NCBI GenBank assembly: GCA_021159885.1
Contig: JAGHDO010000010.1
Span: forward strand, 1 to 63,184
DNA length: 63,184 bases
Reading direction: 5' to 3'
DNA from: Synergistota bacterium
Lineage (GTDB): Bacteria > Synergistota > GBS-1
Shown: positions 1 through 63,184 of the stretch, piece after piece
How positions within the stretch are numbered: position 1 is the first letter of the stretch
Layout of the letters: every line of letters starts with the position of its first letter
Program-made: the position numbers and the translations under genes
The notes under the pieces: model-generated
The model's input: the letters and a program-made list of their open reading frames with translations, nothing else
What the model was told of the DNA's origin: nothing
Database searches by the model: none

Positions 1-99
1 TATTTAGGTAGCAAAGATGTATTTCCTAGAGCTATAAAAAGCATTCGAAAATTTATTGATACCAAAAACTCACTCTATGCAACTAAAAACAAAGGATCT
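1..99. other. AT-rich edge sequence, no gene assigned
   Basis: This is the short stretch downstream of ktrA up to the window edge. It is visibly more AT-rich than the rest of the window. On the plus strand frame 1 is open from base 1 to the stop at 241-243, but the second half of that frame is antisense to ktrA. The first 33 codons could be the end of a gene that begins outside the window, or simply AT-rich intergenic DNA. I recognise no family in it. Confidence 0.2.
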
Positions 100-753
100 T
101 TAAGAGAATTCCTTAAATTTCTTTATGTCCTCCGGAAAGCCGGCAACTATGAGCTTATCTCCCTCATGAAGCTGTGTACTCCCACGCGGAAAGACAAAGG
201 ACTCTCCCCTTCTAACGAGAAGAACTATTATGTTGTAGGTTGAGCTGAAATTAAGCTCTGCCAAAGTTTTCCCGCACAAGCTCTTAGGAGCAGGAAGCTC
301 ACCTATAAGGAACTTGCCACCCAAAGCCGTAAAATCGCTTATCCATGGATGCACTATTATCTCGGCGAGCCTTTGCCCCATGTCCCTCTCAGGGAAAATA
401 ACTCTATGAGCCCCAACGCGTGCTAAAACTCTCGCATGAAGAACGTTATTAGCCCTCGCTATAACCCGCGGAACCTTAAGATCTCTCAAAATAGAAGTCG
501 TTAAAACGCTCGCTTCTATGTTCTCCCCTATAGTTACTACGGCAACATCGCATTCCTTCACGCCAGCTTTAATAAGCGCATCGGGATCAGTAGAGTCAAG
601 CTGCACCGCAATATCAACTATATCCGCTATTTCCTCAACCCGAGCTCTTACCTTATCGACTCCTATAACCCTTTGCTCGAATTCCACGAGCTTCCTGGCA
701 AGAGCACTACCAAACCTTCCCAAACCTATTACCATAACGCTCTTTCTATCCAA
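100..753 (-). CDS. ktrA: KtrA/TrkA-type potassium-channel regulatory subunit (RCK protein)
   Basis: Cytoplasmic gating subunit of a Ktr-type K+ uptake system, expected to form an octameric ring under the KtrB channel next door. The N-terminal half is an RCK_N Rossmann domain with the nucleotide motif GLGRFG at about residues 10-15 and a downstream acidic residue (GVDK). The C-terminal part (about 135-217) matches an RCK_C/TrkA_C domain, the module that binds c-di-AMP in other Ktr proteins. I start at the TTG at 753 because AAGGAGGGG lies six bases upstream. An in-frame TTG at 774 has no ribosome site and would overlap ktrB. At 217 aa it has normal KtrA length; full TrkA is about twice as long. 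Confidence 0.9.
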   Translation of the reverse strand: MDRKSVMVIGLGRFGSALARKLVEFEQRVIGVDKVRARVEEIADIVDIAVQLDSTDPDALIKAGVKECDVAVVTIGENIEASVLTTSILRDLKVPRVIARANNVLHARVLARVGAHRVIFPERDMGQRLAEIIVHPWISDFTALGGKFLIGELPAPKSLCGKTLAELNFSSTYNIIVLLVRRGESFVFPRGSTQLHEGDKLIVAGFPEDIKKFKEFS

Positions 754-766
754 AATACTCCCCTCC

Positions 767-2098
767 TTATCCAACCGGGATATGCTCTTCCGGGAACGAT
801 ATTCTGGGTTCCCTTTTACGCTTACTTAATCCCCAAACGAAGGTGATAATTCCCACTCTCCCCCACAGCATAAGAACGACAAGCACCAGCTTTGATCCTG
901 CCTTAAGATGAGACGTTATTCCCAAGGACAAACCAACCGTGCTTAACGCTGAAATAGATTCAAACATTATCCCAAAATAGTTTCTTCCCTGAAACGCGTA
1001 AATGATAAGACTTCCTATCCAAGCGGCTACTAAGTAAAGAAGAGCTATGGTCAACGCCTTTTCCACGGAAGTAAAAGGAATTCTTTTATTAAAAACCCTC
1101 GTTTCCTCCCTTCCCATTAAATTCTTAAGAGCGGAAGCTAAAAGAACCGCAATCGTTGTTGTTTTTATACCACCCCCTGTTGAACCCGGAGAAGCCCCTA
1201 TAATCATCAAGATGCAAAAAAGAACCAAAGAAGGAGAAGAAAAGAAGCACAGAGGAACGAGATTAAAACCCGCGGTTCTCGGAGTAGATGAATGAAAGAG
1301 AAACATAAGGAATTTCTCCCACGGCGAAAATCCCTCAAAGCCGGGATTGCCTATATTAAAAAGCTCAAGAAGAACTGCTCCGAGCAATACGAGAAACAGG
1401 GTGGAATAAATAACCACCTTGGAGTAAGCACTAAGCTTTTTCCTCCCTCCGAAAACTCTCTCCCAAATTTCCGTCAGGACAGGAAAGCCAAGTCCTCCAG
1501 CTATAAAAAGAAACATCACCACGCTAAAAAGATAAGGAAAATTGTTAAACTCCATAAGATTCCAGCTATAAATGGAAAATCCCGCGTTGCAAAAAGCACT
1601 TATACTATGAAAAAGAGCGCTATAAAGCGCTTTACCTACGGGCACTCCCTTCAAAATAAGCCCGGTTCCCAAAAGCAGAAAGCCCAGCAACTCAAATATA
1701 AAGGTAAAAATCAGCACTTTTTTAACGATTTCCTTTACACCGCTTGGGCTTTCTCTCCCCAAACTATATGCAGTTATAAGTTTCATTCTCAGCTCTCCCT
1801 CTCCCCTTAAGGCATAAGCCAGAACGCTCGAAAGGCTCATTATCCCGAGACCGCCTATCTGAATAAGGATCAGAATTATGATCTGACCCCATACCGTAAA
1901 ATCAGATCCGGTATCGCAGACAACGAGACCGGTAACGCAAACCGCAGATGTGGCGGTGAAAAGGGAATCTATCCAAGATATACCTTTGCTTGCCCAACTT
2001 CCCTTAAGGAGAAGCGTCCCCACTACTATGGCTAAGATAAAGATGAGCAAAAGCGCTCGCTCAGGAGAAAAAGAGGTATACGCTCTAAATTTCCTCAG
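767..2098 (-). CDS. ktrB: KtrB/TrkH-family potassium channel subunit, probable CTG start
   Basis: Integral membrane K+ translocating subunit with four membrane-pore-membrane repeats. Selectivity-filter segments are visible, for example SAVCVTGL in the first repeat and SALSTVGLS in the last. It sits between murJ (10 bp upstream) and ktrA (13 bp downstream) as one operon. The first usual start codon, TTG at 2050, would begin the protein inside the first membrane helix. Reading upstream in frame adds RKFRAYTSFSPER, which resembles the normal cytoplasmic lead-in of the family. The only start candidate there is a CTG at 2098-2096, placed five bases after AGGTGAT; the frame then closes at a TGA. 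I therefore annotate 443 aa from CTG. Function is secure; the start is inferred. Confidence 0.85.
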   Translation of the reverse strand: MRKFRAYTSFSPERALLLIFILAIVVGTLLLKGSWASKGISWIDSLFTATSAVCVTGLVVCDTGSDFTVWGQIIILILIQIGGLGIMSLSSVLAYALRGEGELRMKLITAYSLGRESPSGVKEIVKKVLIFTFIFELLGFLLLGTGLILKGVPVGKALYSALFHSISAFCNAGFSIYSWNLMEFNNFPYLFSVVMFLFIAGGLGFPVLTEIWERVFGGRKKLSAYSKVVIYSTLFLVLLGAVLLELFNIGNPGFEGFSPWEKFLMFLFHSSTPRTAGFNLVPLCFFSSPSLVLFCILMIIGASPGSTGGGIKTTTIAVLLASALKNLMGREETRVFNKRIPFTSVEKALTIALLYLVAAWIGSLIIYAFQGRNYFGIMFESISALSTVGLSLGITSHLKAGSKLVLVVLMLWGRVGIITFVWGLSKRKREPRISFPEEHIPVG

Positions 2099-2108
2099 AG
2101 TACATCAC

Positions 2109-3626
2109 CTACTTTCCGATAAGACCTCGCAATCTGTTTATAAATACCCGAGCCTCCTCGATTCCCAGTTTTTCGCACATCCATATATATGTTAATGCCA
2201 TCGGAAAAGACAACAGAACGCCAATTAGACCTCCCAAAAGCCTGTTTATAAAAAGCAGAGCGATCCCCAAAATTACGGATGGAAAAAGCAAAACCCCAAG
2301 GAAGCGGACCAATCTAAAGTTAACCTTATAATAACTAAGAAGTTTCCATCTGAGCAAGCAAAAATTTACGGCAAAAGCAACCGAGGTAGCTAGCGCAAGA
2401 CCTGGCGGACCAAAAATTTTACCAAATAGGAAGTTAAGGATAACATTGATAAAAACAACCAAAATACTTATGAAAACCGGGGTTCTGGTGTTCTTAAGAG
2501 CGTAAAAGCTCCTCAGCAAGATATGAGTTAAGCCCGCGAAGGCAAGTCCAAGAGAATAGAATTTCAGCGTCATGGAGGTATTCTTAAAAGCCCAGTGCGT
2601 AAAAGAACCGCGATAGAAAATAAGTTTTATCAGATCACCGGAAAAAAGGAAAAGAAAGATTGAGGCAGGCACCATCACAAAAAGCGCAAGCTTTAAGGCT
2701 GACGAGAGAGTTTCCTCAAATTCTTCCATACTTTCAGCAAGGGCATCTCTCGAAAGGAGGGGAAGAGCGACCGTGGAAAAGGAAACGGCAAAAATTCCCA
2801 TTGGAAGCTGATAAAGCCTAAAAGCATAGTTTAAAACCGAAATACCACCTGGAGAAATTAAAGATGCTATTATCTTATCAGCGAGATTCTGAACTTGATT
2901 TATAGCCAACCCAAGAGTGAGAGGCAGCATCATCAAGCATATTTTTCTTAACCCCTCATCTTTTAAATCTATAATCGGGTGGAATTTCCAGCCGAGCTTT
3001 CTAACCCATATCATTTGAAATATCCATTGAAGAGCGCCACCAATTGTAGCTCCCAAAGCAACGGAATATATTCCAAGGGATTTGTAAAAGAAAAGGGAGA
3101 GAGCTATAATTGAAATATTGAAAAATATAGGAGCTATTCCAGGGATAAAGAAATTCCCAAAGGAATTCAGTATTCCCATCGAAAGCGCAGCGAAGCTTAT
3201 AAAAGCTATAAATGGAAGTGTTACTTTAGAGAGAGATAAGCAAAGGTGATATACCTGAGGAGAAAATCCGGGAGCTAAGCCTTTAACCAAATAGGGAAGT
3301 ATAAGATATCCTATAAAAAGCAACGCTAAAAATAAGACCAAAAGCGTGGACAGAAGAAGATTAAATAAACGCCATGCGCTATTTCTTCCTTCTTTAACCA
3401 GACGCTCATTGAAAACCGGAATGAATGAAGAGCTTAAAGCACCTTCAGCGAGAAGCTGGCGAAGCAGATTAGGAACGAGAAAAGCTATCAGAAAAGCATC
3501 GTATATCGGCGTGGCACCGAAAAGATATGCCATAACGCTTTCTCTTACGAGCCCGAGGATTCTGCTTAGCATGGTGCCCATCATCATAAAAAGAGCGCCG
3601 GAAAGTATTTCTTTCTTTCTTTTCAT
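2109..3626 (-). CDS. murJ: MurJ-type lipid II flippase (MVIN family)
   Basis: Multi-spanning inner-membrane protein that flips lipid-linked peptidoglycan precursor. The N-terminus carries the family signature TMLSRILGLVRE followed by DAFLIAFLVPNLLRQLLAEGA, and the 505-residue length is normal. The rest is about 14 hydrophobic helices. I use the ATG at 3626, which has a weak TAGGG upstream; an in-frame TTG at 3641 has no visible ribosome site. It is first in the operon murJ-ktrB-ktrA and divergent from the hydrogenase protease gene with only 35 bp between them. A flippase gene here implies a peptidoglycan-making bacterium. Confidence 0.93.
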   Translation of the reverse strand: MKRKKEILSGALFMMMGTMLSRILGLVRESVMAYLFGATPIYDAFLIAFLVPNLLRQLLAEGALSSSFIPVFNERLVKEGRNSAWRLFNLLLSTLLVLFLALLFIGYLILPYLVKGLAPGFSPQVYHLCLSLSKVTLPFIAFISFAALSMGILNSFGNFFIPGIAPIFFNISIIALSLFFYKSLGIYSVALGATIGGALQWIFQMIWVRKLGWKFHPIIDLKDEGLRKICLMMLPLTLGLAINQVQNLADKIIASLISPGGISVLNYAFRLYQLPMGIFAVSFSTVALPLLSRDALAESMEEFEETLSSALKLALFVMVPASIFLFLFSGDLIKLIFYRGSFTHWAFKNTSMTLKFYSLGLAFAGLTHILLRSFYALKNTRTPVFISILVVFINVILNFLFGKIFGPPGLALATSVAFAVNFCLLRWKLLSYYKVNFRLVRFLGVLLFPSVILGIALLFINRLLGGLIGVLLSFPMALTYIWMCEKLGIEEARVFINRLRGLIGK

Positions 3627-3661
3627 AACCCTATTAATCAAAAGAAAGGGGTGATCCCGAG

Positions 3662-4111
3662 CTGAAAAAAATCTTACTCGGCGTCGGAAATGAGCTCCTC
3701 GGAGATGACAGCGTAGGACCGTGGATTGCAGAAGCTATTAATGGCAAAAAAGGCTGGAGAGGAATAAACGCTGGGACCGCTCCTGAGAACTTCTCGTCCC
3801 TCCTAAGAAGGGAAAAACCCGATCTGCTCGTTATAGTGGATGCTACTGAGATGAACCTGCCACCAGGTGAGTTCAGAATTATACCACGCTCCCTTATACC
3901 AAAACTGACCTATTTTTCCACACATACGCTCTCGCTTGCCTTTTTAATAGACGCTCTCAAAGAGGAAATAAAAAACATCATTTTTATAGGAATACAACCC
4001 AAGGCGATTGCCTTGGGTTGCCCTATTTCTAAAGAAGCTCTCTCTGGAGCAGGGAAGCTCCTTAATATACTTGTTTCTGAAAACCCTTTCGATAAAATTA
4101 CTTCACTATAA
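3662..4111 (+). CDS. NiFe-hydrogenase maturation endopeptidase (HycI/HybD family), CTG start
   Basis: Protease that removes the C-terminal tail of a hydrogenase large subunit after nickel insertion. The 149-residue product begins LKKILLGVGNELLGDDSVG, the family hallmark. Candidate nickel ligands match those of HycI: Glu11, Asp60 (VIVDAT) and His88 (STHTLSL). The start is unusual. No ATG, GTG or TTG lies between an in-frame TAA at 3635-3637 and this N-terminus, while CTG at 3662-3664 follows AAAGGGGTGAT by six bases. The first ATG in frame (3848) would delete the active site. The gene faces mbhN and their ends overlap by 14 bp, so the likely substrate is MbhL, encoded 1.4 kb away. Confidence 0.88.
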   Translation: MKKILLGVGNELLGDDSVGPWIAEAINGKKGWRGINAGTAPENFSSLLRREKPDLLVIVDATEMNLPPGEFRIIPRSLIPKLTYFSTHTLSLAFLIDALKEEIKNIIFIGIQPKAIALGCPISKEALSGAGKLLNILVSENPFDKITSL

Positions 4112-4499
4112 GCTCCTCTGAATACTTGTCGTAATCCGAAAGCAGAAATTCTGGACTCATATTAAGGCACTTTACGGGACATATATCATTACACTGAGAG
4201 CAAAAGCAGCAACGAGATATGTATATCTTTACCTTCTTCTCCTCGGGAATAAACTCAATAGCATCCGCGGGACATACCCTTATACATTGTCTACAGCCTA
4301 TACACTTGTCTCTATCATAAACGATCTTACCCCTGAAATCCGGTGGTGTCTCTACAGGTGGAACTATCTTTATCTGACCCTTCTCAACGCCCTCAAGAAA
4401 TTCAAGTATGGAATCGGGAGCATACCTTGCCGGAAATAGATTAGTCTCCGGTCCTCCGAAAAGCTGCCTGAAGAGCTCAACTATCATAGGAGTAGCCAT
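4098..4499 (-). CDS. mbhN: Membrane-bound hydrogenase subunit MbhN, ferredoxin-like two [4Fe-4S] protein
   Basis: Peripheral iron-sulfur subunit that passes electrons from ferredoxin to the MbhJ cluster. After an N-terminal segment (FRQLFGGPETNLFP) it has two cysteine motifs typical of 2x[4Fe-4S] proteins: CIGCRQCIRVCP and CCFCSQCNDICP. The second ligates through the second cysteine of its CC pair. The product is 133 aa from ATG 4499, which follows GGGAGGTG by ten bases; a TTG at 4508 sits on top of that site. It is the last gene of the 14-gene cluster, 24 bp after mbhM. Homologues include EchF and NuoI; gene order decides for MbhN. Confidence 0.93.
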   Translation of the reverse strand: MATPMIVELFRQLFGGPETNLFPARYAPDSILEFLEGVEKGQIKIVPPVETPPDFRGKIVYDRDKCIGCRQCIRVCPADAIEFIPEEKKVKIYISRCCFCSQCNDICPVKCLNMSPEFLLSDYDKYSEELIVK

Positions 4500-4523
4500 T
4501 TTGAGCAAACACCTCCCATAAAA

Positions 4524-5510
4524 CTAAACCAGATAGTCGCAAACCACAAGGAGCAATCCAACCATACTGGTTAAAAGCAAAGGAAACCAGTATAGTCTCG
4601 CAACCTGATCTACCTTTAGACGGGCAAATGCTACTCTGGTCAAGGTAATGGATATAAGCATGAGAGCCAGTACCTTAAGCCAGAAGAAAATAAAGTCTAT
4701 TATACCAGCGCCAACTCCTGAGATTCCAAGGGCAGAAGATATATTCCAAGGGAAGAAAAGATTTACAATGAGCGCAGTCATGGCAAGCGTCTTGACTCCA
4801 TCAGCTATATAAAAGAGAGCATAGTTTCTGCCCGAATACTCCACCATTATACCTTCCGCTATTTCCGTCTCAGCCTCCGCGATATCAAACGGTATTTTAC
4901 CAAGCTCAGCAGGAGCAACTATAAAGATAGTTATCAGTATGAGAATCACACCCAGTATTCCAAGAACCCCCATAGTCGACCACACAGGATGCGCAACATA
5001 GGTATAAAGCGAAAAGGCAGGCAAACTCGGGAAAACCTTAGAGTAATACCACGCCAGAGCTATTATAGCGGCAGAAAGAGGGAACTCATAGCTCATCAAA
5101 AGCACCATTTCTCTTTGAGCACCAACCGTAGCAAAGGGAGAACCGGAGGCAAATCCACCTGCAACCAGAGCGATAGCTGCAACGGTAAAGAGGTAAATTA
5201 TCAGTATTATGTCCCCTCTGTCTCCCAGAAGAGGCGGAAGACTTCCCATCGGCTGATAAAAGAGCAAGCTAACCCCCGCAAGAAGCCCCAACCAAGGTGC
5301 GCCGTTGAATATCCATGGAACTGCGTTTTCCGGCACGATATTTTCCTTCTGTAGAAGTTTTATAACATCATAGAAAGGCTGAATTATCGGAGGACCATAC
5401 CTTGCCTGAAAGCGAGCCGCTATCTTTCTATCGATACCTTTATATAAGAGCCCCAAGAACATAACCCATATAGAGAGAAGCACCGTCAACAAAATCTTAA
5501 GAGCTATCAT
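4524..5510 (-). CDS. mbhM: Membrane-bound hydrogenase subunit MbhM (NuoH/EchB-like)
   Basis: Membrane subunit that anchors the hydrogenase arm, homologous to complex I NuoH. About eight hydrophobic helices are visible in 328 residues. Conserved NuoH features are present: GIDRKIAARFQARYGPP near residue 25, the acidic loop FDIAEAETEIAEGIMVEYSG near residue 210, and SGSPFATVGAQREM. These acidic residues lie at the quinone-like cavity of complex I, which Mbh lacks as a redox site. It overlaps mbhL by four bases, which suggests translational coupling. Confidence 0.94.
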   Translation of the reverse strand: MIALKILLTVLLSIWVMFLGLLYKGIDRKIAARFQARYGPPIIQPFYDVIKLLQKENIVPENAVPWIFNGAPWLGLLAGVSLLFYQPMGSLPPLLGDRGDIILIIYLFTVAAIALVAGGFASGSPFATVGAQREMVLLMSYEFPLSAAIIALAWYYSKVFPSLPAFSLYTYVAHPVWSTMGVLGILGVILILITIFIVAPAELGKIPFDIAEAETEIAEGIMVEYSGRNYALFYIADGVKTLAMTALIVNLFFPWNISSALGISGVGAGIIDFIFFWLKVLALMLISITLTRVAFARLKVDQVARLYWFPLLLTSMVGLLLVVCDYLV

Positions 5511-6739
5511 CTTTTCTTCAACCTCCTCGTTTTGCGAACGCTTAGCTCATGAAGCTCCTTATGGGTAAGAACCTCCTTCCTGCCAGAAGGATAGATAAAG
5601 GTAGCTCTATTCAAACATGACAGGCACGGGTCGGTCGAAGCAACTATAATGGGTATATCTGCCACCTCCGCATCTTTAAACATAGGAACCCACGGAAGAA
5701 GATTATTGTATGTTGGAGCTCTAACCTTCCAAACCGCGAGATTCTCACTGCCGGGAACAAACTTAACATAGTGAACATCCTCTCCACGAGGCGCTTCATG
5801 CCTTCCCACCGCTTCCCCCTCTCCCCTCTTGATAAGAGCGAGAAGCTTAACCAGATTCTTCTCGTACAGTATATCGCCCTCCGGCATCTCCGTTAAAGCT
5901 CTATCGATAAGATCTACGGACTGATCCACCTCTAACAAACGCACAACTATTCTATCGTAGACATCGCCCTTTACCTCTCCCGTATACATATCAGGCGTTA
6001 TCGCTCTCACGCTGAGATCAGCATAGGCTATGTAAGGTTGATCCTGTCTTACATCCTTAGGGACACCAGATGCCCTTAAGGTGGGACCAACTGCGCACAA
6101 AGATAGAGCCTCTTCTCTTGTCAACACTCCTACATCTCGGGTTCTTAACGCAACCGTTGGATCCTCAAGCAGTAAAAACTTCAGCCTCTCAGAAAGCGTT
6201 CTATAGTAATCGAGACATTTTCTTATCTCGTGATAATCCTCCTTCTTTATGTCTCTTCTAACGCCCCCTATTTGAACGATCGCGTAATTTACCCTGTTTC
6301 CAGTAACCCTTTCCAATATATCCATGACGTTTTCTCTAACCTTCCATATAAGCATAAACGCAGAATCAAATCCTATCTCATGAGCAGCGACACCAGCCCA
6401 GAGAAGGTGAGAATGAATCCTTTCAAGCTCAGCAACTATAAGTCTTATATATTGAGCACGGGGCGGAACCTCTATATTAAGGGCTCTCTCAACCGCAAGA
6501 GCGAGAGCCAAGGAGTGAGTTACAGAGCAGATACCGCATATTCTTTCTGCGAGATATAGGTTCTGAATAGGGTTCCTACGCATTCCCATCCACTCTATTC
6601 CCCTATGAACCTGCCCCGCATATATCCTAACGCTTTTTACCCTCTCTCCATCTATCTCAAACTGAAACTCTATAGGCTCCTTAAGGGCTGGATGAATGGG
6701 TCCCACCGGAATGTTATAACCATAGCTTGCTTTAGCCAT
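5507..6739 (-). CDS. mbhL: Membrane-bound NiFe hydrogenase large (catalytic) subunit MbhL
   Basis: Catalytic subunit carrying the NiFe centre, group 4 type. Both ligand pairs are intact: RICGICSVTH (Cys68, Cys71) and DPCLSC (Cys372, Cys375). This argues for true H2 evolution and against the sulfur-reducing Mbx/Mbs relatives, which lack a complete second pair. Arg378 follows the second motif, as in other group 4 enzymes, with a 32-residue basic tail that the nearby maturation protease would be expected to remove. I start at ATG 6739, eight bases after GAGGTGA and just past the mbhK stop. A longer frame to 6808 would overlap mbhK by 61 bp. Length is 410 aa. Confidence 0.95.
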   Translation of the reverse strand: MAKASYGYNIPVGPIHPALKEPIEFQFEIDGERVKSVRIYAGQVHRGIEWMGMRRNPIQNLYLAERICGICSVTHSLALALAVERALNIEVPPRAQYIRLIVAELERIHSHLLWAGVAAHEIGFDSAFMLIWKVRENVMDILERVTGNRVNYAIVQIGGVRRDIKKEDYHEIRKCLDYYRTLSERLKFLLLEDPTVALRTRDVGVLTREEALSLCAVGPTLRASGVPKDVRQDQPYIAYADLSVRAITPDMYTGEVKGDVYDRIVVRLLEVDQSVDLIDRALTEMPEGDILYEKNLVKLLALIKRGEGEAVGRHEAPRGEDVHYVKFVPGSENLAVWKVRAPTYNNLLPWVPMFKDAEVADIPIIVASTDPCLSCLNRATFIYPSGRKEVLTHKELHELSVRKTRRLKKR

Positions 6740-6747
6740 CCTCAAAT

Positions 6748-7275
6748 TCACCTCACTTCGTTCAGCTTTCTGACGAGAGAATCGGGCCCTTTCTCGTCCC
6801 TTCTCCATGGATATATGCCCTCTGGGAAGTCATCCGCAAGAAATACATGTCTCCTTTCCGGCAGATCCTCGTATATTACTCCAATCATCTCCTCCTTCTC
6901 CTGCTCGGTTATCAAAGCTCCAGGTATAAGATGACTGATACAAGGAAGCCTGGGATTCTCCTTCGGAACCTTCACTCTAACATTGATTTGAATCTCCCTA
7001 TTGAAATCTCCACCATATATGGCAAGATGGTATAAGACCGCTATTTCCTCTCCCAAATCTTCGGCGGAAGCGACCATTGCATGAGGAGTTTCATCGAGCT
7101 CCATAAGAATTTTGACGAAATCTGGCAGCGCCCTGGGATCGATCTCCACCCATAGCTCTCTACACTCCACCTTCTTAACGCCAGATGTCCAGCTCCTTAT
7201 CTCCCCATTTTTAAAGCTATCCCCGAGTCTCTCCCTAAGAAGCGAAAGGAGTTCCTCGACTTCGAGAAACTTCAT
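6748..7275 (-). CDS. mbhK: Membrane-bound hydrogenase subunit MbhK (NuoC-like, 30 kDa family)
   Basis: Hydrophilic subunit of the hydrogenase arm, homologous to complex I NuoC. The C-terminal part has the 30 kDa family signature, seen here as ERRHVFLADDFPEGIYPWRRDE, and YGGDFNREIQINVRV upstream. The 175-residue length matches archaeal MbhK. It follows mbhJ by two bases and precedes mbhL by eight. It carries no metal ligands and is expected to be structural. Confidence 0.92.
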   Translation of the reverse strand: MKFLEVEELLSLLRERLGDSFKNGEIRSWTSGVKKVECRELWVEIDPRALPDFVKILMELDETPHAMVASAEDLGEEIAVLYHLAIYGGDFNREIQINVRVKVPKENPRLPCISHLIPGALITEQEKEEMIGVIYEDLPERRHVFLADDFPEGIYPWRRDEKGPDSLVRKLNEVR

Positions 7276-7277
7276 CT

Positions 7278-7718
7278 TTAAGCTGCCACCTCCTCGCCCT
7301 TGCGCAGTTTCTCAAGCTTGACCCATGCCTTAACGACACCGTGTATTATAGCTTCGGGACGTGGAGGGCAACCCGGAACGTAAACGTCCACAGGAATTAT
7401 GTTATCCACAGGACCAAGCAGATTATAAGATTCGTAAAAGACGCCACCCGTGCTTCCACAGCTACCTATTACTATAACGACCTTGGGATCCGGAACCTGT
7501 TCATAAATTCTCTTGAGCTTATCTGCCATTTTCCTCGTCACTGGACCTGTAACGAGAAGAACATCCGCATGCCGCGGCGTTCCAACGAGCCTTATCCCAA
7601 ATCTCTCCAGATCGTGGCGAGGCATTAAAGCTGCCAGTATTTCTATATCGCATCCATTGCACGATCCGCTGTTGAAATGAAAGACCCACAAAGATTTATG
7701 AAAATACTCATTTATCAT
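7278..7718 (-). CDS. mbhJ: NiFe hydrogenase small subunit MbhJ (NuoB-like)
   Basis: Small electron-transfer subunit holding the [4Fe-4S] cluster nearest to the NiFe site. Four cysteines in NuoB-like arrangement are present: SCNGC (Cys20, Cys23), IGSCGSTGG (Cys87) and VPGCPPRPE (Cys117). The 146-residue length fits group 4 hydrogenases, whose small subunit has only the proximal cluster. The ATG at 7718 follows GGGAGG with good spacing. It stands between mbhI and mbhK. Confidence 0.95.
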   Translation of the reverse strand: MINEYFHKSLWVFHFNSGSCNGCDIEILAALMPRHDLERFGIRLVGTPRHADVLLVTGPVTRKMADKLKRIYEQVPDPKVVIVIGSCGSTGGVFYESYNLLGPVDNIIPVDVYVPGCPPRPEAIIHGVVKAWVKLEKLRKGEEVAA

Positions 7719-7731
7719 ATTATCGCCCTCC

Positions 7732-8067
7732 CTAAACGATCAGGATAATGAAGCTGACGAGAGCAAGTATTCCAATGAACCAGCCAACATAATCAGACAG
7801 CACACCGGTATGGGACTCTATTAGGGGATCATAATAACCTTTAAGCGCCTCAACAAATCCCCAATATATATTGCTTGCTCTTACGTGAACTTCTCCCTTC
7901 TCCGGCTCAGGATGGCCACACAAGAATGGCTTATCCTGCTCCGTCCCCTTCCTGTAATCCTTCCTACCCTTGCTCCATATCCAGTAGACGATAATAGCTG
8001 CCAGTGCTACGCTAACCAACCAAACTATAGGATCCCAAAATCCTTGACCGGTCTTTATGAGCGTCAT
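7732..8067 (-). CDS. mbhI: Membrane-bound hydrogenase subunit MbhI
   Basis: Small membrane protein that in archaeal Mbh links the antiporter module to the hydrogenase module. There is one N-terminal helix (about residues 12-31), a hydrophilic loop containing KPFLCGHPEPEKGEV, and a C-terminal helix (about 90-111). The 111-residue length, this loop and the position between mbhH and mbhJ match MbhI/MbxI. Assignment leans on gene order as well as on sequence. Confidence 0.85.
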   Translation of the reverse strand: MTLIKTGQGFWDPIVWLVSVALAAIIVYWIWSKGRKDYRKGTEQDKPFLCGHPEPEKGEVHVRASNIYWGFVEALKGYYDPLIESHTGVLSDYVGWFIGILALVSFIILIV

Positions 8068-8069
8068 CC

Positions 8070-9638
8070 TTACATCCCTCCCATTACTTTAGATATATAA
8101 GATGCCTGATTCACAAGCGCCTTTGCAGCTGGATCGACTATGCTTTTGACAATAAGATCGGGGAATAATCCGAAGAAGATAACCACAAACGCCAAAACTC
8201 CCATACCGATTAACATGCTCTTGGGCACTTCCTTAACATTCTTATACTCAGGTAGCTGAGGTCCCAGAAAAGCGCTCTGGAATATCTTAACGAACGAAGC
8301 GAGAGTAAGAACGCTGACTATCATGGCGATAATGGAAAGCAGTGGGTTAAACCTGTAAACCGACTCATATATCATAAGCTTGGAGGCAAATCCATTAAAT
8401 GGGGGTAACCCTGCTATGGCAGCAGCTCCAATTATAAAGTACACGGTAGTCCACGGCATGTTATGAGCCAAGCCCCCAAGCTTATTTAAATCTCTCGTTC
8501 CTGCCCTGAAGAATATGGCTCCTGCGGTTAAAAAGAGCAGTCCCTTATACATAGCATGATTTATTATGTGAAAGATTCCACCTTTCATAGCCATAATCCC
8601 ATAGCTTTTTAGCGCTATGGGATTTCCAAGAACTGCAAGTCCCACTCCCACACCGAGAAGCATGTATCCCGTCTGAGAGATAGCGTGGAACGCCATCAAT
8701 CTCTTTATCTCCTTTTGAACGAGAGCCATAGTAACTCCTATGAACATAGATAAAACCCCGAAAATTATGACCATCCATCCAACGGTCAGAGTTGACATTT
8801 TAACGCCAAATAAGCTGAAGCAAACCCTGAAAAGACCGTAGAGACTTGCCTGACTAACGCTAACCAAAACAGCCGTAACTGATGCGGGAGCCTCAGCATA
8901 CGCATCGGGGAGCCACATGTGAAGCGGAACCGCTCCACACTTCATCGCAAGTGAAACCAGAAGAAGAGCAAGCGCTATTTTATCTGCCCACGAGAAACTC
9001 ATCTTTTTAGCTATAGCTGCGAAGTTAAGCGCATCGTATTTGCCGTAAAGAAAGCCAACCGCTATAAGAACAAACATAGCCCCTAAGCTACTGATTACCA
9101 TGTACTTTATAGAAGCCTCAAGAGACTCAGCCTGATAAAACCTGAAAGCTATCAGAGCAAAGGAAGCTATGGAAGATATCTCAAGAAATACAAAGAAGTT
9201 AAAGGCATCACCGGTGAGCTCCATCCCAAGCATACCAACTACCATAAGCAGGAAAAGAATATAATATCTATCCGAACCAGTTTCCTTCTCCAAAAAGGCT
9301 ATCGAATATATCGCTCCGGCAAGAGCAGCTATCGTACCGGAAAGCGCCATGAAAGCGCTCATCCCATCAACCTCAAGGATGATTCTAATAGGTATTTTCA
9401 TCCCCGAAGGAAGGGAGAGCGAAGGAAGCATCGCACCGAGAACATAAATCTGAGGACCAAGAGAAACGACTCTCTTAAATAGCAAGATCATTGCTATTAG
9501 AGAGAAAATGAGCGAACCAACCGTTAAACCCTCTTTGGCATATCTTCCTCCTCCAAGCTTGCTAATCAGTGGAATCAAAAAGGCCGCAAACAGAGGGATC
9601 GCTATTACGAGTATCGGTAAATGCTCCATACCCATCAC
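8070..9638 (-). CDS. mbhH: Antiporter-like subunit MbhH (MrpD/NuoN/NuoL family)
   Basis: Large ion-translocating membrane subunit, 522 residues and about 14 helices. Conserved antiporter residues are visible, such as the glutamate in FFVFLEISSIASFALIAFR and the lysine in LAMKCGAVPLHMWLPDAY, plus the discontinuous-helix segment HAISQTGYMLLG. In Mbh this subunit is proposed to pump protons. It overlaps mbhG by four bases. GTG 9638, ATG 9635 and ATG 9629 are all possible starts; the SD-like GAGGGTGAT favours a start at or near 9629. Confidence 0.94.
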   Translation of the reverse strand: MMGMEHLPILVIAIPLFAAFLIPLISKLGGGRYAKEGLTVGSLIFSLIAMILLFKRVVSLGPQIYVLGAMLPSLSLPSGMKIPIRIILEVDGMSAFMALSGTIAALAGAIYSIAFLEKETGSDRYYILFLLMVVGMLGMELTGDAFNFFVFLEISSIASFALIAFRFYQAESLEASIKYMVISSLGAMFVLIAVGFLYGKYDALNFAAIAKKMSFSWADKIALALLLVSLAMKCGAVPLHMWLPDAYAEAPASVTAVLVSVSQASLYGLFRVCFSLFGVKMSTLTVGWMVIIFGVLSMFIGVTMALVQKEIKRLMAFHAISQTGYMLLGVGVGLAVLGNPIALKSYGIMAMKGGIFHIINHAMYKGLLFLTAGAIFFRAGTRDLNKLGGLAHNMPWTTVYFIIGAAAIAGLPPFNGFASKLMIYESVYRFNPLLSIIAMIVSVLTLASFVKIFQSAFLGPQLPEYKNVKEVPKSMLIGMGVLAFVVIFFGLFPDLIVKSIVDPAAKALVNQASYISKVMGGM

Positions 9639-9979
9639 CCTCTCAGTCTCCTCATTTCCCTAACATCCAAAGTCCCATAATGTTTGTAAGCCATAATGAT
9701 AAGACTGAGTAAAAGTGCAGTGGTAGCAAGACCTATAACTATGGCAGTTAGGGTCAAAGCTTGAGGAGTTGGGAGAACCATCTTCTTGCCCGCTGGAGCC
9801 ATGGTATATATCGGAGCTACCGCTCCCTTAACATATCCCAGTGTAATTAGAAAAAGGTTAACCGCAGACTCAACTATCGTGAGGCCTATGGCGATCTTTA
9901 TGAGATTCCTATTAAACAGGATCGCGTATAAGCCCAGCCCCAACATAAGGGCAACCGCGATAAAAGGTATATACTTCAC
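9635..9979 (-). CDS. mbhG: Antiporter subunit MbhG (MrpC/NuoK family)
   Basis: Three-helix membrane subunit of the Mrp module, 114 residues. The NuoK/MrpC pattern is clear: YAILFNRNLIKIAIGLTIVESAVNLFL contains the conserved membrane glutamate, and PTPQALTLTAIVIG is a family signature. Start is the GTG at 9979, behind GAGGTGC. Both ends overlap neighbours by four bases. Confidence 0.93.
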   Translation of the reverse strand: MKYIPFIAVALMLGLGLYAILFNRNLIKIAIGLTIVESAVNLFLITLGYVKGAVAPIYTMAPAGKKMVLPTPQALTLTAIVIGLATTALLLSLIIMAYKHYGTLDVREMRRLRG

Positions 9980-10464
9980 TCTTTATGCACCTCGCTTTCC
10001 CTTCTAACGATCTTGAGATAGATACCAAGAAACATAAAGAAGAGAATCAGGCTTATTCCTCCAAAAACCTCGAGACCAACCGCCACATTCATAGGAGGAA
10101 GCGTCCCCGCAGTATTTATATCCCCGTTGTTTATGCCAGGAGGGACGGGATTTCCGAATATCCCTCCAGAATTGGCGAGAAAGTTGTAGAAGAAAGTTGC
10201 AGCTATACCAAGAAAGGCAAGGGATATGAAGAGCAATAACCCGCTACTCTCTATAACGGAGAGAAGCTTTTCTTTGTACTTGCGTAGGAATTCTTCCTTT
10301 GAAAAAGCAATTAAGAATAGCGCCGTTGAGGAGGCTATAACCGCTCCTCCCTGAAATCCTCCGCCAGGGGTTAGATGCCCGTGTATGACCACATAAAATC
10401 CAAAGACCAGAACTCCCCAGAATATAAGTGCAGTTATGGTTCTAACTATCTTCGACATTCTCAC
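9976..10464 (-). CDS. mbhF: Antiporter subunit MbhF (MrpB family)
   Basis: Membrane subunit of the Mrp Na+/H+ module, 162 residues, four predicted helices. The MrpB signature is present ([18 protein letters not shown]). The C-terminal half has the helix [21 protein letters not shown]. It overlaps mbhE and mbhG by four bases each. GTG 10464 has GGAGTGAT upstream; an ATG at 10458 is an alternative. Confidence 0.92.
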
Positions 10465-10730
10465 TTTTTCATCACTCCCCTGAATACCGCAGTTACTCCA
10501 ACAACCGCAGTGAAAAGAACCGTAGCTTCTCCAAGCGTATCAAAACCACGGTAGTCAAACACTATAGAGGTAACGACATTATTCGCCGCAACTTCCTTCT
10601 GAGCATTTTTGATGAAATATCCATCCATATCAGTCTGTAAAGGCTCTCCAAAAGGGTGAATTGTAAGAACTCCCCACATCACTACCAGGAAAAAGAATAT
10701 AAACGAAACCCATTTTAAAGCCTTTCCCAT
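10461..10730 (-). CDS. mbhE: Antiporter subunit MbhE (MrpA/MrpB C-terminal-like)
   Basis: Small membrane subunit of 89 residues with two helices. The conserved stretch [20 protein letters not shown] is typical of MbhE and of the matching part of MrpA. I start at ATG 10730, seven bases after GGAGGG; this is just past the mbhD stop. It belongs to the tightly packed series mbhD-E-F. Confidence 0.9.
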
Positions 10731-10732
10731 CT

Positions 10733-10969
10733 TCAATCCCTCCTAACCCCTCTCAGCGCGAATATGAATATGGCTGTGGTCAACCCTGCTCCTATGCCAG
10801 CTTCCGCTATGGCAACGTCGGGTGCCTGAAGGAGATAAAACTCGAGCGACAGGATAAGGCTCATGGCGGCAAGCGCTATAACAGAGCCGATGAGGCTCCT
10901 CAGGAAAACCGCGAGATAAGCGGCTAAAACTAAAGCAAGCAAGGTGAAGAAATGAGCCCAGTATTCCAT
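10733..10969 (-). CDS. mbhD: Antiporter subunit MbhD (DUF4040-type)
   Basis: Membrane subunit of 78 residues with three short helices. The motif [23 protein letters not shown] is diagnostic for the MbhD/DUF4040 family and corresponds to a segment of MrpA. ATG at 10969 follows GTGGTGAG. An ORF of the same size in another frame (10743-10979) is only its shadow. Confidence 0.92.
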
Positions 10970-10972
10970 CTC

Positions 10973-11329
10973 TCACCACTTCCCTTCTTTTTCGGCTAAC
11001 CTATCAACCACGGCTCTCTTAGGCATAACCCCGCTTCTGTGAGCAGCCCTTGCTATAGCATGTGCACCAGTGGGATTGGTTAAAAGGAGAGCTACAAGAG
11101 CAACGATAGCATGAATGGCAAGGACGCCAAACCTCGCCTCACCGGAAACTGCCCACTTTGTAAATCCGTAAACTATAACTCCAAGCGAGGTAAATATGGA
11201 CCCAAAAGTCGTCGTTTTAGTGGCTCCATGAAGACGGGTATACACATCCGGAAAGCGAAAGAGAGCAATAGCACCGAGGCAGTTAAAGGCAACACCAATG
11301 ATAAGAAATAGAATTATAAGTCCAACCAT
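10973..11329 (-). CDS. mbhC: Antiporter subunit MbhC (MrpG family)
   Basis: Membrane subunit of 118 residues. The N-terminal half has the MrpG signature AIALFRFPDVYTRLHGATKTTTFG, followed by a hydrophobic helix and LLTNPTGAHAIARAAHR. The ATG at 11329 is chosen because GGGGGT lies ten bases upstream and it starts just after the mbhB stop; the frame extends to a TTG at 11350. Confidence 0.93.
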   Translation of the reverse strand: MVGLIILFLIIGVAFNCLGAIALFRFPDVYTRLHGATKTTTFGSIFTSLGVIVYGFTKWAVSGEARFGVLAIHAIVALVALLLTNPTGAHAIARAAHRSGVMPKRAVVDRLAEKEGKW

Positions 11330-11333
11330 CGCT

Positions 11334-11600
11334 TTATAACCCCCTTTCAATATAGCGAGCGATAAACAGCGTAGTTATAAATGACAGAAGGGCATAAACT
11401 ATCGCTATATCCACATATATAACCTCGTCAAACGCAGCTCCAAACACTATCATAGCAGCAACAACGTAGGTATTAAGCGTGTCCAGCCCTACAACCCTAT
11501 CGGGAATGGTAGGTCCCAGAGCTGATCTTCCCAGCGCAAAGAACCCAAAGATAACCAACAAAACGCCTACAGCCATAAACCAGCTTGTCATCTCCATCAT
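11334..11600 (-). CDS. mbhB: Antiporter subunit MbhB (MrpF family)
   Basis: Membrane subunit of 88 residues with three helices. MrpF features are the segment GPTIPDRVVGLDTLNTYVVA and the acidic helix DEVIYVDIAIVYALLSF. The ATG at 11600 lies seven bases after GGAGG and overlaps the mbhA stop as ATGA. A longer frame to 11639 would cut 39 bases into mbhA. Confidence 0.93.
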   Translation of the reverse strand: MMEMTSWFMAVGVLLVIFGFFALGRSALGPTIPDRVVGLDTLNTYVVAAMIVFGAAFDEVIYVDIAIVYALLSFITTLFIARYIERGL

Positions 11601-12112
11601 TCCACAATCCTCCTTGCCCACTTGGGAAATGTTCCGCAAACATCCTTAGGTTCCGGCGTGGTGGTCTTAACATCAATCCAGTGGACGTAAAGCTCGTTCT
11701 CCTTTTCATCAACGTCAACGCTCAACGTACCCGGAGTTAAAGTTATGGAATTAGCTAAAAGAGTAAGAGCCATATCCTTCTTCAATCCCGTTTTAATTTT
11801 GACTATCCCCGGGTTTATCTCTCCCGTTATAACCCTCATCGCGACATCTATGTTCGCCTTTGCCATTGCGGTAAAAAACGGCACGCAGACATAATAAATA
11901 AATAAACCCCACTTATAGGGATTTAACAAGGATGCGGGAACATATTCGCCAAAAACCCTGCTTCCAGCCAAACCAGCTATCACTGCGACCGGAAGCCCTA
12001 TAACCAGCTCCTTGACGCTCCAAAGTCCAACGTCCCCGCCACCAGCTGTTAAAACTAAATAAAACAGATATGATAAAATTGTTACTGCGACATAAGCTCC
12101 CACCTTTTTCAT
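11597..12112 (-). CDS. mbhA: Antiporter subunit MbhA (MrpE family)
   Basis: First gene of the Mbh operon. The 171-residue product has two or three N-terminal helices and the MrpE hydrophilic domain with LLANSITLTPGTLSVDVDE near residue 115. MrpE-type subunits support assembly of the Na+/H+ antiporter module. The ATG at 12112 follows GGGAGGG. The 14 genes from here to 4098 are in the order A to N with overlaps or gaps of at most 24 bp, so they should form one transcript. Confidence 0.93.
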   Translation of the reverse strand: MKKVGAYVAVTILSYLFYLVLTAGGGDVGLWSVKELVIGLPVAVIAGLAGSRVFGEYVPASLLNPYKWGLFIYYVCVPFFTAMAKANIDVAMRVITGEINPGIVKIKTGLKKDMALTLLANSITLTPGTLSVDVDEKENELYVHWIDVKTTTPEPKDVCGTFPKWARRIVE

Positions 12113-12134
12113 CCCTCCCTTCGATCAAGGAAGC

Positions 12135-12175
12135 TCCCAAAGGGCTATTTTACCATATGATGCCATTATATGAAA
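12135..12175 (-). promoter_or_regulatory. Possible promoter region of the mbh operon
   Basis: On the minus strand, just upstream of mbhA, the sequence TTTTCATATAATGGCATCATATGGTAAAAT is readable in two ways. TATAAT may be a -10 without a good -35 at 17 bp, or TTTTCA and TAAAAT may be a -35/-10 pair 18 bp apart. The same stretch holds an imperfect palindrome, CATAT-9-ATATG. No clear terminator separates it from the PhzF gene, so read-through is possible. Confidence 0.3.
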
Positions 12176-13047
12176 ACACCTTTAGCAATCTTTACTACCT
12201 TGCCTCCAACAAATATATCTATTTTTTCACCATTCTTCCTCGCTTTTAGATAAATCAGCGACGGCCTTTTCACTTCGTGCCCCTGTCCAACCCTAAGATC
12301 TATCTCATCGCTGCCAAAATAGCGATATTTACATAAATAACCCGCAAGGCAACCATTTCCACTGCCCGTTGCGGGATCTTCGGAGACACCATAATAGTGA
12401 GCGAAAACTCGAACGCTCAGGTCGCTTTCTCTTTCTCTCGCCTCTGGACAAAAGGCCAATATCAGCTTAGCGTCAAGTTTTTCTATAAGCTTATAAAGCT
12501 TATCCAAATTTATCCTTATCCTCTTCAAGGCACCCAAGCTTTTCAGAGGAACGATTATAAATGGCAAACCAGTTGAAACTTCCTGAACAGGAAACTTTTC
12601 ATCTATGTCGCTCTCACCTATTCCAAGCACATCTGAAATAACCGCACGCTCAATTATCTCACCGAAGATCGGTGGTTTCTGCCTCATCCAGAGAACTTCT
12701 TCTCCCCCCGTTTCCCCGAACACAACCGGTATCTGCCCAACTTTTAAGTTAAGCTTTACTTCCCTAACCGCTTTCCCTATGATTTCTTCCCTTATAATGT
12801 AAGCAGTCCCGAGCGTAGGGTGTCCAGCAAACGGAACTTCCGCCTCGGGAGTGAAAATTCTAACATCATAGCCACCGTTTTTCTCCTCGTCTGAGGTGAT
12901 AAAAGTCGTCTCTGAATAGTTCATCTCCCTTGCGATAAGTCCCATCTCGTCATCGGAAAGATCCCCTGCATTAAGAAAAACCGCAAGCTGATTGCCCGAA
13001 TATTTTCCACGTGCGAAAACATCCACTATGAAGAAGACTCTTCCCAT
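12166..13047 (-). CDS. PhzF-family isomerase/epimerase-like protein
   Basis: Member of the PhzF family, which shares the two-domain diaminopimelate-epimerase fold. The 293-residue product has the conserved FFIVDVFARGKYSGNQLAVF at the start, the presumed catalytic glutamate Glu46 in NYSETTFI, FAGHPTLGTAYI, and the second-domain signature DPATGSGNGCLAGYL. Family members act on small amino- or hydroxy-acid-like rings, but most genomic copies have no known substrate. It follows the ABC ATPase gene by 25 bp and ends the importer operon, so it may act on the imported compound. Confidence 0.88.
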   Translation of the reverse strand: MGRVFFIVDVFARGKYSGNQLAVFLNAGDLSDDEMGLIAREMNYSETTFITSDEEKNGGYDVRIFTPEAEVPFAGHPTLGTAYIIREEIIGKAVREVKLNLKVGQIPVVFGETGGEEVLWMRQKPPIFGEIIERAVISDVLGIGESDIDEKFPVQEVSTGLPFIIVPLKSLGALKRIRINLDKLYKLIEKLDAKLILAFCPEARERESDLSVRVFAHYYGVSEDPATGSGNGCLAGYLCKYRYFGSDEIDLRVGQGHEVKRPSLIYLKARKNGEKIDIFVGGKVVKIAKGVFI

Positions 13048-13072
13048 CGAAAAACGCCCCCTCCCGTATTAA

Positions 13073-14161
13073 TTAAAAGAAAGCCCTTTCAGTCTTTCTA
13101 CTGAAAAGATGTATTCTCTCAACATCTATGAAGAACTTCACCCGTTCCCCTTCCCTCAATGGAACATCTCCAGGAAGTTTTATAACAATTTTCCCGAAAG
13201 AAGCGTTCGCATGAACGACCGTATCGGATCTTAAAGCCTCAACAAAATAAACCTCAGCGTCAAAAGGAACGCTATTTTTCTCCTCCCTGAGATATATATG
13301 CTCAGGCCTTATCCCGAAGATCAAGCTCTCCTCCCCGCTCTCTAAAAGCTCCCCCTTTCGATCCGTAGGAACTGGTACTCTAAGCCCATCAGCAATTATA
13401 AAGAGTTCATCATTCTCATTAACTAAGCCTACACTTATGAAGTTCATCTGTGGAGAACCTATAAAGCCAGCAACGAAAAGATTAGCAGGACGATGATATA
13501 TTTCCTCCGAGGTGCCTATCTGCTGCAACCTTCCATCCCTTAAGACCGCTATCCTGTCTCCCATAGTCATAGCTTCGACCTGATCATGGGTTACATATAT
13601 AGTGGTTACCTTTAACCCCTCCTGAAGTTTCTTTATCTCGCTTCTCATTTTAACTCTTAAAAGCGCATCTAAATTCGAGAGAGGTTCGTCCATAAGCAAT
13701 ACGCTGGGCTCCACCACTATGGCTCTCGCAACTGCTACTCTCTGGCGTTGTCCTCCAGAAAGCTGATGAGGATATCTCTCGAGGAGCTCTGAGATATTAA
13801 GTAGCTCGGAAGCCCATTTGACCTTCTTATCTATCTCGCTTTCTTCCACCTTCTTTATTTTAAGAGGAAAGGAAATATTCTCCCTCACGGTAAGATGAGG
13901 CCACACCGCATAGTTTTGAAAAACCATGGATATATTTCTATCCTTCGGAGGAAGATCAGTAACATCCCTGTTATCGAAGAATATTTTGCCAGATGTAACC
14001 TCTTCAAGCCCAGATATGCATCTTAAAAGTGTGGTCTTCCCACACCCCGATGGACCGAGAAGAACGACAAATTCTCCCCTCTCTATCTCCAAGCTGACTC
14101 TATCAACCGCAAGGGTCTTGCCAAACCTCTTAGTAACCTCTTTAAGTATAACCTTGACCAT
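13073..14161 (-). CDS. ABC importer ATPase, UgpC/MalK type
   Basis: Cytoplasmic ATPase of a carbohydrate-class ABC importer, 362 residues. Walker A is GPSGCGKTT (about 36-44), the signature is LSGGQRQR, Walker B is SVLLMDEPLSNLD, and the switch histidine is in VTHDQVEAM. The C-terminal third is the regulatory OB-fold (TOBE) region, with FIGSPQMNF and FGIRPEHI. It follows the two permease genes and their binding protein. Relatives serve sugars, glycerol-3-phosphate or polyamines. Confidence 0.93.
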   Translation of the reverse strand: MVKVILKEVTKRFGKTLAVDRVSLEIERGEFVVLLGPSGCGKTTLLRCISGLEEVTSGKIFFDNRDVTDLPPKDRNISMVFQNYAVWPHLTVRENISFPLKIKKVEESEIDKKVKWASELLNISELLERYPHQLSGGQRQRVAVARAIVVEPSVLLMDEPLSNLDALLRVKMRSEIKKLQEGLKVTTIYVTHDQVEAMTMGDRIAVLRDGRLQQIGTSEEIYHRPANLFVAGFIGSPQMNFISVGLVNENDELFIIADGLRVPVPTDRKGELLESGEESLIFGIRPEHIYLREEKNSVPFDAEVYFVEALRSDTVVHANASFGKIVIKLPGDVPLREGERVKFFIDVERIHLFSRKTERAFF

Positions 14162-14188
14162 AGCTTAGCCTACCTCCCAAATAAGAAA

Positions 14189-14998
14189 TCACTTAAGAGA
14201 TATGCCCCACATGGAGACCAGGTATCTCCTCGCAAAATAAATGAAAATTAAAGCCGGAACCGCCATTATAAACCCCGCTGTAAACTTAAAGTAGTCTGGC
14301 GAATCCATCGCAGTACTTAGTATGTGGGCAGGAAGCGTTCTATTCTGAAGCGAGAGAATAGCAGCCACGAAAACCTCGTTCCACGACATTATAAAGGCAA
14401 ATATGGCCGAAGCTGCCAGCCCCGGAAGAGCGAGAGGAAGGGTTATCTTAAAAAACGCCTTCGCTCTTGATAACCCAAAAATCATAGCCGCTTCTTCAAA
14501 TTCCACATCCACGCCAGCAAATATAGAGCTCGTTATAAGAATAACGAAGGGGAGTACCATAGTTGTGTGAGCCAAGGCTATTCCCAAAACGGTGTCGCTT
14601 ATGCCCAACCGCATAAAGATCACCAAAAGCGGTATCGCAAGTATCATCAGAGGAAACATCCTTGTTGATAAGACCATTAGTTTGAGACTATCCTTACCCC
14701 TGAACCTGTATCTCGCAAGGGCATAGCCCGCAGGAATCCCCAGCATAAAACTCAATATTATGGTAACCCCCGCTACGAGCAAGCTTACCATCGTAGCATG
14801 CCCCGCACCAAGCGTGAAAAATAGCTTGTAAAAGTGAGAAACGGTAAAATGCCTTGGTATTATAAGACGAGGATTATAGTAATCCTCAGAGACGGCAAAA
14901 GCTGAAAGAGTTATAAGAACAACGGGGATGAGAAACCACAACCCTATGAGAATTGAGACGGCGAAAACAACGGCTTTCTTAAGCTTCTTTGCCTTCAT
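14189..14998 (-). CDS. ABC importer permease, MalG type
   Basis: Inner-membrane permease of 269 residues with six helices. The EAA coupling loop that docks to the ATPase is visible: EEAAMIFGLSRAKAFFKITLPLALPG. ATG 14998 overlaps the upstream permease stop as ATGA with AAGGAG before it. It pairs with the gene at 14995-15840. Confidence 0.92.
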   Translation of the reverse strand: MKAKKLKKAVVFAVSILIGLWFLIPVVLITLSAFAVSEDYYNPRLIIPRHFTVSHFYKLFFTLGAGHATMVSLLVAGVTIILSFMLGIPAGYALARYRFRGKDSLKLMVLSTRMFPLMILAIPLLVIFMRLGISDTVLGIALAHTTMVLPFVILITSSIFAGVDVEFEEAAMIFGLSRAKAFFKITLPLALPGLAASAIFAFIMSWNEVFVAAILSLQNRTLPAHILSTAMDSPDYFKFTAGFIMAVPALIFIYFARRYLVSMWGISLK

Positions 14999-15840
14999 GA
15001 TTCGCTCAGCTCCTTGGCTCCCTTCAGGAACGTTAAGTAAAACCAGCTTATTATAACGGAAATGATCGCTATTATAACACCATAAACCGCAGCGACATTA
15101 TAGTCCTGTAGCTCTGTTTGCTGATAAAACGTTTCTCCCGCGAGTATAGGTATATCCCTTCCAGCGAGAAGCCAGACCACGCCAAAGATTTGAAAGGCAA
15201 AAAGGGTCCTCAAAAGAAGCGCGGATTGCAAGCTCGTCTTAAGCAGGGGAAGCGTTATATAGAAAAACTTTTGCAATCTGCTGAAGCCGAAAACATCTGC
15301 CGCCTCGAAGTACTCCTTTCCTATCATCTGTAATCCGGCGAGCAGGATAACGAACACCAGAGGGGTAGCCCTCCAAACCTCAGTGAGAACTATTATCCAA
15401 AACTCCCGCGATTTAACGTTGAAGCCAAAGAAATATATAGGTTCGTGTATTAGGCCCAGGTTTAAAAGCACCTTATTTAGATACCCTTGCGGAGAAAAAA
15501 TGTTATAGCTCATTAGAGCAGCAGAAACATCGCTTAAAGCAAGAGGAATGGTTATAAGGTATATAACTATCATATATCCTCTAAACTTAGAATTCACAAA
15601 TAAGGCCAAAAGCAAAGCGAGAAGAACCTGAAGTGGAATAATAACACCAGTTAAAAGCAAGGTGTTTTTGAGCGCTTCCCAAAACATGGGATCTGAGAAA
15701 ACCGAATGCCAGTTTGCAAGGGTTAAACCAGCGCCTCCCTCACTCGTGAATGTCAAGATGAGAGCTTGAACAAGAGGATATGCCATAAAGACCGCAAGGT
15801 ACACCAACGTGGGAAGAAACAAAAGGTAGGGAACAAGCAA
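14995..15840 (-). CDS. ABC importer permease, MalF type
   Basis: Inner-membrane permease of 281 residues with six helices. The EAA loop reads FEAADVFGFSRLQKFFYITLPLL. The TTG start at 15840 lies behind GAGAGGTGG. A stem-loop at 15866-15905 separates it from the binding-protein gene. Together with 14189-14998 it forms a heterodimeric channel. Confidence 0.92.
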   Translation of the reverse strand: MLVPYLLFLPTLVYLAVFMAYPLVQALILTFTSEGGAGLTLANWHSVFSDPMFWEALKNTLLLTGVIIPLQVLLALLLALFVNSKFRGYMIVIYLITIPLALSDVSAALMSYNIFSPQGYLNKVLLNLGLIHEPIYFFGFNVKSREFWIIVLTEVWRATPLVFVILLAGLQMIGKEYFEAADVFGFSRLQKFFYITLPLLKTSLQSALLLRTLFAFQIFGVVWLLAGRDIPILAGETFYQQTELQDYNVAAVYGVIIAIISVIISWFYLTFLKGAKELSES

Positions 15841-15865
15841 GATAAACCACCTCTCAAATTAAATA

Positions 15866-15905
15866 GGGAGGGAGCTTTTATTAGTCCCATAAAAAGCTCC
15901 CTCCC
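15866..15905 (-). terminator. Stem-loop between binding-protein and permease genes
   Basis: Perfect 14-bp inverted repeat: GGGAGGGAGCTTTT at 15866-15879 pairs with AAAAGCTCCCTCCC at 15892-15905, loop 12 nt. On the transcribed minus strand it follows the binding-protein stop by 24 bases. The bases after it (TATTTAATTTG) form only a weak U-tract. It more likely attenuates or protects the upstream message than ends transcription fully, giving more binding protein than permease. Confidence 0.65.
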
Positions 15906-15929
15906 TTGGGTTTACCAGAAAAGAGATCT

Positions 15930-17195
15930 TTACTGGATAGGTGCACCAGCCTCCTTAAACAGCTTTTGCAGATATTTTCCTGCACGAGCTATCTCCTTTT
16001 TTATGTCCATCTTTTGAAGCACAACTCTTCTGAACACCTCTCTGTAAGTATTGGTAAACTTTCCTCCAAGCTTTCCAAGATTTGGTATCATGGCAACTAT
16101 GGAATCCGGTGCAGACGACTGAGCAACTACTCCCTGTGCCAGAACCTTAAGAGCTCCAGCAGGAATCGCTCCAGCAGCTTCCTTAACCGTCGGGAAAAAT
16201 CCTACATTCTGAAGAACGCTAATCTGTATATCGGGTCTGGTAAGATATTCGATAAGTTTATATGCTTCCTCCTTAGCAGGAGCTCCCTTAGGAACGGCAA
16301 GTCCAACCGCAACTATAATATACCCTCTACCGGCAGGCCCCTTTGGAACGGGGATAACATCAAATTTCTCCGGAGACTGAACGATAGCAGGCTTAATCCT
16401 CGCGGTATGATCCCAAGCAAGCCATACCTCACCCTTAGACAGTGGTTCGCTCATAGCAGCCCAAGTTGAACTTGCTGGTTGAGTATACTTGATGAGCTTT
16501 CTCATATATTCCCACGCTTTCACACTACCAGGGGAGTTGAACTTCTTAGCCTGATAGCCGGTGAATGAAGGAAGAAGATATCCGTGAAGGAACCTGTGGA
16601 ATAGTCCCTTTGGAGCCATGGGAAGGCCAAATTTGGGAGAACCGGTCTTTTCCTTTAAATTCTTAGCCCAAGCGAGAAGAGCGTCATAGGTCCACTTCTT
16701 CGTTGGCTTCTTTATATCATCTACCGTGAGTCCTTTAGGTAGATATTTATAAGCCTCCTTGTTAACAACCATAACATAGGTAGCTTGCATCCAAGGCACA
16801 TAAACCTTCTTACCCTTTATTACGGAATACTTCTCGAGGGTTGGTATAAAAGTTCTATTGGGAAGAGATATATCTTTTATCTCCTGGAGCAGTCCCCTCG
16901 ATGCCATGACATCCAACCCCCCATGGAGATCCCCAACAAGAGAGAGCGTTACCTTCCCGCTCTTTTGCTCGGCAATCATTCTTGAAAGCATCTCATTATA
17001 AGTCAAAGCAACGAACTCAACGTCGATACCTGTCTCAGCCTTAAAAGCCTTAAGAAGCTTTCCTATCATAAATTCCCTCTCTTCAGCAGGATGAAGCTGG
17101 GTTGAGCCAAAGAAAAGCTTTGGAGCTGAAAGCGCACCTGTGGAAAGAACGAAGACCGTTACCAGAGCCAGTGATATCACTAATAGCTTTCTCAC
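15930..17195 (-). CDS. Extracellular solute-binding protein of the carbohydrate-type ABC importer
   Basis: Exported binding protein, 421 residues. The N-terminus is a Sec signal peptide (MRKLLVISLALVTVF... with a cleavage-like LSAPK). No lipobox cysteine is visible. The body fits family 1 solute-binding proteins: EEREFMIGKLLKAFKAETGI at the start, PWMQATYVMVVNKEAY, and WAAMSEPLSKGEVWLAWDH in the hinge region. The GTG start at 17195 follows AAGGAGGG, and a consensus promoter lies at 17244-17272. The substrate cannot be read from sequence; a sugar or sugar-phosphate is the default for the family. Confidence 0.9.
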   Translation of the reverse strand: MRKLLVISLALVTVFVLSTGALSAPKLFFGSTQLHPAEEREFMIGKLLKAFKAETGIDVEFVALTYNEMLSRMIAEQKSGKVTLSLVGDLHGGLDVMASRGLLQEIKDISLPNRTFIPTLEKYSVIKGKKVYVPWMQATYVMVVNKEAYKYLPKGLTVDDIKKPTKKWTYDALLAWAKNLKEKTGSPKFGLPMAPKGLFHRFLHGYLLPSFTGYQAKKFNSPGSVKAWEYMRKLIKYTQPASSTWAAMSEPLSKGEVWLAWDHTARIKPAIVQSPEKFDVIPVPKGPAGRGYIIVAVGLAVPKGAPAKEEAYKLIEYLTRPDIQISVLQNVGFFPTVKEAAGAIPAGALKVLAQGVVAQSSAPDSIVAMIPNLGKLGGKFTNTYREVFRRVVLQKMDIKKEIARAGKYLQKLFKEAGAPIQ

Positions 17196-17243
17196 CTTGA
17201 AAATCCCTCCTTTCTAAAATAAAGCTTTAGCTTATTCGGTAAA

Positions 17244-17272
17244 ATTATAACTAATATCTTGAAGGCTGTCAA
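17244..17272 (-). promoter_or_regulatory. Sigma70-type promoter of the ABC importer operon
   Basis: On the minus strand TTGACA (17272-17267), a 17-bp spacer and TATAAT (17249-17244) match the consensus exactly. The binding-protein GTG is about 50 bases downstream. It is divergent from the promoter at 17302-17330. Confidence 0.85.
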
Positions 17273-17301
17273 ACACAACGATTATTGAAGTATCCCACTC
17301 T

Positions 17302-17330
17302 TGACACCGAATTAAGTTTCAAATATGATT
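17302..17330 (+). promoter_or_regulatory. Sigma70-type promoter of the globin/chemoreceptor-tip gene
   Basis: TTGACA (17302-17307), a 17-bp spacer and TATGAT (17325-17330) stand about 45 bases upstream of the ATG at 17374. The -35 boxes of this promoter and the divergent one lie 29 bp apart, so the two may compete or share a regulator. Confidence 0.8.
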
Positions 17331-17373
17331 TTGAGTATCAAAAAGGAGGCTCAAGAAGAAGGGAGGCTAACCC

Positions 17374-18099
17374 ATGCGCGAAGAGGAAAGAATAGCGCAG
17401 AAAAAGGAATTTACTATGATCACGGAAGAGGAAGAGAAAGCATTAAGAGAGATAGCAAATATACTTGAAAAGAAAGTCTCCGACTTTGCCGATAAGATCT
17501 ACTATCATCTCTCAAGAGCAGAAGAAAGAAGAAAGCATGCACTTGGCACATCAAAAGCAGAGGAATGGAGGTTCGCCTTGAGAGAATACTTAACGAGCTT
17601 AATCAAAGATAACATAGATGCCCGCTATCTTGAGAAGAGAGTGACCCTCGGCAAAAAAAACTACAAAACCGGTGTGGCGCTCGAACATTTCATAGGAATA
17701 TATAATCCACTCATCAAGCCATTGCTTGAAGCCGTATTCGATGCATATAAAGAGGAAAAAGATAAAGCTATTTTAACATTTAGCGGACTTATGAAAAGAA
17801 TAAATCTCGATGTTCAAATAGTCATAGAAACCTACATGAGCTTGGTAGGAGAAAGCGTCGCTGAAGCCAACAATGATCTTAAGACGGTGGTCAAAACCAT
17901 ATCTAAGATAGCAGGGCAAACTAAGCTCCTTGCCCTCAACGCTGCGATAGAAGCCGCTCGTGCCGGGACTGCTGGAAAGACCTTCGCCGTGGTAGCCCAA
18001 GAAATAGGCAAACTCGCCTCTTCTTCAGCAAGAGCTGCCGAAGAGGCAGACGAAATGATAAGAAAACACTTAGAGAATTTCGTCAAGGGGTGGAGTTAA
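17374..18099 (+). CDS. Soluble globin-fold sensor fused to a minimal chemoreceptor signalling tip
   Basis: Cytoplasmic 241-residue protein with no membrane segment. Residues about 20-155 resemble the protoglobin sensor of HemAT-like receptors. By eye the haem-ligand region aligns as [15 protein letters not shown], which puts Asn96 where the proximal histidine should be, so haem binding is doubtful. Residues about 170-225 are a chemoreceptor hairpin tip ([18 protein letters not shown]...[12 protein letters not shown]) that normally contacts CheA/CheW. The long coiled-coil arms and methylation helices are missing. The ATG follows GAAGGGAGG. The last 30 bases overlap the end of the facing fumarase beta gene. 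A role in chemotaxis-like signalling or anti-sigma control is inference. Confidence 0.8.
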
Positions 18100-18648
18100 C
18101 TCAGCAACATTGTCATATATGCTATCACCATGAGTATCCATAGCCACTATAAGGGGACCAAAATTCCTAACGCGAAGCTTCCAAACCGCTTCAGCCATAC
18201 CAAGATCATACCATTCTACTCCCTCAACCTTTTCAACCGCTGAAGCAGCTAAAACAGCGCATCCTCCAGGAAAGGCAAGATAAACACAGCTATTCTCCAT
18301 CATAGCCTCAAGTACCATTTTATCCATTCCACCCTTTCCTATTATTCCCCTAATCCCAAAGCTACGAATAAACTCGGGCTCAATGCGATTTAAACGGGCG
18401 CTCGTCGTTGGACCCGCAACGACGAGTCGCCATTCCCCTTCCTCCTCCTTAACTATGGGGCCACAATGGTAGATGACTGCCCCTTCAAGATCCAGAGGAA
18501 GAGGCTTACCCTGAGCTTTGTACTCCATTGCTCTTTGATGAGCTCTATCCCGGAAGGTGTATATTAGCCCTGAAAGATAGACTATATCCCCTATCTCAAG
18601 CTTCTTAACATCCTCAGCAACCAACGGAGTTTCAAGCCGATATTCCAA
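18070..18648 (-). CDS. Class I fumarase/tartrate dehydratase beta subunit
   Basis: C-terminal half of a two-subunit iron-sulfur hydro-lyase (fumarate to malate, or tartrate to oxaloacetate). The 192-residue product has family features: [20 protein letters not shown], then [15 protein letters not shown], and GKGGM. It follows the alpha subunit by 16 bp. Sequence alone does not separate fumarase from L-tartrate dehydratase; fumarase is more common in amino-acid fermenters. Confidence 0.9.
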
Positions 18649-18664
18649 AGGATATCACCCCCAA

Positions 18665-19540
18665 TTATATAAAGTCGATTACGCCATCTTTGGTTACTCT
18701 CAAGGAAGCCCTTCTCGAAGCCCAACACTGGAATCTTACCGCTACCGGAAGGCTTGCAGTATGAGTATAAGCACTTTCTATGTGAAGAGCCAGCGCGGTT
18801 ATTTTGCCACCAAGTCCCATGGTGCCTATCCCGAGAGAGTTAACTTTCTCAAGTAGCTCCCGCTCGAGATCTGCGATAAACGGATCGGAATTATGGCTTC
18901 CGACCTTCCTCAGGGAAGCCAAATCAGCGAGTTTCATAGCGAGAGGTGCGGTTCCACCTATTCCAACTCCTATTATCGTGGGAGGGCAAGGCTTCCCACC
19001 AGCGCGAATAACCGTCTCTAAAATGAACGATTTTACACCTCCTAATCCTTCTACCGGGGGAAGCTCAGCAAGAACGCTCATATTCTCAGATCCCGCCCCT
19101 TTGGGTACTACCGTTATTAGCATCTGGTCATCTCCCGGAACTATATTCCAGCTTATATAGGGTATGGATAATCCTACATTATCGCCTGGGTTAGAGCGTG
19201 TGAGAGGGTCAACCGCATTAGGACGCAGGGGAATTTCATCAGTGCTTTCTCGAACGGCATCTTTTAAAACCTCTTCAAGATTGATATCTCTTAAGGGGAA
19301 CTCCGTGCCAACATCAACGTAGAATATCATTATCCCTGTATCCTGACATATGGGCTTTTTCTCTCTTTCAGCAAGTTTTATATTGTCAAGCATCGCTTTA
19401 AGCTGGATTCTCGCAAGCTCTGAATCTTCACTCTCATAAGCCCTCTTAAGAGCATGTTTTACATCCTCCGGTAGCTGAACTACCGCCTTGAAGATTAACT
19501 TTTTCACCGCTTCCTTTAAAACTTCTTCCCTCAAGGTCAT
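18665..19540 (-). CDS. Class I fumarase/tartrate dehydratase alpha subunit
   Basis: N-terminal, iron-sulfur-binding half of the two-subunit hydro-lyase, 291 residues. The cluster ligands are visible as the cysteines of EKKPICQDTGIMIFYVDVG, GGKPCPPTIIGVGIGG and, near the end, FQCWASRRA. ATG 19540 follows AAGGGAGAT and begins 20 bp after livF. An upstream in-frame extension to 19612 would run into livF and lacks a site. Together with the downstream subunit it would interconvert malate and fumarate. Confidence 0.92.
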   Translation of the reverse strand: MTLREEVLKEAVKKLIFKAVVQLPEDVKHALKRAYESEDSELARIQLKAMLDNIKLAEREKKPICQDTGIMIFYVDVGTEFPLRDINLEEVLKDAVRESTDEIPLRPNAVDPLTRSNPGDNVGLSIPYISWNIVPGDDQMLITVVPKGAGSENMSVLAELPPVEGLGGVKSFILETVIRAGGKPCPPTIIGVGIGGTAPLAMKLADLASLRKVGSHNSDPFIADLERELLEKVNSLGIGTMGLGGKITALALHIESAYTHTASLPVAVRFQCWASRRASLRVTKDGVIDFI

Positions 19541-19559
19541 ACCATCTCCCTTCAGATTA

Positions 19560-20264
19560 CTAAAGCCCAAGATAGGCTTTTCTAACCATATCACTCTTAA
19601 GAAGCTCCTCACCCGTGCCTGATAGAACTATCTTCCCTGTTTGAAGGACATAACCCCGGTCTGATATGCTCAAAGCTTCCTCGACCATCTGCTCGACCAA
19701 AAGAACGGTCTTTCCTGCTTTCTTTATCTCACTTACCACTCCCATGACTCTCTCAACGAGCTTGGGCATCAATCCCAAAGACATTTCGTCTATCATTATG
19801 AGCTTGGGATCAGACATCAATCCTCTACCTATAGCGAGCATCTGCTGTTCTCCACCACTTAAGGTCTCTGCTTTCTGATTCAATCTTTCCTTAAGATGAG
19901 GGAAAAGTTCGAGAACCTGATCAAAGAGCTCCCTAACCTTAGTTTCATCCTCTATGTAATAGGCACCAAGAAGTAAGTTTTCTCTCACCGAAAGCTTTGA
20001 AAATAGCCTTCTCCCCTCCGGCACATAAGATATCCCTCGTTTAACAACCTCAAAAGCAGGAAGCGATGTTATATCCTCCCCCAGAAAGGCTATCTTCCCG
20101 CTAACCGGAGTAATCAAGCCAGCTATAGCTCTAAGCAGAGTTGTTTTACCTGCTCCGTTTGCGCCAACTATGGATACAACCTCTCCTTCTTTAACGTTAA
20201 AGGAGACCCCGTGAACGACGGGGACATCATCATAAGCTATCTTAAGATCTCTTACGTCGAGCAT
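19560..20264 (-). CDS. livF: Branched-chain amino acid ABC importer ATPase LivF
   Basis: Second ATPase of the Liv importer, 234 residues. Walker A is GANGAGKTT, the signature LSGGEQQML, and Walker B KLIMIDEMSLGLMP. The LivF-specific stretch RGISYVPEGRRLFSKLSVREN is present. It overlaps livG by 23 bases; ATG 20264 has GGGGGAGAGG upstream. Confidence 0.94.
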   Translation of the reverse strand: MLDVRDLKIAYDDVPVVHGVSFNVKEGEVVSIVGANGAGKTTLLRAIAGLITPVSGKIAFLGEDITSLPAFEVVKRGISYVPEGRRLFSKLSVRENLLLGAYYIEDETKVRELFDQVLELFPHLKERLNQKAETLSGGEQQMLAIGRGLMSDPKLIMIDEMSLGLMPKLVERVMGVVSEIKKAGKTVLLVEQMVEEALSISDRGYVLQTGKIVLSGTGEELLKSDMVRKAYLGL

Positions 20265-20982
20265 GATACCTCTCCCCCAGATAAGCCTTTATAACTTTCT
20301 CATCATTAACGACCTTCTCAGGCACATCATCAGCGATCTTCTCCCCCCCATCCAAGACGACAACCCTGTCCGCTATAGGCATTATCGCTTCCATGATATG
20401 CTCAACAACGAGAAGCGTTATTCCCCTATCCCTTATCTTAAGGAGAAGCTCTACCGCCTCCTTGACCTCCGTGGAGGTTAGCCCAGCCATTACCTCATCG
20501 AGCATCAGGAGTCTTGGACGAGTTGCCAAAGCTCTCGCAAGCTCGAGCCTTTTCTTATCAGCTATAGTAAGGCTTCCCGCAGGCTTATGCATGATTTCCC
20601 TCATGCCACAGAGCTCGATAACTTCCTCTGCGATTTTTCGAGCCTTAATAGCGCTCGGCTCCCTCAGAAAAGCCCCGACCATAACATTATCCAGAACGCT
20701 CATCTCCTTAAGAGGCTTAACTATCTGAAATGTCCTAACCGCTCCCCTCCTTGCTATCTCGTGAGGGGGTAAGCCGGTTATATCCTCTCCGAGGAAATAG
20801 ACCCTACCTGAAAGGGGTTTATAATAACCCGTTATACAATTAAACAATGTAGTTTTGCCAGCCCCATTGGGACCTATAAGCCCAAGGACCTCTCCCTCAT
20901 TCACCTTAAAGGAGACATCCTTATTAGCCACAAGCTCCCCGAACTTCATTGTGAGATTCGAAACTTCCAGGATGATACCCAT
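20242..20982 (-). CDS. livG: Branched-chain amino acid ABC importer ATPase LivG
   Basis: First ATPase of the importer, 246 residues. Walker A is GPNGAGKTTLFN, followed by GYYKPLSGRVYF and the LivG hallmark RRGAVRTFQIVKPLKEMSVLDN. Walker B reads LLMLDEVMAGL. The signature region is SLTIADKKRLELARAL, so the usual LSYG is replaced by SLTIADKKR. This is a common variant in LivG-like proteins. Confidence 0.94.
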   Translation of the reverse strand: MGIILEVSNLTMKFGELVANKDVSFKVNEGEVLGLIGPNGAGKTTLFNCITGYYKPLSGRVYFLGEDITGLPPHEIARRGAVRTFQIVKPLKEMSVLDNVMVGAFLREPSAIKARKIAEEVIELCGMREIMHKPAGSLTIADKKRLELARALATRPRLLMLDEVMAGLTSTEVKEAVELLLKIRDRGITLLVVEHIMEAIMPIADRVVVLDGGEKIADDVPEKVVNDEKVIKAYLGERYHARRKRS

Positions 20983-20985
20983 CCC

Positions 20986-21921
20986 CTACGCCCTCCTTCT
21001 AAGAGAGAAAAACATTCCAACTACACCCCTCGGTTGACTCGTTGAAACGAGCATTATAAGCAACCCAAATATTATCAAATCAACGCCTTTACCTGTTCCA
21101 CCTATAAGAGCACGCGTGTACTCCGATAGAGGAACGAGAATAGCGGCTCCCACGAGAGGTCCCCAAAGATGACCAGCTCCTCCAAGTACTGCTACGAGAA
21201 CTATCATTATAGAAACATCGAGAGACATAACCGTAGCGGGCTCTATCCTGAGAATATATTGAGCATAAAAGGTTCCGCACAGAGCGGTCAGAAAAGCAGA
21301 TATCATCATAGCAAAGAGCTTATATTTCGTGGAGTTCACACCTATAGCCTCTGCAGCTTCCTGACTTTCCTTTATAGCCTTAAGGTAATATCCAAAACGC
21401 ATTTTCTCAAGCTTCCTAACGAGAAGAAAAACGAATAGAAAGAAAGCAAGCATCACATAAATATAAGGAAGCTTATTCTTGTAAAACATGAAGTTATAAA
21501 AGCCCTCTTTAAGAACGGGAAGGTCTATTCCTATAGCCCCTTCAACGTAATCCCATACTTTAAAAAGTTCGCTAAATATCTCCACAATAGCAAAAGTGGC
21601 TATAGCAAAGTAATGTCCTCTAAGCTTAAATGTTGGATAAGATATCACGGTTGCAACCGCTACCGCTATCAGTCCTCCGATTATAGCTCCGATCCAAGGT
21701 GTTAGTGAGAAATCCCTTAGCAAAACTGTGGAGGTATAGGCACCGATACCAAAGAAAACCGCATGTCCAAAGGAAACCTGTCCTGCATATCCGCCTATTA
21801 TATTCCACGCCTGAGCCAGTGTGGCATAAAGAAGCGTCATTATCAAAACATGGTGGAAGAAAACGCTCTTTATGATCAGTGGTAGAACCGCCAGAACTCC
21901 AGCAATTATAAATATTACCAT
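20986..21921 (-). CDS. livM: Branched-chain amino acid ABC importer permease LivM
   Basis: Inner-membrane permease, 311 residues, about nine helices. LivM features include YAGQVSFGHAVFFGIGAYTS near residue 45, RLEKMRFGYYLKAIKESQEAAEAIG in the coupling loop, and GGAGHLWGPLVGA. It overlaps livH by seven bases and precedes livG by three. Confidence 0.94.
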   Translation of the reverse strand: MVIFIIAGVLAVLPLIIKSVFFHHVLIMTLLYATLAQAWNIIGGYAGQVSFGHAVFFGIGAYTSTVLLRDFSLTPWIGAIIGGLIAVAVATVISYPTFKLRGHYFAIATFAIVEIFSELFKVWDYVEGAIGIDLPVLKEGFYNFMFYKNKLPYIYVMLAFFLFVFLLVRKLEKMRFGYYLKAIKESQEAAEAIGVNSTKYKLFAMMISAFLTALCGTFYAQYILRIEPATVMSLDVSIMIVLVAVLGGAGHLWGPLVGAAILVPLSEYTRALIGGTGKGVDLIIFGLLIMLVSTSQPRGVVGMFFSLRRRA

Positions 21922-22775
21922 CCGAATAACCCCCTCGGCCTTATAAGAACGACCAGAAGGTAAATCGCAAAAACTATGACATATTTAAACACAGGGGCTA
22001 TAAAGAAGCCTCCAAGAGCCTCAGCCAAACCTATCAGTATCCCTGCCCAGAAGGCACCGCCGATAGAACCAAATCCTCCCAACGCAACGGTAACAAAAGC
22101 TATTAAGGAAAAGAGTATACCTACTTCGGGAAAAACATAATAAAAGCTTGAAAGCATTCCCCCAGCTACCCCAACGCAAGCTCCTCCTATCCCAAAGGTC
22201 AGTGCAAATATCCATTCCGTATTTATTCCCATAAGCTGAGCAGCTTCTCTATCAAGAGCGGTGGCCTGAATGGCCCAACCAAGTTTAGTCCTTCTCATTA
22301 GGAAATAGATAAACAGTGTCACCGCTATCGAAGCTATGCCGGCAACAAGCTGCGGTCCCCCTATCGAGACTCCCCCTAAGACCATTCTAAGATCTCCAAG
22401 AATGGTTTTATTCAAAAACCTATAGTTAGGTCCCCAAAGGAAAAGCGCTACATTTCTCAAAAATATGCTCAATCCAAAGGTAGCAAGGAGAGAAGCTAGC
22501 GCGGGAGCACCTACCACTTTCCTTATAACGAGTTTGTACACTACTAACCCCAGCAAGAAGGCAAACGCAGTAGCAAATATCCACGAAAAAAGAGGATCTA
22601 TTTTCCAGAGAAAGCCAAACCAAAAACATACATACATAGATAGCATTAAAAATTCACCATGTGCGAAGTTTAGAACATCCATAACACCATAGATGAGATT
22701 CAACCCAACGGCAACGAGGGAATAAACCAATCCCATAAGAAGACCACTGACCACTACCTGAAGATAAAGTATCAC
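21915..22775 (-). CDS. livH: Branched-chain amino acid ABC importer permease LivH
   Basis: Inner-membrane permease, 286 residues, eight or so helices. The family segments GLVYSLVAVGLNLIYGVMDVLNFAHGE and the coupling loop TKLGWAIQATALDREAAQLMGI are clear. The GTG start at 22775 follows AAGGAGGGAT. A stem-loop lies between it and livK. Confidence 0.94.
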   Translation of the reverse strand: MILYLQVVVSGLLMGLVYSLVAVGLNLIYGVMDVLNFAHGEFLMLSMYVCFWFGFLWKIDPLFSWIFATAFAFLLGLVVYKLVIRKVVGAPALASLLATFGLSIFLRNVALFLWGPNYRFLNKTILGDLRMVLGGVSIGGPQLVAGIASIAVTLFIYFLMRRTKLGWAIQATALDREAAQLMGINTEWIFALTFGIGGACVGVAGGMLSSFYYVFPEVGILFSLIAFVTVALGGFGSIGGAFWAGILIGLAEALGGFFIAPVFKYVIVFAIYLLVVLIRPRGLFGW

Positions 22776-22804
22776 AAGGATCCCTCCTTACCGAAAGCAT
22801 AATA

Positions 22805-22839
22805 AAGGGGAGGGCCCCTCCAAAAAGAACCCTCCCCTT
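22805..22839 (-). terminator. Stem-loop between livK and livH
   Basis: AAGGGGAGGG (22805-22814) pairs with CCCTCCCCTT (22830-22839), loop 15 nt. On the minus strand it follows the livK stop and is trailed by TATTATG, a weak U-tract. It probably attenuates transcription or stabilises the livK message, as with the similar hairpins at 15866 and 39942. Confidence 0.6.
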
Positions 22840-22861
22840 ACCGTCAAGTGCATCGTCCCTT

Positions 22862-24109
22862 TTACTTCCTCTTCCCCCATGCAGGCATAGGATAAACAAG
22901 CTTAGCCGACGCAAGATTCTCTGGATAGACGGTAACATACTTACCGTTCTGAATCTGTTGAATAACTGTCTCAGCGTATATATTCTGACCACCAGGTCCA
23001 AACTTAACCTTCCCCGCTATAGCGAGAGGCATAGGAAACTCGGTCTTAGCGAGAACCGCTCTGATTTTATCACCATCCGTAGAACCAGCAAGGTTTATAG
23101 CCTGAGCGAGAACGAGAACCGCATGAGTAATCTCAAGCGTTGGACCATCATAGTCCCCCTTAGCCAGCTTCTTGAACATCTCATTTACCTTGGCAAGCAG
23201 GGGCATCTTCGGAAGCAAGTCTTTAGCAAAGCTCTGGCTTCCACACCAGTAGTCTGCATCCTTTCCCACGTTTTTTATAAAGCTGGGATCCTGAAAGCCT
23301 CCACAATATGAAAGGGATATTGGCGGTGCATAATCAAGCTGTTTACACGTCTTAACGAAAAGAGTAAAATCTCCTATCAAGGACGCCACAAGAATCGCAT
23401 CGGGATTAGCAGCCTTAAGCTTTTGAACTTCAGCATTCAGATTCGTAGATCCAAAAGTGTAAGGAACATCAGCTACAACTTTAAATCCCATCTTCTTAGC
23501 TGCTTTCTTAGCCTCAAGAGCAGCGTGTTTACCGAACTCCGTATTTTCGTAGAATACACCTATAGTCTTTATAGGCTTGCCCGTCTTCCTAGAAAGCCAC
23601 TTCAGGAACTTGAGAAAACCAACGGAATCGGTAGCATCAGTTGGAGCTATACGGAAGAAGTACTTCAACCCTCTCTCCGTCAGGGCCGCAGAACTGGAGG
23701 CACCACATACAAAGGGAATCTTATATCTCTCCGCCACAAAGGAGGCTGGCTTCGAAACCGCACTCTGATAGGCACCAACAAGAGCTATTACTTTCTCCTG
23801 AGTTATAAGCCTTTCTGCTTCTGCCTTTCCAACATCCGGCTTAGCCTGGCTATCGGCAAATACGACCTTTATCTTTGCACCACCGAGATTTGGAAGTCCC
23901 GCAGTCTCAGCAAGCGGTATACCCTTAAGCTCCGGATGAGCCTCGTTTATTATCTTTAACGCTACTTCAACTGCATATTTACAGCGTAATCCCGTGCTCG
24001 CTATGGGTCCGGTTAATGGATAAATAGCGCCTATTTTAATCGTTTTCGCTACAGCAACTCCAGTCAACGCAACGCACAAAATCAACGCTGCTACAATGAT
24101 TTTCCTCAC
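22862..24109 (-). CDS. livK: Branched-chain amino acid-type periplasmic/extracellular binding protein
   Basis: Exported binding protein, 415 residues. A Sec signal peptide (MRKIIVAALILCVALTGVAVAK) precedes KIGAIYPLTGPIASTG, the usual N-terminal motif of type I amino-acid and amide binding proteins. KPDVGKAEAERLITQEKVIALVGAYQSAVS is another family mark. The GTG start at 24109 follows GGGGGGATGG. The ligand may be a branched-chain amino acid, an amide or another small acid. Confidence 0.9.
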   Translation of the reverse strand: MRKIIVAALILCVALTGVAVAKTIKIGAIYPLTGPIASTGLRCKYAVEVALKIINEAHPELKGIPLAETAGLPNLGGAKIKVVFADSQAKPDVGKAEAERLITQEKVIALVGAYQSAVSKPASFVAERYKIPFVCGASSSAALTERGLKYFFRIAPTDATDSVGFLKFLKWLSRKTGKPIKTIGVFYENTEFGKHAALEAKKAAKKMGFKVVADVPYTFGSTNLNAEVQKLKAANPDAILVASLIGDFTLFVKTCKQLDYAPPISLSYCGGFQDPSFIKNVGKDADYWCGSQSFAKDLLPKMPLLAKVNEMFKKLAKGDYDGPTLEITHAVLVLAQAINLAGSTDGDKIRAVLAKTEFPMPLAIAGKVKFGPGGQNIYAETVIQQIQNGKYVTVYPENLASAKLVYPMPAWGKRK

Positions 24110-24130
24110 GCGCCCATCCCCCCCTTAAAA

Positions 24131-24165
24131 AGTTTATAGAAATATGCTACATTTTAATTATAGCA
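24131..24165. other. Intergenic stretch with small palindrome upstream of livK
   Basis: The gap between porB and livK contains ATGCTA-11-TAGCAT centred near 24149. On the minus strand this overlaps TATAAT, which could be the livK -10 box; no good -35 box is seen. It may be a weak terminator for porB or an operator over the livK promoter. Confidence 0.3.
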
Positions 24166-24169
24166 TAAA

Positions 24170-25099
24170 TTATGTCTTTTCACCACACATCCTTAGTACA
24201 TATTCCCACTGTCTATCTACATCTTTTTGAATCTCATCTATTATATGGCGATTTTCTGGCTTAAACAGGTGGCGGAACCTTCCCTGAACCTTCAAAAACT
24301 CCTCTATAGGTTTTTTCTGTCTCGGCTTATAGGAGAGCTTCCACTCATCGTCTATGACCTCAAATACGGGCCAGAAGCAGGTATCAACAGCAAGCTTGCA
24401 TACTTTAATCATCTCGGATGGACTTATTCTCCAAAATCTAACGCAGGGAGCAAGGACATTTATAAAGGAAGGACCAGGCGTTTCTATCGCCTTACGAACC
24501 TTGTTGACCAAATCAAGCGGGTTATGCAAGGTCGTCTGAGCAACATATGGAATGTGATGTCCTGCCACGATGGCAGTTAAATCCTTTCTCCACTGGGGTT
24601 TTCCGGGAATAACTTTACCTGCGGGAGCAGTGGTAGTATTAGCCCCTTTGGGAGTTCCACCGGATCTCTGAGCGCCGGTATTCATATAACCTTCGTTGTT
24701 ATAGCATATATACAGAAAATCATGTCCCCTTTCAAGGGCTCCTGAGAGAGCCTGCAGACCTATATCGTATGTTCCACCGTCTCCACCAAAGGCGATAAAC
24801 TTTACCTCTTTGTCTATTTTACCTTTCTTCCTCAAAGCCTTATACGCCGCTTCCACGCCAGCTATTGTCGCAGCAGCATTTTCAAAAGCGTTATGAATCC
24901 ATGGTACCCTCCAAGCGGTATACGGGTAGATGGTCGTGGAAACCTCGAGACAACCAGTGGCACATGAAACGACAACGGGCTCATCTACCGCGAGCATGAC
25001 CAGCCTCGCGGTCAAGGCAGCACCACAACCCGGACATAACCTGTGCCCATAGGAAAGCCTCTCCTCTCTTTTTAAGAGATCCTTTATCGTCAAGGCCAT
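24170..25099 (-). CDS. porB: 2-oxoacid:ferredoxin oxidoreductase beta subunit (TPP-binding)
   Basis: Subunit binding thiamine diphosphate, Mg2+ and the proximal [4Fe-4S] cluster. In 309 residues the marks are HRLCPGCGAALTARL near residue 20, the TPP motif GDGGTYDIGLQALSGALERG, and NNEGYMNTGAQRSGGTP. It is last in the gamma-delta-alpha-beta gene order typical of pyruvate and 2-ketoisovalerate ferredoxin oxidoreductases of hyperthermophiles. Substrate choice between pyruvate and branched-chain oxoacids is not decided by sequence reading. Confidence 0.92.
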   Translation of the reverse strand: MALTIKDLLKREERLSYGHRLCPGCGAALTARLVMLAVDEPVVVSCATGCLEVSTTIYPYTAWRVPWIHNAFENAAATIAGVEAAYKALRKKGKIDKEVKFIAFGGDGGTYDIGLQALSGALERGHDFLYICYNNEGYMNTGAQRSGGTPKGANTTTAPAGKVIPGKPQWRKDLTAIVAGHHIPYVAQTTLHNPLDLVNKVRKAIETPGPSFINVLAPCVRFWRISPSEMIKVCKLAVDTCFWPVFEVIDDEWKLSYKPRQKKPIEEFLKVQGRFRHLFKPENRHIIDEIQKDVDRQWEYVLRMCGEKT

Positions 25100-25112
25100 C
25101 TAAAACACCCCC

Positions 25113-26276
25113 TTATTCCCTGACTCCAAGATACTTCTCTTCCTTGGATATTCTGCCGCTTATGAGATCCTCAAATACGCTCCTTATAAGCGTGGGCGTA
25201 GTATCTCTTCCGCCAAGTCCATATATGTATGAAGCAAGCTTCGGCCTCGACTGAGCCTCATACAGGGCGGACTTTATCTCGCAAAAGAGCGGAGCCTCAG
25301 CTCCAGTGGAATAAGCTCTGTCCAAGACCGCTACGGCTTTCCTACCATCAAGCACACGCGCTATCTCCTCACCGGGGAAGGGGCGGAAAAGCCTTACCTT
25401 AAGCATACCAACCTTCTTACCCTCTTTTCTCATTTCCTTAACGACGTGCTTTGTAGTTCCCGCAGTTGAGGACATAACGACTATAACGTATTCCGCATCG
25501 TCTAAGTAGAATCCTTCTATCTTAGGGTATTTCCTGCCAGTGAGCTTTGAAAGTTCATTAGCAACTTCATCGTAAACCCGCGGGACATTTTTCATCGCCT
25601 CAAATTGCTGACGCTTATGCTCAAAGTAGTAATCGAAAAGATCGAGAGGACCGTATGTGATCGGATGATCAGTATCAAGGAGAGGATACCAGGGCTTATA
25701 CTCACCGATGAAGTTTTTAACCTGCTCATCATCGAGGAGCTCAACAACTTCAACGCCGTGAGAAATTATAAACCCATCCTGACAGACCATAACGGGCAGA
25801 CGAACATCCATATGCTCGGCAAGCCTTAAGGCCAAGAACATATGGTCGTAAACCTCCTGAGCGGTCTCGCTATATATCTGAACCCAGCCGGAATCCCTCT
25901 CTGCCATAGTATCAGCATGATCACAGTGTATATTTATCGGAGCAGAAAGAGCCCTATTAACCACACACATAACTATGGGAAGTCTCAGGGAGGAAGCTAT
26001 GTAGACTATCTCATGCATCAATGCTAAACCATTAGCAGAGGTAGCGGTCATGACTCTACACCCTGCTGCAGCAGCTCCAACACACGCAGACATGGCAGAA
26101 TGCTCGCTTTCAACCGTAACAACTTCAGTATCAACAAGCCCATCAGCAACGAACTGAGCAAACGTCATCATTATCTCAGTCTGTGGAGTTATGGGATAAG
26201 CCGCAACTACATCAGGGTTTATCTGTCTCATAGCTTCAGCAACCGCAGCGTTTCCAGTTATAGCAACCCTTTTCAC
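25113..26276 (-). CDS. porA: 2-oxoacid:ferredoxin oxidoreductase alpha subunit
   Basis: Pyrimidine-domain subunit, 387 residues. Typical features are the start VKRVAITGNAAVAEAM, AYPITPQTEIMM, and the long VTVESEHSAMSACVGAAAAGCRVMTATSA. I choose GTG 26276 because GGGAGGTGAG lies just before it and the delta-subunit stop precedes it by one base. The upstream TTG at 26294 lies inside the ribosome-site region. Confidence 0.93.
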   Translation of the reverse strand: MKRVAITGNAAVAEAMRQINPDVVAAYPITPQTEIMMTFAQFVADGLVDTEVVTVESEHSAMSACVGAAAAGCRVMTATSANGLALMHEIVYIASSLRLPIVMCVVNRALSAPINIHCDHADTMAERDSGWVQIYSETAQEVYDHMFLALRLAEHMDVRLPVMVCQDGFIISHGVEVVELLDDEQVKNFIGEYKPWYPLLDTDHPITYGPLDLFDYYFEHKRQQFEAMKNVPRVYDEVANELSKLTGRKYPKIEGFYLDDAEYVIVVMSSTAGTTKHVVKEMRKEGKKVGMLKVRLFRPFPGEEIARVLDGRKAVAVLDRAYSTGAEAPLFCEIKSALYEAQSRPKLASYIYGLGGRDTTPTLIRSVFEDLISGRISKEEKYLGVRE

Positions 26277-26277
26277 C

Positions 26278-26574
26278 CTACTCACCTCCCTCAAAGAGAG
26301 ACTCCGGCTTCATCTCTATGGCTTTCTTCGGGCATATAGAAGCACAGATCCCGCACCCTTTGCAATAGTCATAGCTTATTCCTACCATCTTTTCATTCTC
26401 AACGAGTATGGAGCCATCCGGGCAATGAAGCCAGCACAGATGGCAATGGATACACTTAGACTCGTCCCAGACAGGTCTTACGCTTCTCCACGTGCCAGTT
26501 TTGTAAAGAGCAGCATTCCCCGCATCTAATATCAAACCCGCAGGCGGTATATCCTTCCATCCTTTTAAACTCAT
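26278..26574 (-). CDS. porD: 2-oxoacid:ferredoxin oxidoreductase delta subunit (ferredoxin-like)
   Basis: Small 98-residue iron-sulfur subunit with two [4Fe-4S] motifs, CIHCHLCWLHCP and CKGCGICASICP, that pass electrons to free ferredoxin. It overlaps the gamma gene as ATGA. The N-terminal SLKGWKDIPPAGLILDAGNA is common in PorD and VorD proteins. Confidence 0.94.
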   Translation of the reverse strand: MSLKGWKDIPPAGLILDAGNAALYKTGTWRSVRPVWDESKCIHCHLCWLHCPDGSILVENEKMVGISYDYCKGCGICASICPKKAIEMKPESLFEGGE

Positions 26575-27143
26575 TCCCCTCGCACCTCCTCATATCCACG
26601 GCGCATAGCCCTCAGGTTAGCTTCTATTTTCTCCTGGGTTAACTTAACGGCAAACTTGGATCTGAAATGCTCCTCAAACTTCTCAAGAGGAACCTCACCG
26701 ATTATCTTAGCTAAAGCTCCAAGCATAGGCGTATTCGGCGTGTTTATCCCTATTTCCTCGAGGGCTATCTTCGTGGCATCAACGGTATAAACTTTTTGCG
26801 TCTTTAACCCCAGTTTTTCCTTTACCTCAGCAGGAGCGTGTGGAGTGTTGACGATGAGCGCTCCGTCTTCCTTAAGTCCCTCGGTAACGTTAACCGCGGT
26901 AAGCAGGGTAGGATCGATAACAACGACCATATCAGGATGCTCAACCTGACAGTGAAGCAGTATTTCCTCCTTACTTAAGCGATCAAAAGCCTTCATAGGA
27001 GCCCCAGACCTCTCAGCTCCATACTCCGGGAAAGCTTGAATATGATATCCTTCCTCAAAGAACACCTCCGCTAATATCTGGGCTCCTGTTTTCGCACCCT
27101 GACCTCCTCTACCGTGCCAGCGTATCTCAACGAGCCCCTCCAA
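26571..27143 (-). CDS. porG: 2-oxoacid:ferredoxin oxidoreductase gamma subunit
   Basis: Gamma subunit of 190 residues that binds the CoA moiety. The signature EIRWHGRGGQGAKTGAQIL starts the protein, with FPEYGAERSGAPMKAFDRLS next. The TTG at 27143 lies five bases after GGGAGGTGA and is preferred; GTG 27152 lies inside that site. It is first in its operon, behind the promoter at 27185-27214. Confidence 0.92.
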   Translation of the reverse strand: MEGLVEIRWHGRGGQGAKTGAQILAEVFFEEGYHIQAFPEYGAERSGAPMKAFDRLSKEEILLHCQVEHPDMVVVIDPTLLTAVNVTEGLKEDGALIVNTPHAPAEVKEKLGLKTQKVYTVDATKIALEEIGINTPNTPMLGALAKIIGEVPLEKFEEHFRSKFAVKLTQEKIEANLRAMRRGYEEVRGE

Positions 27144-27184
27144 AACCTTCACCTCCCTCTCGTTAAGGCAAATAAACCTTACCT

Positions 27185-27214
27185 ATTATACACCCTTTAG
27201 TGAAACTTTTCCAA
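27185..27214 (-). promoter_or_regulatory. Promoter of the por operon
   Basis: Minus strand: TTGGAA (27214-27209), an 18-bp spacer and TATAAT (27190-27185). The porG start is about 42 bases downstream. The -10 is perfect and the -35 matches four of six. Confidence 0.65.
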
Positions 27215-27218
27215 TCAT

Positions 27219-27851
27219 TTAAACTTCCTCAACAACAAAGTCGGTCAGATGTTTCGTCTCGTTTAAAAGGATCAGAGTAAAGCCTCTTTCCCCTCTATAC
27301 TCGACGATGCTATAAGAAGCGGTATCAAAGTGAAATTTCCAAAAATATGGCTTTTTCACTTCAAACATAGCAGCAAAAAGGGGTTTTAAAACCGCCCTAT
27401 GACTAACTATAGCTATGATTTCACCTTCATGTTGAGGAAGAATCCTCAACAATCCCTTATATGCCCTTTCCTTCACATCATCTACTCTTTCCGCTCCTGG
27501 CAGGGAAAGGTCCTCAGGAACGGTTATCCATGTCTTCCATTCCTTTGGATATTCTCTTTCTATATCAGCTTTGGGTCTTCCCTCCCACGAGCCAAGCGAG
27601 ATATTAGTGAAGCTCTCATCGACAATGGGACTCAAACCATGAGGTTCTGCTATTATCTGAGCAGTCCTTAACGCCCGTGAAAGAGGACTCGAATAAACGG
27701 CACTCAACCCGAACTTCCTTAACTCCTCTCTAAGCGCCTCAGCTTGTTTTACCCCGTTCTCATTGAGGGGGAAATCTCTCCTACCTCTGAAAAGCCCCAC
27801 TCTATTCCCTTCACACTCGCCGTGCCTTATGAAGATTATCTTGGTTTTCAA
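27219..27851 (-). CDS. Histidine phosphatase family protein (phosphoglycerate-mutase-like)
   Basis: Member of histidine phosphatase clade 1, 210 residues. The catalytic RHGECEGN is at residues 9-16, with FRGRRDFPLNENGVKQA behind it, SSPLSRALRTAQIIA, and the second histidine in IVSHRAVLKPL. Such proteins include alpha-ribazole phosphatases, phosphoserine phosphatases and dPGM; the sequence looks more like a phosphatase than a mutase. The TTG start follows GGAGGTGATG. It is 40 bp downstream of larA and may share its transcript. Confidence 0.85.
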   Translation of the reverse strand: MKTKIIFIRHGECEGNRVGLFRGRRDFPLNENGVKQAEALREELRKFGLSAVYSSPLSRALRTAQIIAEPHGLSPIVDESFTNISLGSWEGRPKADIEREYPKEWKTWITVPEDLSLPGAERVDDVKERAYKGLLRILPQHEGEIIAIVSHRAVLKPLFAAMFEVKKPYFWKFHFDTASYSIVEYRGERGFTLILLNETKHLTDFVVEEV

Positions 27852-27891
27852 AACATCACCTCCTAAGGAAAATTTTGAGACATCGTTAAAA

Positions 27892-29202
27892 TTATTTTAT
27901 AATATCTTCCTTCAAAAAGGGAAGGAGCTTATGCCCCTCTGGAATCACGTAAGTCGAAGGATGAGAGCCAAGTATTGCTTTAGCCTTTTCTATCCCCTCC
28001 TCAACGCTTCGTATGGGTTCCATTCCCGCCTCTCTAACTTTCTCATCTGGAAGACTTGTTAGCAGAAATATGCGGAATTTCTCAGCCATCAGTGCTGTAT
28101 GAAATGCCATATGCCCTCCAATGGTATAGTTAGCTCGCAGAGCCTCCTCCCTTTCTTTATTATCACGGTAATCTATGAACATGTGATAGAAATCATCATT
28201 CCCCATTCCTTCTCTGCTTTCGGAAACCAAAATTATGACTCCTCCTTCCTTTGTCGCTCTCTCAGCGTTATAAAGCGTCTTATAGGTCTGATACAGATTT
28301 ATGTCCTCAGGATAACCCCCACACGAAACTATAGTGAGGTCTGCTAATTCGCTTATCTCAACGCTATTGTATTCATTGCAAAACTTAGCCCCCTCTTCAT
28401 GGGCAGTTATATAATTGCCAGCCACTATATAAGCTATCTTCCCATGGGGACTAACAACGCTATTCACGAGAAAACAGGGATTCACGAAGCTTGCAACCTC
28501 CACGGAGTCCTCGCTAACTCTATTACCCCTCATGACGCCAGCTCTCACAGTCGGATCAAGGCCTTTTCCCGGAACGGGATGAAGCGCAAGACTGTGATTT
28601 TTCATTATAGAGTCCCGCGAGCAAACTCCGGGCATAATTGCCTTCTTACCTCCTCCAAAGCCATCAAGGAAGTGATGAACTATACCACCAGTCAGAACGA
28701 CTTTATCAGCTTCAACAACCATCTTGTTAATCTCAGCGGGTGTGCCATATGTAGTTTTGCCAAGATAGATGTTCTCTTCTTTATCTCTCGCATGGTGATT
28801 GTATATTCTTCCCTGAAGAAACTCGTAAGACTCCTCCCCCAGAAGCCTCTTAAATTCCTCCCCTGTATGATCTCTGTGATCACCATTAGCGCATATAGCA
28901 AATATATTCTGCTGTTTAACGCCAGCAGCTTTAAGCTCCTCAAGGATAAAGGGCATAAATACATGATGCCTGACCCACAATCTCGTCATATCGCTGAATA
29001 TTATGCACACCCTATCTTTAGGCTTAACGAGCTCCCTTAAAGGAGCAGAATCAATAGGTTTTTTCAGAGCCTTCTTAACCAGCTCCTTTTCATCCTCCAC
29101 CTCTGGCATTTCCTTAGTCCTAAGAACCTCTATTATATCCGCATCATCGTAATCAAATTCGACAAAACCATCACCCATAGCGAGCCTGAATCCCTTCTTC
29201 AT
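27892..29202 (-). CDS. larA: LarA-family nickel-dependent racemase (lactate racemase-like)
   Basis: LarA-fold protein of 436 residues. Family marks are ANGDHRDHT, VVLTGGIVHHFLDGFGGGKKAIMPG (histidines and the lysine that holds the nickel-pincer cofactor) and HGKIAYIVAG. Its place after lactate dehydrogenase and lactate permease genes suggests interconversion of D- and L-lactate. LarA relatives also act on other 2-hydroxy acids. ATG 29202 follows GGAGGTG; the frame stays open to 29385 but that part overlaps the neighbour. The cofactor genes larB, larC and larE are not in this window. Confidence 0.88.
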   Translation of the reverse strand: MKKGFRLAMGDGFVEFDYDDADIIEVLRTKEMPEVEDEKELVKKALKKPIDSAPLRELVKPKDRVCIIFSDMTRLWVRHHVFMPFILEELKAAGVKQQNIFAICANGDHRDHTGEEFKRLLGEESYEFLQGRIYNHHARDKEENIYLGKTTYGTPAEINKMVVEADKVVLTGGIVHHFLDGFGGGKKAIMPGVCSRDSIMKNHSLALHPVPGKGLDPTVRAGVMRGNRVSEDSVEVASFVNPCFLVNSVVSPHGKIAYIVAGNYITAHEEGAKFCNEYNSVEISELADLTIVSCGGYPEDINLYQTYKTLYNAERATKEGGVIILVSESREGMGNDDFYHMFIDYRDNKEREEALRANYTIGGHMAFHTALMAEKFRIFLLTSLPDEKVREAGMEPIRSVEEGIEKAKAILGSHPSTYVIPEGHKLLPFLKEDIIK

Positions 29203-29219
29203 CCGAGAGAAACACCTCC

Positions 29220-29789
29220 TTAGCCTAAAATTGGAATGGATAAGGAAACCCAACCGAAAGCCCTTCCAAGAAGAGACATAGCCATTGTGATAGCTATAAA
29301 CGAGAAAATCACGGCGAAAATCGATCTTAAAAACGAAAGCCCATAAAGCTTCGAAACACATAACCCATACAGATAGAACATCCACAAAACGGAGATCACA
29401 TAAACCATTGCAAATCTTGAAGAAACTATGTTCACATTATGCTTTAAGCATACGAATGCCATCGTAAAGAGAAAAATCAGCATGGGAAGCCTTGAAGCTC
29501 CTAAGCCATAAAGTAAATTTATAAAACTCGCTCTCCTAAAGCCAGAAAGCGTCTCTGAAATTTTATGAACCACTACAGAAAAGAATGTCCAACCCGCGAT
29601 AGAGATTAATATCGAAAAGAGGACGAAGCTATAAGAAACCTCACCGTGGATATAAAAAACGGTAAGGGGATTTATAAGACCTGTTAAGGCTACTATAATA
29701 GCCGGACCTACTAAATCCTTCCTTTCTATAGAGGACTCCCTCAAACTCTCGAAAAAGAATTCTGGTTCGAATATTAACCTTTTAATCAT
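29220..29789 (-). CDS. Yip1-domain-like membrane protein
   Basis: Membrane protein of 189 residues with five hydrophobic segments. The amphipathic start MIKRLIFEPEFFFESLR and the helix arrangement (LVGPAIIVALTGLI, then RRASFINLLYGLGASRLPMLI) fit the Yip1 domain family, whose bacterial role is unknown. I use ATG 29789 with GGGAG upstream. The ATGs at 29810 and 29840 have no site and lie in the palindrome area. It sits inside the lactate operon between permease and larA. Confidence 0.7.
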   Translation of the reverse strand: MIKRLIFEPEFFFESLRESSIERKDLVGPAIIVALTGLINPLTVFYIHGEVSYSFVLFSILISIAGWTFFSVVVHKISETLSGFRRASFINLLYGLGASRLPMLIFLFTMAFVCLKHNVNIVSSRFAMVYVISVLWMFYLYGLCVSKLYGLSFLRSIFAVIFSFIAITMAMSLLGRAFGWVSLSIPILG

Positions 29790-29820
29790 ATTCTCACAAC
29801 TCCCATCCATAGACAGTTTT

Positions 29821-29853
29821 CTGCCCTGCAACTTTGCCAAAGTTGCAGGGCAG
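29821..29853. repeat. 16-bp-arm palindrome in the lactate operon
   Basis: CTGCCCTGCAACTTTG (29821-29836) and CAAAGTTGCAGGGCAG (29838-29853) are perfectly complementary around one base. In RNA this gives a long hairpin with a small loop. No U-tract follows on either strand, so it looks like a stabilising or processing hairpin after lctP, or an operator, and not a classic terminator. Confidence 0.6.
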
Positions 29854-29893
29854 AGAGGAATAAAACCTTACATCTCTTTCGAACAGACCCCGA

Positions 29894-31552
29894 TTAGAAA
29901 AGATTCGGCATAAGCAGTATAAACAGCGTTCCGAGCAATCCAGCTGCCACCGAGTATATTATGCAGGGTATAAGATTACGTCTTATTATAGCTCCTTCCC
30001 TCCCTATAATTCCAACGGTAGCAGCAACGGCAACGACGTTATGAACGCATATCATATTACCCACGGCTCCACCTACAACCTGCTCCGCAAGAATGATAGT
30101 GCGAGGGATATGAAGGATGGTCGCAGTTTCAAACTGAAAGCCGGAAAACATTATGTCCGATACCGTATTACTGCCTGCCATGTAGGCTCCCAGAACTCCG
30201 ACAAATGGAGCAACAAGAGAGTAAGCCTTACCTGTTATGCTCGCTATTCCCTTAGCCATCATTATGAGCATGGAATCTATATGAGCAGGGTTGTTCCCAG
30301 AAAGGATCATGACCTGAGATAAAGATATCGCAAAGCCAAGCGCAACCGCAACGGGAACCATTTTGGAAGAGGTTATTCCCCATGCTTTTCTTATCTGTTC
30401 ACCTTTCATCTTGAAGAAAAGGTGACTCAACAAGACTATCACCACGAAATAAAGCCCTGGGTTATTCGCCACCTTCATCACAAAGCTTGTATTCGTACCA
30501 AGAATATGACTCCACTTTATAACCCAGTTTTTCGTAACGAGAGCCTTAAGGAAGGGAACCGTTCTCGTTAAAACGAGCGTAAGGGCTATGAGAATGTAAG
30601 GAAGAAACGCGGTAAATGTCCCAAATTTGGGCTTAATCTTAGCTTCTTCTTTAACGAGCTCCCTGTGGACCTCATCTTCTTCTTTAAACTCATATGGCTT
30701 AGAGAAGCTGAACTTCCCAGATTTAAGAAGCCACGTAAATATACCGAGTCCTACCAGAGAACCAAGAAGTGAAGGAAGCTCAGACCCTATGAAAATGGCT
30801 ATAAGCACATAAGGAACCGTGAAAACCAAGCCAGCCATAAGGGCTTGGGGAATAGCCTCTCTGAAATCCTTCTTCGTCCCTTTAGTCCACTTAATCAGGT
30901 AGTAAAGAGCAAGCAGGGGAAGGAACGTTCCTATAATGGCGTGGATTATACCAGTCCATCCCCCTACCATTCTGTTCACCCAATAGGTATAATCCAAGCC
31001 TGCAGCAGATAGCGCCTGTTGAACGCTGGGCACGTTTAGCGTCCAGCCAACACCACCCCAAACCGGTATACCAACGCATCCAAATGAAACGGGTGTAGAG
31101 TCATAAATCAAAACGAGTGGAGCAGCAACCATAGCTGGAAAACCTATCCCTACAAGAAGAGGGCCTACTATGGCACCCGGTGTACCGAAGCCGGCAGCTC
31201 CCTCAAAGAAAGTAACGAGCAACCATCCCAAGCTTGCTTGAACTCTTCTATCCCTACTTAAACCCATTATAGCGTTGGTAACCATCGATATCGCTCCACT
31301 TTCAAGCATATCGTAGTAGAGAAGAACTGCTCCAAATACTATAAGAAGTATCTTCAAGGCAGTTAGCATACCCTTAATCGTAGCACTGGCTATCCATACG
31401 CCCGGCATCTTCCAGAAAACCGCAGCTAAAACTATCGCCACGAACCAACCTATCGGCATAGCCTTGGCAGCAGGCATATCGTAAACCACCATGAGGATCA
31501 GAACCACGAGTATCGGTACGAACGCTATAAGAGCACCCTCAGCCAAACCCAA
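29894..31552 (-). CDS. lctP: L-lactate permease family transporter (LctP)
   Basis: Inner-membrane lactate/glycolate permease of 552 residues with about 13 helices. Family features include FEGAAGFGTPGAIVGPLLVGIGFPAM, GIPVWGGVGWTLNVPS and SGNNPAHIDSML. It would import lactate with protons for the dehydrogenase encoded just upstream. The TTG start at 31552 stands behind GGGGGT. Confidence 0.94.
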   Translation of the reverse strand: MGLAEGALIAFVPILVVLILMVVYDMPAAKAMPIGWFVAIVLAAVFWKMPGVWIASATIKGMLTALKILLIVFGAVLLYYDMLESGAISMVTNAIMGLSRDRRVQASLGWLLVTFFEGAAGFGTPGAIVGPLLVGIGFPAMVAAPLVLIYDSTPVSFGCVGIPVWGGVGWTLNVPSVQQALSAAGLDYTYWVNRMVGGWTGIIHAIIGTFLPLLALYYLIKWTKGTKKDFREAIPQALMAGLVFTVPYVLIAIFIGSELPSLLGSLVGLGIFTWLLKSGKFSFSKPYEFKEEDEVHRELVKEEAKIKPKFGTFTAFLPYILIALTLVLTRTVPFLKALVTKNWVIKWSHILGTNTSFVMKVANNPGLYFVVIVLLSHLFFKMKGEQIRKAWGITSSKMVPVAVALGFAISLSQVMILSGNNPAHIDSMLIMMAKGIASITGKAYSLVAPFVGVLGAYMAGSNTVSDIMFSGFQFETATILHIPRTIILAEQVVGGAVGNMICVHNVVAVAATVGIIGREGAIIRRNLIPCIIYSVAAGLLGTLFILLMPNLF

Positions 31553-31584
31553 CCTTGATTACCCCCTTTCTGCTTTATATGGGT

Positions 31585-33003
31585 TTAAAACAGCTTGCCC
31601 GGATTCATTATGTTATTGGGATCCCATAACTTCTTAAGCTGTTTCATAAGCTCAACTTCTTTCTTCTTGGTCTCTCCAAGAACGTGCTTCTTCACGAAAC
31701 CTATTCCGTGCTCTCCGCTCGCAGCTCCACCGAGCTCAGCCGCTTTTAAAGCGATCTTATCGAGAATTTCCTCTGACATATATCTCCAATCTTCAGGTTT
31801 CACGTCTGCTGGCTTCATAGGAGCGGGGTGAAGGTTTCCATCCGCAGCGTGAGCAGCAACCGGAACCTTAACTCCATAATCCTTGGATATCTTCTCTATG
31901 AAAGCCATCATTTCAGGTATCTCAGATGTCGGAACGACCACATCTCCAGTCGGAACATAAGGATCTACCGCTTTTATTCCCTCAAGCCAGTTTCTCCTGA
32001 CCTTCCAGATTATCTCGGATGTGCTTCTATTATCCGCTATAAAAACATCAAGAGCTCCGTTAGCAAGAGTAGCCTTACCAACTTTCTCGTATATTTCCTC
32101 AAGCTGACCTTTAGTTCTGCCCTCAAACTGCACTATCAGATAGGCTTCTGCTTCGTCTTGGAAGGGAAGCGTCGTATTGTTATACTTAACACCAAGTTGA
32201 ACGGAAACCTTATCTATAAACTCAACCGCCGTTGGCAGCTCCTTGCTCTCGGTTATGACTATCGGCACGTTTCTTATGGCATCTTCCACAGTTTTAAAAG
32301 GCATAAGCATATCTACGGTCTTCCCAGGCAGGGGAATCAAGTTCACGAAAATTTTGGTAAATATGGCAAGCGTTCCCTCAGAACCAACGAGCAGTTTCAC
32401 GAAGTTATAACCGCTCGAATCTTTCCTCCTTTTACCACCAAATTGCACTATTTCTCCATTAGGCAAGACCGCTTCTATCCCGAGGACATGATGTCCCGTA
32501 TTTCCATACTTTATAACTTTACTCCCCCCAGCGTTCGTCGCGACATTACCACCTATGAAGCTTGTCTCTACGCTCATGGGATACCCGGCATAGTAAAGCC
32601 CTTCCTCGGCAACGCGCTTACAGAGATCATTCGTAACGACACCTGGTTCCACAACCGCAACGAGATTTTTCTTATCTATCTCTATAAGCGAGTTCATTCT
32701 CTCGAGGGAAATAACTATGCCACCGTAGATTGGAACACATCCACCCGCGAGACCGCTTCCCGCCCCTCTCGGCGTTATCGGAATCTTCTCCTCATTGGCC
32801 AACTTAACTATCCTTGAGATCTGCTCGGCATTTTCGGGCTTAACTACAACATCCGGCATATGTGCATAATACTCTCCGCCCGCTTCATCTGCGGAATAGC
32901 TTTCAAGGGCTTCCTTATCCTCATATATGACCGCCTTCTCACCGACTATTCTCCTTAGCTCCTTTACAAATGACGGCGTGACCTTTCCAAACTCATCAGC
33001 CAT
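31585..33003 (-). CDS. FAD-linked lactate/glycolate dehydrogenase (GlcD/LctD family)
   Basis: Flavoprotein of 472 residues, vanillyl-alcohol-oxidase fold. The FAD-binding half has PDVVVKPENAEQISRIVKLANEE, ITPRGAGSGLAGGCVP and GGNVATNAGG; the C-terminal half has AAHAADGNLHPAPMKP, GEHGIGFVKK and DPNNIMNPGKLF. It overlaps etfA by eight bases. The order etfB-etfA-dehydrogenase-permease-racemase equals the lct operon of Acetobacterium woodii, where the complex drives NAD reduction by lactate with reduced ferredoxin. Substrate is therefore probably lactate; glycolate is an alternative. Confidence 0.9.
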   Translation of the reverse strand: MADEFGKVTPSFVKELRRIVGEKAVIYEDKEALESYSADEAGGEYYAHMPDVVVKPENAEQISRIVKLANEEKIPITPRGAGSGLAGGCVPIYGGIVISLERMNSLIEIDKKNLVAVVEPGVVTNDLCKRVAEEGLYYAGYPMSVETSFIGGNVATNAGGSKVIKYGNTGHHVLGIEAVLPNGEIVQFGGKRRKDSSGYNFVKLLVGSEGTLAIFTKIFVNLIPLPGKTVDMLMPFKTVEDAIRNVPIVITESKELPTAVEFIDKVSVQLGVKYNNTTLPFQDEAEAYLIVQFEGRTKGQLEEIYEKVGKATLANGALDVFIADNRSTSEIIWKVRRNWLEGIKAVDPYVPTGDVVVPTSEIPEMMAFIEKISKDYGVKVPVAAHAADGNLHPAPMKPADVKPEDWRYMSEEILDKIALKAAELGGAASGEHGIGFVKKHVLGETKKKEVELMKQLKKLWDPNNIMNPGKLF

Positions 33004-34021
33004 CTTTCTTACCCTCCTTGCGTTCCTTTATCTTCTCTATAAGCAAAGGAACTATCTCAAAGAGATCCCCAACTATGCCGAAATCTGAAACCTTGAATAT
33101 GTTCGCTTCCGGATCCGTGTTAATTGCAACCACGGTCTCAGATGAGGTCATCCCCGCAAGATGCTGGACAGCTCCCGAGATCCCTATAGCCATGTATAGC
33201 CTCGGGCTTACGGTTTTTCCGCTTAACCCAACTTGGTGAGAGTAAGAAATCCATCCCATATCGACTGCCTGTCTTGAAGCTCCTACTGCTCCTTCAAGAA
33301 GGCGAGCAAGCTCGTAAAGCATTTTGAAGTTTTTCTCCCCCTTAAGTCCCTTTCCTCCCGCCACGACTACGTCTGCTTCCTGCAGAGGAGCTTCCGTCGT
33401 TTCATCCTTGATGAACTTCAAAAACCTTACCTTAGATCTATAGAGCTCCTCCGGATACTCTTTAATGATTATTTCTCCCTTCCTCGATGTATCTTTGGGA
33501 AGAGGTCTTTTAGATCTCGGGCGGACGGTAGCCATCTGAGGCCTGTGATTCGGGGTTTTTATAGTTGCCATCACGTTTCCACCTATCGCGGGCCTCGTTT
33601 GAAGCAAAAGACGGGTATCGGGTTCTACATCAAGTCCCGTGCAATCGGCAGTTAATCCCGTCTCTATTCTCGCTGCTAATATCGGCATGACGGTTCTTCC
33701 AAGAGTGGTAGCTGAAGCTATAAAGATCTCAGGTTTATATTCCTCAAGGAGGCGCTCAAGCACACGAGAGTAAACATCCGGCGTGAAACGCTCGAGCAAA
33801 GGATGATTAACAGCATAAACTTTATCAGCTCCTCTATATATGAGCTCCTCTAACCTATCCTTAATTCCATACCCTATAATCACACTCGAGAGCTCTACAC
33901 CGAGCTTATCAGCAAGGGCTCTCCCCCAGTTTAAAAGCTCAAACGATATGGAGCTTATCTCCCCATCCCTACACTCGCCCAGGGTCCACACTCCGCGAAA
34001 CTCGCTCAAATTCCCTTTCAT
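32996..34021 (-). CDS. etfA: Electron transfer flavoprotein alpha subunit (EtfA)
   Basis: FAD-binding Etf subunit of 341 residues. The C-terminal FAD domain is intact: GGKGLKGEKNFKMLYELARLL, VGASRQAVDMGW, HQVGLSGKTVSPRLYMAIGISGAVQH and AINTDPEANIFKVSDFGIVGD. Unlike LctC of A. woodii there is no N-terminal ferredoxin domain. ATG 34021 lies seven bases after GGAGGG. It works with EtfB and the lactate dehydrogenase. Confidence 0.94.
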   Translation of the reverse strand: MKGNLSEFRGVWTLGECRDGEISSISFELLNWGRALADKLGVELSSVIIGYGIKDRLEELIYRGADKVYAVNHPLLERFTPDVYSRVLERLLEEYKPEIFIASATTLGRTVMPILAARIETGLTADCTGLDVEPDTRLLLQTRPAIGGNVMATIKTPNHRPQMATVRPRSKRPLPKDTSRKGEIIIKEYPEELYRSKVRFLKFIKDETTEAPLQEADVVVAGGKGLKGEKNFKMLYELARLLEGAVGASRQAVDMGWISYSHQVGLSGKTVSPRLYMAIGISGAVQHLAGMTSSETVVAINTDPEANIFKVSDFGIVGDLFEIVPLLIEKIKERKEGKKDG

Positions 34022-34033
34022 AGCAGGTCCCTC

Positions 34034-34828
34034 CTAAAGTATCTCTTTTTCCTCAAGAAAGCTTATAAGCTCCTCTACCGCTTTCTCTGGATCTTTTCCG
34101 TCAACTATCTTCCCGCTTCTTGAGAGCTTGGGATAGAAAATCCTGACAACCCTCGTCGGTGAACCATCAAGTCCTATTCTCCCTCTGTCAAGGTTTAAAT
34201 CTTCCGCAGTTAAAATAGGTATTTCTGCCTCCTTCGCTCTAAGCTTTCCAGCAAGATTCGGTATTCTTGGCTCATTTATCTCCTTAACCACGCTTATTAA
34301 AACTGGAAGATCCGTTTCCACTACCTCGTGTCCTCCTTCAATCGCTCTTTGAACTCTTATGTAGCCATTCCCTATCTCCTCTATCTTGCTTACGTAGGTT
34401 AATGCTATGAGATCAAGCTGAGAGGCAACGCTTGGGCCTACCTGGCCGGTTTCTCCATCGGTTGCCCTCTCACCGGTGAAAATTATGTCGAAACCACCGA
34501 GATACTCTATAGCCTTAGCGAGAGCATAAGCGGTAGCCAAGGTATCCGAACCAGCGAGAAGCCTATCAGAAAGCAGATACCCCCTATCGCATCCCATAGA
34601 TATAGCATCTTTAATCGCTTCTATAGCCATGCGGGGGCCCATAGATATCACCGTAATATCAGCTTCTCCATTCAATCGCTCTTTAACTCTCACGGCTTCC
34701 TCAACCGCATACATATCAAGAGGATTAAGCTCTGCTTCCATTTCGCTTCTTATCATCGTTCCCGTTTTCTCATCCATCTTTACCTTATCGGTCGCGGGAA
34801 CCTGCTTGACCAAAACACAGATCCTCAA
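34034..34828 (-). CDS. etfB: Electron transfer flavoprotein beta subunit (EtfB)
   Basis: Etf subunit of 264 residues. Marks are RICVLVKQVPATDKV, ELNPLDMYAVEEAVRVKE, SDRLLAGSDTLATAYAL and FTGERATDGETGQVGPSVA. The last motif binds AMP or, in bifurcating Etfs, a second FAD; reading alone does not settle which. The TTG start follows GGGGAGGTG by five bases. The gntR stop is one base upstream. Confidence 0.93.
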   Translation of the reverse strand: MRICVLVKQVPATDKVKMDEKTGTMIRSEMEAELNPLDMYAVEEAVRVKERLNGEADITVISMGPRMAIEAIKDAISMGCDRGYLLSDRLLAGSDTLATAYALAKAIEYLGGFDIIFTGERATDGETGQVGPSVASQLDLIALTYVSKIEEIGNGYIRVQRAIEGGHEVVETDLPVLISVVKEINEPRIPNLAGKLRAKEAEIPILTAEDLNLDRGRIGLDGSPTRVVRIFYPKLSRSGKIVDGKDPEKAVEELISFLEEKEIL

Positions 34829-34829
34829 G

Positions 34830-35489
34830 TTAACACCTCCCCGCCTCTAAGATCTTCTCAAGAACGGTATCAACATGCCTTCTCATGACCTCTTCAGCCT
34901 TCCTTGGATCCCCCTGCTTAACGAGCTCGACTATCTCTATATGATCTTGAAATGATGTCTCCATAACTCCCGGTATATAAAGGGATTTCAGCCTGTAAGC
35001 ATCTATGTAGGAGACCATGCCATCGAGAACCTTTAGAAGCCTTTCATTCCCAGAAAACAACCATATAAGCCTGTGAAATTCAGCATCCGCATCCGAGTAA
35101 GCTATTATATTTTTTCTCTCTATAGCACATCTCATCTCCTCTATTTTCCCTTCAAGCTCCTTTACCTCTTCCTCCTCCCTGCTCTTTATAAAGAGCCTCA
35201 CCGCAAGTCCCTCGAGAACGCTCCGAATCTGGAAAACCTCCTCGATATCCTCGATAGATATCTCAGCAACAAAAGCTCCCTGATTGGGAACAAGCTTCAC
35301 GAAACCCTCCACAGAAAGTCTATGAATTGCCTCTCTCACTGGGGTTCTACTGACACCAAGCTGACGAGCAAGCTTAGTCTCAACGAGCCTGCTTCCCTGA
35401 GGGAGATCACCGTTTAAAATTGCCTCTTTAAGCACTTTATAAACCTTCTGCGTCAAAAGCTCATATCCGTCAATCTTTCTTAAGGAAAT
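34830..35489 (-). CDS. GntR/FadR-family regulator of the lactate operon, probable ATT start
   Basis: Transcription factor of about 219 residues. The N-terminal winged helix has ILNGDLPQGSRLVETKLARQLGVSRTPVREAIHRL; the C-terminal part is an FCD ligand domain with histidines for a metal (for example AEFHRLIW). The first usual start, TTG 35456, has no ribosome site and cuts into the conserved first helix. Reading upstream adds SLRKIDGYEL, ordinary for the family, and the only candidate is ATT at 35489-35487, six bases after GAGGTGA. It probably senses lactate and represses its own operon through the site at 35509-35536. Confidence 0.85.
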   Translation of the reverse strand: MSLRKIDGYELLTQKVYKVLKEAILNGDLPQGSRLVETKLARQLGVSRTPVREAIHRLSVEGFVKLVPNQGAFVAEISIEDIEEVFQIRSVLEGLAVRLFIKSREEEEVKELEGKIEEMRCAIERKNIIAYSDADAEFHRLIWLFSGNERLLKVLDGMVSYIDAYRLKSLYIPGVMETSFQDHIEIVELVKQGDPRKAEEVMRRHVDTVLEKILEAGRC

Positions 35490-35508
35490 AGGGCTTCACC
35501 TCTTGTAG

Positions 35509-35536
35509 ATTGTATACAGTATATTTCATATTGTAT
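35509..35536. promoter_or_regulatory. Putative GntR operator: TGTATACA palindrome and tandem ATTGTAT repeats
   Basis: A perfect palindrome TGTATACA at 35511-35518 is typical of FadR-subfamily operators. Its left half, ATTGTAT, occurs at 35509-35515 and again at 35530-35536, exactly 21 bp (two helical turns) apart. The pair covers the expected transcription start and the edge of the -10 box of the lactate promoter. Autoregulation is inferred. Confidence 0.55.
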
Positions 35537-35563
35537 TATAACCGTTTTAAATATCCTCGTCAA
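35535..35563 (-). promoter_or_regulatory. Promoter of the gntR-lactate operon
   Basis: Minus strand: TTGACG (35563-35558), 17-bp spacer and TATAAT (35540-35535). It lies about 45 bases upstream of the ATT start. Match to consensus is 11 of 12. Confidence 0.8.
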
Positions 35564-35625
35564 GATCCTGGTTGACAAAAATAAGCTCATCCTCCAGCAT
35601 ATTAGGAGAAAGGAGGCGAGCTAAA

Positions 35626-36420
35626 ATGAGGGGTATCGTGCTACTTCTAACACTCTTCTTCATGGGAACGGGAGCGATCAAGGGAAGCGAAGAGCTCATC
35701 AGAATAACCATCGTTTACGATAACGAGCTGTGCAGCGAAAGCGACGGATTGATCAGAGATTGGGGGTTCTCCTGCCTGATCAAGTATAATAGGAAAAATA
35801 TTCTCTTCGATACTGGAGGAAATGGAAAAATCTTGCTTGAGAACATGAAACTTCTTAACATAGATCCGAGATCGGTGAGCGCGGTCTTTCTCTCCCACGC
35901 GCATGGAGACCATACTGGAGGACTCGCAAGCTTTCTCAGAGAAAATCATAATGTCAGCGTATATATCCCAAAAGCGTTTCCTGATAGGATAAAGAAGGAA
36001 ATCACGCACCTGGGAGCAAATCTCCTTCAAATAGGAAGAGATCCTCAGCAAATAGGTGAAGGAGTCTACTCAACAGGTGAGCTTGGAGAGTGGATAAAGG
36101 AACAATCCTTGATACTTGATACTCCCCGAGGCTCTATAGTGATAACCGGATGTGCGCACCCTGGCATAGTAAAAATAGCGGAGAGAGCAATGAAAATAAC
36201 GGGGAAGAAAATTCTTCTCCTTATAGGAGGGTTTCACCTCTGTGGAATAAGAAAAAGTGAAATAACCCACATAGCTCTCCACCTTAAGAAACTCGGTGTA
36301 ATCAACGTTGCTCCGACCCACTGCTCAGGCGAGAAAGCTCGCTTGATATTTAAAGAAATATTTGGTAAAAACTATATTCCAGCGGGGTTAGGAATAACTA
36401 TAAGGGGTGACAAGCTTTGA
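35626..36420 (+). CDS. Metallo-beta-lactamase-fold protein with signal peptide (COG1237-like)
   Basis: MBL-fold hydrolase of 264 residues. Residues 1-20 (MRGIVLLLTLFFMGTGAIKG) look like a signal peptide, so it is probably exported. The metal site is SHAHGDHTGG, with GCAHPGI and GGFHL further on and PTHCSGEKA near the end. This layout matches the family that includes the methanopterin-pathway dihydropteridine enzyme, but most members are uncharacterised. ATG 35626 lies nine bases after AAGGAGG; an in-frame TTG at 35572 is part of a possible -35 box (TTGACA). It overlaps ttuA by four bases. Confidence 0.82.
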   Translation: MRGIVLLLTLFFMGTGAIKGSEELIRITIVYDNELCSESDGLIRDWGFSCLIKYNRKNILFDTGGNGKILLENMKLLNIDPRSVSAVFLSHAHGDHTGGLASFLRENHNVSVYIPKAFPDRIKKEITHLGANLLQIGRDPQQIGEGVYSTGELGEWIKEQSLILDTPRGSIVITGCAHPGIVKIAERAMKITGKKILLLIGGFHLCGIRKSEITHIALHLKKLGVINVAPTHCSGEKARLIFKEIFGKNYIPAGLGITIRGDKL

Positions 36421-37331
36421 AAAAGAGGAAGTGCAAGATGTGTGGGAAGGAAGCGATTTTTTTCTTTAGATCCCACAGGATTGCTTTATGCGAAGACTGT
36501 GCTAAAAGGTTCGTGGAAAGGCGGGTTGAAAGAACCATAAAATCATATAAGCTTCTTAAAAAAGACGATAGAATCCTAATTGCCGTATCCGGGGGAAAAG
36601 ACAGCTTAGCGCTGTGGCAGATTTTGGAAAATCTTGGCTATCAAGCGGATGGAATGTTTATAGATCTAGGAATACCCTATTTTTCCACAGTATCAATGGA
36701 AAAAAGCAAGTTACTGGCAGAGAAGCTGTCCCGAAAGCTATTCATAGTTAAGATAGAGGATTTTTTTAACATGAATCTTATAGAACTCGCTCGAAAGGAG
36801 AAAAGAGAACCATGTGCCTTCTGTGGCATGATCAAGAGATATATAATGAACAAGACAGCATTAGACCATGGCTATAATGTTATAGCAACCGGTCATCATC
36901 TCGACGATGAATGCTCCGTGCTTTTAGGAAACGTTTTAAACTGGCAGATAGAGTACCTTAGAAGGCAAGGTCCCATCCTGAACGAAAGGGAGGGGTTCGT
37001 CAGAAAGGTAAAGCCATTAGCCCTATGTAGTGAAGAAGAGATAAAAGGTTATGTTGAAGTTTCAAAAATAGATCACGTTTTGGGTGGATGCCCTCTGTCT
37101 AAAGGAGCCACATCTCATTTCTATAAAGATATAATGAACCAAATAGAGAGAAAAATGCCAGGAGCAAAACTCAGATTTTACAAGGAATTTCTCAAAAACA
37201 AGAAAAGGCTTTTTGGAGAGGAAGTTCCACCTCAGCTTAAGCCATGCGAGAGATGCGGTTATCCCACCACCGCAGGGATATGCACCTTCTGCAGGCTCAG
37301 AGAAAAGGTTAAAAATAAGGGAGGCGTTTAA
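36417..37331 (+). CDS. ttuA: tRNA 2-thiolation enzyme TtuA (TtcA/TtuA family)
   Basis: ATP-dependent sulfurtransferase of 304 residues. It has an N-terminal zinc finger (Cys6, Cys9, Cys25, Cys28), the PP-loop SGGKDS at 58-63, three cysteines matching the [4Fe-4S] ligands of TtuA (Cys133 and Cys136 in PCAFC, Cys225 in GGCPLS), and a C-terminal zinc finger (CERCG...CTFC). Zinc fingers at both ends fit TtuA, which makes 2-thioribothymidine at tRNA position 54, a heat-adaptation modification. The TTG start overlaps the previous stop as TTGA. A TtuB-like sulfur carrier is not in this window. Confidence 0.85.
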   Translation: MKKRKCKMCGKEAIFFFRSHRIALCEDCAKRFVERRVERTIKSYKLLKKDDRILIAVSGGKDSLALWQILENLGYQADGMFIDLGIPYFSTVSMEKSKLLAEKLSRKLFIVKIEDFFNMNLIELARKEKREPCAFCGMIKRYIMNKTALDHGYNVIATGHHLDDECSVLLGNVLNWQIEYLRRQGPILNEREGFVRKVKPLALCSEEEIKGYVEVSKIDHVLGGCPLSKGATSHFYKDIMNQIERKMPGAKLRFYKEFLKNKKRLFGEEVPPQLKPCERCGYPTTAGICTFCRLREKVKNKGGV

Positions 37332-37349
37332 GATTAAACGCCTCCCTTA
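37316..37349 (-). terminator. Intrinsic terminator of the aminotransferase gene, inside the ttuA end
   Basis: TAAGGGAGGCGTTTAA (37316-37331) pairs with TTAAACGCCTCCCTTA (37334-37349). On the minus strand it is followed by TTTTTAACC, a good U-tract. It lies between the convergent ttuA and aminotransferase genes and includes the last codons of ttuA; on the plus strand it lacks a U-tract. Confidence 0.75.
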
Positions 37350-37356
37350 AAAACCA

Positions 37357-38754
37357 TTACCATCCTTTAAGAAACCTCGTTACATCATCTGGAACTTTAC
37401 CATCGCGAACATCGCGCATCGCTTCCTCTATTATACTTACGCCACGCTCAAGCTCCTCTTCTCTAATAACAAGCGGAGGTGCAATCCTTAAAACGTTACC
37501 CCCTTTGCCAAAAGTAACGAGTATTAGACCCTTTTCCCAAGCTCTCCAGCATATCTTAAGAGCGGTTTCTCTATCAGCTTCTTTCGTCTCCCTGTCTTTC
37601 ACGATATCAATACCTATGAGAAAACCTACTCCTCTAACATCTCCTATAAAATCAAAGTCGTTCTTTAAACTCTCAAACTCATCGATAAGGCGTTTCCCTA
37701 AGCTGCTCGTCCTACCAAGCAGTTTTTCTTCCCCCACGACCTCAATGGTTGCCATAGCGGAGCTTGCGCTGACCGCATGACCAAGATGAGTAAAAACGAA
37801 AAGCGGAGGAGGAACGCTTTCCATTATCTCCTCTTTACCCACGGCAGCAGATATGGGCATGCCGCCACCGAGAGCCTTCGCGGTTGAAATTATATCCGGG
37901 ACAACGCCGAAATGCTCAATCCCCCACCATTTACCCGTCCTGCCTATCCCGGTTTGAACCTCCTCATCGATAAGAACGATCCCATATTTGTCGCAAAGCT
38001 TTCTCAATCCTTTAAAAAATTCAACCGGAGGTATTACAACACCAGCATCGCCTTGCATGGGTTCTATAATAATCGCTGCCACGTCCCCAGAAAGCCTCTC
38101 GATTTCACGCTTAACGTTCTCAAGTGCCCTATCGCTCAAAGCTTGGGGATCCTTATAGCCATCTATTCCCCAGCTATTTCTATAAGGATCAGGGTACTCC
38201 AGAAAGCTTATCTCAGATATTGGATAAACTTTATTTCTCACTTCCGGTTTTAATATACCGGTTGCGGAAAGAGCCCCATATGTCATACCATGATAAGAAT
38301 CCAGAAAAGATATAACATGTTTTTTCCCGGTATAAGCCCGCGCAGACTTAATAGCGGAATCAACGCTATCCGAACCAGAAAAACCAAAGGTTACCTTTTT
38401 CCTAAAATCTCCAGGAGTAATTTCCACCAGCGCTTTCGCAAGTTTCACAGGAGCCTCGTGATAGAGATAAACGATAGTATAGTTAAGTACTTTATCGATT
38501 TGCTTTTTTATCGCGTCAACGACCTTAGGGTGCCTGTGCCCGACATTATAAACACAAGCGCTGGTTAGAAAATCGATATACTCATTTCCATCTAAGTCCC
38601 ATACCTTAGCTCCCTCCGCCCTCTCAACGCAGAGAGGATAATACTTTAAGGAAGCAGCAGATGCAATATAAGCGCTATCCTCCTTAGCAAGCTCCAAGCT
38701 TTTTCCTATATTCCTGGACACATACCTTTCAATATCAGCCCATCTCATTCTCAC
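37357..38754 (-). CDS. Class III PLP-dependent aminotransferase (GABA aminotransferase-like)
   Basis: PLP enzyme of 465 residues. The motifs are [78 protein letters not shown], and the PLP lysine in [13 protein letters not shown]. The family contains 4-aminobutyrate and ornithine aminotransferases and the broad amino-acid racemases of Thermococcales, so the exact reaction is open. GTG 38754 follows GGGGAGGG by five bases. It is divergent from the TRAP genes with a shared promoter region. Confidence 0.88.
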
Positions 38755-38785
38755 ACAGCCCTCCCCTTAAGAAGGATCCTCATCA

Positions 38786-38814
38786 AGATAACACAGATCT
38801 TAAAGTATTGTCAA
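38786..38814 (-). promoter_or_regulatory. Promoter of the aminotransferase gene
   Basis: Minus strand: perfect TTGACA (38814-38809), 17-bp spacer, TTATCT (38791-38786). The GTG start is about 30 bases downstream. Confidence 0.65.
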
Positions 38815-38871
38815 GCTTCGTAGCAAAAGATAAGGAAATTTTAGAAGAAACCGCACGAAACAAAAACGAAT

Positions 38872-38900
38872 TTGACACATCAAATTCTTAGAGATAAAAT
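38872..38900 (+). promoter_or_regulatory. Promoter of the TRAP transporter operon
   Basis: TTGACA (38872-38877), 17-bp spacer and TAAAAT (38895-38900), about 40 bases before the dctP ATG. The divergent aminotransferase promoter is 58 bp away, leaving room for a shared regulator. Confidence 0.78.
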
Positions 38901-38938
38901 CTCCTAATAAGAAGATTACTGCAGGAGGTGGGAGCTAT

Positions 38939-39916
38939 ATGAAGAAACGATATTTCGTGAGTCTGATGTTGGTCATATTCACCGTTATCGCCGTGGGCGC
39001 GGTAGCCTCCGCTAAAATCAATATCAAGCTTGCTCACGTGGTGAATACCCAAGACGCTTTTCACATCTGTGCTGTGAAATTCAAGGAGCTCGTCGAGAAG
39101 GAAACCAACGGGGAGGTAACCATAACGATCTATCCAAACGCACAGCTTGGAGACGAGAGAACGCTCCTTGAGAGGATGAAAATGGGCGTAGTAGACGCCG
39201 GCGTTATAACCACAGGGCCTATAATCAACTTCGTGCCAAGGTTCGGAGTCATAGACCTCCCATTTTTATTCAGAGGACCAGAGCATGCATATAAGGTTCT
39301 GGACGGTCCCATAGGAAAGAGCCTGCTTAAAGACATGGAAAAGCAGGGATGGAAGGGTCTTGCCTTCGCAGAAAGAGGATTTCGCAATCTTACAAATAGC
39401 AAAAGACCCGTTTACAAACCCGCAGATGTTAAGGGGCTCAAGATAAGGGTCATGCAGAACCCTGTATACGTGGATACCTTTAAAGCCCTTGGGGCTAACG
39501 CGGTTCCCATGGCCTGGACCGAGGTCTTGACTGCACTGCAGCAGGGCACCGTGGATGGTCAGGAAAATCCATTAAACGTCATTTATGCATTTAAGCTATA
39601 TGAAGTTCAGAAATATCTCGCCATGACGAGACATGCTTATGCGCCAGCTGTCATAATGATGAGCTTAAAGACATGGAAAAGGCTTCCTGAAAAGCATAGA
39701 AAGGTCATTCAGGAAGCTGCACAGAAAGCCGCTGAATACGAGAGAAACTATGACAACAGTAAGGAAACTGAATGGTTAGCCTTCGTCAAGAAAAAGGGAA
39801 TGGTAGTTACCTATCCGGATATAGAAGCCTTCAGAAAAGCGGTAAAACCGGTTTACGATAAATACGCGCCTAAGTTCGGAGTTAAGCTCGTCGAGGCTAT
39901 AATAAACACCAAATAA
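38939..39916 (+). CDS. dctP: TRAP transporter solute-binding protein (DctP family)
   Basis: Exported binding protein of 325 residues. A signal peptide ends near VGAVASA. The DctP signature IKLAHVVNTQDAFHICAVKF follows, then GLAFAERGFRNLTNSKRPV, PADVKGLKIRVMQNPVYVDTFKALGANAVPMAWTEV (the arginine that binds the carboxylate is in KIRVMQ), and GTVDGQENPL. Ligand is an organic or amino acid with a carboxylate. ATG follows GGAGGTGGGAG. Confidence 0.94.
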   Translation: MKKRYFVSLMLVIFTVIAVGAVASAKINIKLAHVVNTQDAFHICAVKFKELVEKETNGEVTITIYPNAQLGDERTLLERMKMGVVDAGVITTGPIINFVPRFGVIDLPFLFRGPEHAYKVLDGPIGKSLLKDMEKQGWKGLAFAERGFRNLTNSKRPVYKPADVKGLKIRVMQNPVYVDTFKALGANAVPMAWTEVLTALQQGTVDGQENPLNVIYAFKLYEVQKYLAMTRHAYAPAVIMMSLKTWKRLPEKHRKVIQEAAQKAAEYERNYDNSKETEWLAFVKKKGMVVTYPDIEAFRKAVKPVYDKYAPKFGVKLVEAIINTK

Positions 39917-39941
39917 AAATTTTAGAAAATGAGCAGAAAAA

Positions 39942-39981
39942 TGGATAACGGGGCTGGGGGAAAAATCCACCGCCCCGTTAT
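39942..39981 (+). terminator. Stem-loop between dctP and dctQ
   Basis: GATAACGGGGC (39942-39952) pairs with GCCCCGTTATC (39971-39981), an 11-bp stem 25 bases after the dctP stop. Only a weak U-tract follows (ATGCTTTTAAG). It ends one base before the likely dctQ ATG, so it may both attenuate transcription and control dctQ translation. Confidence 0.6.
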
Positions 39982-39982
39982 C

Positions 39983-40447
39983 ATGCTTTTAAGTGATAGG
40001 GTAAATAAGATTTGTGAGATCGTTCTTTTCATCTTTATCTTTGCTATGATAATTACAACAACGATGCAAGTAATTTTCAGGTTTTTCTTTCAAGCCCTCT
40101 CCTGGTCCGAAGAAATCACGCGATTTCTACTCGTTTGGTCATCCCTAATAGGAGCGGCAATAGCGTTTAAGCGCGGATCCCACATAGCGGTTACATTCGT
40201 GATAGAAAGATTCCCTCCCGCTCTTCGAAAGCTGGCGGTGGTGATAACACATATATTGGGGGTCATATTTTTCTTCATCGTTCTCTGGTACGGCATAGAG
40301 CTGATGATCGAGGAGTCAACGCAGACTTCACCGGCGCTTAACATTCCCATGCCTTACATATACTCCATCTATCCAATTATGGGAGCCGTAATCATACTCC
40401 ACCTTGCATCCGGACTTATGGAAGCCTTCGGGAAGGAGAGTGAATAA
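39983..40447 (+). CDS. dctQ: TRAP transporter small membrane subunit (DctQ family)
   Basis: Four-helix membrane protein, 154 residues from ATG 39983. DctQ marks are RFFFQALSWSEEITRFLLVW and GAAIAFKRGSHIAV. The frame extends up to ATG 39929, but those codons cover the stem-loop and give an atypical glycine-rich lead. No candidate has a clear ribosome site, so the start stays uncertain. It lies between dctP and dctM. Confidence 0.85.
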   Translation: MLLSDRVNKICEIVLFIFIFAMIITTTMQVIFRFFFQALSWSEEITRFLLVWSSLIGAAIAFKRGSHIAVTFVIERFPPALRKLAVVITHILGVIFFFIVLWYGIELMIEESTQTSPALNIPMPYIYSIYPIMGAVIILHLASGLMEAFGKESE

Positions 40448-40448
40448 A

Positions 40449-41732
40449 ATGGGATGGCTTCTTTTCGGCACGTTTTTCCTTCTCATGCTCCTGGGAGCCC
40501 CTATTGCCCTTGCGATAGGTATTGCTGCACTCCTTATCTTCATAATTAGCGACATACCCTTGCAAATGGTTCCACAAACACTATTTGAGGGAAATGACTC
40601 TTTCGCACTTGTCGCAGTCCCATTCTTTATTCTTGCTGGAGATATACTCGCTAAAGGGGGAATATCAGAGAGAATTATCGCTTTTGCTGAAGCAACCCTT
40701 GGGAAGATAAGAGGAGGCCTCGCTATAGTATCCATAGTCGCATCTATGTTCATAGCAGCTATATCTGGTTCAGGTGCGGCAACTACCGCTGCGGTTGGTT
40801 CTGCTCTCCTCCCAGAGCTTAAGAAAAAAGGATATGATATAGATTTCTCCTCCGCACTCATTGCTTCATCCGGAACAATAGGGGTCGTAATTCCCCCAAG
40901 CGTTCCAATGGTATTATATGGCGTCATAGCAGGAGAATCGGTATCAAAGCTTTTTATGGGCGGATTTATTCCCGGAGCTCTGATGGGATTAGCCTTGGTT
41001 GGACTGGCAATATATGTAGCAAGGAAACGAAACTATCCTCCCGGAACCTCACTACCTGGAAGGGAAGTATTAAGCAGATTTCTGTCCTCCCTCTGGGGGT
41101 TAATGACTCCCGTTATAATTTTGGGAGGCATATTTTCAGGTGTATTCACTCCCTCCGAGGCAGCCGCAATAGCGGTAGATTATAGCCTAATAGTCGCGTT
41201 CTTTATTTATAAGGGATTAACCCTAAAAAAAATCTTTAAGATAGTTGTAAATGCGGGAGTGACCTCATCGCTCGTCATGTTCATAATAGCCACCGCAAAA
41301 TTATTCGGCTGGGGACTCGCTTTCTACCAAGTTCCAGAAAAGATAGCTAAAGCTCTTCTCTCAACAGTGGGAAATGAACCTCTTTTAATCTATCTCGTTA
41401 TAGACATCATCATCTTGCTCGCAGGAATGTTCATGGAAACAGCTTCCGCTCTTATAATACTAACCCCCATATTTCTCCCAACCATCCTCAAGCTTAATGG
41501 CAATCTCATTCATTTTGGACTAATGGTCGTTATAGGCTTAGCCATAGGAATGGCAACGCCTCCGGTAGCAATAAACATATACGTAGCAAGCGCAATAACG
41601 GGACTAACGCTTGAGCAGATAAGCAAATCGATCTTACCAATGGTGCTGGCGCTAATTGGCGTTTTAATCCTTATAACCTATTTCCCGTCTCTCACGCTCC
41701 TGCTGCCCAGGATATTTCTTGGAGCCGGTTAA
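40449..41732 (+). CDS. dctM: TRAP transporter large membrane subunit (DctM family)
   Basis: Main transport subunit of 427 residues with about 12 helices. Family motifs are LLGAPIALAIGIAAL, PFFILAGDILAKGGISERII, SGSGAATTAAVGSALLPELKKKGY, and GVFTPSEAAAIAV. ATG 40449 follows GGAAGGAG; the dctQ stop is one base upstream. The frame stays open to 40404, but that part overlaps dctQ. It couples Na+ to uptake in known systems. Confidence 0.94.
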   Translation: MGWLLFGTFFLLMLLGAPIALAIGIAALLIFIISDIPLQMVPQTLFEGNDSFALVAVPFFILAGDILAKGGISERIIAFAEATLGKIRGGLAIVSIVASMFIAAISGSGAATTAAVGSALLPELKKKGYDIDFSSALIASSGTIGVVIPPSVPMVLYGVIAGESVSKLFMGGFIPGALMGLALVGLAIYVARKRNYPPGTSLPGREVLSRFLSSLWGLMTPVIILGGIFSGVFTPSEAAAIAVDYSLIVAFFIYKGLTLKKIFKIVVNAGVTSSLVMFIIATAKLFGWGLAFYQVPEKIAKALLSTVGNEPLLIYLVIDIIILLAGMFMETASALIILTPIFLPTILKLNGNLIHFGLMVVIGLAIGMATPPVAINIYVASAITGLTLEQISKSILPMVLALIGVLILITYFPSLTLLLPRIFLGAG

Positions 41733-41752
41733 ACCTGTTAAGATAAATTAAG

Positions 41753-41784
41753 GGGAAGGGACCTATTATCCCTTCCCTTTTTTT
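41753..41784 (+). terminator. Intrinsic terminator of the TRAP operon
   Basis: GGGAAGGGA (41753-41761) pairs with TCCCTTCCC (41769-41777) and is followed by seven T residues. It sits 20 bases after dctM and touches the end of the convergent MBL gene, so it may work in both directions. Confidence 0.85.
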
Positions 41785-42635
41785 CAAAGTTGCGAACTTT
41801 CTATAATCATCCCACAATGTAACTTATGAAATCCCTCTTTAAAGGCATCGGCAAAAAGGCACTCCGCTTTAAATCCGGTGCAATGGCCCGTGTAAACGGA
41901 GCTTAAGCCAAGCTCCTTCAAAGTAGCCATGGTTTTCCTTATTCTCTCCTCCGAAGCCTCTATAAGATGAAACCCCCCGATAACCGCGGAAAGATCTTTG
42001 ACACCAGTTATGTCCATAGCTTTCTTAAGCATGCTCACTATGCCAGGATGAGAACATCCGCTTATAAGGAGTAGCTTTGAATTATCAACGATGGCTAAAC
42101 CGATCTCATCTTCAACGCTGTCTTTAAGAAGTTTTCCGCTCTCAATTTTATAAAGCGATATCGTAGGATACCTTTCAAAATCAAGTTTTTCCTCGTCCCT
42201 TATCTCCCCCGTTGTGAAAACTCCCTTCGCTATTTCAATCGGATCCTCAGACAATACCCACACTCCTCCCAGTTTCTCTACTTCTTCCCTCAAACGAGGA
42301 TGAATTCCCACATAGAAAAAACCTCCCTCAAGGGCAAAACTCATTTTAAAGATCTTCGGATGAGCAAATATCGGGATCTCTTTTCCTATACGTCTTACAA
42401 GTTCATGAATCCCTCCCGTGTGATCGAGGTGACTATGAGACAGGACTATCATGTCTATACTCTTAGGATCTATTCCAAGCTTATCCATGTTAAATAAGAT
42501 AGGCTCGGCATAAGTCGCGGTGTCAAAGAGAATCCTCTCCCCGTCTTTTTCTATTAAAAAAGATATCCCATGTTGAGCCCAAAATGGACTGTTATATCCC
42601 ACATAATCTTCCGCGAGAACGTATATCTTAAACAT
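41784..42635 (-). CDS. Metallo-beta-lactamase-fold protein, cytoplasmic (COG1237-like)
   Basis: MBL-fold hydrolase of 283 residues, paralogue of 35626-36420. The metal site is LSHSHLDHTGG, then ISGCSHPGIVSML, IGGFHL, and YTGHCTGFKAE. There is no signal peptide; the start is MFKIYVLAEDYVGYNSPF. ATG 42635 lies eight bases after GGGAGG. It follows the APC permease gene by 14 bp. Function unknown beyond the fold. Confidence 0.83.
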   Translation of the reverse strand: MFKIYVLAEDYVGYNSPFWAQHGISFLIEKDGERILFDTATYAEPILFNMDKLGIDPKSIDMIVLSHSHLDHTGGIHELVRRIGKEIPIFAHPKIFKMSFALEGGFFYVGIHPRLREEVEKLGGVWVLSEDPIEIAKGVFTTGEIRDEEKLDFERYPTISLYKIESGKLLKDSVEDEIGLAIVDNSKLLLISGCSHPGIVSMLKKAMDITGVKDLSAVIGGFHLIEASEERIRKTMATLKELGLSSVYTGHCTGFKAECLFADAFKEGFHKLHCGMIIESSQL

Positions 42636-42649
42636 ATAAGAATCCTCCC

Positions 42650-43984
42650 TCACTCAAGATATCTTCCCCTGGGCCATTCAGAAACAAGCTTCTTCACCTC
42701 TTCCTTATTCTTGCTAAAACCTACAAAGTAAACGATAGTCCCTATAAGAAGCCATATACCGAAGTAAGCTAAAGCCTTTGGCCCTTGAAGGATCAGGAAA
42801 TAAACCGATATACCTAAGCCCAGCACAGGAAAAATTATCTTCCATCCGTCAAGCTTAAAGAAGTTCCCCTTTTCATACATTTCAGGAAATCTCTTGGGCA
42901 GGAAAAACACGCAAAGGTGAAAGGCTATCCACTCAAGCAGAAATGAGGCAACCACTATCTCAGCAACAAGCTGAATAGTTCCCGTAATTATAAGAAAGAT
43001 AGCTATGATATCGCCAACTATAAGAGCAACGTGAGGAATGCCATATTTGTTTATTTTATAAAAACCGGGCAATAGCTTATCTCTCGATAGAGAAAAGGCA
43101 ACTCTCGCTGCTGTCGCTTGCTCCCCGTTATGAGATGTTAAGATAGCCGCCCACGCAACGAGAACGATAAAAGCCACGCCAAAGGATCCCATAAAAGTAG
43201 ATGCGGCAGTGGCGTAAGGAGCCTTGGAAGCCGCAAACTTACCCCACGGGAGAACCCCAACGCAAACCAAGCTCGAGGACACATACAGAACTATAGGGAT
43301 CAATACACCAAGCAAAACAGCTTTAGGCAAAATCGATGGATCTCTGACTTCCTCACCGATATCTGTAGCCACGGTTATACCCGCATAGGCGAATATCAAA
43401 AGAGAAGCTGCTTTAAGAACCCCACTGAACCCCATAGGAGATCCCATTCTAAGGTAAGCCAACTTCATATGAGGAAGTCCAAGAAACGTAAAGATCAATA
43501 TGCCCAGAACCAAGAATATAAAAAGAATATTTTGAACAACCGCGACCAACTTGATACCCAAGTAGTTTATAACGAGAAAAGCAAGCGTAAGCACAACAGC
43601 TCCAGCGATAACAGACATGTTAAAGCTAACGCCGGGCAAAGCATTAAGATAGTTTATGAACGCCTTGGCGGTAATAGCGATAGGACCTATAATCGCAAGC
43701 CACATTGACCAACCAGTTAGAAATCCAAAAAGAGGATGGATGATTCTCGATGGATATACATAGCTTCCTCCCTCAACGGGGTAGAACGAAGAAAGCGATG
43801 CCGTCGTGAGTCCAATCAATATAATGGGAACAGCGCCTATAAGATAAGCAAGCCAGACCAAAGATCCTGAAAACTTAGCAGCGATCCCCGTAACTATAAA
43901 AAGCCCCGCTCCTATAACGATGCCCGCAACTATCGAAGTGGTGTCTAAGAGTCCCAGCTCACTTCTCAATCTCCCCTTACTCAT
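42650..43984 (-). CDS. APC-family amino acid permease
   Basis: Twelve-helix amino-acid/polyamine/organocation transporter, 444 residues. The first helix has the APC substrate loop SIVAGIVIGAGLFIVTG; GGSYVYPSRIIHPLFGFLTGW and FAYAGITVATDIGEEVRDP follow. It could be a uniporter, symporter or exchanger; substrate unknown. A consensus promoter is 46 bases upstream. Confidence 0.92.
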   Translation of the reverse strand: MSKGRLRSELGLLDTTSIVAGIVIGAGLFIVTGIAAKFSGSLVWLAYLIGAVPIILIGLTTASLSSFYPVEGGSYVYPSRIIHPLFGFLTGWSMWLAIIGPIAITAKAFINYLNALPGVSFNMSVIAGAVVLTLAFLVINYLGIKLVAVVQNILFIFLVLGILIFTFLGLPHMKLAYLRMGSPMGFSGVLKAASLLIFAYAGITVATDIGEEVRDPSILPKAVLLGVLIPIVLYVSSSLVCVGVLPWGKFAASKAPYATAASTFMGSFGVAFIVLVAWAAILTSHNGEQATAARVAFSLSRDKLLPGFYKINKYGIPHVALIVGDIIAIFLIITGTIQLVAEIVVASFLLEWIAFHLCVFFLPKRFPEMYEKGNFFKLDGWKIIFPVLGLGISVYFLILQGPKALAYFGIWLLIGTIVYFVGFSKNKEEVKKLVSEWPRGRYLE

Positions 43985-44029
43985 CTCCTCTTTCCCCCTC
44001 CCTAAAATGTTTTGAAATAGCTTGCTTGA

Positions 44030-44058
44030 AATATATCATAGCTGAGAATTAGTGTCAA
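44030..44058 (-). promoter_or_regulatory. Promoter of the APC permease operon
   Basis: Minus strand: TTGACA (44058-44053), 17-bp spacer, TATATT (44035-44030). The ilvD stop is 25 bases upstream, so the permease is transcribed separately from ilvD. Confidence 0.78.
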
Positions 44059-44082
44059 CAAAGCTGTGCAAAGATGCAATAG

Positions 44083-45753
44083 CTAAGGATTAAGAAGCAC
44101 CGCTCCTTTATTAGCCGAAGAAACCAGTTTTGAATACCTCGCCAGATAACCGGTCTTATACTTTGGAGGAGGTGGAGTCCATTCCGCAAGCCTTCTTTTT
44201 ATCTCCTCTTCTGAAACTCGGAGGATCAGCTTTCTATTCGGTATATCAATTTCTATCTCATCTCCCTCCTTCACTACAGCTATAGGTCCTCCCCTCTGAG
44301 CCTCAGGAGAAACATGGCCTATGACCGCTCCCCTGCTTCCTCCGGAAAATCTTCCATCGGTTATAAGAGCCACGCTTCCGTCAAGCCCCATACCTGCAAT
44401 AGCAGATGTGGGAGCAAGCATCTCTCTCATTCCTGGACCTCCAGCAGGCCCCTCATACCTTATCACAACAACATCTCCCTCGCGTATTTTCCCAGCATAG
44501 ATAGCTTCTATAGCTTCTTCCTCTGAATTAAAAACGCGAGCCTCACCAACATGATGGAGCATCTCTTTTTTAACCGCAGCTTCCTTAACTACAGCGCCAT
44601 CGGGAGCAAGATTTCCCCAAAGTATGGTAAGACCACCTCTCTCGCTATAGGGATCCTCAACGCTCCTTATAACCTCTCTATCAAGAACGCGAGCGTCCTT
44701 AATTACCTCACCGAGGCTAACCCCCATAACCGTCATAGCATCAAGCTTAAGCAAGTTAAGCTTAGAGAGCTCCTTCAACACGGCAGGAATTCCTCCCGCC
44801 CTATTCAAATCTTCTATATGCTGCCTGCTTGCTGGACTGATTTTGCACAGGGTTGGAGTTTTCCCTGAAAGCTCATCAAACTTGGTGAGTGGAAGATCCA
44901 CACCAGCCTCATAGGCTATAGCGGGAAGGTGCAGGACCGTGTTAGTTGAACCTCCCAGAGCAAGATCAAGAACTATCGCGTTATGAAAGGCCTCCTCAGT
45001 CATTATATCCCTCGCCTTAATTCCTCGCTTGACAAGCTCAACGACTTTTATCCCCGCCTTAAACGCTATTCTTTTCCTAATACCGTCATATCCCGCAGGA
45101 ACTGTCCCGTTTCCGGGAATAGCCATTCCGAGAGCTTCAGAAAGGCAATTCATCGTATTCGCGGTAAACATTCCCGCGCATGAGCCACAGCCTGGGCAGG
45201 CAACCATAGAAAGCTTTTCAAGATCTTCCTCAGAAATTTCTCCTTTCTTAAGCTTGCCTATCCACTCAAAAACGGTTATGAGATCAACAGCTTCCCCATC
45301 GTACAGAGGAGACAGCATCGGACCACCACTGACTATAACCGCGGGGAGGTTAAGCCGAGCAGCTGCCATAAGCATACCGGGAATTATCTTGTCGCAGTTA
45401 GTAATGAGAACCAGACCATCAAGCTGATACGCGTTAGCCATCGTCTCTATGGAATCCGCTATGAGCTCTCTTGAAGGAAGTGGATACTTCATTCCCTCAT
45501 GTCCCATAGCTATGCCATCACATATGCCTATAACGGGAAACTCCATAGGAGTTCCACCCGCGTGCATTACTCCTCTTTTAGCAGCATAAGATATAAAATC
45601 GAGATGAACATGCCCGGGGATCATTTCATTAGCAGCATTCACCACTCCAATTAGAGGTTTTTTTAACTCTTCCGGTGAGTAACCCATAGCATAAAATAGA
45701 GATCTGTGAGGTGCCCTTTCAACTCCTTCCGCTACTCTTCTGCTTCTTAGCAT
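44083..45753 (-). CDS. ilvD: Dihydroxy-acid dehydratase
   Basis: Iron-sulfur dehydratase of branched-chain amino acid synthesis, 556 residues. Cluster cysteines are visible in [14 protein letters not shown] and [37 protein letters not shown] is the C-terminal signature. I start at ATG 45753, eight bases after GGAGGTGA; the GTG at 45783 has no site. No other ilv genes are near, and no attenuator leader is seen upstream. Confidence 0.95.
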
Positions 45754-45789
45754 AAGCTTCTTCACCTCCTCAAAGTTAAACACGAAAGA

Positions 45790-45818
45790 ATTATAACTCT
45801 CTTGCGGGAGGATAACAA
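45790..45818 (-). promoter_or_regulatory. Promoter of ilvD
   Basis: Minus strand: TTGTTA (45818-45813), 17-bp spacer, TATAAT (45795-45790), about 37 bases before the ATG. Confidence 0.7.
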
Positions 45819-45824
45819 GGATAA

Positions 45825-45833
45825 TGCTATAAT
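45825..45833 (+). promoter_or_regulatory. Extended -10 promoter of the chemoreceptor-KaiC operon
   Basis: TGCTATAAT is a perfect extended -10 element 35 bases upstream of the chemoreceptor ATG. No good -35 is present at 17 bp, which is normal for extended -10 promoters. Confidence 0.6.
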
Positions 45834-45868
45834 ATAATTACTTCCGCCTATTGAAAGGAGGGAAAGCC

Positions 45869-47602
45869 ATGAAACTCAGCAGCAAAGTAGTCATCGGATT
45901 CACGGTAGTAATAGGTATAATGTTAATTTTAACCCTTTATTGCTTAAATACCATTTCAACAATGCAAGCTCAAGCAACCAAAATAAGAGAAATGGACACT
46001 CCTCTACTTATTGAAAGCGAGCGGTTTAAAACAGATATAGCAAGAATAAGCAGATATTTCTCCGCTCGCTTTCACGCTGAGTTAAAGAAATTTAATCTTG
46101 AGAGAGCGCTCGAGGAAGCGCGGAACCGTTTAAACAAGATCCTCAGCATAGCGGAAAAAATGAAAGACCAGCAGGATATAGCAAAGGTAAACGAGCTTAA
46201 AAACGACTTTAACGCTTATATATCTCTTTCTTCAGACATAGCATCCGCCTTAAACAAGGGCGCTTCCCTCGAAAGCCTGAGAACTAAGCTTGAAAATCTC
46301 GCTCAAAAGAGGGAGATCCTTGAGGACAGAGCTAATCAGCTCGCATACTCAGCGCAAAGTAGATTAGATAAGCTTAATTTGATAGCGAAAAGCTATGCCA
46401 TCGATATGAAGAGAATTTCTATAGTACTGCTTATAGTAGGAATAGCAATAGCTATTGGAATATCAGCATACCTATCCCTGCGCCTTAAGAAAACCCTATC
46501 CCATCTGCTTGAAGGAGCTGAAAGACTAACTAAAGGAGACTTAGCTTTCAAAATGCCTCAGCCTAAGGGAAACGATGAGATATCACAATTAATTAAGGCT
46601 TATAACATGATAGTAGACTCGTTCAAGAAATCCTTAATAGAAATTCGAGAAAAAGCATTAACCATAGACGATGAAGTCGAAAAGGTAAAGAGAGCATCGG
46701 AAAGCTCAACGCAGAAGCTTATCGAGATAACAGAGAGAATAAAGACTATTTCTGAAAAGATGGAAGACAACACCGCAAATGTCGAAAATATAAATGCAAG
46801 CATCGAAGAGGTTACCGCATCTACCACCGAGGTTGCTAAACAAGCTGAAACGATAGCTCATGAAGCCAACAATATTACAACATTCGCTCAAGAAGGCGGG
46901 AAGAAAGTGGAAGAAGCTATCTCAAAGCTTAAAGATATATCAACAAGCGTTAAGAGCATCGAACAAATAGCACTGACCCTTGTCGACATAGGAAAATCCA
47001 TAGAGACATTTGCAGGAACCATCTCAAACATAGCCGATCAAACTAACCTCCTCGCATTAAACGCGGCAATAGAAGCAGCCCGCGCTGGAGAAGCTGGAAG
47101 GGGTTTCGCCGTCGTCGCTGAGGAGATAAGAAAGCTCGCTGAGGAATCAAACAAGGCTGCACAGGAAATAGAGAAGCTAACCCAGAGCATAAGATACGAA
47201 ACACAAAAGGTCGTTGGAGAAATAAAAAGCACAATAGAAGAAGTGGCAAGAAGCTCCTCCATAGCAGATGAAGCGTCGATAAAGCTTAACCAGATAATAG
47301 AAAGTATCGCAACTATAAGCGAGAAGATAGAAACAGTTGCGGGATCTACCGAAGAGCAGAGCGCTGCGCTACATGAGATAGCGAAAGCGATAGACTCGAT
47401 AGCGAACAACACTCTTAGGGTATCTGGAGAGATAGAGGAGATAAACGAAGCGGTGGAAACAAATACGGCCTCCTTTGAGGAAATTACAGCAAGCTTAGAA
47501 GAGCTTGCCAGAATCGCTGAACGACTCAGAGAGATAGTATCGCAGTTTAAGATGGAGGATAAAGCTAAGGAAACCGCAATAAAAGAGGTAAAAGAGGAAT
47601 GA
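45869..47602 (+). CDS. Methyl-accepting chemotaxis protein
   Basis: Membrane chemoreceptor of 577 residues. TM1 is about 6-27, a helical extracytoplasmic sensor about 28-183, TM2 about 184-204, then HAMP, then a long coiled coil with the tip [40 protein letters not shown] split here at positions about 383-420. No CheR-tethering pentapeptide ends the protein. ATG 45869 follows GAAAGGAGGG; an upstream frame to 45851 has no site. It overlaps the KaiC-like gene by four bases, which is unusual company for a chemoreceptor. Confidence 0.93.
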
Positions 47603-48456
47603 AAGAGGCAAAAGTCGTAGAGAGAGCTCTCTCTCTCGCAAGCGATCTTAAGAATAAGGCTCCAAAGCTTTTCGGGATAGCAAGCGGAGTAGAGGGGCTC
47701 GATGAGCTCTTCTACTCCGTTGAACTTAAAAATGGAAAGATCGTGAGGAAACCGCTTGGAGGTTATCCCTATAGAGCTGTTATAAATCTGACCGGCATGC
47801 CCGATACCGGTAAATCACTTATGGCGGAGCAATTCGCGGTAAAGCAAGCATCCTTGGGGTATCCCGTTTGCTTTGTAACGGTAGAAAGCCCTGCACCGTT
47901 TCTAATGCAGGGGCTAAAGATAAGATCAAACGCAATGGGTATAAAATGGGAAGAGGTAGAAAACAAGATAGCAATTATAGATGCAGCTACATATTCTATT
48001 CTTAGAGAAGACCTCCCAAGCTTGCTTAAAACTATAGAAAAAGCTATCGAAGAGTATGAGATAAAATCCGTAATAGTAGACTCTATAACTGGCTTATACG
48101 AAGCAAAAGAAATAATGGCAAGATCAATAGTAAGGAAGGTCTTCAATTTCTTAAAAAGATTTGGCCAAACAGGTCTACTGATAAGCCAGAAAAGAAGCAG
48201 TCATGAAGCTGAGTCCGCCGAAGCAGCCGGCGGATATGCGGTTAGCCACATTTGCGATGTTAGCATGGTAACAGCGAAAAAGGTTATTCAGACTCAAAGA
48301 GATGAAAAGATATTCAAAAAGACACCTGGAACGCTGGTAAGAACCTTCAGAATAGATGGGTCAAGAATGTGCGGACATGATACTGATACTCATCTGCTTG
48401 AAATAACAGAAACGGGTCTCGCTAAGATAGGCCCAAAGATTGCAGAAATCGAGTAG
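47599..48456 (+). CDS. KaiC-like RecA-fold ATPase (archaeal AF_0351-type family)
   Basis: Single-domain RecA/KaiC-type ATPase of 285 residues. Walker A is GMPDTGKS (66-73), the catalytic glutamate is probably Glu96 in FVTVESP, and Walker B is SVIVDSITG with Asp161. A later loop ([22 protein letters not shown]) fits the sensor/DNA-binding-loop region. The N-terminal segment [17 protein letters not shown] is the KaiC lead-in. I place it, from memory, with the archaeal KaiC-domain family (TIGR03880), whose members sit next to the HTH family found here. Role is thought to be regulatory or sensory; unproven. Confidence 0.75.
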
Positions 48457-48470
48457 GGAGTGAGAAAAAC

Positions 48471-48824
48471 ATGGTAGAGATACTAAAGCCCAAAGAGGAA
48501 GATTATGACAATTTGGCTCTTGAAACGTTTGCCATGGTAATAAAGGAGCTCGGAGGTCCCAAGAAAATGATCCAATATAGGCAACTAACCTGGCTTCCAA
48601 GCTTGATGGAAGCATGCTATGCCATAGTCCTTAGCGAAAAGGGCAAGAAAACCGCAGATGAGATAGCAAAAATTCTCGGTATAACTAAGGAAACCGTAAG
48701 ACGAATCCTTTCAGCTGATCCAGAAGCAGTTAAGAAGAAAATAGAGGGCGAAGAGCGAGATATAAGTGTGCACACCGCGGGAGGGCTGGCAAAGCTCGCT
48801 TGGGGAAAAATCAAGAAATCCTAA
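48471..48824 (+). CDS. HTH regulatory protein of the KaiC-partner family
   Basis: Cytoplasmic 117-residue protein. Residues about 59-80 form a clear helix-turn-helix (KTADEIAKILGITKETVRRIL); the N-terminal half is helical (YDNLALETFAMVIKELGGPKK) and the tail is short and basic. I place it with the family known to occur beside archaeal KaiC-like genes (TIGR03879), on recognition and context. The start follows GGGAGTGAG. It ends four bases into the convergent trkH fragment. Confidence 0.72.
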   Translation: MVEILKPKEEDYDNLALETFAMVIKELGGPKKMIQYRQLTWLPSLMEACYAIVLSEKGKKTADEIAKILGITKETVRRILSADPEAVKKKIEGEERDISVHTAGGLAKLAWGKIKKS

Positions 48825-49144
48825 CGCTTATAAGTTTCAGGCAAAAAGATTAAAAGTATGGCGTAAAGCTCAAGTCTACCTGCAGCCATGCAAAAGCTCA
48901 AAATCCACTTAGCAAAAGAAGTGTGAAAGGCATAGTTTTCAGCAGGACCTACTTTCCCCAAACCAGGGCCTATATTTCCAAGGGTAGCAGCAACAGAAGC
49001 TATTGAGGTTACTATATCCTCGCCTAAAGCAGTTATAATCAAGGAAGCAACGACGAATATAACCATGTAAATCATAAAGAAGTTTACTACGGAGCTTATC
49101 ACGCTTTGAGAAAGGCTTCTACCATTAAGCTTGATCGATATCAC
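48821..49144 (-). CDS. trkH: TrkH C-terminal part (fourth pore repeat), in a different frame
   Basis: Last quarter of a TrkH potassium channel, 107 residues. It opens at a GTG overlapping the stop of the upstream part as GTGA. The first codons (V)ISIKLNGRS continue the family sequence directly from HPEL at the end of the other part. The fourth selectivity filter is in AATLGNIGPGLGKVGPAENY, and the last helix is LAKWI-like SFAKWILSFCMAAGRLELYA. A single base shift (minus one) restores a full-length TrkH. See the entry at 49141. Confidence 0.85.
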   Translation of the reverse strand: MISIKLNGRSLSQSVISSVVNFFMIYMVIFVVASLIITALGEDIVTSIASVAATLGNIGPGLGKVGPAENYAFHTSFAKWILSFCMAAGRLELYAILLIFLPETYKR

Positions 49145-50262
49145 AGCTCTGGATGAATCAACCTATAAAGTTCCCTTTTAAATACTTTAAGAAGTACCAT
49201 TATCCTAACATGCTTTATCGCTCCACCAGTTGAACCAGCACATCCACCTATAAACATTAAAACCAGAAGAAAATACCTGGCAAACGGATGCCACCAAGAG
49301 TAGTCAGCAGTAACATACCCAGTAGTAGTTAGTATGGATATCACCTGGAAAGACGCATACCTTAACGACGAGAAGATGGTTTTATAGTTCCCGCTTATAT
49401 ACAAGCAAACCGTAACGAGGAGTATACCTATAAGGATGAAGCCAGCATAGAACTTAAACTCGTCATCCTTAAAGAAGCACTTCCAATCCCCTTTAAGAGC
49501 ACGATAATGAAGAGAAAAATTAGCTCCGGCTATAAACATGAATACCATTATCACAACCTCAAAATAAAGGTTATGATATTGACCAATGCTTTTGTTCAAC
49601 GGGGAAAATCCTCCCGTTGCAACCGTTCCGAAGGTATGGCAGAGGGATTCATAAAAGCTCATTCCACCCATATAAAGCAAAATGGTTTCTGCCGCAGAAA
49701 CGAGGAAATAAACTCCCCACAAAAGCTTAGCGGTTTCTCTCATCCTGGGCTTTAGCTTTTCGGGAACGGGACCTGGAACCTCAGCCTTGAATAGCTGCAT
49801 TCCTCCTACCCCAAGAGCAGGAAGAATAGCAAGCGAGAGGACTATTATCCCCATACCACCAAGCCAGTGCGTAAAATCTCTCCAGAATAGTAATCCCTTA
49901 GGAACAGCCTCTATATCTGTTAGGACGCTCGCTCCCGTAGTGGTAAACCCGGACATTGCCTCAAAGAAGCAATCAACATACTTAGGAAAGACTCCTCCAA
50001 AATAATAGGGAAGCCCTCCAAGCGCCGCAGCTCCAAGCCATCCAAAAGCAACTATGCCAAACCCTTCCTTAGGAGTAAACTCCACTCCCTTCTCTCCAAG
50101 AAGAGCGAGAAGGGCTCCCAGAGCGATAGAGAAAGCCATAGCCTCGAGCAGGGGAAAAGGATCCTCTTTAAAGTAAAGTGCCCATCCAAGCGAAAAGACC
50201 ATCGATATGCCCAGAAAGATAAAAAGCCACCCTAATGGATATATAACAGCCCTTAAGCGCAA
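49141..50262 (-). CDS. trkH: TrkH potassium uptake protein, first three pore repeats
   Basis: Main part (373 aa) of a Trk-type K+ channel. Filters seen are SGFTTTGASVLTD, GTVATGGFSPLN and LTTTGYVTADYSWW, with GGCAGSTGGAIKHVRIMVL behind them. The frame ends at TGA 49143-49141, exactly where the C-terminal part begins one base back. Either the gene has a one-base deletion, the two parts assemble as separate chains, or a frameshift is programmed; no classic slippery heptamer is visible. It follows trkA by two bases in the cda-glmM operon. Confidence 0.88.
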   Translation of the reverse strand: MRLRAVIYPLGWLFIFLGISMVFSLGWALYFKEDPFPLLEAMAFSIALGALLALLGEKGVEFTPKEGFGIVAFGWLGAAALGGLPYYFGGVFPKYVDCFFEAMSGFTTTGASVLTDIEAVPKGLLFWRDFTHWLGGMGIIVLSLAILPALGVGGMQLFKAEVPGPVPEKLKPRMRETAKLLWGVYFLVSAAETILLYMGGMSFYESLCHTFGTVATGGFSPLNKSIGQYHNLYFEVVIMVFMFIAGANFSLHYRALKGDWKCFFKDDEFKFYAGFILIGILLVTVCLYISGNYKTIFSSLRYASFQVISILTTTGYVTADYSWWHPFARYFLLVLMFIGGCAGSTGGAIKHVRIMVLLKVFKRELYRLIHPEL

Positions 50263-50264
50263 AG

Positions 50265-51623
50265 CTAAGATGCGCTCCTTTCAGTGAACCAGCTTTGAGC
50301 CTCCTTTAAAGCATCACCAACGAGAAAGACCACAGCCTCATCTCCCTCACGGAGTGTGGTATCGCCCCGGGGTATTATAACCTTATCGTCTCGGACTATA
50401 GCGCCTACCAAAAAGCCCTTAGGAAGCGGGAGATCACTGAGTTTACCCTCGGTTATCTTTGCCCCTCTGCCCACCTTAAAGTCAACGACACGAGCATCAG
50501 CTCCTTCGATCAGAGCCATAGAGATGACCTCCTCACGCCATACATACTTGAGTATGGTGCTTGCGGTAGCCAAGCGGGGATTAACTATGGCATCTATTTT
50601 TTCAAGATAATCAACGAGCTTAACGTAATCTGGCTTTCTAACCAGAGCGATTCCTTTCTTAGCACCTTGACTTTTAGCAAGCAGAACCGAGAGAAGATTA
50701 ATCTCATCATTCTGGGTTAGTGAAGCGAAACCATCCACTTCAGAAACCCCTTCCCTACTAAGTAGGGAAAGATCTGTTCCATCTCCCTGTATGATCCAGC
50801 TTGATGAGAGGCTATCAGCAAGTTCATTACACCTCTCGAGGTTCTTGCTTATAACCTTAACATTGGGAACCCCTGATTCCTCGAGCTTCTTTGCGACCCA
50901 GTATGTAACCCCCCCTCCTCCAATCAGCATGACCTTCCTGAGCTTTTCCCTCTTAGCGCCAAGATAATTAGCGAGCTTAAGGAGATCTTCTCTCTTCCCC
51001 ACAGCGAAGACCTTATCACCGGGTTTTATAACATCCTCACCATGAGGTATGAGAATATCCCTATCGCGCAATATGCTAACGATTAGAAACGATCCTTCTA
51101 TCTCACGAGATAGCTCTATCAAACTTTTATCTATAGCGGGAGCGGTTTCCACGACTTTAAGGCCATAGACCACAACTCTACCCGAGGCGAACTCCATAAC
51201 CTGAGTCGCAAGAGGGATTTGAAGAAGGTGAAAGATTTCAGAAGCCACAACCTTCTGTGGATTTATTAGCAGATCTATCCCTATTTTTTGGGCCACTATT
51301 CCAGCTGGCTCATCATACTCGAGAGTTTGAACCCTCGCCATAACCTTCCTAACGCCAAACTGCTTAGCTATTAAACATGCAACGATATTAGTCTCATCAC
51401 TATTCGTAACCGCTATCAGAATATCTGCCTCTCTGACACCTGCCTCTTCCAAAACCGATATATGGGATCCACTTCCCTCAACCAGGAGAACATCAAGTCT
51501 CTCACGGATAGAAAAAATTTTCCTCTCATCTCTCTCTATAAGAACGACATCGTGCCCCTCCGAGGAAAGAACCTTAGCTAAATTAAAACCAACCTCACCC
51601 GCTCCTACGATAATAACCCTCAT
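50265..51623 (-). CDS. trkA: TrkA potassium uptake regulatory protein (two RCK units)
   Basis: Cytoplasmic Trk subunit of 452 residues with two RCK_N/RCK_C pairs. The nucleotide motifs are VGAGEVGFNLAKVL at the start and IGGGGVTYWVAKKLEESG near residue 230. TrkA_C-like segments, known targets of c-di-AMP in other bacteria, follow each. The ATG at 51623 has GGAGAGG upstream. It is placed between glmM and trkH. Confidence 0.93.
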   Translation of the reverse strand: MRVIIVGAGEVGFNLAKVLSSEGHDVVLIERDERKIFSIRERLDVLLVEGSGSHISVLEEAGVREADILIAVTNSDETNIVACLIAKQFGVRKVMARVQTLEYDEPAGIVAQKIGIDLLINPQKVVASEIFHLLQIPLATQVMEFASGRVVVYGLKVVETAPAIDKSLIELSREIEGSFLIVSILRDRDILIPHGEDVIKPGDKVFAVGKREDLLKLANYLGAKREKLRKVMLIGGGGVTYWVAKKLEESGVPNVKVISKNLERCNELADSLSSSWIIQGDGTDLSLLSREGVSEVDGFASLTQNDEINLLSVLLAKSQGAKKGIALVRKPDYVKLVDYLEKIDAIVNPRLATASTILKYVWREEVISMALIEGADARVVDFKVGRGAKITEGKLSDLPLPKGFLVGAIVRDDKVIIPRGDTTLREGDEAVVFLVGDALKEAQSWFTERSAS

Positions 51624-51626
51624 TTC

Positions 51627-52940
51627 TTAAGCCTCTCCCTCATCAGCACGCTTTACAATTTGAGCAAGTCTCACACCCACAGTCTCAACGAGCATAGGAT
51701 CCTTACCCTCCACCATTATTCTAATCAAAGGCTCCGTTCCGGAAGGCCTCAAGACTATCCTAAGACTCTTTCTCCAGCTCTCTGAAATCCTCTGAAGCTC
51801 CTCCTTCACGAGCATTGAGGAGCATACCTTTCCCTTATCTCTGACCTTAACATTCCATACCCTTTGAGGATATCTCGGAAAACTATCTATATAGTGCTCC
51901 AAAGATTCTCCAAAGCTCAAAACCTTAAGAGCAGTAACTAACCCATCTCCCGTGTAAACTTCAGGTCTAAATATAACATGACCTGAAGGTTCCCCTCCTA
52001 TTGGCAGATCTCTCTTTTTCATTTCCTCATAAACCCATCTATCCCCAACGGGAACCCTAATGAAGCCTATTTTCATCGAAGCCAAGACCTCTTCCAATCC
52101 GAGGTTGCTCATAACCGTTCCAACAACGGCTTTTGGTCTGAGCTTAGAAGCAGATAAATACAATATTACGTCCCCATCGGCAATATTACCCCGTGAATCC
52201 GATATTAAAACCCTATCGCCATCGCCATCGAATGAAAAACCAATGTAAGCTTCTTCCCTAATAACAGCCGAAACGAGCTCACCGGGAGATGTAGCTCCCA
52301 CACCTGCATTTATATTTATACCATCCGGTTCACATCCAACCTTTATAACACTCGCACCAAGTTCTTCAAAGATCAATGGCGCTATCTCATATAGAGCGCC
52401 ATTAGCAGCGTCCACTACCACCTTAAGTCCTTCCAAACTTATTCCCTCCGCTATTTTTCTAAGAAACGGAATATAGTATTCCTTAGGATCAATCCTATCA
52501 AGCTTACCCAGGTAAAATCCCGTGGGCAAGCTGCGTCTTTCACCGAGAACTTCTTCTATATGGCTTTCTGCATCGGGGGTGAGCTTCTCCCCCAGGAAAT
52601 TAAAGAATTTAACCCCGTTATATTCATAAGGGTTATGTGAAGCCGAAACCACTGCGCCACCATCAACTTTAAGCTCCCTAACAAGAAGAGAAACCCCTGG
52701 AGTCGAAATGACTCCAGCTTCTACAACGTTACACCCAGCAGAGAGAAGTCCCGATACTAAAGCAGATACGAGAGCAAAACCGCTTAATCTCGTATCCCTG
52801 CCCACAACGACGACTGGGCGTTCCTTACTTTCCTTGAGGAAAAATCCAAAAGCCTCCCCCAGCCTGAGCACCATTTCCGGTTTCATATTGCCCGTGTTAG
52901 CTATATCCCTAACGCCATCAGTTCCGAAAAGCCCTCCCAT
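51627..52940 (-). CDS. glmM: Phosphoglucosamine mutase
   Basis: Converts glucosamine-6-phosphate to glucosamine-1-phosphate for peptidoglycan. 437 residues. The start LFGTDGVRDIANTG, the phosphoserine Ser101 in VSASHNPYEYNGVKFF, the metal loop FDGDGDR and the phosphate loop RPSGTEPLIRIMVE are complete. It follows cdaR by no gap; GlmM is known to bind and restrain CdaA in Firmicutes, and cdaA-cdaR-glmM is the standard order. Confidence 0.95.
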   Translation of the reverse strand: MGGLFGTDGVRDIANTGNMKPEMVLRLGEAFGFFLKESKERPVVVVGRDTRLSGFALVSALVSGLLSAGCNVVEAGVISTPGVSLLVRELKVDGGAVVSASHNPYEYNGVKFFNFLGEKLTPDAESHIEEVLGERRSLPTGFYLGKLDRIDPKEYYIPFLRKIAEGISLEGLKVVVDAANGALYEIAPLIFEELGASVIKVGCEPDGININAGVGATSPGELVSAVIREEAYIGFSFDGDGDRVLISDSRGNIADGDVILYLSASKLRPKAVVGTVMSNLGLEEVLASMKIGFIRVPVGDRWVYEEMKKRDLPIGGEPSGHVIFRPEVYTGDGLVTALKVLSFGESLEHYIDSFPRYPQRVWNVKVRDKGKVCSSMLVKEELQRISESWRKSLRIVLRPSGTEPLIRIMVEGKDPMLVETVGVRLAQIVKRADEGEA

Positions 52941-54152
52941 TTACTTCCCCTCCTTGACCGTGAAAACTTTAACGCTTGTTGGTTTAACGGAAACTATCTC
53001 TACACCGGGAGGCAGGGAAATCTCCACGGGAAGCAGAGCTTCCTTCCTCTGGAGATTCGAAACATCAACTGAGACAAATATATCTTTAGCTTTGAGAGCT
53101 CTTATCTTAGTATACTTCCCTTTAACCCTAACCTTAACTTGACGAGGAGAAACCCTCCATTTCAAGAAAACGCTGCTTCCAACGACCTTAACTGGTACTA
53201 AATACTCTCTCTCTATGATCCTCTCCCTAAGCTCCACTATGACCTTAACCCTCGAATTCTCCAAAAACTTAAGACTTTTATCAGGAGAAGAAAGCCTAAC
53301 CTCAAAGGTAGACGTGCCTTCAAGTGCAGAAATATCTATGGGGGGAGTAGAAACCTCGTTTATCCTTTCGAGAACCGAGGAGGGCCCCATTATGGTTATG
53401 TGCGAGGGGATAACCTCGATAGAACCTATCTCATAGGCTTTTTTAGGCTTCCCCTCAATATTAACCTTTATCCTTACTATCTTCGTGGGCCATCCAGGCT
53501 TTAAAGAAACGAGAACCTTCACCCGCGATGGTAGAACTGAAAGCTCAGCGAGCTCACCCTCCGAAAGCCCCGCAAGCCTCACTTTGGAAAAGGTCTCAAA
53601 GCTCTCTGATGCTCCACTAAGGTCAACGGTTATGAAAGCGTATGAAACCTTATCGATCAGATCCTTGGGACCCCTTAAAAGAACGCTTTTCGGTATTATC
53701 TTTAGCTCATCGAGAAGAAAACCTTCCTCTGGACTTCCTATAGTTGAAGCCCTTACTGGGATCTCTTTCTCAACCAGCTTCCTTATGGAAACGACTATAT
53801 AGGGTGGTTTTATCCTAACAACCTGAACGCCCGATGGAACGAGGGTTTGAACCTGAAGTCTATAAACTCCAGGCTTCAAGCCACTAAGATCAACGAAGGT
53901 TTCTACATCCCTGGGAGTTATCTCACCTATAAGATTCTTACTACCCTTAAGACTAACCTCAACGCTATTAACCTCATGCTCAATAAGAACTTTCTCAGGT
54001 GGATTTTTTATCTTTACGGGCACCTCGAGAATTCTCTCAACAGCGCGGGATCCCCCAAGCCATACTGCATAATACCAGAACGCTATGGAAAGAAACAAAG
54101 ATATAATTGCCATAACTATCCTGCTTTCGAATATTCTCTCAAGGCTACCCAA
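52941..54152 (-). CDS. cdaR: CdaR (YbbR-domain) regulator of diadenylate cyclase
   Basis: Membrane-anchored protein of 403 residues: one N-terminal helix (about 11-31), then four YbbR repeats. Repeat marks are VPVKIKNPPEKVLIE, PVRASTIGSPEEGFLLDELKIIPKSVLLRGP and GSIEVIPSHITIMGP. It regulates CdaA at the membrane in known systems. The TTG start follows GGGGGGAG and overlaps cdaA by eight bases. Confidence 0.92.
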   Translation of the reverse strand: MGSLERIFESRIVMAIISLFLSIAFWYYAVWLGGSRAVERILEVPVKIKNPPEKVLIEHEVNSVEVSLKGSKNLIGEITPRDVETFVDLSGLKPGVYRLQVQTLVPSGVQVVRIKPPYIVVSIRKLVEKEIPVRASTIGSPEEGFLLDELKIIPKSVLLRGPKDLIDKVSYAFITVDLSGASESFETFSKVRLAGLSEGELAELSVLPSRVKVLVSLKPGWPTKIVRIKVNIEGKPKKAYEIGSIEVIPSHITIMGPSSVLERINEVSTPPIDISALEGTSTFEVRLSSPDKSLKFLENSRVKVIVELRERIIEREYLVPVKVVGSSVFLKWRVSPRQVKVRVKGKYTKIRALKAKDIFVSVDVSNLQRKEALLPVEISLPPGVEIVSVKPTSVKVFTVKEGK

Positions 54153-54942
54153 TCTTCTCCCCCCTAAACCAGGTTAAAAAACTCTTCCAAAAACCTTCGC
54201 TCCTTTTGGCAAAATAATATCTCTCAAGGATCCTTCTTATGGCTTCATCGCTCAGGTTCCTAACGAGGCGTCCATTCACTGCCAAAGATACCTCTCCTCT
54301 CTCCTCTGAAATCACTATAACCCACGCATCAGTGAGTTCCGTAACTCCTATAGCAGCCCTATGGCGCGTTCCTAATCGCCTATCCAAAACTCTATCAGAA
54401 AGGGGAAGAAAACAACTTGCAGCTATTACCCTGTCTCCCTTTATTATAACCGCACCATCATGTAAAGGACTTTTTGGATTAAAGATCGAGAGGATAAGCT
54501 CAGCCGAAAGCTCCGCATCTATCTTCACGCCTCTTTCCCATATGTCCTTTAGACTGCTTCTGCGTTCAAATACAAGTATCGCTCCTATCTTACTCTCTTT
54601 AAGGGATATAATAGCGACGAAAAGCTCGCTTACAGAATGCACTCCTCTTTCAGAAAAACCGCTTCGGCTACCCCAGAACCCCCCACCAAGCTCCTCAAGA
54701 GCCCTCCTAAGCTCAGGTTGAAAGATAATCGGAATTACTATAAACGACAAGCTTATCACTTTTTCAAGCAGATAGCTTATAGCGTGAAGTCCAAGGGCTT
54801 TCGCTATACCGTTCAGGAGAAATATAAAAAGCAATCCCTTAACGAGCTGAAAAGCCCTCGTTCCTCTCAAGAAAAGTAAAACTCTATATATCAGATAGGC
54901 TATAATCAATATGTCAACTACATCCTGCCATCTAAGAAACAT
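54145..54942 (-). CDS. cdaA: Diadenylate cyclase CdaA
   Basis: Makes c-di-AMP from two ATP. 265 residues: three N-terminal helices (about 10-80), then the DAC domain with LHDGAVIIKGDRV and LGTRHRAAIGVTE, the two catalytic motifs. I start at ATG 54942, MFLRWQDVVDILIIAYL; the frame to 54972 overlaps the TPR gene further. It begins the cdaA-cdaR-glmM block. Confidence 0.95.
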   Translation of the reverse strand: MFLRWQDVVDILIIAYLIYRVLLFLRGTRAFQLVKGLLFIFLLNGIAKALGLHAISYLLEKVISLSFIVIPIIFQPELRRALEELGGGFWGSRSGFSERGVHSVSELFVAIISLKESKIGAILVFERRSSLKDIWERGVKIDAELSAELILSIFNPKSPLHDGAVIIKGDRVIAASCFLPLSDRVLDRRLGTRHRAAIGVTELTDAWVIVISEERGEVSLAVNGRLVRNLSDEAIRRILERYYFAKRSEGFWKSFLTWFRGEKIG

Positions 54943-56407
54943 CGCCTCTATCCCTTCCCCCAAGCTTCTCAACAGCTTCTAAGGCCTCAGCATCTTCCGG
55001 GAAAACTTTTAATACCTTCCTCCACTCCAACAGTGCCTCCTCAATCATTCCTCTTTTCATATATCCCCTCGCAAGAAGTCTGTGAGCCTCAACATGTTCC
55101 GGCCTAAACTTCGGTTCAGATATCGCTGAGGAAGTTCTGGATAGCTTACTTAAAGCCTCGAGGGATTCCTTATCGCCGGGTTTAAGCTCGAGAACGTTTT
55201 TCCAGCACGCTTCAGCATCCCCAAATCTGCCCTGCCTCTGATAGAGCTTTGCAAGCTGTTTCAGAAGATCAACATTTTGAGGATCTTTATGGGAAAGATC
55301 CTCGAGTATCGCAACCGCTCTACCGGCATTTCCCGTTCTTATATAAGAAAGTGATAGTAAAAGCAAAAACTCTTTATCCTCAAACCCCTCCTTCAAAGCC
55401 TCCTCTAAGGTGGACACCGCCTTGCTGAAGCGTTCGATGAAAATATAGCTTTTACTCAAGAGGTAATATAGCTCTCTCGTTTTATATCCCATTTCCCTCG
55501 CTCTCTCAAGGCTTTCCCCTGCCTCCCTATATTCTTCCTTTCTATAATGGTATTTGCCAATCAAAAAGTAAAGCTCTCCCGTCTCGAAACCAAGCTTTTT
55601 AGCCTTATTAGCTTCCTCAAGAACCATATCCCAAGCGTTCTCTTCAGCATAGGCTTTAGCCATTCTGAGATGTAGATCTCCTCTCTCAGGGAGAAATTCA
55701 ACTGCTTTTCTCCACGCCATCAAAGCTTTTACCCAAAGCCCCTTACCAGCATAGGCATCTCCTAAAAAGACATATGCATCTACATCCTGAGGATTAAGCC
55801 TTATAACTTCCTTCCAAGACTCCACGGCACGGGAATAATACCCTTTATCAAGATAGAGTAAGCCAAGATTAACCCGTGCACCAAGATGATCGGGATTTAT
55901 TCTGATCGCTTCCTCAAGCTTCTCTATCGCTTCATCTATAAGTCCCTGCTTTAGAAGCACCACCGCGAGATCGTTATAAGCATCTGAATTGCGCGGGCTG
56001 ATCTCTATAACTCTTCTATAACAAGATATGGCCTCTTCAGTATTTCCCATCTCGTCATAAAGATAGCCAAGATTCCACCAAGCTCTATCAAAATCAGGCT
56101 TAAGCTCAACTGCCTTTTTAAGCTCTCGCATTGCCTCAGTTCTTCTGTTAAGAGCTATCAGTATCTCTCCCAAAAGATTCCTCGCTTCCACGAAATATGG
56201 ATCCACGAAGACTGCCTTCTCCGCTTCCTTTTTAGCTTCCTCAATATTACCAAGCTTTAAAAGCACAAGCCCCATCTTATACCTATACTCGCTGTTTTGC
56301 GGCTCGAGTCTGACAAGCTTCCTCCCCACCGAAGCCGCTTTAGCCCAATCCCCCGCATTAAGGGCTTCCTGAAACTCACGCTTAAGCTCTTCGGTTCCCT
56401 CCGCCAC
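54932..56407 (-). CDS. Tetratricopeptide repeat protein
   Basis: Soluble protein of 491 residues made almost wholly of TPR units, about 13 of 34 residues. Clear copies are AWWNLGYLYDEMGNTEEAISCYRRVIEISP and DAYNDLAVVLLKQGLIDEAIEKLEEA (each longer than quoted here in full repeat). No signal peptide is seen. Such proteins are scaffolds; its partner is unknown. It overlaps cdaA by about 11 bases and the upstream gene by 26, so it is co-transcribed with both. Confidence 0.85.
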   Translation of the reverse strand: MAEGTEELKREFQEALNAGDWAKAASVGRKLVRLEPQNSEYRYKMGLVLLKLGNIEEAKKEAEKAVFVDPYFVEARNLLGEILIALNRRTEAMRELKKAVELKPDFDRAWWNLGYLYDEMGNTEEAISCYRRVIEISPRNSDAYNDLAVVLLKQGLIDEAIEKLEEAIRINPDHLGARVNLGLLYLDKGYYSRAVESWKEVIRLNPQDVDAYVFLGDAYAGKGLWVKALMAWRKAVEFLPERGDLHLRMAKAYAEENAWDMVLEEANKAKKLGFETGELYFLIGKYHYRKEEYREAGESLERAREMGYKTRELYYLLSKSYIFIERFSKAVSTLEEALKEGFEDKEFLLLLSLSYIRTGNAGRAVAILEDLSHKDPQNVDLLKQLAKLYQRQGRFGDAEACWKNVLELKPGDKESLEALSKLSRTSSAISEPKFRPEHVEAHRLLARGYMKRGMIEEALLEWRKVLKVFPEDAEALEAVEKLGGRDRGDVS

Positions 56408-56807
56408 GCTCTTTCCCCTCCGAAAGAATAGACTCCAAAATTCGAGCTTCCCAAGGCGTTAGATATAGCCTCCTCCCCTTGTGCCCCCACCAGAGCTCGA
56501 AAACCTCCATTCCTTTCCTCTTATCCTGATATCTCTCCACTCTCGTAAGCTCTGAGAAGGGAAGAAACTCCGTGAGCTTGATGAAAGCAAAATACCTTTT
56601 TATAACAAGCATGCCCTTTTCCCCTATCTCGAATTCCGTCCAGCTACCACTAACCAAAAGAAAAAGAACACCAACTATTACTGCAAGAGGGCTTGCTATA
56701 CGCAAGCCCTCTACTATTCCCATGGCACCGATGAGAGCCATGGCTATAGCCACCACGCGGTTATACCGGCGTGGTGGCTTAACCTTAAGATATGGTGAGC
56801 TCCTCAT
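56382..56807 (-). CDS. Small membrane protein, bacterial PH-domain-like
   Basis: Product of 141 residues with two close N-terminal helices (AIAMALIGAMGIVEGL, then AVIVGVLFLLVSGSW) and a soluble C-terminal region (FEIGEKGMLVIKRYFAFIKLTEFLPFSELTRVERYQ) that resembles YcxB-like or bPH domains in layout. No function assigned. The ATG at 56807 has no clear ribosome site and overlaps the end of nhaC, so it is probably translated by coupling. Confidence 0.6.
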   Translation of the reverse strand: MRSSPYLKVKPPRRYNRVVAIAMALIGAMGIVEGLRIASPLAVIVGVLFLLVSGSWTEFEIGEKGMLVIKRYFAFIKLTEFLPFSELTRVERYQDKRKGMEVFELWWGHKGRRLYLTPWEARILESILSEGKERGGGNRRA

Positions 56808-58395
56808 CAGGTTTAAAGTCAACCCCAAGCGTCTTAAAGTCCGTGGGTTTACCGATAAGCCTAACTATAACGAAGAGCACAAGCCATATAATAAGAAGGC
56901 TGAGTCCGGGATTCCAGCCATAACCAGCAGGAATGTATCCAAATACGGCAGCGACAACCGCCGCTGTAACAGCGTAAGGTATCTGAGTATTAACGTGATC
57001 CATGTGATCACACGCTGAAGCCATGGAGGACATTATCGTCGTATCTGAAATCGGTGAGCAGTGATCTCCGAAAACCGCACCGGTGAAGACCGCGCCTATC
57101 GTGGCTATCATCGGGGCATGAAGAGCGTGAGCGAGTGGTATGGCAAGGGGCATAAGAATACCGGAAGTTCCCCATGAAGTTCCAGTAGCGAACGAAACGA
57201 AAACGGCAACTATGAACACTACAAGGGGGACATAATGAGGTGAAAGTATATTCTTGGTAACCCCTATGATATAATCAGCGGTTTTCATATCATCACAAAC
57301 GCCCTTTATAGCCCATGCAAGCGTTAATATCATCATGGCAATAACCAAGCTTTTTGCACCATCAACCCAGGCTTCAAAAGCCTCAGAAAGCGTAAGAATA
57401 CGTTGGAACAATACTAGAAGTATGGCAACAGCAGATGACGCAAATGAAGCCCATATCAGGACTATGGATGAATCAGCATCCCCTATAGCCTCTCGTATAC
57501 CCGCGAGAGTGAAGGGCTTTTCCGGACCTCCGCCGTTATACCACAACCCAACGAATGTCACAATTATCATGGTAAGAATCGGTATCCAAGCGTTCATAGC
57601 TCTTAAAGGCTTGCCTTCAGGAATGGTAAGCTTAGTTAACTCAGAAGAAGCCAAAGGTCTTGCCCCATCTCTCAAAACCTTACCCGTGGTTCTCGCTCTA
57701 ACCTCAGCATGATACATAGGCCCATAGTCCCTCAGAAGCAGAGCGATGATAAGTACGAGAACTACTGCAGCCAAGGAGTAAAATCTGTAAGGAATGCTCT
57801 GCAAGAAAACGAGATAAATGTTCTGCTTAATATGAAGCTTCTCAAACGCCTTCTGAATTAAGCCCATCTCGTATCCTATCCATGTGGATATTATCGCCCA
57901 GCTTGCAACCGGCGCTGCAGTTGAATCAACTATGTAAGAAAGCTTCTCTCTGGAAACTCTCAAGCTATCCGTAAGGGGCCTCATGGTGTTACCGACGATA
58001 AGAGTATTGGCATAATCATCAAAGAATATAATGAGACCCAACAACCAGGAGAAAAACTGCGCTCCCCTCGGAGTCTTTGCCCTCTTAGCCAGCCCCCTCG
58101 CTATAGCCAGTGAGCCACCGCTTCTGCTTACCACTCCCACCATTCCTGCGAGAGCCATTGAGAAAATTATAACCGCCATATCCCAAGTATCTCCATCTTT
58201 GGGAACCAGCGCCCTCAGAACGTAGTGATCGAAAACGGATAGGAATCCGCTCCAAGGATTCCAATGAGCCAAGATCGTCGCGCCTACCCATATCCCCATA
58301 AAGAGGGAAAACAGGACTTCCCTCGTTAGAAAACAGAGAACGATGGCGAGGATCGGTGGCACGAGGGACAAGGCACCAAAAGCATGCCCTTCCAT
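56785..58395 (-). CDS. nhaC: NhaC-family Na+/H+ antiporter
   Basis: Secondary transporter of 536 residues and about 12 helices. Family features are FDDYANTLIVGNTMRPLTD, DSTAAPVASWAIISTWIGYEMGL, FATGTSWGTSGILMPLA and VFGDHCSPISDTTIMSSMAS. NhaC relatives exchange Na+ for H+, some exchange lactate or malate. ATG 58395 lies seven bases after GGGGGTG. Confidence 0.92.
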   Translation of the reverse strand: MEGHAFGALSLVPPILAIVLCFLTREVLFSLFMGIWVGATILAHWNPWSGFLSVFDHYVLRALVPKDGDTWDMAVIIFSMALAGMVGVVSRSGGSLAIARGLAKRAKTPRGAQFFSWLLGLIIFFDDYANTLIVGNTMRPLTDSLRVSREKLSYIVDSTAAPVASWAIISTWIGYEMGLIQKAFEKLHIKQNIYLVFLQSIPYRFYSLAAVVLVLIIALLLRDYGPMYHAEVRARTTGKVLRDGARPLASSELTKLTIPEGKPLRAMNAWIPILTMIIVTFVGLWYNGGGPEKPFTLAGIREAIGDADSSIVLIWASFASSAVAILLVLFQRILTLSEAFEAWVDGAKSLVIAMMILTLAWAIKGVCDDMKTADYIIGVTKNILSPHYVPLVVFIVAVFVSFATGTSWGTSGILMPLAIPLAHALHAPMIATIGAVFTGAVFGDHCSPISDTTIMSSMASACDHMDHVNTQIPYAVTAAVVAAVFGYIPAGYGWNPGLSLLIIWLVLFVIVRLIGKPTDFKTLGVDFKPDEELTIS

Positions 58396-58426
58396 ACGCT
58401 AACACCCCCTATGCTTTTAAGAAGTT

Positions 58427-58451
58427 AAGCCCCTGATATCCTCAGGGGCTT
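58427..58451 (-). terminator. Hairpin at the end of the racemase gene
   Basis: AAGCCCCTGA (58427-58436) pairs with TCAGGGGCTT (58442-58451), loop 5 nt, including the stop codon of the racemase gene. The minus-strand tail AACTTCTTAAAAG is weakly U-rich. It probably separates the racemase-argF-apgM unit from nhaC. Confidence 0.6.
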
Positions 58452-59512
58452 ATAAAAGCCTTCTTAACATATGGAGATGAGGAAGCAAGCATCATCGCTC
58501 CGTAACCTAACCCAAATGGAACTATGTCTCCCACCTTAAGCGGGGAAACAGCATCAGTTACGTCAAGAATAGTATGATCGCTTGATCCCCCTAAAACCTC
58601 CACTCCGTCTATCAGGGGAAAGAGCATGTTCACCATAACGTCATGCTTACCGAGGGCTACTATAGCTCGCTTCCGTAACCCCTTATCCACAAACTCGGGC
58701 TTTCTCCCAAAACCATCCACTCCTCTTTTCCCTATAGGAACGGAAGGTTTTACCTTTAGCTCTATTATCTCCGCCTTGAGAACAAAGGTATCCTGACGCA
58801 AATACGGTATTACTCTCCCTCTTGATGTATCCTTACCGAGGAGAATAGCCTCACCTATTCTCAGCTGATTAACTCCATCCGGAATTTCATTATCCTCAAC
58901 AAGAGGAAGTGTTACCGATCCTCCCATCGAAACCACGGGAATATCAAAACCTGTGTATTCTCTCGCGAAGCGAGCATAATCCACGAGAGCACTTGCAACT
59001 TCTGGCGTCGGGATTACTCCACCAAAGCACCCCAAGTTGGTACCTAACCCCCATAGCTCTATATACTTAAGATCTCTAATAGTATCCAGATAGGAAATAA
59101 GATTTGAGGGCCATATCCCCTCCCTCAAATCACCCATATCTACCATTAATATTATCCTATATCTCTTTCCAGTCTTCTCAGCTTCCCAATTTATAGCCTT
59201 TATAGTGCTTATTTCGCTTACCAAGCATATATCTGCAAGTTCGACCAGCTCTTTGATCTCCGAAAGCATGGGAATCCTTATCAGCATGATGGGACATTTT
59301 ATCCCCGCGTTCCTCAGCTTTCTTACATTATCAATTCTCGCATCAGCGAGGATCCTAACACCACCATCAAGCATAGCCTTAGCTACTTCGGGAAAGGCGG
59401 TACATCCCTTAACTACACCAACTACATCTATTCCACGTCTGCCACATAAATCTATCAGCTTTTCAGCATTTTCCCTAATCCTCTCAAGGTATATTTCCAA
59501 GAGTGGATACAT
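58442..59512 (-). CDS. orr: Alanine-racemase-like PLP enzyme, ornithine racemase family
   Basis: PLP enzyme with alanine-racemase N-terminal barrel, 356 residues. The PLP lysine is in VVGVVKGCTAFPEV near residue 35; GLGTNLGCFGGVIPTPE, VSMGGSVTLPLV and GEAILLGKDTSRG are typical of the Orr/YhfX-like clade. The gene next to it, argF, makes or uses ornithine, supporting ornithine as substrate. ATG 59512 is preferred; a TTG at 59518 overlaps the argF stop. Confidence 0.82.
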   Translation of the reverse strand: MYPLLEIYLERIRENAEKLIDLCGRRGIDVVGVVKGCTAFPEVAKAMLDGGVRILADARIDNVRKLRNAGIKCPIMLIRIPMLSEIKELVELADICLVSEISTIKAINWEAEKTGKRYRIILMVDMGDLREGIWPSNLISYLDTIRDLKYIELWGLGTNLGCFGGVIPTPEVASALVDYARFAREYTGFDIPVVSMGGSVTLPLVEDNEIPDGVNQLRIGEAILLGKDTSRGRVIPYLRQDTFVLKAEIIELKVKPSVPIGKRGVDGFGRKPEFVDKGLRKRAIVALGKHDVMVNMLFPLIDGVEVLGGSSDHTILDVTDAVSPLKVGDIVPFGLGYGAMMLASSSPYVKKAFISP

Positions 59513-59514
59513 CT

Positions 59515-60456
59515 TCAAACCACTAAAGCTAATATCGCCTTATGAGCGTGCAACCTGTTTTCCGCCTCATCAAATACGACAGAATGTGGCCCATCTATAA
59601 CGTCATCAGTTATTTCCTCACCTCTGTGAGCCGGCAAGCAGTGCATCACTATAACATCGTCTTTAGCGAGAGAGAGAAGGTTCGAATCCACCTTGTAAGG
59701 CTCAAATATCTCTAATCTCTTTTCTCTCTCCGCTTCTTGCCCCATGCTTGTCCATACATCTGTGTATATTACATCCGCTCCTCTAACTCCCTCTTTAGGA
59801 TCTTTTACCACCTCTATCTTAGAACCGCTTCTTCTGGCAAATTCTTTCGCTTTTTCAAGAACCTCACTATCAGGATGATACCCCTCAGGAGCACATATCG
59901 TTATATCCATTCCCACTATCGTAGCTCCATATAAAAGAGAGTGAGCCATATTATTGGCTCCATCCCCAACGAAGACAAGCTTTACCCCCTCAAACTTGCC
60001 CTTCTTTTCCCATATAGTCAGAAGATCCGCTAAGACCTGCGTTGGATGATACTTATCTGAAAGCCCATTTATCACCGGAACAGAGGAATATTTTGCCAGC
60101 TCCTCAACCGTGGAATGAGCATACACTCTCGCCATAATACAGTCAACATATCTCGATAAAACCCTTGCGGTATCCGCTATCGTTTCTCCTCTTCCGAGCT
60201 GAAGATCATTTCTGCTCAAATAAAGCGCATGGCCTCCAAGCTGAACCATGGCAACCTCAAAGGAAACCCTCGTCCTCGTTGAAGGCTTCTCAAATATCAT
60301 CCCCAAGGATTTTCCCTTAAGCAAAGGCGGGAACTCTCCTCTTTTAGCCTTGAGCTTAAGATCCTTAGCCGTTTCAAGAAGGGTCTCAAGCTCTTCTCTC
60401 GTGAAATCCGCAAGCGTAAGGAAATGCCTTCCTTTAAGATCACAAACCATTTTCAT
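59515..60456 (-). CDS. argF: Ornithine carbamoyltransferase
   Basis: Forms citrulline from ornithine and carbamoyl phosphate, or runs in reverse in arginine catabolism. 313 residues. The carbamoyl-phosphate loop is [15 protein letters not shown], and the ornithine motif is [12 protein letters not shown]. The ATG at 60456 follows AAAGGGGG closely; the frame to 60471 overlaps the upstream stop. Anabolic and catabolic forms cannot be told apart by reading. Confidence 0.95.
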
Positions 60457-60467
60457 CAGTCCCCCTT

Positions 60468-61676
60468 TCACGCCCCATATTTCTTTAACCTCAAGGCGTT
60501 AGCCAAAACCAGCGCCATAAGATCCACGCCATATATAATGCCCAAGCTTCCCTTAAGACATTCTCTTTCTCCGAACGAAGCTATCCTGCTTGGTCTAACG
60601 TACGGAGACCAGAGAAGAACGGGTACCGGATGCCAGCTGTGAGACTTAAGCAAGGAGGGGGTAGAATGATCTCCGGTTATAACGAGAACATCCGGCTTAG
60701 CTTCAAGCAAGATCGGGAGTGCCCTATCGACCTTCTCTATCACCTCTACCTTCTTCTCAAAGTTCCCATCTTCCCCGTAAGAGTCGCTTTTCTTTATATG
60801 TATGTAGAAGAAATCATATTTTTCTCTATTTTCTTTAACCACCTCAAAAGCGTGCTCCGGATCGGGCCCCGATTCCAAAGGCTCCATACCAACGAGCTGA
60901 GCCACTCCTCTGTACATAGGATAGTGAGCGATAGCAACGCACTTCAAGCCATAAAGCTCCTCCATCGTGGGTATATCAGGCGGAAGTGAAAATCCCCGAA
61001 GAAGAACGGTATTAGCCGGCTCTTCTCCCTTTAAAACCTCGGTAGCCATTTCTATAAACTTGTTAACAACGTTTTGAGCCCTCTCTGCTTCCGGCGAGAG
61101 AGCTTTAGCCTTCTGAGGAGGCAAGCCATTCTTCTGTGGGTCTGCATCAGTAAGCTTGTCCGAGAGCCCCTTTCCCCTGAATACCGCAACAAATCTATGT
61201 TCCATACCTGGGTAAAGATAAACCGAAACGCCGTCTATTTCCTTTATCCCCTGAGAAAGCTTGGCTGTAAGCTTCCTGTTAAGCTCGGTAGGTATCCTAC
61301 CTGCACGCCTGTCAACTATAACGCCATCTTTAAGCGTAGCGTAATTTCCCCTACAGGTTAAATCCCCCTTTTTCACATCTGCTCCAACTCCAAGAGCCTC
61401 AAGAATTCCTCTACCTATGTCGTATCTTATGGGATCATACCCGAATAGAGCGAGATGCCCTGCTCCGCTACCTGGCGTAATACCCGGCATAACCGGATAA
61501 TGAAGTCCACAAGCAGACTTATAGGCAAGCTCATCCATATTTGGCGTTGAAGCTGCTTCAAGCTCCGTTTCATCTCTATTCATGGGAACGCCGCCAAGCC
61601 CATCTATCACGAGAAAGAATATCTTCGTTTCCATATCCCTTACAATCAGCTCTCTTAAAAGCTCCTCTCTCTTCAA
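60468..61676 (-). CDS. apgM: 2,3-bisphosphoglycerate-independent phosphoglycerate mutase, archaeal type
   Basis: Glycolytic mutase of the alkaline-phosphatase superfamily, about 402 residues. Marks are [44 protein letters not shown] (catalytic serine region) and [25 protein letters not shown] (metal site). It is shorter than classical bacterial GpmI. TTG 61676 follows GGGGGTGA by five bases; GTG 61685 and TTG 61691 overlap that site. Confidence 0.92.
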
Positions 61677-61706
61677 GCTCGTCACCCCCAAAAGATATTT
61701 TTCAAG

Positions 61707-63184
61707 TTATCTTCTCTCCTCCTCCTGCTCTCTTTGAGCTTCCTCGATTATCCTCTTTGCTATATCGGGTGGAACTTCCTCATAGTGGGAAAACTTCATC
61801 CTAAAGGTGCCTCTGCCCGAAGTTATGGAACGCAGGGTTATGGCATATCTGGACATCTCCGCCATAGGTACAAGAGCCTTAACAACCTGAAGCCTCCCCT
61901 TAGCCTCTATTCCAAGAATCCTCCCCCTCCTGCTATTAAGGTCTCCCATAACATCTCCGAGATACTCCTCTGGAACGGTAACTTCAACCTCCATTATGGG
62001 CTCTAAAAGAACAGGATTAGCTTCCGCTATACCCTTCTTAAAGGAAAGAGAAGCCGCTATTTTAAAAGCCATTTCGGATGAGTCTACCTCGTGATACTTC
62101 CCATCGTATAGCGTAGCCTTAAAATCTACCGTTGGATAACCAGCTAAAACTCCCTTCTGCATTGCCTCACGGAGTCCCTTCTCAACCGCCGGGATGTATT
62201 GCTTTGGCACAACCCCTCCAACGATCCTATCAGCAAACTCAAAGCCGCTTCCTCTGGGCAAAGGCTCATACTCTATCCAAACCCAACCATACTGCCCACG
62301 TCCACCGCTTTGCTTCACATATTTACCCTCGGCTTTGGATCTTCCCTTTATAGTCTCCCTGTAGGGTATCTTTGGCATTCTTACATTCAAGTCAACATTA
62401 TACCTGCTTTTCATTCTCTCTATAGCAACCTCAAGGTGAATATCACCCATACCCGCAATAATCGTATCTCCAGTCTCGGTATTCTTATAAGCCTTAAATG
62501 TAGGATCAGCTTCCATGAGCCTCTGAAGGGCATTGCTCAAGCGATCCTCATCCCCCTTCGTCTTTGGCTCTATAGCAAGCGAGTAAACCGGATCAGGGAA
62601 CTCAACAGCCGGAAAGACAATAGGAGAATCTTTAGCACATAAAGTATCCCCAAAACCACTAACCTTTGGCTTGGCTATAACAACGATATCACCTGCAATT
62701 GCTTTATCAGCCTTGGTGAGAGATTTACCCATAGGATAGGATAAATTGCTCAACCTCTCCTCATCCCCCTTGGAAGAATTCAAAACGGTTGCATCTGCTG
62801 AAGCCTCCCCCGACCAAACTCTAAGATAGACGAGCTTCCCAACGTATGGATCCAATGCAACCTTAAAAGCCCAAGCGGAAAAGGGCTCGGAGATATCGGG
62901 CTTTCTTTCCAGTTCTTCACCGGTTTCGGGATGCTTACCTTTAACAGGGGGTCTGTCCGTAGGAGAAGGAAGGAGATCCACGATATAATCCATCAGCTGC
63001 TTTACGCCTATATTCTCAGAAGCTGATCCAGGCAAAACGGGAATGAGCTCCCCGCTTATAACCGCTTTTCTCATCGCTTTTATAATCTCATCGGGAGGTA
63101 TTTCCTCACCGTTAAGATACCTTTCCATGAGTTCCTCATCCGTCTCCACTATCTTCTCTATGAGCTTTTCTCTCGCCTCTGCAA
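61707..63184 (-). CDS. fusA: Elongation factor G-like GTPase, 3' part only (runs off the window)
   Basis: C-terminal two thirds of an EF-G. The frame is open to the last base; upstream of the GTG at 63149 it still reads AEAREKLIEKIV, normal EF-G sequence, so the apparent start is internal. Present are the end of the G domain, domain II (SEPFSAWAFKVALDPYVGKL), domain III (GMGDIHLEVAIERMKSRY), domain IV (SGGRGQYG) and domain V (DLNSRRGRILG). Wording such as FPAVEFPDPVYSLAIEPKTKGDEDRL resembles the EF-G2 class, so it may be a paralogue of the main factor. Confidence 0.9.
   Translation of the reverse strand, partial: AEAREKLIEKIVETDEELMERYLNGEEIPPDEIIKAMRKAVISGELIPVLPGSASENIGVKQLMDYIVDLLPSPTDRPPVKGKHPETGEELERKPDISEPFSAWAFKVALDPYVGKLVYLRVWSGEASADATVLNSSKGDEERLSNLSYPMGKSLTKADKAIAGDIVVIAKPKVSGFGDTLCAKDSPIVFPAVEFPDPVYSLAIEPKTKGDEDRLSNALQRLMEADPTFKAYKNTETGDTIIAGMGDIHLEVAIERMKSRYNVDLNVRMPKIPYRETIKGRSKAEGKYVKQSGGRGQYGWVWIEYEPLPRGSGFEFADRIVGGVVPKQYIPAVEKGLREAMQKGVLAGYPTVDFKATLYDGKYHEVDSSEMAFKIAASLSFKKGIAEANPVLLEPIMEVEVTVPEEYLGDVMGDLNSRRGRILGIEAKGRLQVVKALVPMAEMSRYAITLRSITSGRGTFRMKFSHYEEVPPDIAKRIIEEAQREQEEERR

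Follow-up and report, generated by a model that had tools for sequence, protein, structure and literature searches.

KaiC-like ATPases of Pfam family PF06745 include cyanobacterial KaiC, archaeal ArlH and the UPF0273 proteins, and a role as hubs of archaeal signal transduction has been proposed for such ATPases (Makarova et al. 2017, cited in PMC5847659). A literature search for the ATPase model TIGR03878 found no paper naming it, and the initial annotation of the locus studied here was right that the pair formed by a KaiC-like ATPase and a helix-turn-helix (HTH) protein has no settled function. That annotation described such a pair behind a chemoreceptor gene in a 63,184-nucleotide stretch of DNA from a Synergistota bacterium (contig JAGHDO010000010.1; here called the window). 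It suggested that a signal at the membrane is passed to the ATPase and the HTH protein, either alongside CheA or in its place.

The gene order and spacing first described were exact in the sequence. The chemoreceptor gene (45869-47602, forward strand, 577 aa) and the ATPase gene (47599-48456, forward strand, 285 aa) overlap by 4 bp, sharing the ATGA at 47599-47602 (forward strand) that holds the stop of the former and the start of the latter; the HTH gene (48471-48824, forward strand, 117 aa) follows after a gap of 14 bp. The start originally assigned to the locus, 45825, is upstream of the chemoreceptor gene. The longest open reading frame (ORF) over this gene opens at a TTG at 45851, and the start called is the ATG at 45869, which follows GAAAGGAGGG. 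On the upstream side is a divergent gene for a dihydroxy-acid dehydratase-like protein (ilvD; 44083-45783, reverse strand), named from ORF reading, and on the downstream side a convergent TrkH gene (48821-50262, reverse strand). The latter consists of two ORFs in the window (49141-50262 and 48821-49144; 373 and 107 aa) versus a single 480-aa ORF in GBS-1, the nearest relative holding the pair, and the split reflects either a frameshift or a mistake in the assembly.

Such close spacing of the three genes implies that they are co-expressed, presumably by cotranscription, and this arrangement could have been selected. A promoter scan revealed no forward sigma-70-type promoter in the window region and one sigma-70-type site before the ATPase gene of GBS-1. 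Since the string TGCTATAAT was present in both of the regions scanned, the receptor gene may have been placed behind the former promoter of the ATPase gene, a point on which we do not rely.

Profile analysis assigned the ATPase to TIGR03878 (NCBIfam; 396 bits against a cut-off of 232.2, spanning model positions 1 to 258 of 259), and PF06745 gave 174 bits. TIGR03880, the family suggested at the outset, scored 34.1 bits against a cut-off of 249.45. Across 85 aligned sequences, the core DTGKS of the Walker A motif (GMPDTGKS, residues 66 to 73; 47794-47817, forward strand) was conserved, and E96 and the Walker B residues D161-S162 also were kept. The description of the protein as KaiC-like held, and a RadA/Sms identity was rejected with 18 bits of a 403-bit cut-off. 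A circadian KaiC was rejected as well, the protein (285 aa) having one KaiC domain where the clock protein has two and scoring 33.6 bits with the circ_KaiC model against a cut-off of 546. A role in anti-phage defence was considered and set aside: PADLOC had no family for the ATPase or for DUF505 (see below), and the HTH-type matches that it gave to the HTH protein were all weak.

The third gene encodes a predicted DNA-binding protein of TIGR03879, the family proposed for it initially; its score was over the cut-off (NCBIfam; 108.7 bits against 65.1), and its gene lies immediately behind that of a KaiC-domain protein. An AlphaFold2 model (pLDDT, 86.5) was all helical, with the HTH at about residues 42 to 80, and a search for solved relatives of the model gave none that was significant (best E value, 0.17). 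The window protein is a short form, in which ~85 aa present at the C terminus of most homologues are missing. Homologues mostly have 201 to 222 aa, and short forms of 117 to 142 aa, found in the window and at loci L006, L018, L027, L035, L235 and L239, appear to have more than one origin.

Our survey covered 91 distinct TIGR03878 loci in several phyla, and flanks of about 1.5 kb limit many of their neighborhoods. In 85 of these loci, 450 bp or more of downstream sequence was available; the HTH gene was directly downstream of the ATPase gene in 50 of them and nearby in 7 more. The pair had been thought to be known mostly from archaea. This view did not survive the genome counts: TIGR03878 was over the cut-off in 114 of the 136 genomes of the phylum to which a Thermovibrio record (L032) belongs, and in 16 of 297, 4 of 29 and 29 of 147 genomes in the phyla of L025, L016 and L022, respectively. 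The pair is widespread among thermophiles and near-universal in one bacterial phylum. Among the 188 genomes in the phylum of the window, only 2 had TIGR03879 over the cut-off. In the ATPase tree, the window and GBS-1 sequences formed a group (100/95) with four others, which come from Thermoproteota records and relatives of these, and the separately built HTH tree showed the same company plus Scotarchaeum (97/80); both trees were midpoint rooted for drawing only. Because the two trees agree on an archaeal placement and the pair is rare in the phylum, joint transfer from archaea is the simplest reading, and the sequences suggest that the ATPase and HTH genes probably arrived jointly from a lineage of thermophilic archaea.

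In several WOR-3/Hydrothermota-type genomes, the ATPase and HTH genes are followed by genes for DUF505 (PF04458) and an SDH/ClpP-like serine protease (PF01972), forming continuous strings (L022:7494-10138, L023:7490-10082, L039:7474-10094 and L043:7454-10068), and AIM24 or PH-domain genes were found near the pair in other genomes. These neighborhoods, together with DUF505 scores over the cut-off in 25 of 35 further genomes that encode the ATPase, speak for an ancestral job of the pair in membrane-protein quality or membrane stress control, exerted via DUF505 and the protease, of which the lineage of the window would keep the regulatory half only. Adjacency is sparse, however, with DUF505 beside the ATPase in at least 11 and SDH in at least 10 of the 91 loci, counts that are lower bounds given the short flanks and the use of one query each. 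Moreover, DUF505 was over the cut-off in none of four family members (the window genome and three others, G000 to G003), so it cannot be the target in the window genome. We consider this account possible but rather doubtful; it concerns the targets of the pair and is compatible with the explanation that we favor below. DUF505 was absent from 5 of 5 genomes with a short HTH form, including that of the window, versus 5 of 21 with a long form (Fisher p = 0.004, with groups formed by hand, kinship uncorrected and the genomes of L235 and L239 left out). The association is a hint that DUF505 works with the C-terminal part of the HTH protein that short forms lack.

The first gene of the locus encodes a transmembrane chemoreceptor, as originally described. 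Its two transmembrane segments (about residues 7 to 27 and 183 to 203) flank a predicted four-helix-bundle sensor, and the second is followed by a HAMP domain (residues 202 to 250, 37 bits) and an MCP signalling domain (MCPsignal, residues 332 to 513, 151 bits; both Pfam). The nearest solved folds to a model of the sensor domain (pLDDT, 80) include periplasmic four-helix sensor domains, with E values of 0.005 or weaker, and the sensor region had no match in the 187 other genomes of the phylum (188 including that of the window). Over 304 residues, the signalling domain aligned nearly gap-free with the Thermotoga maritima receptor of PDB entry 2CH7. The signalling tip, a 36-residue region of CheA/CheW contact (47039-47146, forward strand), was near-identical both to that of 2CH7 and to those of paralogues in the window genome, which also share its length. 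Thus, the protein combines an MCP domain, a conserved tip and a HAMP domain after the second transmembrane segment, as in CheA/CheW-coupled receptors, and two genes for CheA and three separate ones for CheW are present in its genome. Judged by its tip, it most likely is an ordinary receptor that joins CheA/CheW arrays and signals via CheA.

The statement that the window lacks cheA, cheW and cheY agrees with the gene list, but the window contains a second receptor-type gene and che genes are present on other contigs. These were read from selected stretches of the genome outside the window. On contig C14, the genes for CheB, CheA, CheC and CheD form a cluster, behind which lies a FliA-like gene. 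On contig C17, CheA, receptor and CheW genes are clustered, close to a gene for a receiver-domain (CheY-like) protein, and further CheW genes are on contigs C60 and C67; the FliA-like and CheY-like genes were named from reading only. The second receptor-type gene of the window (17374-18099, forward strand) encodes a 241-aa protein with Protoglobin (94 bits) and partial MCPsignal (79 bits) matches, likely a soluble haem-based receptor. Short MCP-type frames of 217 to 254 aa that resemble it also occur in genomes G001, G002 and G003.

The three genes were found together in the window genome alone. Of 81 other TIGR03878 loci with at least 1 kb of upstream sequence, none had a co-directional upstream chemoreceptor gene. 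GBS-1, classified by NCBI as unclassified Bacteria, has an ATPase 80% identical to that of the window and matching flanks, with an ilvD-like gene on one side and TrkH, TrkA-like, GlmM-like and YbbR-like genes on the other; TRAP transporter genes on the other strand lie between ilvD and the ATPase gene, in the place of the receptor gene. The initial annotation had named a lack of conserved linkage in related genomes as grounds for refuting its proposal; such a lack is what was observed, and a receptor-coupled KaiC-HTH module is not supported. With GBS-1 the sole further genome of the phylum that has the pair, the receptor may have been gained here or lost in GBS-1. Only one other surveyed locus, L145 of genome G290, lies near a chemoreceptor-like ORF, which points away from the ATPase gene. 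In the 35 other ATPase-bearing genomes, MCP matches were absent from 21, below threshold in 1 and present in 13; the genomes with no chemoreceptor match are mostly draft metagenome assemblies, as are most relatives.

These data bear on the suggested passage of the signal from the receptor to the ATPase and HTH protein, which would be a lineage-specific rewiring, with direct signalling from receptor to ATPase to HTH protein besides or instead of CheA. The ATGA overlap and the 14-bp gap favor it, as does the hub role that PMC5847659 cites as proposed for archaeal KaiC-like ATPases, and a pair whose HTH protein lacks its C-terminal part, in a genome without DUF505, may be one that has been rewired. 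The linkage itself is not conserved, however, as seen in GBS-1, the 81 loci and the 21 genomes with no MCP match, and the tip is canonical for CheA/CheW. GBS-1 has the same short HTH protein but no receptor beside the pair, which shows that the shortening does not depend on the receptor. Finally, a paralogous receptor gene cut by the end of contig C82 (L245:1-2456), with a tail similar to that of the window receptor, shares an identical ATGA overlap with a gene for an M18 aminopeptidase. Because the aminopeptidase is unrelated, such an overlap is not diagnostic of shared function, and that between the receptor and ATPase genes argues for co-expression at most. We regard the rewiring as improbable, and the more specific version, in which a newly placed receptor has come to provide the input to an archaeal-type ATPase-HTH regulator and so to give a membrane-to-gene route bypassing CheA, as more improbable still.

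A functional role for cotranscription that needs no contact between the proteins also was considered. The receptor would work via CheA and the ATPase-HTH pair would regulate chemotaxis or motility genes; genes for chemotaxis and for a FliA-like sigma factor are indeed present in the genome, and a single transcript would co-regulate the receptor and the pair. The same 21 of 35 ATPase-bearing genomes with no MCP match argue against this notion, and the recurrent neighbors of the pair elsewhere are DUF505, the ClpP-like protease, AIM24 and a PH-domain protein, making it unlikely in our view.

We consider it probable that the locus consists of an ordinary CheA-type receptor and an imported ATPase-HTH regulator that share one transcript by local gene order. 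As the first unit, the receptor with its four-helix-bundle sensor would join CheA/CheW arrays and signal through CheA. As the second, the ATPase and HTH protein would form a nucleotide-switched DNA-binding regulator. The ATPase would assemble as a RecA/KaiC-type ring and, depending on its ATP state, would hold the HTH protein or not, by way of the conserved N-terminal region of the latter that includes the invariant LTW (residues 39 to 41), and this would switch the action of the HTH protein at its target promoters. We infer ring assembly, ATPase-HTH binding, the regulatory role and the CheA coupling of the window receptor, drawing the regulatory mechanism from what the families suggest. An attractive signalling proposal thereby becomes ordinary, and the tight ATGA overlap with a receptor gene is no evidence of shared function. 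The useful remainder is a little-studied, widespread ATPase-HTH pair that apparently moved together between domains, and the strings with DUF505 and a ClpP-like membrane protease in some lineages offer a concrete place to seek its function.

Compared with known systems, the window receptor is of the same length class as T. maritima 2CH7 and has a near-identical tip, and it differs in having its own, unmatched four-helix-bundle sensor. The HTH protein resembles other TIGR03879 (near_KaiC_dom) proteins in its score over the cut-off and its position directly downstream of the ATPase; unlike most of them, it is short (117 aa), with ~85 C-terminal aa missing. With cyanobacterial KaiC, archaeal ArlH and the UPF0273 proteins, the ATPase has the family PF06745 in common, whereas it is single-domain, its best PDB relatives score about 50 to 59 bits and the ArlH model gives 36 bits of a 215-bit cut-off. 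It shares with the TIGR03878 (thermo_KaiC_2) ATPases a full-length match, the Walker A core, E96 and the Walker B DS, and is distinguished from the others by its place behind a chemoreceptor gene and by its grouping with archaeal sequences despite a bacterial host.
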